Shown here: positions 1 through 28,284 of the stretch, piece by piece
Layout: every line of letters begins with the position of its first letter
Position numbering within the stretch: position 1 is the stretch's first letter
IMG/VR virus record: IMGVR_UViG_3300009124_000077
Span: 1 to 28,284 of that record
DNA: 28,284 nt
Direction: 5' to 3' (one strand)
Source of the DNA: a virus
The notes under the pieces: model-generated
Database searches by the model: none
What the model was told of the DNA's origin: nothing
What the model saw: the letters and a program-made list of their open reading frames with translations, nothing else
Program-made: the position numbers and the translations under genes

Positions 1-30
1 TCGGCAGCGTCAGATGTGTATAAGAGACAG
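1..30 (+). other. Illumina Nextera Read-1 adapter remnant (assembly artefact)
   Basis: The first 30 bases equal the 3' 30 bases of the Nextera Read-1 transposase oligonucleotide. Positions 12-30 are the 19-bp Tn5 mosaic end (AGATGTGTATAAGAGACAG), preceded by 11 bases of the sequencing tail. This is library DNA left untrimmed at a contig end, not phage sequence and not a natural Tn5 end. The phage sequence starts at 31, inside an open minus-strand gene. Confidence 0.97.
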
Positions 31-974
31 ATACCTTGCACATTAGCCCTGCTATTAGGTATAGCTAAGCTACTAAAAGAAGATACTCCACCTCCATTCA
101 TGGATGTATTTGCAAATTCCCTCCAGAATCCATCAAAACTAACATTACTGCTTGCGGCTATTGTTACGCTAGCAAACGTATTGCCAACACCTTTAAAATC
201 TATTCCTGACGATCCTGACAAGCCGAATTGTGACGCCGCTGAAGACTCACCATCAAATGCATTTATTGAAGATCCTGATATCGCAAAATTGCTATAAAAA
301 TCAGATCTGCCAGTAAATGCATTCAACGACGGAGCGGATAAATCAAATCTTGCGAAGTGCTTATAATTACTCTGAAAACTGTTACTCGACGCTCCTGTCA
401 GAGAGAAGTTAGCTATCTGACCTAACGAGAATGCAGCGCTAGACGCTGCGGATGAACTGGCTACTGCAATTATCCGAGATTCTCCTAGGAATGATGTTAC
501 TGACAAGCCGCTAATAGAATACACACCATCGGCATCCAGGAAGAACTGAGTGGAGCTGGCTCCTGACGCGGACAGTACAGACTGCTTCTGCGCCCCTCCG
601 AAGAATGCACCTACCGCTTGAGCTGTTATCGTTAAGACGCTTCTTGGTTCGTATGATCCAATAAACGCAGAAGTCGCAGTCCCGTCAAACGATGCGGCCC
701 CTGGAACAGTGGCAATACCTGAAAACAGTGTAGCAGCGACACCAGAAGAACTCAGTACGGATTCTGCTACAGACTGCCCTGTGAAACTACCGCTGGCTAT
801 TCCGTTAGAATCCAGTACAGACGACGCTACAGCGGTTCCAAACAGATTCGCAGCGGCTAACCCACTTATCACATACTCAGATGCGCCTACAAAAGATGCA
901 ACAGCAACCCCTTGGGATACTAACACTCCCTTACCAGAAGGCTTGTTACCAAGGAATAGCTTGTACTGAGCCAT
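31..974 (-). CDS. Repeat-containing virion/appendage protein, 3' end missing at contig edge
   Basis: An open minus-strand frame starts with ATG at 974 (protein begins MAQYKLFLGNKPSGKG) and stays open for 314 codons until it meets the adapter at 30, so its stop codon is not in the window. It has about 13 degenerate units of roughly 20 residues, for example ESVLSSSGVAATLFSGIATV near residues 71-90 and NFAISGSSINAFDGES near 229-244. The consensus (hydrophobic-x-SSG-V/I-xx-x-F-x-G) is that of the 493-aa protein at 2454-3935, so the two are paralogues or share a repeat module. The start lies one base after the stop of the 104-aa gene and has no clear Shine-Dalgarno site, suggesting translational coupling. 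A distal tail or fibre-like role is inferred from position and repeats only. Confidence 0.75.
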
Positions 975-975
975 G

Positions 976-1290
976 TTATGCTGTGGTTACTATGTTCAGA
1001 ACGTAGTCTGCCCACTCTTTATCTGTGGTCTGATCGATCGCAACGACGGTCACATTGTCCGCGTTCATCTCTGTTGCAGACAACGATACCTTAACCATAA
1101 CCGATCCAGTAGGCTCAACCGATGGCAGTGTTGTTAAGTTAGCTAATGCTCCTCCATCCTTAGAAACCTTAAAATCTCCTGATGCAATAGTTGGACTGGA
1201 CTTAAACGACAGACTGTCTGCAGCACTTCTGAGCGATATGTAACAGACAAAATCTTCATTCTTTACAGGTGGATTATATGGTGCCGCCAT
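976..1290 (-). CDS. Small virion structural protein (104 aa), tail-associated
   Basis: Encodes 104 residues rich in beta-forming stretches, with no signal peptide or membrane segment. The segments SKDGGALANL, followed by VKVSLSATEM and then NADNVTVVAI, resemble small beta-sandwich proteins that are common next to tail genes in environmental phage genomes; this is family memory, not a search result. The start is set by AGGAG seven bases before ATG at 1290. It sits between the 381-aa virion protein and the left-edge repeat protein, so a minor tail or appendage-attachment role is the natural inference. Function not established. Confidence 0.8.
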   Translation of the reverse strand: MAAPYNPPVKNEDFVCYISLRSAADSLSFKSSPTIASGDFKVSKDGGALANLTTLPSVEPTGSVMVKVSLSATEMNADNVTVVAIDQTTDKEWADYVLNIVTTA

Positions 1291-1299
1291 TTGTATCTC

Positions 1300-2445
1300 C
1301 TAGAAAATTCCTACCGATGATTGAGCTTCCCCTGCTACATCTACCATATCAACCAGTAATTTGATCGCCATACGCCTATCTTTTGCAGTGCCTGAATTGT
1401 AACCGGCAAATGCGCCTGACCCATCAGTCCGGCTAACAGCATATAAATCATCCTCATGCACTCCAAAACACCTCATATATTTAGGCGTAAGCACCTGGTA
1501 ATAGTACGCAGTTATGTTATTTGTAGTTGTTGGCTTTAAAGTAACTGATATCTCACCTGGACCTATAACTAGAGGAGTACTTAGCATGTATATAGCAGTA
1601 CCTGCACTCGTACCCATCTGATCTGGATCGATTGACTTGGATGCGGCAAGTGACGGAGAACCTAGAGGATCTGTGTAGACGCAGATATCAAAAGTCGCCG
1701 AATTATTGCTGGCGATATTTTCAAAAACAAACCCTACTATTCGTATTTTTGTTTTTAACTTTATGTAGTTTCCGATTTCGTCTGGGGTTGACCCGCTATT
1801 GTAGGAAATATTTGATTGACCTACAGGAGGAAGCGCTTCTACCAACCATCCTACTGTACCATCATCAAACACAATAGTAACTTGTGGCGTTCCATTTGTA
1901 AGCGTACTCCATGTACCGCTCGTAACCGTACTAACACATGGTATGACTCTGGTTCCGTCTGTATAATCCCCCTGCTGATAAGCACTGACAGATACAGAGT
2001 CTGATCCGCCTCTAGAAACCATATTAAACGCAACCGCTATGAAATCCCCATGACTAATCGTCTTGGATCCAGTTTCCATTGCAATCTCTTTAGTACCGGA
2101 AGATCCTAAAGAATCTGTTCCTCCGATCAGTGTGGCACTAACATCCATTGTGCCATCGCCTCTAGCTGGAGTAGCTGATATGGTCATATCTAGATCTTGT
2201 ATTCCTATATCTAGCTGCGTGCCTGCGTTAGAAAAAATAGGCACGGAGGGAGTTCTCCAAGCAATAATACCGCCAGACGAGGATATTGTTTTAGATCCTC
2301 CAGTTGGATTTTCTAAATACACCTGACCTATTAAATGCACCTGCCTGCCTGCTGCTCCTAGCGAACTAGACGCTGCTATTTCCTGAGTAACAGCCAAATG
2401 CCTGTAAGGAAATTGGATCACTCCACCTAACTTAGTAAGTGCCAT
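1300..2445 (-). CDS. Virion/tail structural protein (381 aa)
   Basis: A 381-residue protein rich in Ser, Thr and Gly, predicted mostly beta. The N-terminal 90 residues discuss as one module (QVHLIGQVYLENPTGGSK near 34-51). The C-terminal part (from about residue 325) contains MRCFGVHEDDLYAVSRTDGS followed by a GAFAGY segment, and ends in a hydrophobic AIKLLVDMVDV stretch; the 'YAVSRTDGSGAF' pattern recurs in predicted phage virion proteins. ATG at 2445 has AGAGGTCAG upstream, overlapping the stop of the 493-aa gene. No enzymatic motif was seen. Likely a distal tail or appendage component by context. Confidence 0.78.
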   Translation of the reverse strand: MALTKLGGVIQFPYRHLAVTQEIAASSSLGAAGRQVHLIGQVYLENPTGGSKTISSSGGIIAWRTPSVPIFSNAGTQLDIGIQDLDMTISATPARGDGTMDVSATLIGGTDSLGSSGTKEIAMETGSKTISHGDFIAVAFNMVSRGGSDSVSVSAYQQGDYTDGTRVIPCVSTVTSGTWSTLTNGTPQVTIVFDDGTVGWLVEALPPVGQSNISYNSGSTPDEIGNYIKLKTKIRIVGFVFENIASNNSATFDICVYTDPLGSPSLAASKSIDPDQMGTSAGTAIYMLSTPLVIGPGEISVTLKPTTTNNITAYYYQVLTPKYMRCFGVHEDDLYAVSRTDGSGAFAGYNSGTAKDRRMAIKLLVDMVDVAGEAQSSVGIF

Positions 2446-2453
2446 TCTGACCT

Positions 2454-3935
2454 CTACCTAATAACATACACATCATTTTCCTTATCCCCGCAACAATCTA
2501 AGAATACTCTAACCCCGCCAGCACTATCAATAGCAACGCCTGAGAACGTTACTGCGGCAACAGCACTAACTGCAAATTCTGCGTTAGCTATGGACTGTGC
2601 AATAAATGCATTTACCGATTCTCCGGCAGATGCCGCGACCGACTCTGCAGAAGATAGTCCTTCGAACAGTGCGGCAGATGTTCCAGATACTGAAGCTGTG
2701 GATTCTGCTACGATCGATCCAGCGAACGAAACGCTAGAAACGCCACTGGACGACAATACTGCAGGGGATTCAGCTCTACCATCAAAATTTGCAGTAGCTG
2801 ATCCGTCCGAGGATAAAGCACCTGTCGTCGATATTGATTGAAACTGAACAGTCGATGTTCCTGATGCGTTCAGAACACCTTCTACTTGAGCCTGTCCTTG
2901 GAAGCTATTTACAGACGTACCAGATGAGTCCAGAACCGACACCGCTTGCGCAACGCCTGTAAACGTAGCAGTGGCTACTCCGTCCGCTGTAAGCGCTCCA
3001 GTTGTCGATACTGTTTGAAATTGAGCAGTAGCTGTGCCTGATGTATCCAATACACCTTCTACTTGAGCCTGACCTACAAATGCATTAGTAGAGACGCCAT
3101 TTGATGAAAGAACGGCCTGTGCTGTAGAGTCTCCTACAAACGCATTCGTCGATACCCCGTTAGCTGCTAAATTGGCTTCTGACGTAGCTTGACCAGCAAA
3201 TGAGTTAGTGGAAACCCCGCTTGAACTTAGTACCGCAGTAGCGTCGGATTCTCCAATAAATGCATTAGTTGATACGCCGGATGAACTTAATGTACTTTGT
3301 GCGGAGGATATACCTACAAATGCATTGGTAGAAATGCCGTCTGACGACAAGACCGCTGGAACATCCGACCTACCTGTGAAGCTGGCTGTTGCGGACCCAG
3401 AAGAAGTCAGATCTCCTGTTACAGACGCCGCTTGAAAATCTGTAGTAGCTACACCAGATGAGCTTAGTACTGCTTCTTTAGATGCTACTCCTACAAAATC
3501 ATTGGTGGATGCTCCACTAGACGCAAGAACCGCTTGAGCTGACGCTTGGCCTACAAATGCATTCGCCGATGCACCGGCTGCAGACATGTCCGCTTGCGTT
3601 GACGCTTGGCCTACAAATGCATTGGTAGATACTCCGTCAGATGCCAGTACGGCAGGTATGTCAGCTTTTCCGGCAAACGTTGCGGTAGCTACCCCACTAG
3701 AAGATAGAACGCCATCCGCTGCTGGAGGAGGTGATGTGAAATTAGTGGTCGCTACGCCAGAGCTAGATAGTACAGATTTCTGGTCTGTTCCGAAGACGTA
3801 ATTACGTACAACCCCTACGCTTACAACCTCTCCGTCGAGAAATGATAGACCTCGTATTACAGGTACTTTAGAACCTTTATTCCACAGTTCCTTCTGAGGA
3901 CTTACTAATATTTTACCCCTACTCGTAAGGGCCAT
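2454..3935 (-). CDS. Repeat-array virion protein with 21 x 20-residue units (493 aa)
   Basis: Three parts are visible. Residues 1-53 form an N-terminal segment (MALTSRGKILVSPQKEL...). Residues 54-469 are 21 consecutive units of 20 residues (occasionally 19 or 21), consensus xAVLSSSGVSTNAFVGxAxx, with the central Gly at 60, 81, 101, 121 and on to 438. Residues 470-493 are a non-repeat tail with a CC pair (FLDCCGDKEND). Two short beta-prone segments per 20-residue unit suit a beta-solenoid, the kind of elongated shaft found in phage fibres. This fold is inferred. SD AGGGG precedes ATG at 3935. The gene follows two 269-aa virion paralogues, and a related repeat protein lies at 31-974. Receptor-binding fibre shaft or head/tail appendage are the main options. 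Confidence 0.85.
   Translation of the reverse strand: MALTSRGKILVSPQKELWNKGSKVPVIRGLSFLDGEVVSVGVVRNYVFGTDQKSVLSSSGVATTNFTSPPPAADGVLSSSGVATATFAGKADIPAVLASDGVSTNAFVGQASTQADMSAAGASANAFVGQASAQAVLASSGASTNDFVGVASKEAVLSSSGVATTDFQAASVTGDLTSSGSATASFTGRSDVPAVLSSDGISTNAFVGISSAQSTLSSSGVSTNAFIGESDATAVLSSSGVSTNSFAGQATSEANLAANGVSTNAFVGDSTAQAVLSSNGVSTNAFVGQAQVEGVLDTSGTATAQFQTVSTTGALTADGVATATFTGVAQAVSVLDSSGTSVNSFQGQAQVEGVLNASGTSTVQFQSISTTGALSSDGSATANFDGRAESPAVLSSSGVSSVSFAGSIVAESTASVSGTSAALFEGLSSAESVAASAGESVNAFIAQSIANAEFAVSAVAAVTFSGVAIDSAGGVRVFLDCCGDKENDVYVIR
2530..3776 (-). repeat. In-gene 60-bp tandem repeat array (21 units)
   Basis: The repeat-bearing part of the 493-aa gene is a DNA array with a 60-bp period. 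The clearest example is an identical 23-base stretch at 3541-3563 and again at 3601-3623, exactly 60 bp apart. Other units have drifted at third codon positions while keeping the protein consensus, so the array is old and under protein-level selection rather than freshly expanded. Occasional 57-bp or 63-bp units keep the reading frame. Confidence 0.85.
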
Positions 3936-3938
3936 GAA

Positions 3939-4748
3939 CTACCCCTGAGTATACGTTACAGATCCTACCAAAATAGCAGCAGTGCTCTGAGCAGCTAGAA
4001 TAAAAGGAACAGACCCATCATATAAAGGAACTAACCCAGAATCTACTATATCCGAATCGCAGTTAGCATTATTCCTTATTATGAACGAGCTAAGCACCCT
4101 GTACGCTACCAGGTGAATCGTACCTGATGTCCATGTGGCTGAAAGGGTAACTGACTGTACCGACCTTACCCCAGTATCTCCAGCTTGCAGCCCTATAGGA
4201 ATAAACGATCCTGCTGCTATCGATGCAATCGTGGCAGGTATGTTTGTAGCTGTCCTTCCAGCAGTACCTGCCTGGTTGGTGTAGCTTATCGTTATCGTAG
4301 GAGTACCGGCTCCGGTAGCGCCACTTACCTCAACGCCAATAAACACTCCCTCTCCATTAGTAGACCCATTCTCGTCTCTAGCAGGCCATGCAACCGAATT
4401 GACTGTCTGGACTGCTGTTGATGTTATCGTGATACCGCTGTTGTGCCACAGTCTGTCACATAGAAAATTAACTGCGGTTGCGCCGACCGAGACTTTAAAT
4501 CGTAGATTCTGCAAGTAGAGCTGATTCGACGCTGGCGGTATAGGTATCTGACCTGTAACTGGACTGGTCAAAGCTGCTCCCGCCAAACCTGGAGTTGGTG
4601 CAGTAGCCGCAGCGGGATACCCTGCCAAATACCAACTACTCTGATGCCTGCCTGCAGTTGCTCCTGTCGTACCAAAAGCCGAAGTCTTTACAAAAGGCTG
4701 CGGTATTCTAGTGCCTGAAAATATCTGATCTAACGTTGTGATCGTCAT
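3939..4748 (-). CDS. Virion structural protein, paralogue B (269 aa)
   Basis: Second of two adjacent 269-aa genes that align end to end. Shared blocks in order are PG(L/V)AGAALTS (near 53-62), LCDRLWHNSG (near 95-104), VNSVAWPARDEN(G/E)STNGEG (near 116-134), SYTNQAGTAG-type, AGDTG(V/I)RS and SATWTSGTIHLVA. The N-terminus is more divergent, as is the region after HLVA. The proteins are beta-rich, without signal peptide or catalytic motif. The start is two bases beyond the stop of paralogue A (TAATATG), with a weak SD, so expression is probably coupled. The WPARDEN-containing family occurs in phage structural clusters as I remember it; the precise virion location is unknown. Confidence 0.82.
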   Translation of the reverse strand: MTITTLDQIFSGTRIPQPFVKTSAFGTTGATAGRHQSSWYLAGYPAAATAPTPGLAGAALTSPVTGQIPIPPASNQLYLQNLRFKVSVGATAVNFLCDRLWHNSGITITSTAVQTVNSVAWPARDENGSTNGEGVFIGVEVSGATGAGTPTITISYTNQAGTAGRTATNIPATIASIAAGSFIPIGLQAGDTGVRSVQSVTLSATWTSGTIHLVAYRVLSSFIIRNNANCDSDIVDSGLVPLYDGSVPFILAAQSTAAILVGSVTYTQG

Positions 4749-4956
4749 ATTAGCTCTGTGTGAACCCTACAGTTCCTGTCAGCAATGTCGATGTTGTAGC
4801 TCCAGGAATAAATAGCAAGAATGGAACCGTATTATCCCAACACCTCTTCAATCCATTAGTAAGCAGATTTACGCCATCTCCCTGGCCACTAACAGGCAAA
4901 TCTATCTGTTCTATGATCCTAAAAGCCACCAAATGTATCGTACCTGATGTCCATGT
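4117..4956. repeat. Dispersed direct repeats between the two paralogous genes
   Basis: Exact 20-base identities remain between the tandem paralogues: 4117-4136 equals 4937-4956 (encoding the TWTSGTI segment), and 4258-4277 equals 5078-5097 (encoding NQAGTAG). Each pair is separated by exactly 820 bp. These are remnants of the gene duplication and could also mediate recombination between the copies. Confidence 0.85.
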
Positions 4957-5559
4957 CGCCGACTGCTGGTATGTTTGTATTGATCTTATTCCAGTATCAC
5001 CTGCAGCTAAGCCGAATGTATAAAAAGATCCGGCCAACGGTGACGCTGACGTAGTTACAATACTGTTCGAAGTCTTGCCAGCAGTACCTGCCTGGTTAGT
5101 GTACCCTAACGTAAGCGTAGGAGTGCCAACCCCACCATTTGCAGAGAATTCTACTCCTACATAAATACCTTCTCCGTTGGTAGACTCATTTTCATCCCTC
5201 GCAGGCCACGCCACTGAATTTACGTTTTGAGATGTAGTCAGTGTCAGCGATAGCCCACTGTTGTGCCACAGCCTATCGCATAGCAGTAGAGTACCTGGCT
5301 GACCAGATGCGAAAGCATGGAATTTGGCAAGATGTATGGTTTCCCCACCAACCGCTGCAGGGAAAGGTATCTGTCCTGCGTAGCTTGTTAGCGCAGCTCC
5401 AGCAACTCCAGGCGAAGGTGCGACCGCTGGTCCAGGTATACCTGCAGTATAGAAAGGACTGAACGCCCTTCCAGCTACCAGTGTACTTGAAGCTGCTTTT
5501 GCGAAAAACTCTAGTGGCTTAATCCCTAGAACTGCATCATCGAAGGAAGTTACAGTCAT
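4750..5559 (-). CDS. Virion structural protein, paralogue A (269 aa)
   Basis: First gene of the tandem pair, 269 aa, opening MTVTSFDDAVLGIKPLEFFA. It shares with its neighbour the LCDRLWHNSG, NSVAWPARDEN, TNQAGTAG, AGDTGIRS and SATWTSGTIHLVAF blocks. It has a good SD (GAGGTGAT) just before ATG at 5559, unlike paralogue B. The pair follows the spanin genes and precedes the repeat-array protein. The most likely role is a tail or capsid-surface protein that forms oligomers, perhaps hetero-oligomers with its copy; this is inference. No host-lysis or enzyme signature was seen. Confidence 0.82.
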   Translation of the reverse strand: MTVTSFDDAVLGIKPLEFFAKAASSTLVAGRAFSPFYTAGIPGPAVAPSPGVAGAALTSYAGQIPFPAAVGGETIHLAKFHAFASGQPGTLLLCDRLWHNSGLSLTLTTSQNVNSVAWPARDENESTNGEGIYVGVEFSANGGVGTPTLTLGYTNQAGTAGKTSNSIVTTSASPLAGSFYTFGLAAGDTGIRSIQTYQQSATWTSGTIHLVAFRIIEQIDLPVSGQGDGVNLLTNGLKRCWDNTVPFLLFIPGATTSTLLTGTVGFTQS

Positions 5560-5560
5560 A

Positions 5561-6046
5561 TCACCTCAACAAATCGTTTTTTATCAATACCTTCCTGCAC
5601 TGATCATACATATGCACTACATAGTCAGCATCCATCGATACTAACTGAAGGCGTCGTTCATTCTCTTCTGGAAGTCGAATCGTTCCTGATTCTTCAGGTC
5701 TGGAAATTCCGACTTCGGCACTGTTATCTTTTCCTGGTTTTCCACACACTTTTGAGGAGACGCGCATCCCGCCAGGCTTGCGACTAGAAGCCATATACTT
5801 AGCTTCAAGACGTTTGAAATCGATATCTTTTTCATTTAAAAGACTGGCCGAAGCCTCCTCCTTAAATTTTATTACTCTGTTTAGCCTTTCTATCTCTTCA
5901 TTCTTTTCATCGACAGCTCTACTTACTGAACCTCTCTCGCGAGCCAACCACTCGCCGTCCTTAACAGCACCACCTATATAGAATGCGGCAAAACCGTACA
6001 CACCAAAGATGATGACTGTAAGAACAGCAGTGATTAGATTCGCCAT
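5561..6046 (-). CDS. Rz: Rz-like inner-membrane spanin (161 aa)
   Basis: The protein begins with one membrane segment (about residues 4-26, MANLITAVLTVIIFGVYGFA...) and almost no cytoplasmic residues before it, followed by a charged coiled-coil-like stretch (about 40-85) and a C-terminal segment ending MYDQCRKVLIKNDLLR; a Tyr/Cys-containing end of this type is common in Rz proteins. This is the i-spanin layout: anchored in the inner membrane, reaching across the periplasm to the outer-membrane Rz1 to fuse the two membranes at lysis. A lipoprotein gene lies wholly inside it in the +1 frame, which strongly supports the call. It starts two bases after the stop of the 142-aa gene with a weak SD. 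No endolysin or holin is adjacent. Confidence 0.88.
   Translation of the reverse strand: MANLITAVLTVIIFGVYGFAAFYIGGAVKDGEWLARERGSVSRAVDEKNEEIERLNRVIKFKEEASASLLNEKDIDFKRLEAKYMASSRKPGGMRVSSKVCGKPGKDNSAEVGISRPEESGTIRLPEENERRLQLVSMDADYVVHMYDQCRKVLIKNDLLR
5641..5835 (-). CDS. Rz1: Rz1-like outer-membrane spanin lipoprotein, nested in Rz (64 aa)
   Basis: A 64-residue frame lies completely inside the Rz gene, shifted +1. It has a lipoprotein signal: positively charged start MKKISISNVLK, a hydrophobic core SIWLLVAS, and lipobox LAGC with the modified cysteine at residue 24. The mature part is about 41 residues (CASPQKCVENQEK...), which is normal for small o-spanins, with few prolines and a second cysteine at 30 that could form a disulphide. 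It would sit in the outer-membrane inner leaflet and bind Rz in the periplasm. The start at 5835 has no strong SD; translation may depend on ribosomes reading Rz. It ends 80 bp before Rz ends (fully embedded class). Confidence 0.87.
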   Translation of the reverse strand: MKKISISNVLKLSIWLLVASLAGCASPQKCVENQEKITVPKSEFPDLKNQERFDFQKRMNDAFS

Positions 6047-6048
6047 TA

Positions 6049-6477
6049 CTAATCTTCTGTAATAGTAGAAGCTGTAGTAACAACCGGAGCGATACCATTA
6101 CCGCACACGATGTTAGGTGTTAAAGTGCCCTTGTACAGCAATTTACCTGCACCTGATGACAACGTTCCTACACCCACGTGCGTAGCAGTACCCGATCCGC
6201 CAGTACCTGTCGGGAATGTAATGTTCGCTACAGGACTTACTGAATTGCCAGTTACCGTCCATCCACCTGTAGTACGAGCAACTGCTACCCTTGCGTAAGA
6301 TGTGTATGCAATTTCACTTGTTGTCTGATCTCCTGCTTCACCAGGATCTGCTGTGTGTAAACTCACATACAAGTTGGTAAGAGGAGACGACGCAGCGTTA
6401 TCCGCAATATTGGCAATTGCAGTTGCGTTAAACACCAACTTAAGAAAATCATTTTCAAACGTATTACCCTTAGACAT
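6049..6477 (-). CDS. Small tail/fibre-like protein (142 aa)
   Basis: Residues 30-60 read LTNLYVSLHTADPGEAGDQ, then TTSEIAYTSYARVAVART; the remainder gives NITFPTGTGGSGTATHVGVG and a SGAGKLLYKGTL segment. The order LYVSLHTADPG, E(I)xYxxYAR, ItFP, THVGVG, GKLLYKG matches a widespread family of small phage tail-fibre-associated proteins, known to me from annotations of tailed phages. SD AGGAGTTGAG precedes ATG at 6477. It sits just ahead of Rz and just after another small beta-rich tail gene. The family call is fairly firm; the exact tail location is not. Confidence 0.82.
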   Translation of the reverse strand: MSKGNTFENDFLKLVFNATAIANIADNAASSPLTNLYVSLHTADPGEAGDQTTSEIAYTSYARVAVARTTGGWTVTGNSVSPVANITFPTGTGGSGTATHVGVGTLSSGAGKLLYKGTLTPNIVCGNGIAPVVTTASTITED

Positions 6478-6494
6478 AACTCAACTCCTATTAA

Positions 6495-7088
6495 TTAAGT
6501 GATAGAAATACTACCATATGCGACTTGAACAATCCTGCCAGTCGTCAGCGTTACTTCCAGATCGTAGTACCCGACATTCCAAGTCAATGCTGCCGTTTGA
6601 AGCGTAGCAGTAATTGCTTTCGTAGTATCGTCTAATAGCAAACCAGAAGAAGGGGAACTGGTCAGTGTTGCTAAAACAGTGCCAGTCTCAGGAGCATCTC
6701 GGATATATAACGACGCTACAGCTCCTGCCAAACTAACCGGATTCTGATAAACAAGAAATCCTCCCGAAGTGTATGCATCGAAGTCGGCGGAATTGACTTC
6801 ATCAAACTGCACATTATTTGCATCAATTACAGATACTCTTTTCCACTCAGCCGCCCCTGGAGGATACCCTTCCGCATTGGCTTGAAGCATACCTCGCGCA
6901 GACACGACTGCAGCTCTCCAGTTATTTACCATTCCATGTCCAGTAGCAGTAACAACCATTGGAGCTGCTTGTGAAATTGCACTTATTGCTTTACTTGTAA
7001 GCGTCCCATCACTCCAGAAAAACCGTTTCTGGAACGTCTCTCCTTTCTTGACGCAGAAATCAACCGTCTCAGCGCACCCGCAACTCAT
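6495..7088 (-). CDS. Tail-associated structural protein with cysteine-rich N-terminus (197 aa)
   Basis: The N-terminus MSCGCAETVDFCVKKGETF has three cysteines within twelve residues (3, 5 and 12). The middle includes VVTATGHGMVNNWRAAV (about 45-61), followed by V(I)DANNVQFDEVNSADFDAYT and GGFLVYQN; the order 'TxxGHGm... V..AN.VQF...' is seen in phage baseplate or tail-fibre junction domains. The C-terminal 70 residues form a second beta unit (SLAGAVASLYIRDAPETG...). It overlaps the end of the 2078-aa gene by 20 bp, with GAGAGG upstream of ATG at 7088. A tail adaptor or minor tail protein is inferred. Confidence 0.78.
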   Translation of the reverse strand: MSCGCAETVDFCVKKGETFQKRFFWSDGTLTSKAISAISQAAPMVVTATGHGMVNNWRAAVVSARGMLQANAEGYPPGAAEWKRVSVIDANNVQFDEVNSADFDAYTSGGFLVYQNPVSLAGAVASLYIRDAPETGTVLATLTSSPSSGLLLDDTTKAITATLQTAALTWNVGYYDLEVTLTTGRIVQVAYGSISIT

Positions 7089-10000
7089 CGCTCAACCTCT
7101 CTCTTAAATTAGTCGTCGTATTACCTTGAAGCATCTGGAGCAGTCTGCCCATATCCCTTGAATCCGTCATAACTCCAGTGCCAGATAAAACCGCTGTTTC
7201 TGTACGTTTGAGTCGTTGTTTTAGGATTCTATCAGGATCGAATGTACCTTTGTCGGGATTATTCAATTGAAATTCAGCCATTTCCGCACCAATCTTCTGT
7301 ACAGCTTCCAAATCTCCCTTCTCAAGTGCATCAGCCATTTTCCTACTTAACTCTGATTTACGATTGTCCAGTATCTTATCTATGGTAGTAAATGATCTGG
7401 TATTTCGCTGCAGCTCCGTTTTAACGTTTGGAGTTATATTCAAAGCTTGTAAGAATACATCCCATCCATTCGGTTTGATCGGTAAAGAAGAACCCTTTAA
7501 TGTCGTAAATCCATTGATTGCCAGATCAGGTGCCTTAACGAATCCTTGGAACGCAGAAGGCATCATCATTACCATGCCTTTAAACAGATCCCCATCAATA
7601 ACCTTCTCAGCACCTTGCACTATATTTGCAGCAGCTCCAATTGACGGCCCTAACATTGCCAATGCTCCTGACTCTAACTTATCCGATAGATCTCTACGAT
7701 CAGATAAGAACTGAGAGAATGGTACTATGTCGGCCAGAGATAGCCGTGTACTGAACGTACCGCCCGTTACTTTATCAATAACCCCGTGCGCCAATATATT
7801 TGCAGCATCATTGCCCAGCATGCTTGAGAGCATACTTATGAAATCAGCCCTAAAATCTTTAGGATCATCATCGCTACCTGCAAGACCGCCATACGCCCAC
7901 CCTAACAAACTAACACCAGGCAACCCCATCGCACCTGCCATTAGTATTACAGTGGCGGTAAGACCTGCCAGAGCCTTTCTTGCCTCGGCTTTTTCTACAC
8001 TAGAATTAGAAAATGATTGAGTGACTAGGCTACTTAACAGTTGCAGCATTTGCATATTAAACTGCATGAACCCTGTAAACAACGGAGTAAGCTCTCCAAA
8101 CATACCTTTCTTAGAGAATGCAATGGACCTGTTTTCTGGATCGTAATTGAACTGCGTGTTAACAATTGACTGCATCCCGTAAGTAATGGCCTTATCGATT
8201 ATCTGATCCTGAGTAAGCCCACTATCCTTAAGCTTTTCTACTTCAAGGTTGAACGCGGTAAGCCCCACCGATATCCTGTTCAGCGCCTCAGAGAAGTGAG
8301 ACGCAGCGCCAAACGTCTTCGCCACCGTATTCCACCCTTCTGCTTCGCCTCGTTCAATCCTTCCTAGACCATGCGCTTGCGTAAATTCTAAGTTTCCAGA
8401 GTCGATAAATGCATGCATCGCTTTACGCTCACCAGGATTCAAATCTGCGCGATCGATCGCAATATGAGCATCAAGTATACCCTTCCAACTTTTAGCATCG
8501 TCCCAGCCCTTATTAATTGATTCCTTAAGGATTGATGCTGCTTTCTTACTGGACTTAAACATTTCGCTAAGCGTTTTCGTGAATCCATGCCGTCCACCAA
8601 TAACAGGAAGCCCCACCTGCATTGGTTGCAGTAAGTTAGTTAGGATGTAAGGCACGCTGCTTGCCAAGAACATCGAATACCCTAACGAAGACAGCCTGTC
8701 CAACGCCGGAGTATCCAAAGGCTGCATAGAATTGTCCAACCTACGCTTGAGATGGTTAAACACGTCATTAGCAAGCGCGATCCTTCTGACGTCCTGAGTC
8801 GGATCTACCTTGAGCTTGTTAAGCTCAAATCTCATATCCTTTATTGCTTCCATTATTTCAGGCCGCACCGTATTGTGAGCTACAAGATACGCTGTAGCAG
8901 ACGCCTTCTTAACGAAGCTCCTGCGCATATCCGCATCATACCCAGGAACTCCCTTACGTCTGGCCAACTGCTTACCACCAGATACTTCAGGCATCATCTC
9001 CACAAATATTCTACGAATCAGCTCTTTAGTATCCCTCTTCTGATCCTCTGCAATCCTGGTATCGGCATCCACCCTGGTAAGCATGCTCTGAATAAAAGAT
9101 GGAGAGTCGCTATCTAACGCGTTAAGATTTTCCTCTACCTTACCTACCTCAAGACCATCAATAGCGCCAGAATCCTGCAATTTACGAAGTAGTGATGTTT
9201 GAGTAGTCCACTGTGACTCTTGCTCAAACCTATTCATTATCGAACTTCCTGCTTGATACTCGAATGCATTAAATTGATTAGATGCATCCATCGCTGCTTG
9301 AACAGCTAGTGGGTTAATCACCTTATATCTTACAAAGAAATCCCCGTACCGACCCAAATGAAAATACGGGCCTCTCAATTTCGCAGCCCTAAATTCCTGC
9401 ATAGATGTAAGCGCATTGGCTGCGTCAGAACCTTCGTTCTGGCTCATCCAGTCTTCTGCTGCGGATATGTCATCATAAAAGCTCTTGCGATCCCCAGCGT
9501 CTTCGCTCATTGCTTTAAGTGGATCCAATCTACTCCATATCTCCTGCGGAGCCTCGAACGTAAACGCCAGCGTACGCAACAACGACGCATACGACATATC
9601 AAAATCACGTCTGGTATGCTCTTGCAGCTTGTCATACACTTCAGCCACACCTTTCTTATCGTACAAAGACTTAAGATTATTATACGCCTGCTTGTCCTTA
9701 ACCGTTAACCATGGCTGCTCTTCGAAAGGTCTGTTTGGATATATGCCCAACCTCGTTGATTCACCCATCAGTTGGTAGAGAGCTTTCTGTGACTGAGGAT
9801 TGTCGGACAGCGTGTCAATACTCTTAACATTAAGAGACACGTCCTTATTCATCTTGGACACCATCGCACTTGTTCTACCAAGCGCAGACTGCCAGTTGGC
9901 CATCAACCTCTGAAGGTTGCCCCCAAGTATTCTGCCGTAGAACTCGGATATATGGCTTCCTGTAGAGAAGTACATGTTAGCCTTATGCATGAAGCCGGTT

Positions 10001-13000
10001 ACTGATGGAACGCGAGATTCCACAAACTCTTTAGCGTCACTGAGCAACCCATCAACCCTGTCCATTGCCTGAGCAGGTCCGTCATTGAATCTAAGACTGG
10101 TACGAATATCCTCTACCTTTCTAGGTACTCTATCTCCAACAACTTCCACATCTGCCTCAAGACCTACAGATTGCGCTCCTGCTACCAGCTCTTCAACTTG
10201 ACGATCGGTAAGGACGACCGGACGATCGAATACCTTAGCTATCCAGTTGTTTATGTAGCTAACAACCTTATCCCATAACTTGAGATTGCGGACTCTGCCT
10301 TCCCTAGCCATGTCAGCTAACACTTCTTCTGTAGCTTCAGCCTTAGACAGTCCTCCAGATTTCATACGAGCGTCCACATCCTGCTTAACCTTAGCATTCG
10401 CAGAATAGACCTGATCCATCGCATTTGATAACTTGTTACCGAATACCTTCCTCAGACCTCTATGCACAGCTTCGTGCAGTGCCACAAACGTAGCTTCTTG
10501 TATATTGGATATATTGCTCGCGATCACATAGATGGAGTCTGTCGCAGCACTCGTGCCTGGTATGTACACACCTCTAGCAGTGCCCTCTAATCCCTTACTT
10601 TCAAGATACTTCCTAGCTCTTGGTGGTAGCGATTTAATGCTACTTACTACATTAATCTTTATGCTTCCAGCAGGTAACTTTCCAGCTAATTGCTTGCGGA
10701 TACTTTCAGCAGACACAGTTTTGCCCTTTGTTCTAATATCGCTACTAGGCGATGCTTTAACGTCAGGAATGTCTGTAATCTTAGTATTTACTGCTTGTTT
10801 TGCGCTATTAGAGAAGTATGCATCAAGTACGGAATCTACCTCATCCAGGAACTCCTTATCGACCTTGTTAAACTCTCTGTCTATTTCTGACAAAAATACG
10901 TCAGCATCAACAGCGTCATTAACAACCACACCTCTACGAATAGAATCTTCTGCAGCTTCAATATTCCGTCTGCGCTGTTCTTCCTCAGATAGCTTTTTGA
11001 CTGCAGCAGCTTTCTCTCTGACCGGAGCAGCATCTCTAATAGCGCTTAATGTCTTACTATTTGACCAGCCTTTAGCAGCCCCTATCCTAAGATACTTCTC
11101 TACAATCTCTGGATGACGCTCAGAAAGCTGCATGAATTCCTTGGTTTCTTCATCTGTAAGAGCATCCTCAGCGGTTTCTGTTGCAGCAACTTCTCTCACA
11201 ACGTCATCAATTGATGCTGCTTCCAATATTCTTTCTTCTACTGTTTTAGGACGATCTAACTTACTAGCACGAGTAAATTCAGACTTACCTTCTTGGATTA
11301 CTGGAGGCTCTGCAGTACTGACTCCTGCGACTTCAGGTCTAGACTCTGGCAGACTGGAGCTACTAATTGCCAAACCAGGTAACTTATCCTGAGCTACTTG
11401 TTCCTGAACCACAGTCTGCACTGGTATAGGAATATCCTTTGCCCTATCAAAGCCTCTAACAACGCTGTTAAACTCAGGCAGCTTAAACCCGGATGGTTGC
11501 TGAGCTACTTCACTCGCAGGCTCTTGTAACTCTGCAGGAGCTGCAACTTCCTCAACTGCTTGCGCACTCGTAACTTCTTGATCAACTGCAGGTTCCGCAG
11601 CAACTTCAGTCGTACTGGCACTGGGTGTCTCCTCATTAATTTTAGCGACTCCTGGAGTCAGGTCATCTGCTTCCAACTCGTTACGCTGAATTACTTCTGG
11701 TGCCACTTGAGCTTGTTCGGTCGCAGGTGCCTGCTGCGTTTGCAGCTCATCCAATCGACGTCTGTATTCTGTAAGCGTATCTTGTATTGCTCCTGATTTA
11801 GAACGAGCGTACTTCTCTTGAATAGCTTCTAATATCGTTATCTTATCTTGAACGCTATCCACCCCAGAGAATGCTCTGATGATGTCTTTTCTAAGATTCT
11901 TAGGTACTGTAGCCCCTATAGTAGCCCCTATAGACTCTAATTCTCTTGCTGTGTTGAACCTATCTGTTTCTGGGCTTTTAACCCCTGCAGCAGCATCTCT
12001 AGCAATCTGGATGTTATCCCTAAGCCTTTCTGAATTAACGCCTTTGTACTGTACGTTTAAACTCTTGGCCTCTTCTACAAGATCAACTCGACCCATCTCA
12101 TTCAACGGCCTGGCTACCTGTTTGCCACTAAGCGCGTCCACTGTAGCCTGATTCTTAGCTGCCTGTATTGTATTCTCAATAGCAGCTTCTTTCTCAGCAG
12201 CTACCTCATTCTCATTCCTTAACCTATCCTCTTGAGCACCAAGAGATACTGTCACATCGGCAGGTTTCGCAGCTTCTGTCTGAAGTTTCTTCTCTATGTC
12301 CTGCACAGTACTTACAGACTCCTCTGCCTTCTGTAACTTATCCGCAGACATCTTGTTAAGTCTACCTTGAACCGCTCCAATAGATGCACCTAATGAAGAT
12401 CCTATTAACGCACCTTCAGCAGAAGATAGCGCTGCATTCTTCAATAAATTATCAAGCTTGGCCGCTGAAGGATCTGTAAATTTCGATGTAGTTACGTCTC
12501 CTGCGATAGATTCGAAGAACGATTGGGCAGCCTCTTGAACAGCTTCACGTCTTGCACCTTTTGCAGCGCCGCTAATAATACCTACAGCCTTCTCTGCTCC
12601 ATCCCCAAACACCCCACCTGCCGCACCTTTTGACAGCCTTCCAGCAAGTACTGAACCAGCTATCGTAGCCATCGCAGAACTCACACCACCTGTAGGCAAT
12701 GCCTGTGCCTTGGTAGCTGCTCGAGCAATTGCATCTCTAACCGCTTCCGGCTTATCGCCATGCTTTGCGTATGCTGCCTGATAAGCTTTTGACGTCTCCA
12801 ATAATTTCTGACTCGATGCTGCGTCTATCTCTGACGCTTGACGACTCGCACCAGACGGAGCAGTAACTAAAGCCTCTCCAGCGCCAAACGCAACCCCTCT
12901 CGATACTGCTGGAAGCGCTGATCGTATCAGCCCACCAGCTACACCACCTGCTAATGTTCCTGGAGCAAACTGTGCTGACTTACCTAATACAAACTTGCCA

Positions 13001-13305
13001 ACACCTACATCACCCTTAAACACATCCTCAATCCCAGAACTAAATACCTTCTTACCTTCCTTAGAGAGCGTAGGCACTATGTCTTTCTGGATAATATTTT
13101 CCTGTTTCTGACGAAATGCTTGGCCTGCCTGCATTGTCTGAGGCCTGCCAGTCGCGGCTCCTATACCCTCTGGAATGGCTCCTAAACTGCCAACAAACTG
13201 ACGAGCACCTATGTTAGCAAACTTGGGGAGATCGCTTACAAAGCTGCTACCGCCTCCAGATTTTAACGAATCCAGGTACTTCCTGTTAGCATCATTCAGA
13301 GCCAC
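7069..13305 (-). CDS. Giant putative ejection/internal virion protein with metallopeptidase-like and PLxRFG-like motifs (2078 aa)
   Basis: GTG start at 13305 with TAGGAGAG upstream. Visible in order: hydrophobic, glycine-rich segments at about 90-320; charged coiled-coil-like helices (about 315-395); a SAP/HeH-like helix-turn segment (406-438); a Glu/Ala/Val-rich linker (about 520-650); an HEAVH zincin motif at 944-948 with EE at 993-994 as third-ligand candidate; a long helical region; PYFHLGRYGDFF at 1313-1324, a variant of the PLxRFG signature of large phage proteins; a hydrophobic segment at about 1775-1805; and a helical C-terminus. Size, late position and neighbours suggest a protein packaged in the head and injected with the DNA, as T7 gp16 or large polyvalent phage proteins are. 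Enzymatic activity is only predicted. It overlaps the next gene by 20 bp. Confidence 0.82.
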   Translation of the reverse strand: MALNDANRKYLDSLKSGGGSSFVSDLPKFANIGARQFVGSLGAIPEGIGAATGRPQTMQAGQAFRQKQENIIQKDIVPTLSKEGKKVFSSGIEDVFKGDVGVGKFVLGKSAQFAPGTLAGGVAGGLIRSALPAVSRGVAFGAGEALVTAPSGASRQASEIDAASSQKLLETSKAYQAAYAKHGDKPEAVRDAIARAATKAQALPTGGVSSAMATIAGSVLAGRLSKGAAGGVFGDGAEKAVGIISGAAKGARREAVQEAAQSFFESIAGDVTTSKFTDPSAAKLDNLLKNAALSSAEGALIGSSLGASIGAVQGRLNKMSADKLQKAEESVSTVQDIEKKLQTEAAKPADVTVSLGAQEDRLRNENEVAAEKEAAIENTIQAAKNQATVDALSGKQVARPLNEMGRVDLVEEAKSLNVQYKGVNSERLRDNIQIARDAAAGVKSPETDRFNTARELESIGATIGATVPKNLRKDIIRAFSGVDSVQDKITILEAIQEKYARSKSGAIQDTLTEYRRRLDELQTQQAPATEQAQVAPEVIQRNELEADDLTPGVAKINEETPSASTTEVAAEPAVDQEVTSAQAVEEVAAPAELQEPASEVAQQPSGFKLPEFNSVVRGFDRAKDIPIPVQTVVQEQVAQDKLPGLAISSSSLPESRPEVAGVSTAEPPVIQEGKSEFTRASKLDRPKTVEERILEAASIDDVVREVAATETAEDALTDEETKEFMQLSERHPEIVEKYLRIGAAKGWSNSKTLSAIRDAAPVREKAAAVKKLSEEEQRRRNIEAAEDSIRRGVVVNDAVDADVFLSEIDREFNKVDKEFLDEVDSVLDAYFSNSAKQAVNTKITDIPDVKASPSSDIRTKGKTVSAESIRKQLAGKLPAGSIKINVVSSIKSLPPRARKYLESKGLEGTARGVYIPGTSAATDSIYVIASNISNIQEATFVALHEAVHRGLRKVFGNKLSNAMDQVYSANAKVKQDVDARMKSGGLSKAEATEEVLADMAREGRVRNLKLWDKVVSYINNWIAKVFDRPVVLTDRQVEELVAGAQSVGLEADVEVVGDRVPRKVEDIRTSLRFNDGPAQAMDRVDGLLSDAKEFVESRVPSVTGFMHKANMYFSTGSHISEFYGRILGGNLQRLMANWQSALGRTSAMVSKMNKDVSLNVKSIDTLSDNPQSQKALYQLMGESTRLGIYPNRPFEEQPWLTVKDKQAYNNLKSLYDKKGVAEVYDKLQEHTRRDFDMSYASLLRTLAFTFEAPQEIWSRLDPLKAMSEDAGDRKSFYDDISAAEDWMSQNEGSDAANALTSMQEFRAAKLRGPYFHLGRYGDFFVRYKVINPLAVQAAMDASNQFNAFEYQAGSSIMNRFEQESQWTTQTSLLRKLQDSGAIDGLEVGKVEENLNALDSDSPSFIQSMLTRVDADTRIAEDQKRDTKELIRRIFVEMMPEVSGGKQLARRKGVPGYDADMRRSFVKKASATAYLVAHNTVRPEIMEAIKDMRFELNKLKVDPTQDVRRIALANDVFNHLKRRLDNSMQPLDTPALDRLSSLGYSMFLASSVPYILTNLLQPMQVGLPVIGGRHGFTKTLSEMFKSSKKAASILKESINKGWDDAKSWKGILDAHIAIDRADLNPGERKAMHAFIDSGNLEFTQAHGLGRIERGEAEGWNTVAKTFGAASHFSEALNRISVGLTAFNLEVEKLKDSGLTQDQIIDKAITYGMQSIVNTQFNYDPENRSIAFSKKGMFGELTPLFTGFMQFNMQMLQLLSSLVTQSFSNSSVEKAEARKALAGLTATVILMAGAMGLPGVSLLGWAYGGLAGSDDDPKDFRADFISMLSSMLGNDAANILAHGVIDKVTGGTFSTRLSLADIVPFSQFLSDRRDLSDKLESGALAMLGPSIGAAANIVQGAEKVIDGDLFKGMVMMMPSAFQGFVKAPDLAINGFTTLKGSSLPIKPNGWDVFLQALNITPNVKTELQRNTRSFTTIDKILDNRKSELSRKMADALEKGDLEAVQKIGAEMAEFQLNNPDKGTFDPDRILKQRLKRTETAVLSGTGVMTDSRDMGRLLQMLQGNTTTNLRERLSDELRVR

Positions 13306-13308
13306 TTA

Positions 13309-14670
13309 TCACTCTCCTAAAAAACTCTCTATCATTTTAATCTGCATTGCTCGTTTTAAAGCCAGTGACTTATCATCCTCACTTGCCTCAGAATCAGATA
13401 ATATCTCAGAGATGCTCTTACGCTCTTCATCAAATGGACTCTTAGCTTTTTTAGATTTACCTGATAGCGCTGATTTTAACCTTCCTAGATTTTCTGCCTG
13501 ATTGATTGCTTCCTCTGCCTGTGCTGGATCTCCACTAAGAACTTGGTTTGCCAACACACCTTGTAACTGGTTTAGTGTCATCGGCTTATTGTTAGCTGCA
13601 GCAAATCTTCCAGCTAAATTCATTGCCGCCACATCTCTCTGAGCGTCCGTTTTAAGCTCTGACGACGCAACTCCAGGCTGACCAAAAGCTCTACCAGACC
13701 TTTCTCTGCCAATCTCTGCTCCAGGCTCTAAGGATACCTCAACACCATTTCCAAGAAATGCAGATCTTTGTAATCCTCTTATAACTTCAACTGCTCCTGG
13801 TCTACTCAGTAAATTTGCATTCTCTGCGATCCTTCTATTCGCGATCCCCAGAAGTGAATTGCCGCCAACCTGAGCAGGCCCAGAGGCAAATCCAGACGAC
13901 CTACTCCCAGATGCCGGAACAGTACTCCTAAGAGCCGCTAACTGACTCTGAATAGAATCATCGCTTTCCTGTACAGTCTGCGGAACTTGTTTCTCTTGTG
14001 CCACTTGAGCAGCAGGCAGTTGATCTGGAGTCTCTGCAAGTAATTGATTCGCTCCTGCTTTACCCGCAAAGCTACCTAAAATAGCTCCACCTAACATCAG
14101 TGGAATCTTGAGCTGTGGTGGCAATGGCAGTCTGGAAACAGTTGTTATTCCCTTAGCTACTTTCGGCAGCAACGATGCTCCTACGATACCTCCACCGATC
14201 TCTCCTGTGGCAGTAACCCCTGCATCTATCTTCTGCGTCCTAGTAGCGTTCTTGTCTGCAATGGTCTGAGCCGCCGGAATAGCCGGAGCCAGTATAGCCG
14301 CAGGCACTACCGCTCTCCCAGAAAGAGATGCTACCTTCTTCGCCCCGCTAGGAATCGCCCCTGATATTTTCTGAGTTAGTGATTTCTTATCTCCGAGCAT
14401 GGTCTCGAATGCGGGTTTACTCCCTAAGAATTTATCAAACGAAGCGGGATTAAGAACTCTTTCTGGTTTAGGGCCTACAAATCCTTTAGGTTTGTTTGCG
14501 TCCGGCAACTGAATTATCTTAGCCTGCTCGTTGATTATATTCCTGGGGATTCTTCTAGCCACTTCAGGAGCAGCCGTCTTAGGCTCGTTTATAGTGATAT
14601 TCATAAGCCTCTTTTCAGGAGATGCCAATAACTTCTGATTCTTAAGCAAATCTTCTATAGTAGTAGCCAT
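13309..14670 (-). CDS. Putative internal virion (ejection) protein (453 aa)
   Basis: Not recognised by family. The N-terminal 110 residues are basic and flexible. Three hydrophobic stretches follow: about 120-135 (AVVPAAILAPAIPAA), 158-180 (GGGIVGASLLP...) and 188-206 (KIPLMLGGAILGSFAGKAGA). The rest is Gln/Ser/Ala-rich, then a highly charged helical end (KSKKAKSPFDEERKSISEIL...). Such glycine-zipper-like segments without a signal peptide are usual in podoviral core proteins that form a channel after ejection. SD GAGGT precedes ATG at 14670. It is directly before the 2078-aa gene (stop-to-start 3 bases) and likely works with it. Alternative: a scaffold-type or tail-tip protein. Confidence 0.75.
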   Translation of the reverse strand: MATTIEDLLKNQKLLASPEKRLMNITINEPKTAAPEVARRIPRNIINEQAKIIQLPDANKPKGFVGPKPERVLNPASFDKFLGSKPAFETMLGDKKSLTQKISGAIPSGAKKVASLSGRAVVPAAILAPAIPAAQTIADKNATRTQKIDAGVTATGEIGGGIVGASLLPKVAKGITTVSRLPLPPQLKIPLMLGGAILGSFAGKAGANQLLAETPDQLPAAQVAQEKQVPQTVQESDDSIQSQLAALRSTVPASGSRSSGFASGPAQVGGNSLLGIANRRIAENANLLSRPGAVEVIRGLQRSAFLGNGVEVSLEPGAEIGRERSGRAFGQPGVASSELKTDAQRDVAAMNLAGRFAAANNKPMTLNQLQGVLANQVLSGDPAQAEEAINQAENLGRLKSALSGKSKKAKSPFDEERKSISEILSDSEASEDDKSLALKRAMQIKMIESFLGE

Positions 14671-14672
14671 TA

Positions 14673-16637
14673 TTACCTCGAATTGTAGTTGTAGTTAACG
14701 TTAAGATTGTCACTAGCAATGCTTTGAGTAACCGTAGATACGCTAGTACTGGTACTTGTAGAATTACTTTGCTGAACTCCAAACTGATCACTAGAACTAA
14801 GGCTCGCACTAACGTTCCTAGCTGACAGCGCCGCTGCCGCTAACTGACCTGACAATTGCCCAGCAGCTCTAAGTGATTGCTGAGCCGTTTCATGTGCTGC
14901 TATGGCCATCCTGATATTCTGATCAATCGCTTTCAGCGATAACTCAGCCTGAGCTACGGATGCGTCTGTAACAGACTTAAGTATTTCTGTCTGCGATCTG
15001 GCTATATCGCTTTTTGCACTCTCCGTAGCAGCATAAGCATCAACCCTTGTTTTATATACATCTGCCAGTGCGTTTATCCTTGAGCTTTCCGCTTGAATCG
15101 CGGCCAAATACCCTTGAGTCTTTTGCTTGTACACCTCTAACGGAAACTCTTGATTCTGCTTGAACTCTAGCTCACTCGACCCTAACGTAGCCTTAACCAA
15201 CGAATCAAAAGCTTCTGCACGACTCTTGAATGCTTGAGTCTTAGCAACATACATGTCCACCTTAGTAGATTCAGCTCTTACTCTAGTAGCGTATCCTTCA
15301 AACTCTGCAGTCTTCGCCTTAACTAAGGACTCGTACCCAGCGATCTGAGATCTAAATAACTCAACTTTAACGCCATCAGCTTCAATAACCGCCTTAGCAG
15401 CATCCACTTGAGACCGGTAAATATCTGCCACAACCTTTATAGCATCTAACTGCGCTACGTAAGTTCTTACCTGACTCTCATTAAGCTGAGCGACCAGTTT
15501 CTGCCCTTCTAACTCACTCTTATAAATCTCTAACCTAGCAAGTTCTGCCTGAAGCTGTGTTCTAAACACCTCTGCTTTAGCCTGAAACGCCTGCACATCA
15601 GCTTGGAATAGCGACACTTTTGCATTAAATAAATCAATGTAAGATTGGAATGTAAACTTTGCCGCATCCAGCGATCTAGCCTGAGCAAGATTAAATGAGT
15701 CAATTAACTTACCTTCAAGCTGAATTGCTGCTGTTAACGTGAATCTGAAGTTCTCAACCTGCATCTCTGATTGGCGGATCATGATATCCCTAGAGATACT
15801 TGATTCCTTCATCATCTGCTCTTGCAATGCAGTTTGAACAATACGCACTAACGTACCTGACGGCAGTTGAAATCCTCTAGCTGCAAATGACGCTGCTGCA
15901 TCTTCAATCACTCCTTGAGTAATCCTAGTTTCTCTATCTCTAGCCCTATTCCATATAGCCTCTTCAGCTTCTGGAGAAAGCGCCTGAGACTGTCCTGCTA
16001 TTACGTCTAGAAGCTTTGCTCTTGAGCTATCTAAAAGGGTCGATGCATATGTAACATCATTCCACGCAAATTCTACCGATGGAGCTAGAGGCAGATCACC
16101 AACCGATTCCGAAAAGAACGGTATGTCGATCGACGGAACCGCAGGCAAATTAAGCCCCTGCAGTGTAGGTACTTGTGGCAACGTGTACGCCGGAGAATCT
16201 GGAAGCACTAAATTGCTTAAAGCAGGTTCTGCTGGCAGTGATGCGTTCAGCGATGCTGGTACTGGTATGTTAGCAATAACCGGAGCAACCTCATTAAACT
16301 CAGGCACGCTAGGCAATGAAATACTGCTGACCCTTCCCAATGAAGGAACCTCTGGAGCCGACGGAAATGACGCCTCTATGTCTGCAGGTTCCGTGGGAGG
16401 ATCTCCTACAACTGGAAGATTTGCTTCTGGTATAGGAATTATAGGTGCTGTTATTGTTGGGATATCAACATGAAAACTTCCTAATTGCTCAATAACCTGA
16501 AGTGCTCTATCCTGAGCTTCTTCCGCAAACGCTCCTGCATCGTCAAGCGCTTCTGCAACAACAGCACTCTTCTTATCTCCAGCGTCTAAGAAATCATTAT
16601 ATAGCGTCGAACCAGCCCCGAAAGTACCTGTACCCAT
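14673..16637 (-). CDS. Proline-repeat plus coiled-coil structural protein (654 aa)
   Basis: Two zones are visible. Residues about 55-185 carry a Pro-rich repeat (spaced LP, VP, IP dipeptides such as SLPSVPEF, NIPVPASL, SLPAEPAL, TLPQVPTL, NLPAVPSI). Residues about 210-590 are a nearly unbroken alpha-helical, Ala/Gln/Glu-rich region with regularly spaced aromatic residues (FQADVQAFQAKAEVFRTQ, then LEIYKSEL, VADIYRSQVDA, VELFRSQIAGYE, VDMYVAKTQAF). The C-terminus is Ser/Thr/Asn-rich. A conserved-looking block WNRARDRETRITQGVIEDAA leads into ARGFQLPSGTL. SD TTAGGGG precedes ATG at 16637. I do not know the family; position and long helices suggest a virion core or tail-needle-like component. Confidence 0.78.
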   Translation of the reverse strand: MGTGTFGAGSTLYNDFLDAGDKKSAVVAEALDDAGAFAEEAQDRALQVIEQLGSFHVDIPTITAPIIPIPEANLPVVGDPPTEPADIEASFPSAPEVPSLGRVSSISLPSVPEFNEVAPVIANIPVPASLNASLPAEPALSNLVLPDSPAYTLPQVPTLQGLNLPAVPSIDIPFFSESVGDLPLAPSVEFAWNDVTYASTLLDSSRAKLLDVIAGQSQALSPEAEEAIWNRARDRETRITQGVIEDAAASFAARGFQLPSGTLVRIVQTALQEQMMKESSISRDIMIRQSEMQVENFRFTLTAAIQLEGKLIDSFNLAQARSLDAAKFTFQSYIDLFNAKVSLFQADVQAFQAKAEVFRTQLQAELARLEIYKSELEGQKLVAQLNESQVRTYVAQLDAIKVVADIYRSQVDAAKAVIEADGVKVELFRSQIAGYESLVKAKTAEFEGYATRVRAESTKVDMYVAKTQAFKSRAEAFDSLVKATLGSSELEFKQNQEFPLEVYKQKTQGYLAAIQAESSRINALADVYKTRVDAYAATESAKSDIARSQTEILKSVTDASVAQAELSLKAIDQNIRMAIAAHETAQQSLRAAGQLSGQLAAAALSARNVSASLSSSDQFGVQQSNSTSTSTSVSTVTQSIASDNLNVNYNYNSR

Positions 16638-16652
16638 TTCACGCCCCTAAAA

Positions 16653-18488
16653 TTATTTACCGTTAGCCCAATGATTCTCTAACACATCATGATACCCGAA
16701 TGTTTCTGGACCTGTAATAGCTGCTACACCACTTTCCAAAAAAGGAAACGACCAGTTATCTGTAGTACTATCTAGCGGGTCTGAAGATATAGGGTTATCG
16801 ACCACAACATTTACATCTGTACGCCTATAGTAGAATGTACTTCCTTCTACAGTTGTTCTTGAAGTAGTGACAAAGCTTAGATAAAAGAAATCTGTAAGCA
16901 CACTATCATAGTCAGGATTAAACTCATCAGATACATCCAATGATCCATACGCACACGCCACTCCAGCACTTCCAATCTTAACTACACCAGAACCTGGCAA
17001 TCTCTTTACTGTTGCTGCTATTGTTCTACCTGTCTTAGGTGAATAAAACGTCACTCTAACTCCTTCAGCGACTCCATCTATGTCCACCAAAAAACTGCTC
17101 TCATTAGAGGATCCAAGGTTCATAAATGTAGTAACGCCAATAGAATTCCCACAGGGTTCTGGAAAAGCCGCTGCGCATTCTGCTGTACACAACCTATTCG
17201 CGTTTATAGAAACACTTTGACTTACCACATCCAAAGGCAATGCCGCCCATTGACGTTTTATCGTAGTTACAACAGGATCAGCACATCTATCATTAAGCGG
17301 CGGAAATCCACTAAACGGTCCAGTAAACCCATACTCCAGTCTAGGATCACTATAATCGACAGTTGCGTCTATCTCAAAGAACCCTTCTACTAAAAAAGGC
17401 TTCCCATCATTATTTTCCGGCTCTACCACACTTAAATAACTTTTATTCTTAGCCTTTATAATCTCATGATCTAAGAATCCAGCAATTCCGCCCTCCCACC
17501 AATTTTCTCCATGAGGATTCGGACCGTTAGCAAAAATAACATTAATGTTGCCAAAAGGAGCAGAATCATTCTCCCAGTACCAATCCTCCTTGCCTCCTCC
17601 ATCCTCTGATTCCCAGAAGAATCCTTTAGGCATGATCAGTCTTGTAGCAGCAGATACTTTACTAATGACAAAAGTCCTACTCGCGTAAAGATGCCCCATC
17701 ACCATCACTACTTCAAATTCAGTCGGCTCAACCACCAGACAATCTGCTCCCACCGCACACACCTTAACATCGTATAACCCTTGAGGCGGTGTTCCAGAGC
17801 TTGTTATGACCACATCCCAATAAGTATCTCCTTCAGTAACACCTTCTCTAACAACCCAGTTACTTGTCTTCAATATTCCTATAGGAAATTGCTTAGGATC
17901 CTCATAATGAGGCCTTGATACAAAGCCTCCCAGAAAAAACTGATCGTCATCTTCAAGATCTATACCCAACAGTGAATTTCTGTTAGATACCACTAATCTC
18001 TCATCTGAATCATCATTCTTCCTGTCAGGAACCCACAAGCACAAATGAGGCACTACATGTCTCTTCCCATAGTGCTCTTCTGATTCTACCGTCATGTACC
18101 CAGACTTAGGCCTTACTGGGAGACCTCCAGAAACCCTTCTAACAGCTACAAAAAAGTCTTTACTCAGCGTAGGATTAAATTCCGGCTCTTCATCTTTCTG
18201 CTCTTTCCTCGATACCCTTTTTACAGTAGCTATAACAGCTACATCAACACCGTCATTGGTATATACCGTTATTCTTGTGCCATCACTAAGATCTACGCCA
18301 TGCCTAAAGAAACCACCTGGCTGACCAGCAGCTACTCGATCATACACACCATAATACTGCTTAGTTGCAGCTAACAGCTTTCTTGCATGATAGACATACC
18401 CCTTAGCCGCTTCAGAATCATTAAGAAACGTGAAGTTTATTGGACCTGTTTCTACAGGTATGTTAAGCGATAGAAAATCATCTATCAC
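16653..18488 (-). CDS. Tail structural protein with internal duplication (611 aa)
   Basis: A large beta-rich protein. A module GTRITVYTNDG...VAVIATVKR...EFNPTLSKDFF at about 70-113 returns as GVRVTFYSPKTG...TIAATVKR...DEFNPDYDSVLTDFF at 476-536, so part of the chain is duplicated. The middle (about 280-400) is Trp/Gly-rich (FFWESEDGGGKEDWYWEND). It starts with GTG at 18488 in a GTGA overlap with the stop of the 402-aa gene, with GGAG seven bases upstream, so the two are translationally coupled. Not recognised by family; tail or appendage structural role by context, lying between the connector genes and the ejection block. Confidence 0.75.
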   Translation of the reverse strand: MIDDFLSLNIPVETGPINFTFLNDSEAAKGYVYHARKLLAATKQYYGVYDRVAAGQPGGFFRHGVDLSDGTRITVYTNDGVDVAVIATVKRVSRKEQKDEEPEFNPTLSKDFFVAVRRVSGGLPVRPKSGYMTVESEEHYGKRHVVPHLCLWVPDRKNDDSDERLVVSNRNSLLGIDLEDDDQFFLGGFVSRPHYEDPKQFPIGILKTSNWVVREGVTEGDTYWDVVITSSGTPPQGLYDVKVCAVGADCLVVEPTEFEVVMVMGHLYASRTFVISKVSAATRLIMPKGFFWESEDGGGKEDWYWENDSAPFGNINVIFANGPNPHGENWWEGGIAGFLDHEIIKAKNKSYLSVVEPENNDGKPFLVEGFFEIDATVDYSDPRLEYGFTGPFSGFPPLNDRCADPVVTTIKRQWAALPLDVVSQSVSINANRLCTAECAAAFPEPCGNSIGVTTFMNLGSSNESSFLVDIDGVAEGVRVTFYSPKTGRTIAATVKRLPGSGVVKIGSAGVACAYGSLDVSDEFNPDYDSVLTDFFYLSFVTTSRTTVEGSTFYYRRTDVNVVVDNPISSDPLDSTTDNWSFPFLESGVAAITGPETFGYHDVLENHWANGK

Positions 18489-19693
18489 CTAATTCTCCGT
18501 GGAAGCATGTCAATCTCTAGAGTCATCTGATCTACCTTAAATCTACCCTCAAGACTCCACTGCCAATTACGCGAATAGACCCCTCTACCAGTAAGATACT
18601 TAAGTACCCTAACCGTCTCATTAGCTTGACTGACTCGATACTTGCGCTCTTCACCATCTTCTGTAATTAAAGAAAGTATCAAGCCACTACTCATCGTCCC
18701 GTGAATGTATGCATTGGAAATTCTTTTGTACTGAGTACTGTTTACATCTGTTATACCGCTCTTCATCCTAGAGACTATGGCGTCACCATTATCTGTATCC
18801 CCAACAAGAGCAAATATTCCATCCTCGGACGCCATAAGTGTCGTGTTATTGAAGTTACACAAGCTGTTGTAACCAAAATTACTGTACTCACTAACCGCAC
18901 CTATTCTTGTGTTCAGAGATAGAGAACTGAATACAGGCACTACAGAGGCTACTTCCCCAAAACCATCCACTGCTAATGGGTAGATAGATACACCTGCAGA
19001 ACCAACAATTCTGGCAACACCAGACCCATCCACATCAATAGCAGGTATCTGTATTGACGCGGCTCCAACCCTGCCGATTATGCCATTAGCGTTTATGTGT
19101 ACTTTCTTAAGGTTTATCGATCCTAAACCTTCAGACTCTGATATCCCTTGTCCAGTAGAGAACACTGAATATAGTCTTACAACGCCTACACCCAATATTT
19201 GAGCAAGTCCTGACCCAGTAACACTAACAGGCTGCACATCTATTACAGCCTCACCTATCTGACCATTCTGACCCTGTGCTTCTACACCGATAGGCTCTAA
19301 CGATATGAAATTTTCATGCGAATTAGCCCATACCGTGAGATTATTAAGAGCTACATTACCTCTACCTACTCTACCAGTAATTCCTTGACCTAAAACATAT
19401 ACTGCTGGTGTAGCCGTGTCATCATCTAATGACATCCCTACAGACCCAGAAACACCTTGAGCCGATACCTCAATAGACCCTAATACAACAGATACACCTT
19501 GACCACCACCATCGCACGATATTGGGCCTAACGAAATAGATCCATCCCCAACTTGACCTGTAGATCCTAGTCCAGATACAGTTAACGCGAAGAAAAATCC
19601 ATCATCTGGATTAGTCTCCGCTACCAGTTCTGTAAGCCCTCCTCCAAGAACCGTAATCCCTGAAAAAATCTCAAATGATGCGTCACCTGCCAT
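18485..19693 (-). CDS. Glycine-repeat tail protein (402 aa)
   Basis: Residues about 38-258 hold about ten units of 16-24 residues with consensus xGxGxxGxVGxxxIxLxxIxV (for example LGQGITGRVGRGNVALNNLTV and NANGIIGRVGAASIQIPAIDV). This again looks like a beta-solenoid or stacked beta-strand array. From about 262 to the end is a non-repeat domain with YSNFGYNSLCNFN, then ASEDGIFALVGDTDNGDAIVSRM, a block I have seen in tail proteins of environmental phages. ATG at 19693 lies just after the previous stop and has no obvious SD, so coupling is probable. Its repeat differs from the SSGVSTNAF type of the left-hand genes. Confidence 0.78.
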   Translation of the reverse strand: MAGDASFEIFSGITVLGGGLTELVAETNPDDGFFFALTVSGLGSTGQVGDGSISLGPISCDGGGQGVSVVLGSIEVSAQGVSGSVGMSLDDDTATPAVYVLGQGITGRVGRGNVALNNLTVWANSHENFISLEPIGVEAQGQNGQIGEAVIDVQPVSVTGSGLAQILGVGVVRLYSVFSTGQGISESEGLGSINLKKVHINANGIIGRVGAASIQIPAIDVDGSGVARIVGSAGVSIYPLAVDGFGEVASVVPVFSSLSLNTRIGAVSEYSNFGYNSLCNFNNTTLMASEDGIFALVGDTDNGDAIVSRMKSGITDVNSTQYKRISNAYIHGTMSSGLILSLITEDGEERKYRVSQANETVRVLKYLTGRGVYSRNWQWSLEGRFKVDQMTLEIDMLPRRIR

Positions 19694-19695
19694 AA

Positions 19696-20469
19696 TTAAC
19701 TAGCTGGAACTGTTATATCAAATGTAGTTATTGTCTGTGTTCCACTAAGAGTGAACGTAGTGCTACTAAAGTTTAGCTGCTGACCACTTGTACTTATGGC
19801 ACCATCTAAGCGAATCTGAACTCCAGAACTATCTAAAGCCCCAGAATCCGCTATCGGTCCGACAAATCTAAACCAACCTGCAGTACCGTTAGCAACCGCT
19901 GTACCTGACCACACCTGAGATGCTAATTTAGACAAGACACCCGCAGCACTCTGCCCAAACTTAAGTCCGTTAACAGAGCTTACACCACCTGACATATTGT
20001 TATCAGTCTTCGTAATCGTAGTCGTAGTGGATGCAACCACAAGTCCATTAGCTTCACTTCCTGTACCTCTACGAGCTGTAATCGTAATGACAGCTCCTAC
20101 AGATGATGCGGTGTAATCTGGATTAGACTGACTCGCATTAATAGCAGTAACCACATCAGCCGCTGTTTGCGTCAACGATGTATTAAACGGAACTGATGCG
20201 TCCAATAAAGCAATCCCGTCAACCGTTAGACTATTAACAGAACCTGATGCTCCACCTGTAAGATCAACAGAACCTGTAGCTGCTACTTCATTGGTGTGTG
20301 CGCCTGAATTATCTGTAAACGTGCACAATAACGTTCCTGTAGGAGCTGCGTCCGCCGTTGTTGGCTGAGATCCTGAATATACCAGTATCTTCCCCCCATG
20401 GAGCGCATCCTTCAGGCTGCCCGATTCTGATAGAAAATTTCTTAATCCTGTACTTATTCTTGCTGTCAT
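19696..20469 (-). CDS. Small tail structural protein (257 aa)
   Basis: Opens MTARISTGLRNFLSESGSLKD, then LHGGKILVYSGSQPTTADAA and PTGTLLCTFTD. This 'ISTGLRN...ALxGGxIxIYSGxQPxxAD' pattern occurs in many phage genomes as a tail-associated protein. The middle holds INASQSNPDYTASSVGAVIT and ITARRGTGSEANG, typical of a beta domain, and the N-terminal pattern resumes at about 170 (LKFGQSAAGVLSK...VWSGTAVANGTAGWFRF). SD AAGGAGC overlaps the previous stop (TAAGGAG), showing tight packing. No enzyme motif seen. A minor tail or distal connector protein is inferred. Confidence 0.8.
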   Translation of the reverse strand: MTARISTGLRNFLSESGSLKDALHGGKILVYSGSQPTTADAAPTGTLLCTFTDNSGAHTNEVAATGSVDLTGGASGSVNSLTVDGIALLDASVPFNTSLTQTAADVVTAINASQSNPDYTASSVGAVITITARRGTGSEANGLVVASTTTTITKTDNNMSGGVSSVNGLKFGQSAAGVLSKLASQVWSGTAVANGTAGWFRFVGPIADSGALDSSGVQIRLDGAISTSGQQLNFSSTTFTLSGTQTITTFDITVPAS

Positions 20470-20478
20470 AATTGCTCC

Positions 20479-21711
20479 TTAGTTGGTTTGTTGCACTACT
20501 AAATATTGATGCTTTACTTCAGTATCGACAAAAGTAGCGGCTGCCCGACTACCTCCAGAAAATCTATACCTATCGTACGTAAAATTAAACAATTCTCCAT
20601 TAGGCAGTCCGGCCATAATGCTGTCATTCGTTGTAAAAATGACAATGTTTAAACCAGATAAGTCCTTGCGACCTGTTACTTTCATACCATCAGCGTACAC
20701 TGCCGATCCTGGGATAACTGGAGACTCTCTAACAAGAGTAGACTCAAAATCCTTGTAATCCTTACCTCTAAGAAACGTAACCCCTTTCTCAGTACCAACA
20801 AATATACCGTCTTCTACCGCCCTAAGCATAGTTATGCTTGAGCCGTCTACAGATATAAAGTCCAACATATCAACATGCTCATACCCAAAAGGAATGGTAG
20901 CAAATATGCTAGACCCAACAGACATATAAATACGACCGTTAAAGTACGTTATATCACTACAGGGAATTGGTTTTTCTAGGTATCTGAATCTTAGCGGAGT
21001 ACTCTTAAGAAGACTTGAAGTTACATCAAACGCACCTGTTAGCGCAGGAACACTCCCTACCTTGAATAGCTGTTCTCCGTTAGCATCTGATATGTAAAGA
21101 TTTACACTGACCACATTTGCAGGGACTGCAGATGCACTCCAAAACACTCTAAACCCATCTCCACCCGCAGAATCCATAAGAACCGGCATAACTGAGCCAC
21201 TTTCTAGCCCATCATCTCGCTCATATGTAATGGCTATTTGATACCTTCCAGCAAACAAACTACCAGATATACTACTTACCGACCTTATTACCGGAGCGTC
21301 CAACCCCCAGCTTCTATTGACGCCATTTTGCACTATGCCTGAGTTTCTAATACCGTCAGACCAATAAATCTTATTATCCAACGATAGATAGCAGATATCA
21401 TTTCTGGCGACATCAGCTAACTCAGTAAGCACGAATGCACTGGAGAGATTCTTTAACTTCCTGTTCTGAACGACAAGAGCCGTAATGCCGTCAGACCACA
21501 AAGAATGAAACTCTCCAGATACCTTCAATTCAGCTCCGTCTCTACTTACCGCATAACCAGTATCGTCGAAGTCCACATTAGTGGCTTCTACCAGATCTGC
21601 AGGTTGTATCTCTCGCTGAAATCCTGGACTATCGAATTCTAGACCGTCATTTAGCCGCTCTGGGTAAACAGTATTCCGCAATCCAGCGAATCTGTTAATG
21701 GAAAATTCCAT
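20479..21711 (-). CDS. Connector/tail stabilisation protein, P22 gp10-like or nozzle candidate (410 aa)
   Basis: A beta-rich protein with repeated short blocks suggestive of a propeller. The N-terminal EATNVDFDDTGYAVSRDGAE (about 42-61 of the long form) is the familiar 'EaxNvd.d..G....R.G' start of podoviral stabiliser and nozzle proteins; SWGLDAPVIRSVSSIS and LFAGRYQIAITYERDDGLES follow (about 135-175), an Fn3-like insertion seen in this group. The start is chosen as ATG at 21711, which overlaps the previous stop as TGATG and has GGAG six bases upstream; a GTG one codon earlier (21714) is less likely. Directly follows the adaptor candidate, as expected for the protein that closes the portal channel. 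Confidence 0.8.
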   Translation of the reverse strand: MEFSINRFAGLRNTVYPERLNDGLEFDSPGFQREIQPADLVEATNVDFDDTGYAVSRDGAELKVSGEFHSLWSDGITALVVQNRKLKNLSSAFVLTELADVARNDICYLSLDNKIYWSDGIRNSGIVQNGVNRSWGLDAPVIRSVSSISGSLFAGRYQIAITYERDDGLESGSVMPVLMDSAGGDGFRVFWSASAVPANVVSVNLYISDANGEQLFKVGSVPALTGAFDVTSSLLKSTPLRFRYLEKPIPCSDITYFNGRIYMSVGSSIFATIPFGYEHVDMLDFISVDGSSITMLRAVEDGIFVGTEKGVTFLRGKDYKDFESTLVRESPVIPGSAVYADGMKVTGRKDLSGLNIVIFTTNDSIMAGLPNGELFNFTYDRYRFSGGSRAAATFVDTEVKHQYLVVQQTN

Positions 21712-22478
21712 CACCTACTCCAAGAAAACCCAGCCCCGCCATACCCTATCCTCATAGCAGTGCTTGTTTGTCGTCTCATCCTTCTTTTAGCTTCAAGTAC
21801 AGCATTCTCGAAGTCAACTCTATGCCTTTCCGCAGGTATGGCAGCACCCTTATCAGCGTCTAGACCCTGCAAAGCTCTGTAAGCAGCCCACGAGAGTACA
21901 TCCAATTGAAACTCTAATGGAAATTCGCAGTGACTGAAATCCATCTTCTCTTCACTGTAAGATCTAATAGGGGTTCTATTCACTCTAAGATAGATTCTCT
22001 TACCTGCCTCCGCACTCGTAGGCACTGGATAAACTGAAAATACTACCGATGCATCGCCGTCCTTACCTACGGAACCCTCATCTAGGTAATACGCTCTAGG
22101 CCTGCCTGTTTCTGTAGTTGTGCTGGACAATCTAAGAATATCGAAGGTGTTTTCATCGTCGTAATCCAACAATTCATGATGCCCTGATCGCTGCAAATCA
22201 TATCGATCCGTGTCATACCTCGCAGACATAACCTCAAATACAGCACAATTAAGCTCATAATCTTTAACTCCAGCTACCAAAACTACTTGAGTCATCACTG
22301 GATTCAAGCTCTCTCTGAGAACGTGTGTTTCCTTGGCAAATTTAAACTCTGCTTCTTTTATATACCTTAAAAGATCAGTCGTAGAGTACAGGAAATCCTG
22401 CTTATACCCAGGAATCAAATTACTTGTATCCCTCAGCAACCTTCCTCGCAACTCTTGCAACTGCTCTTTTAGGTTCAT
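21711..22478 (-). CDS. Head-tail adaptor-like protein (255 aa)
   Basis: The N-terminus MNLKEQLQELRGRLLRDTSN then STTDLLRYIKEAEFKFAKET fits the helical adaptor proteins that attach below the portal ring in podoviruses and related phages (leading 'LR.RL.D...' helix, then a helix containing 'ylneAe.e.'). The middle is beta (VTQVVLVAGVKDYEL...), and the C-terminus returns to helices (LDVLSWAAYRALQGLDADK, then FENAVLEAKRRMRRQ), with the 'sylAyRAl...D.ek....r...F...v..A' pattern of this family. SD GGAGAGG precedes ATG at 22478. Position between head and stabiliser genes agrees. Confidence 0.82.
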   Translation of the reverse strand: MNLKEQLQELRGRLLRDTSNLIPGYKQDFLYSTTDLLRYIKEAEFKFAKETHVLRESLNPVMTQVVLVAGVKDYELNCAVFEVMSARYDTDRYDLQRSGHHELLDYDDENTFDILRLSSTTTETGRPRAYYLDEGSVGKDGDASVVFSVYPVPTSAEAGKRIYLRVNRTPIRSYSEEKMDFSHCEFPLEFQLDVLSWAAYRALQGLDADKGAAIPAERHRVDFENAVLEAKRRMRRQTSTAMRIGYGGAGFSWSR

Positions 22479-22480
22479 TA

Positions 22481-22858
22481 TTAAGCCTCTCCAAGCATCC
22501 TATAAGGAAACCGCAATTTATCCTTGTACCCGATTACTGTATTCGACCCATCAGTGATAGGCACTGATTTAACTGCGTCATTCAAGACATTCAACAGTAC
22601 TGCAGGGACTGAAGCCTCTAACCCTGGTTTAAGTATGTAACCTGTACCATTAATCCCTATGAACTGACCTGTAGGAGGAATCTCATCGTTTTCTTCAAGA
22701 ATGATTCTCACTCTTTTTTCTGTAGATTTTGACGCCTTTTTAGCCACCTGAACTGGCTCGTCAATTAATTTATCCTTCTCTATCAGAGATGCAATTGAAT
22801 CATCGTCTGAATCTTCATCCCACCCTGAACTGTTACTCGGTTTCTTCGTCGCCATCAT
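22481..22858 (-). CDS. Small conserved head-region protein (125 aa)
   Basis: The start is chosen as ATG at 22858 (MMATKKPSNSSGWDEDSD; a second ATG at 22855 is equally possible) because AAGGAAGAGG lies directly before it and a longer in-frame version from 22945 would overlap the previous gene by over 100 bp and add a basic stretch of no clear sense. The first 50 residues are acidic and disordered; about 60-120 form a compact domain (RVRIILEENDEIPPTGQFIG, NGTGYILKPGLEASVPAVLL, then a helix and RFPYRML). The 'IppTG..iGiNG..yiLkpG..v.VP' pattern resembles small proteins next to capsid genes in many phages; role unknown. Overlaps the 91-aa gene by 26 bp. Confidence 0.75.
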   Translation of the reverse strand: MMATKKPSNSSGWDEDSDDDSIASLIEKDKLIDEPVQVAKKASKSTEKRVRIILEENDEIPPTGQFIGINGTGYILKPGLEASVPAVLLNVLNDAVKSVPITDGSNTVIGYKDKLRFPYRMLGEA

Positions 22859-23108
22859 CCTCTTCCTTTGAAAATTCTTCAAAAGCCTTGTCGAAAACGT
22901 CGTTCTCGCTGGCTTCCATTTTATAATTTGACAGAGCTTTTTCAATAAACTCAGTCATCTGCTCTTTGTCAGTTTCTTTAAAGACGTATCTCTTGTACGG
23001 ATCGTTGTAAGACCCCTTGCTCTTATTGTTTTTCTCTTCTGTTTTTTGACTGAATACCTCAACAACAAAGCCATTCCTTTCAACTTCAATACTTAAGATA
23101 CGTCTCAT
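22833..23108 (-). CDS. Small acidic-tailed protein with FDxAFxxFS motif (91 aa)
   Basis: Residues 1-60 look like a small alpha/beta domain (RRILSIEVERNGFVVEVFSQ, RYVFKETDKEQMTEFIEKAL). Residues 72-80 are FDKAFEEFS, the same motif found near both ends of the scaffold protein (FDSAFDAFS and FDSAFDEFS). The last 11 residues are almost all Asp/Glu. SD AGAAGG lies in the end of the decoration-protein gene. The shared motif suggests that it docks on the same partner as the scaffold, perhaps the capsid or portal; that is inference. No known family recognised. Confidence 0.72.
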   Translation of the reverse strand: MRRILSIEVERNGFVVEVFSQKTEEKNNKSKGSYNDPYKRYVFKETDKEQMTEFIEKALSNYKMEASENDVFDKAFEEFSKEEDDGDEETE

Positions 23109-23112
23109 GTTA

Positions 23113-23439
23113 TTAACCTTCTGCTAACCAAACAAATGTTTTACTAGCTGCCATTGTTACCGCAGTTAGCGTAAACGAATTACCACTAACCGCAACACCA
23201 TTGGTCGTCTCTAACGTTCTCGTACCTGCTGCAATAGTATGAATAGAACTAGCTGCTGCCATACCTTCGAACCATTCATCAGAAATACGATCAGTCACAT
23301 TATGGAATGCAACGCGTTTAGGCTCAAACCCTACGTTAATCGTCAGTGCTGCGGCAGCGCCACCATCACTCACAACTAAACCCTGCGCTCTTTTAAGAAC
23401 GCCATCAGCGTTCTTTTGAGTATTTGTCGTAAATGCCAT
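23113..23439 (-). CDS. Putative capsid decoration/cement protein (108 aa)
   Basis: A small beta-rich protein encoded directly after the major capsid gene, the usual place for decoration proteins. Residues 28-60 read AAALTINVGFEPKRVAFHNV, then TDRISDEWFEGM, followed by alternating strands ending SKTFVWLAEG. The 'V.vGF.Pk.V...N.td....eW..GM' pattern is known to me from small proteins in this slot of N4-gp56-capsid phages. SD TAGGAG eight bases before ATG at 23439. No signal peptide or cysteine. The alternative is an unrelated minor head protein. Confidence 0.72.
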   Translation of the reverse strand: MAFTTNTQKNADGVLKRAQGLVVSDGGAAAALTINVGFEPKRVAFHNVTDRISDEWFEGMAAASSIHTIAAGTRTLETTNGVAVSGNSFTLTAVTMAASKTFVWLAEG

Positions 23440-23467
23440 TTCAAATTCTCCTATTCAATAGCTAAAA

Positions 23468-24502
23468 TTAGGCTGTAGCGGCACATTCCAAACGGCACAT
23501 CCAAGCGTCGTTAAGAATTTGAGTCGCGTTGTATGTCTTCCAACCTACAGTTCCACGTTGACCTAACGGATCTCCAGGGCTAGGACGAGCATTAACAACC
23601 ATCGGTTGCAATGAATTTTTACCTTTAAGAGATACAATACCGAACGCATCACGAGCCAAGAAAATAACTGGGTATACGTCTGCATTTGTGCCACTGGTTG
23701 ATCTCATCAATCCTTTTGCGCCACCTGCATCAGCAAACGGTTCGAAGATTGTGGAAGTCAAATAGCGCACCTGATCAACGTTACCAATCTCACTTTCATA
23801 CGGTGTAACAGTTCCATACTGTTTAGGATTAATGTAACCAGAGAGGCTACGAATATCTGTTTCCAAGTCTGGATGGCATAGTGCAAAATAAGACGCCTCC
23901 ATTGGTTGAGTATTGTAGTTGGGGGTAGACATTACTTGATTAGCGATCTTACGCGCATTTTGACGTGCAAACGCGGTAGTTACTTGACGTTGTTTTGCCA
24001 AAGTAATCGCAGTATTTACAGCCGCTCTATTCGCTCCGTTGTTGTAAACAACGTTTGTACCTGCTTTAACTACGTTGAAACGAACCGTTTCGATCGTAAT
24101 TGCTGCAGACTCACCCAATACTTCAGTTGCTTGCCCCAATACTGGATCCTCATGAGTATCCTCTACTACATCAGTAATGGTCACATAGTCACCATATTGA
24201 TCTAACGTAGCTGTGTAGTCTTGGTTTGCCAATTTTTTACCTGTTGGCGTAACACCTTCTACTAAAGGAGTGGTCGCCAATGGCACAAAGAAATTGCTTG
24301 CTGGATTACCATCACCCGCAGATCCGGTAGCTCCTGACAAGAAATAACGTCTCCATTTTGCTACCTTGGTAGACTTACTAGGCATAACAAACGCTTGACC
24401 AAACTTCTCAAGCAATAAAAATGGCATCCCGCGTTTCAGCAGTTCAGTAACCGCCCAAGCTGCTGTACGTGGGCTAATATCTCCGTAAATTGTTGCTGGC
24501 AT
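23468..24502 (-). CDS. Major capsid protein, N4-gp56 family (344 aa)
   Basis: Encodes the building block of the head shell. Residues 18-53 (VTELLKRGMPFLLLEKFG ... MPSKSTKVAKWRRY) show the family N-terminus: a helix with 'KRa.P.L.leKFg' then 'mP...s.tv.wrRy'. LVEGVTP at 80-86, QYGDYVTITDVVED (102-115), the CHPDLETDIRSL segment (209-220) and an EPFADAGG loop (about 252) complete the pattern. Length is usual for the family. It is preceded by a strong SD (AGGAG about eight bases before ATG at 24502) and the only large non-coding gap in the window, consistent with high expression of the most abundant virion protein. Confidence 0.92.
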   Translation of the reverse strand: MPATIYGDISPRTAAWAVTELLKRGMPFLLLEKFGQAFVMPSKSTKVAKWRRYFLSGATGSAGDGNPASNFFVPLATTPLVEGVTPTGKKLANQDYTATLDQYGDYVTITDVVEDTHEDPVLGQATEVLGESAAITIETVRFNVVKAGTNVVYNNGANRAAVNTAITLAKQRQVTTAFARQNARKIANQVMSTPNYNTQPMEASYFALCHPDLETDIRSLSGYINPKQYGTVTPYESEIGNVDQVRYLTSTIFEPFADAGGAKGLMRSTSGTNADVYPVIFLARDAFGIVSLKGKNSLQPMVVNARPSPGDPLGQRGTVGWKTYNATQILNDAWMCRLECAATA

Positions 24503-24540
24503 ATTTCGCTCCTATTAAAAATTATTAACTTATCTCTAAT

Positions 24541-24569
24541 CGTACAGCCAGCTTGTATTGGCGTCGTAC
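24541..24569. other. Imperfect inverted repeat between scaffold and capsid genes
   Basis: The sequence CGTACAGCC ... GGCGTCGTAC can fold as GTAC pairing with GTAC and GCC with GGC, interrupted by an asymmetric internal loop, around a ten-base loop. There is no T-run after it in the direction of transcription, so it is not a convincing intrinsic terminator. An RNA processing or stability element in the capsid leader is possible. Weak. Confidence 0.3.
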
Positions 24570-24593
24570 TAGGTTTACATACTTCACTGCGTG

Positions 24594-24623
24594 ATTTTAC
24601 ACATAAAAACACTTTTAAAACAA
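24594..24623 (-). promoter_or_regulatory. Possible sigma70-type promoter ahead of the capsid gene
   Basis: On the minus strand TTGTTT (24618-24623) and TAAAAT (24594-24599) are separated by 18 bp, close to a host sigma70 promoter, with the transcript start expected near 24587 and about 85 bases of leader before the capsid ATG. It is in the only gap of more than 100 bp in the window. The region is AT-rich, so a chance match is possible, and a phage-specific promoter could not be tested with a single gap. Confidence 0.35.
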
Positions 24624-24646
24624 TTAATTTGACGCATTTACTACGC

Positions 24647-25618
24647 TTATTTCATATGTCTGACTTGAGAAAACTCGTCAAATGCACTATCAAAATCATT
24701 AGGATCAGCCCCTGTAGTAGCTGCCGTCTGTTTAGACTTGACTGCTTTTAAAACGTTTGCTGCTTTCTGAATATTAGGATCTGTAACCTTCTCGACCGTG
24801 CGGATTGTTGGTTTTGTTTCAGCAACCTTCGGCGTACCTTTACTGCCATACCCAGTCTCCTTCTTGAAGTGATTTATAAATTCCGCCACTTCTTTTACAG
24901 AACCATTCTGGATAACTTCGTTGTATGCACCTTTTAAAAACGCTGGCTGGGTCTGCGCCCACTCAATCGCCTTATCTCTTACTACATCATAATCTTCTAC
25001 TTCAGACTTCAAATCCCTGTACTGATCTTTAGGGCTTCTTTCATTTATGTACTCAATCATCGGCTGTATTACTTCTTGCACCTGATCAAACACATATTTA
25101 ACTACCTTACTATACTCATCTCGTCTGATGAGCGCTTCCGCCGCAGCTACCTCGGACCATTCCTCCTTGTACTTTTTAATAGCCTCTATTTCTTCTGCTG
25201 TGTAGGTAGGTTTTTCTTCTTGCTGCTCAACCTTTTCCTCTGCAACATTTGGGACTTGTTCTTTAAGTTTCCTAAGTTCTGCTAACTCCCTCTTAAGTGC
25301 TTCTAACTCTTCATTATTTGCACCAGATTCTTGAACCTGTTTCTTTCCTTCTTCCGTTCCATCTTCAACCTTAGTTTCTTGCTTCTCGTCACTTCCTTCC
25401 TCCTTCGTTTCCTGATCCGATCCTTCTTTGTTCTCTACCGATTCTGAAGTTCCTGGCTCACCCCCATCATCTTCTTGATTCTGTTCTGCCGAATCTCCCT
25501 CTTTAATCTCTTCGTCCGGCTCTTTTGGTACATCTCCATTACTAAATGCATCAAACGCGCTATCAAACGCACTGTCTTCTCCTGTACTAACCTCTTGATT
25601 TTCCATTCCATCAGCCAT
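24647..25618 (-). CDS. Scaffold-like protein with duplicated terminal motif (323 aa)
   Basis: A strongly acidic, low-complexity protein just before the capsid gene, as expected for the head-assembly scaffold. Residues 30-100 are Glu/Asp/Lys/Gly-rich; 100-160 form a charged helix (NNEELEALKRELAELRKLKEQ); 160-290 are helical; the tail is short. FDSAFDAFS at 18-26 is repeated as FDSAFDEFS at 309-317, and FDKAFEEFS occurs in the 91-aa protein. C-terminal helices of scaffolds usually bind coat protein, so the motif may be a coat-binding helix used at both ends (inference). SD AAGGAA, and the start overlaps the previous stop as ATGGCTGA (8 bp). Confidence 0.8.
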   Translation of the reverse strand: MADGMENQEVSTGEDSAFDSAFDAFSNGDVPKEPDEEIKEGDSAEQNQEDDGGEPGTSESVENKEGSDQETKEEGSDEKQETKVEDGTEEGKKQVQESGANNEELEALKRELAELRKLKEQVPNVAEEKVEQQEEKPTYTAEEIEAIKKYKEEWSEVAAAEALIRRDEYSKVVKYVFDQVQEVIQPMIEYINERSPKDQYRDLKSEVEDYDVVRDKAIEWAQTQPAFLKGAYNEVIQNGSVKEVAEFINHFKKETGYGSKGTPKVAETKPTIRTVEKVTDPNIQKAANVLKAVKSKQTAATTGADPNDFDSAFDEFSQVRHMK

Positions 25619-25892
25619 CTATTTTTCCTTTATATCTAATTTTAATTTCCAACGGAGCCTTTAACAGCTCCTTATGCATTCTTTCTAGCTGAGCCAACTC
25701 AACCGCTATCGAAGTAAGCATTTCTCTATCACCAGAACTAACCGTTGCCGACAGATCCCGAAGGCATCGCTCCGCTTCCAAAGATATCTTCTGGTTGAGC
25801 AGCTTGGCCACCCTGTACATCTCCGGTTCCTTGAGCAATTTGCACAAGTCCCCGTTTATCTCCGCCAATTCCTGACTCAGACTCTTTTCCAT
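25611..25892 (-). CDS. Small helical protein overprinted on the portal 3' end (93 aa)
   Basis: Start chosen as ATG at 25892 (MEKSLSQELAEINGDLCKLL...) because AAGGAG sits six bases before it; an in-frame GTG at 25910 lacks such a site. The protein is almost all helix with basic and acidic residues, no signal peptide, and ends KIRYKGKIDG. It overlaps the portal gene by 155 bp in another frame: the portal reading of this stretch is Gly/Ser/Gln-rich and simple, while the small protein has a normal heptad-like composition, which suggests that the small protein is the constrained reading. It overlaps the scaffold start by 8 bp. A scaffold or portal accessory role is possible; unknown. Confidence 0.7.
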   Translation of the reverse strand: MEKSLSQELAEINGDLCKLLKEPEMYRVAKLLNQKISLEAERCLRDLSATVSSGDREMLTSIAVELAQLERMHKELLKAPLEIKIRYKGKIDG

Positions 25893-27981
25893 TCCCTTCT
25901 CCTTTGCCACTTAATTCCGCTGCATTTATACCCTGCTCCATCGCATCCAGCACCAACTCTGCTGACTGAGCCTCTGCTTGCGCCATGTTCTTATTCGCTA
26001 AAGACACTGATTTAAACGCATCAGCCAGTACTTTTCTCAGCTCAGCTCTCAGCATTTCTTCCTGCTGCATCTGTTGTTTAGCTATCGCTTCCTGCTCTGC
26101 CTTATCTATTTTCTCAGCTTCTATTGGGCTTACAACCACACTCTCTGCGTCCAGATCTCTCACTCTTACTCGAGCAGCGAGCAGATCTCTAAATTTGACG
26201 TATTTTTTCTCCTCATCTGACAAACTATTGACCAAGTTATCAAGCTGTATGCCAAGCACTTCTTTCGCCATCAAACTCGTCGCCCCTCTTGCAACTGGGG
26301 TGAAATCTCCCTTTATAGATTTCATATCTTTGTTAAACAGTTTATTGAAAGTCACAATAGACCCAATCACAGACTCGGTAAACACGTCAAAATTTCGCAC
26401 GACGTCTTTAAATGGTAGTGCTGCCATACCCTGCAACATTGACGCTCCTGCTGCAGTTCTGAACGGTTCTGAAGGGCCATTCTGCATATCCCCTCCTGTT
26501 GCAGCATTTACGAACGTCTCTTCGTCTGAGAATTCCTTGAACATCTTTACCATATTCTGCAGTTCTGGCAGGAACATCGGTAATTCTATCGCTCGTATCG
26601 CAGGTATATGCGCCGTCGCTGGACCATCTTCCCGATACCAAATCTTATCTGTGTAAATGTTCATCGTATCCTGATCTTGTACCAGCATATCCCTATTCAC
26701 TTCGAAATTACGCATTACGGATGCATTATCCAACAACATCCTTGTACTTGCACAGACACCTAACTGACTATCTCTTACGATCGATGGAAGCCCTTCTCCC
26801 AACATATTCGTATCATCTTCCTCAAATATGAAGTGATGATACATCGGTACAGTCCTGCCTTCGTTCATTGAACTCCATGGATCCAGATGCGCCATGATCG
26901 GTATATTTTCTACAATCATCACATGCGCGATAACATCATCGCTGACCACATTATCAGGTACTGGTATCCCTGCTTCCCTGAACGAGTCTGCAGAGATGTG
27001 TCCTATATACCTGAAAATTTCGTACTTGTTACTAGATTCCATACTAACCGCACTTTGGTTGCCTATCTCTTTCAACTGCGTTTCGAACGAGTAGCTCTTA
27101 TAGTTGCCGTTTGGATGTCTTCGGATAACTTCGTCGATCTTGTCTTTAAATACAGTTTCCGACCTATTGTTCGCCATCTCGATCAGCTCATGTTTTGACA
27201 TAACGATACGTCTGAAACTACCTTCCATTTGATGGAAGTACTTGGCACTCAGATCTGGATAATAGTCCCAAACAGGCACAAAATCGAAGCAAGGCCTGAA
27301 CTTATCCATCTTATTCTCTACCAACGTACCATCCAGATCTCTCGTCCAAGTACGTGCTCTTACACTTTCCGCAAACGGCCCTTCCAATACCCCTATGCCG
27401 TAACGTATACCACTCTTCAATACTTTGCGACACAGCGCAACGTACGATAAGCTCTTATCTCCGCCTAACTCCTGCAATTGATCATCTATCTCTCGCTCTA
27501 ATCGTTCTGCCCTTAATTTCGCAAACTTATAGATCGCTTCTTCTATTTCCTGATCAGTTGATTCTGGCGCGATACCTTCAAGTATTCCCGATAAATCTTC
27601 GCTACTTAATTCAGGAACCGGAGAAGGTCGTATTTCGTAGTTCTTTTCTCCTGCAGTAAACAGCAGGTTCATCAGTCTAGACAACATTGATACGCATTTA
27701 ACCCTTGTAAGCTTCGGGTACGCCTTTGATCTGTTGCCAATCTTCGTCTCTATTTCAGGATCATACACACCTAAAATCTGCCGTACATTCTTTATCCACT
27801 GATTCTCATACGATACTCTATCCCCTTTATACTTTTCAAACTTGGCTCTAAGTCTAGTTCCTAGCGCCATTAACGCCTTATCGTTCAGTACGGGTGCAAT
27901 GATTTGACTTCCGGCATCTGCGCCTTCTTCTACTGCTCCTACCGTTACGTTCTTTACTGATTCTGTTTGAGACTCTGCCAT
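25738..27981 (-). CDS. Portal protein (747 aa)
   Basis: Forms the dodecameric ring at one capsid vertex through which DNA enters and leaves. The length (747) suits large podoviral portals. Visible traits are the N-terminal TRLRAKFEKYKGDRVSYENQ and WIKNVRQILGVYDPE (about 42-75), the RVKCVSMLSRLMNLLFTAGE segment (about 92-112), a loop WDYYPDLSA near 237, and MLGEGLPSIVRDSQLGVCAS (about 392-412), matching the 'G.gi....r..Q...n.....' region of portals. The C-terminal 100 residues are a coiled helix (QEAIAKQQMQQEEMLRAELR) followed by a flexible Gly/Ser tail. SD AAGGTGATC overlaps the end of the terminase gene. Order terminase-portal-scaffold-capsid supports the call. Confidence 0.87.
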   Translation of the reverse strand: MAESQTESVKNVTVGAVEEGADAGSQIIAPVLNDKALMALGTRLRAKFEKYKGDRVSYENQWIKNVRQILGVYDPEIETKIGNRSKAYPKLTRVKCVSMLSRLMNLLFTAGEKNYEIRPSPVPELSSEDLSGILEGIAPESTDQEIEEAIYKFAKLRAERLEREIDDQLQELGGDKSLSYVALCRKVLKSGIRYGIGVLEGPFAESVRARTWTRDLDGTLVENKMDKFRPCFDFVPVWDYYPDLSAKYFHQMEGSFRRIVMSKHELIEMANNRSETVFKDKIDEVIRRHPNGNYKSYSFETQLKEIGNQSAVSMESSNKYEIFRYIGHISADSFREAGIPVPDNVVSDDVIAHVMIVENIPIMAHLDPWSSMNEGRTVPMYHHFIFEEDDTNMLGEGLPSIVRDSQLGVCASTRMLLDNASVMRNFEVNRDMLVQDQDTMNIYTDKIWYREDGPATAHIPAIRAIELPMFLPELQNMVKMFKEFSDEETFVNAATGGDMQNGPSEPFRTAAGASMLQGMAALPFKDVVRNFDVFTESVIGSIVTFNKLFNKDMKSIKGDFTPVARGATSLMAKEVLGIQLDNLVNSLSDEEKKYVKFRDLLAARVRVRDLDAESVVVSPIEAEKIDKAEQEAIAKQQMQQEEMLRAELRKVLADAFKSVSLANKNMAQAEAQSAELVLDAMEQGINAAELSGKGEGNGKESESGIGGDKRGLVQIAQGTGDVQGGQAAQPEDIFGSGAMPSGSVGNG

Positions 27982-27985
27982 TTGA

Positions 27986-28284
27986 TCACCTTCCTATGTA
28001 CGGGTTGTGGAACGTACTAGACACGTTACTTAAGTGTCTGACTCTACGAGTTTTTCCTGCATTGTATCTTACGTGATACCTGCATAGGTAGCCAAACGCA
28101 TCTCCAGGATGAGAATATTCATTCTTTTCAGGAACTACCTTCTCTATCCCTTTCTGCGTTTTCTCGTACCGCCAACCGCCCGTCAGCGCTCTGATCAACA
28201 CTTTACACGATGCATCGATTCTAAGCGCTGGACCCTTTTCCGTTATTTTCGTCGTAAACGCTTCTATTGCTTCCAACCTTGGAG
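27986..28284 (-). CDS. Terminase large subunit, C-terminal fragment (cut by window edge)
   Basis: Only the last 98 codons lie in the window; the frame stays open to the right edge (PRLEAIEAFTTKI...). The order PRLEAI, 'IDASCKVLIRALTGGWRYEK', then KNEYSHPGDAFGYLCRYH is the typical end of large terminase nuclease domains: a helix after the active site, the 'P.C..li.g..gGy.y' hairpin, and a His-Asp pair in 'YSHp.DAl.Y'. The HPGD aspartate is in the place where the last metal-binding acid is found in these nucleases, which is inference from the pattern. The protein packages DNA into the head. The ATPase domain is outside the window. Confidence 0.85.
   Translation of the reverse strand, partial: PRLEAIEAFTTKITEKGPALRIDASCKVLIRALTGGWRYEKTQKGIEKVVPEKNEYSHPGDAFGYLCRYHVRYNAGKTRRVRHLSNVSSTFHNPYIGR

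Follow-up and report, generated by a model that had tools for sequence, protein, structure and literature searches.

A putative docking helix at both ends of a predicted phage head scaffold and on a small protein encoded beyond the capsid gene

The stretch of viral DNA analysed here, hereafter the window, is a virus record of 28,284 bases. Its head genes are arranged on the minus strand in the order portal, scaffold, N4-gp56-type capsid, a 108-aa protein, a 91-aa protein and a 154-aa protein, followed by the neck genes. The features on which the following analysis is built are these:

25738..27981, minus strand: portal protein (phrog_332, E=8.6e-22; PF23899 SU10_portal below cut-off), considered below as an alternative docking partner
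24647..25618, minus strand: predicted head scaffold of 323 aa, its gene lying between those for the portal and the major capsid protein (MCP) and immediately preceding the latter
25541..25567, minus strand: scaffold N-terminal motif FDSAFDAFS, residues 18-26, within a predicted helix (16-26)
24854..25198, minus strand: helical body of the scaffold, residues 141-255, pLDDT mostly >90 in the AlphaFold2 model
24668..24694, minus strand: scaffold C-terminal motif FDSAFDEFS, residues 309-317, within a predicted helix (309-320)
23468..24502, minus strand: MCP of the N4-gp56 type (phrog_1357, E=8.5e-52; PF25209), homologous to the solved structures 9d7z, 9e99, 9d82 and 9bgn
24323..24502, minus strand: N-arm region of the MCP (its first 60 residues; net charge +6), the docking site proposed by analogy
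23113..23439, minus strand: 108-aa protein between MCP and small protein, kept in relatives and without the motif
22833..23108, minus strand: small protein of 91 aa, carrier of the third motif copy
22869..22895, minus strand: small-protein motif FDKAFEEFS, residues 72-80, inside a predicted helix (68-82)

A 99-aa open reading frame (ORF) with a GTG start (25611-25910) covers the 3' end of the portal gene in a different frame, together with the first bases of the scaffold gene, and a similar ORF of 70-116 aa is located between portal and scaffold in several relatives. Elsewhere the window encodes a 2078-aa protein (7069-13305) whose C-terminal half matches phrog_10089, a DarB-like antirestriction family (E=2.6e-48), and a 142-aa protein (6049-6477) that matches Pfam PF23140, the fibre protein gp80 of the Ralstonia podophage GP4.

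Used as the sole query, the capsid protein retrieved four viral contigs; the 91-aa protein as sole query retrieved nothing from viral contigs or from phage records, so that an alignment with relatives was needed. Searches with alignments of the capsid, scaffold and small proteins detected about 220 loci in viral contigs and in bacterial genomes, to which phage records such as that of Pseudomonas phage Rollin, an isolated phage that possesses all three motif copies described below, were added. Removal of duplicates left 169 non-redundant relatives, 94 of which encode both the scaffold and the small protein.

We predict that the 323-aa protein is the head scaffold from its gene position, its composition and its modelled structure. 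It has a weak profile match to phrog_4866, 'head scaffolding protein' (E=0.022), and about 146 complete homologues occupy the same gene position. The net charge of the protein is -35 and its arms are acidic and of low complexity. In an AlphaFold model based on 72 sequences, a helix spanning residues 16-26 leads via a long low-confidence arm into a confident helical body (residues 141-255), and on the C-terminal side a second low-confidence stretch precedes a helix at residues 309-320. The location of the gene between those of portal and MCP and the predicted helical body with flexible charged arms both agree with assignment to the scaffold class.

Homologues of the 91-aa protein were recognised in 98 relatives, mostly less than 1 kb after the MCP gene. 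Its model (95 sequences) comprises a confident beta-beta-alpha-beta-alpha body up to residue 61, followed by a linker and a lower-confidence helix (68-82) that bears the motif. The 96 family members have no match in Pfam and PHROGs at the limits used, apart from two single-member matches, and the body has no significant fold match in the PDB and BFVD; comparison with these four collections points to an undescribed protein family. The body diverges about as fast as neck, minor head and head proteins, a pace that would be expected if a head component were inherited vertically. In two relatives without a recognised small protein (L062 and L154), the region beyond the capsid gene encodes a different protein of 117-167 aa (MNANxVMAYxDxIPTMVKGDKDYIR). 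A Polynucleobacter prophage (L192:346-639) contains a 97-aa ORF with a motif-like N-terminus, KNEYEAAWNEGGEEAK, and the scaffold at this locus ends in DNYEDAWNQA.

All three copies of the motif, FDSAFDAFS and FDSAFDEFS at the scaffold ends and FDKAFEEFS in the 91-aa protein, are found at the residues given in the initial annotation, and the two carriers do flank the capsid gene, with the MCP and 108-aa genes between them. An ungapped 13-column profile of the motif has the consensus [DE]-[FY]-x-x-A-[FW]-x-E-[AFL]-A; the window copies score 28.0, 25.1 and 21.5 on this profile, and the best match elsewhere in the window scores 10.5. Among the 169 non-redundant relatives a score above 8 is reached at the scaffold N-end in 91% of 147 cases, at the scaffold C-end in 92% of 157 and at the C-end of the small protein in 96% of 96 (92/96); after thinning to <80% MCP identity the corresponding counts are 68/75, 71/81 and 40/41. 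Among the roughly 95 phages with both proteins, almost every one retains the motif in all three places. The two top profile matches coincide with the two ends in 140 of the 146 complete scaffolds, the top match falls within the last 45 aa in 96/96 complete small proteins, and the maximum reached by capsid proteins is 6.0. Relatives that keep both proteins while losing the motif in one of them, which the initial annotation had regarded as counter-evidence to its proposal, are not the pattern we observe: the lowest-scoring small protein, that of L160, belongs to a locus in which all three copies deviate from the consensus together. In 47 relatives whose downstream sequence was searched over 2.5 kb or more, the small protein was not recognised; their scaffold generally keeps both motif-bearing ends, so the principle does not depend on the third copy.

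Since the first profile had been trained on all three positions, a second one was trained with the scaffold ends only. On this profile, too, the top match of all 96 complete small proteins falls within the last 45 aa; 85% of them lie above the 99th percentile of shuffles, a threshold exceeded by 0.2% of the 515 further ORFs located after the capsid gene. The converse profile placed its two top matches at the ends in 91/103 near-clade scaffolds. Acidic amphipathic helices may recur in unrelated proteins by chance or through composition, and acidic, alanine-rich sequence is indeed frequent in these proteins, but neither shuffled proteins nor other ORFs nor shifted registers reproduce the observations. 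These controls already refute such an explanation, to which we attach next to no credence, and bear out the earlier judgement that a chance origin was unlikely. In a set of 11 complete phage genomes comprising 5,684 ORFs of 40 aa or longer, all but four of the matches scoring at least 13.5 belong to the scaffold or the small protein; the four others (in G011, G009, G005 and G017) lie in the interior of other proteins. With almost only two carriers in these genomes, a generic packaging tag on many virion proteins can be ruled out.

Copies that bind one and the same site are expected to change together. In sets thinned to <80% capsid identity, the scaffold N copy resembles the C copy of its own genome far more closely than the C copies of other genomes (z=10.7, n=70), the C copy resembles the small-protein copy of its own genome (z=4.1, n=41) and the N copy resembles the latter as well (z=2.1, n=40, p=0.02), whereby these matching statistics are drawn from sequences that are still related, and thinning lowers the effect of kinship without removing it. 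The matching between scaffold and small protein is much weaker than that between the two scaffold ends, and within the near clade alone the values are z=3.3 (N-C), z=2.5 (C-small) and z=1.4 (N-small; p=0.08, not significant). A register shift of 1-4 residues in one copy abolishes nearly all of the within-genome matching. The 12 residues upstream of the C-terminal and small-protein motifs, which served as a flank control, gave z=2.1 (p=0.02), so a small part of the C-small signal may stem from shared ancestry or composition. In distant relatives the pairing of the scaffold ends is obvious by eye, with N- and C-terminal copies reading DAAALFTTLAGQ and DPVQLFTHLASQ in L009, DDAVSLFNQLTDS and TDPVELFNRLSAS in L217, QEYDAAWDEAGKG and DDYDSAWDEAGAK in L220, and FDADAAFNEVADT and LDEDALFNQIANQ in L202. 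The three window copies are written in different synonymous codons and hence are not a recent DNA duplication. Codon identity at matched columns equals the expectation from codon usage or falls slightly below it, which argues that the likeness of the copies is maintained by selection on the protein; gene conversion between the copies is ruled out by the same result.

We consider it fairly probable that the motif is a short linear docking helix for one common site in head assembly, presented by a two-headed scaffold and a one-headed small protein. Conservation at three places in a large and diverse set of relatives, in-register matching and near-confinement to two genes give good support to the shared docking site that the initial annotation had envisaged, while the partner, for which it had named the capsid or the portal, is something that we infer. 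In the scaffold, flexible arms would extend from both sides of the helical body, with an acidic amphipathic helix at the tip of each, so that a single molecule could hold two shell subunits. The small protein would present the same helix on a short C-terminal linker behind a compact 60-residue domain. By docking at a site of this kind, the protein could place its domain against the inside of the procapsid shell. It would presumably be a procapsid component that is attached during assembly; filling vacant sites, bringing the domain to the wall or helping the release of the scaffold are candidate roles for it.

The motif is acidic, with a mean net charge of -2.4 to -3.3 per 13-mer, and each of the three copies is acidic in 90-98% of cases. 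This property bears on the idea that the motif binds to itself, such that the scaffold tips pair and the small protein caps the scaffold through the same helix-helix contact. Homotypic pairing would likewise make the copies alike within a genome, but the acidity of all three disfavours the pairing of like helices, and the AlphaFold monomer, a model blind to dimerisation, puts the tips on separate flexible arms; we regard self-binding as improbable. Docking to the shell agrees better with the charges, as the MCP begins with a basic region in all relatives tested (mean net charge +5.1 over its first 60 residues). Given an acidic motif and a basic N-arm region, and given that a scaffold end touches the MCP N-arm in 80alpha, P22 and phi29 (PMC12749128), the basic N-arm region of the MCP is by analogy the most likely docking site. 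The acidic-motif/basic-N-arm pairing is weaker in the Schitoviridae, where the first 60 capsid residues of ten members carry charges from -2 to +4.

The common site might instead reside on the portal or another minor head protein, where scaffold tips and small protein would gather at nucleation. The scaffold of P22 does bind its portal, partly via a loop in the inter-subunit clefts (PMC12005531), and a tree-based test of motif columns against MCP and portal columns left nothing surviving correction and did not favour the capsid over the portal. A discordant-pair test of correlated change was confounded by clade. Yet twelve portal subunits would not account for an abundant, divalent scaffold, the terminal scaffold contacts of 80alpha, P22 and phi29 are made with the MCP N-arm, and the acidic motif suits the basic region of that arm, which together make a portal site unlikely.

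Two further readings assign the motif to the fate of its carriers. It could serve as a tag through which a protease or release factor recognises and clears the scaffold, with the small protein either being cleared, or acting, alongside it. Both carriers could well be transient, and scaffolds are degraded in many phages (general knowledge; PMC12005531), but the window proteins that were scanned gave no match to a protease family, and a helical, strictly spaced F-x-x-A-F at both extreme ends suits docking better, so that we judge a clearance tag to be very improbable. The small protein could also be cargo that enters the head by means of a capsid-targeting tag and acts in the next host cell in the manner of the T4 internal proteins. 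A small compact domain with a terminal tag would be in keeping with this, and T4 IPI*, a compact protein of 76 residues, is packaged via the capsid targeting sequence (PMC3012670). The T4 internal proteins are, however, highly diverse, whereas the body of the small protein keeps pace with head and neck proteins and the tag occurs on only one small gene per genome, as seen in the 11 whole genomes. A component of head assembly therefore fits better than a swap-prone injected protein such as IPI*, and the chance that the small protein is cargo appears slim.

The statement that no system of this form had been described was too strong. SaPI1 CpmB, a protein of 72 aa, shares a scaffold-like C-terminal motif with the 80alpha scaffold and competes with it for one capsid site that touches the N-arm (PMC5644958), and the small protein described here similarly has a terminal motif in common with the scaffold. 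CpmB shows that a protein of this type is able to compete with a scaffold, a role that the initial annotation had proposed for the small protein in head maturation and that it may have. Unlike CpmB, a parasite-encoded protein by which capsid size is redirected, the small protein is a product of the phage itself; its motif is acidic, D-[FY]-x-x-A-[FW], and does not match the C-terminal RIIK helix-and-hook of CpmB; and, unlike the 80alpha scaffold, the scaffold of the window bears the motif at both ends. The shared C-terminal motif thus has a known precedent in SaPI1 CpmB/80alpha, and docking by both ends combined with a phage-encoded third copy is a new variant of it. We found no report of both-ends docking in the open-access literature, which is weak evidence since the search was limited to open access. 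The capsid targeting sequence of T4 is comparable in being a short terminal tag common to proteins that enter the prohead core (PMC3012670), but T4 has several diverse, fast-changing internal proteins in place of one conserved small carrier and both scaffold ends. The proposed contact would resemble those of P22 gp8 and the phi29 scaffold, where a scaffold end reaches the inner capsid surface at the MCP N-arm (PMC12005531; PMC12749128). For these the contact is described for one end, in contrast to the motif at both ends seen here, and the P22 hook is basic and its N-arm acidic, a charge pattern that is reversed in the window.

A comparable arrangement occurs in coliphage N4, whose gp57 is encoded in the gap between portal and capsid (L275:13084-14301, NC_008720 53083-54300) and annotated as 'tail length tape measure protein'. 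One end of gp57 contains MSDEEILNMP and the other MSDEDFMKLP, and the N/C repeat is present in 11/12 Schitoviridae homologues at a shuffle p<0.03. As in the window, a gene between portal and N4-gp56-type capsid specifies the same short motif at both ends; the N4 motif differs in sequence from that of the window clade, and N4 has no third copy, nothing else in its genome coming close. These features suggest that gp57 of N4 and related proteins are head scaffolds despite their annotation as tail tape measures. In the F116 group, phage 8P has GDLTPEQAAQLL and ANMTPEQIEDLL at the two ends; the resemblance is significant in 8P only and less clear in its relatives, and the FDxAF motif was not found in F116-like scaffolds. 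No N/C repeat was found in T7 gp9. Taken together, the repeats in N4, the Schitoviridae and 8P make a two-ended docking motif look common in N4-gp56-type phages, with a sequence that is specific to each group; a small protein bearing a third copy was encountered in the window's clade alone. It is conceivable, if somewhat doubtful, that N4-gp56-type phages in general rely on a two-headed scaffold with one group-specific docking helix at both ends, and that the window's clade adds a phage-encoded, one-headed protein at the same capsid site, which would uncouple the scaffold or time its release and would be an endogenous counterpart of the CpmB competitor. Matched end helices in many lineages with different motifs, and in the model phage N4, suggest a bivalent scaffold and provide the exact residues to mutate, and the third copy on the small protein suggests that an occupant of this site is built in.
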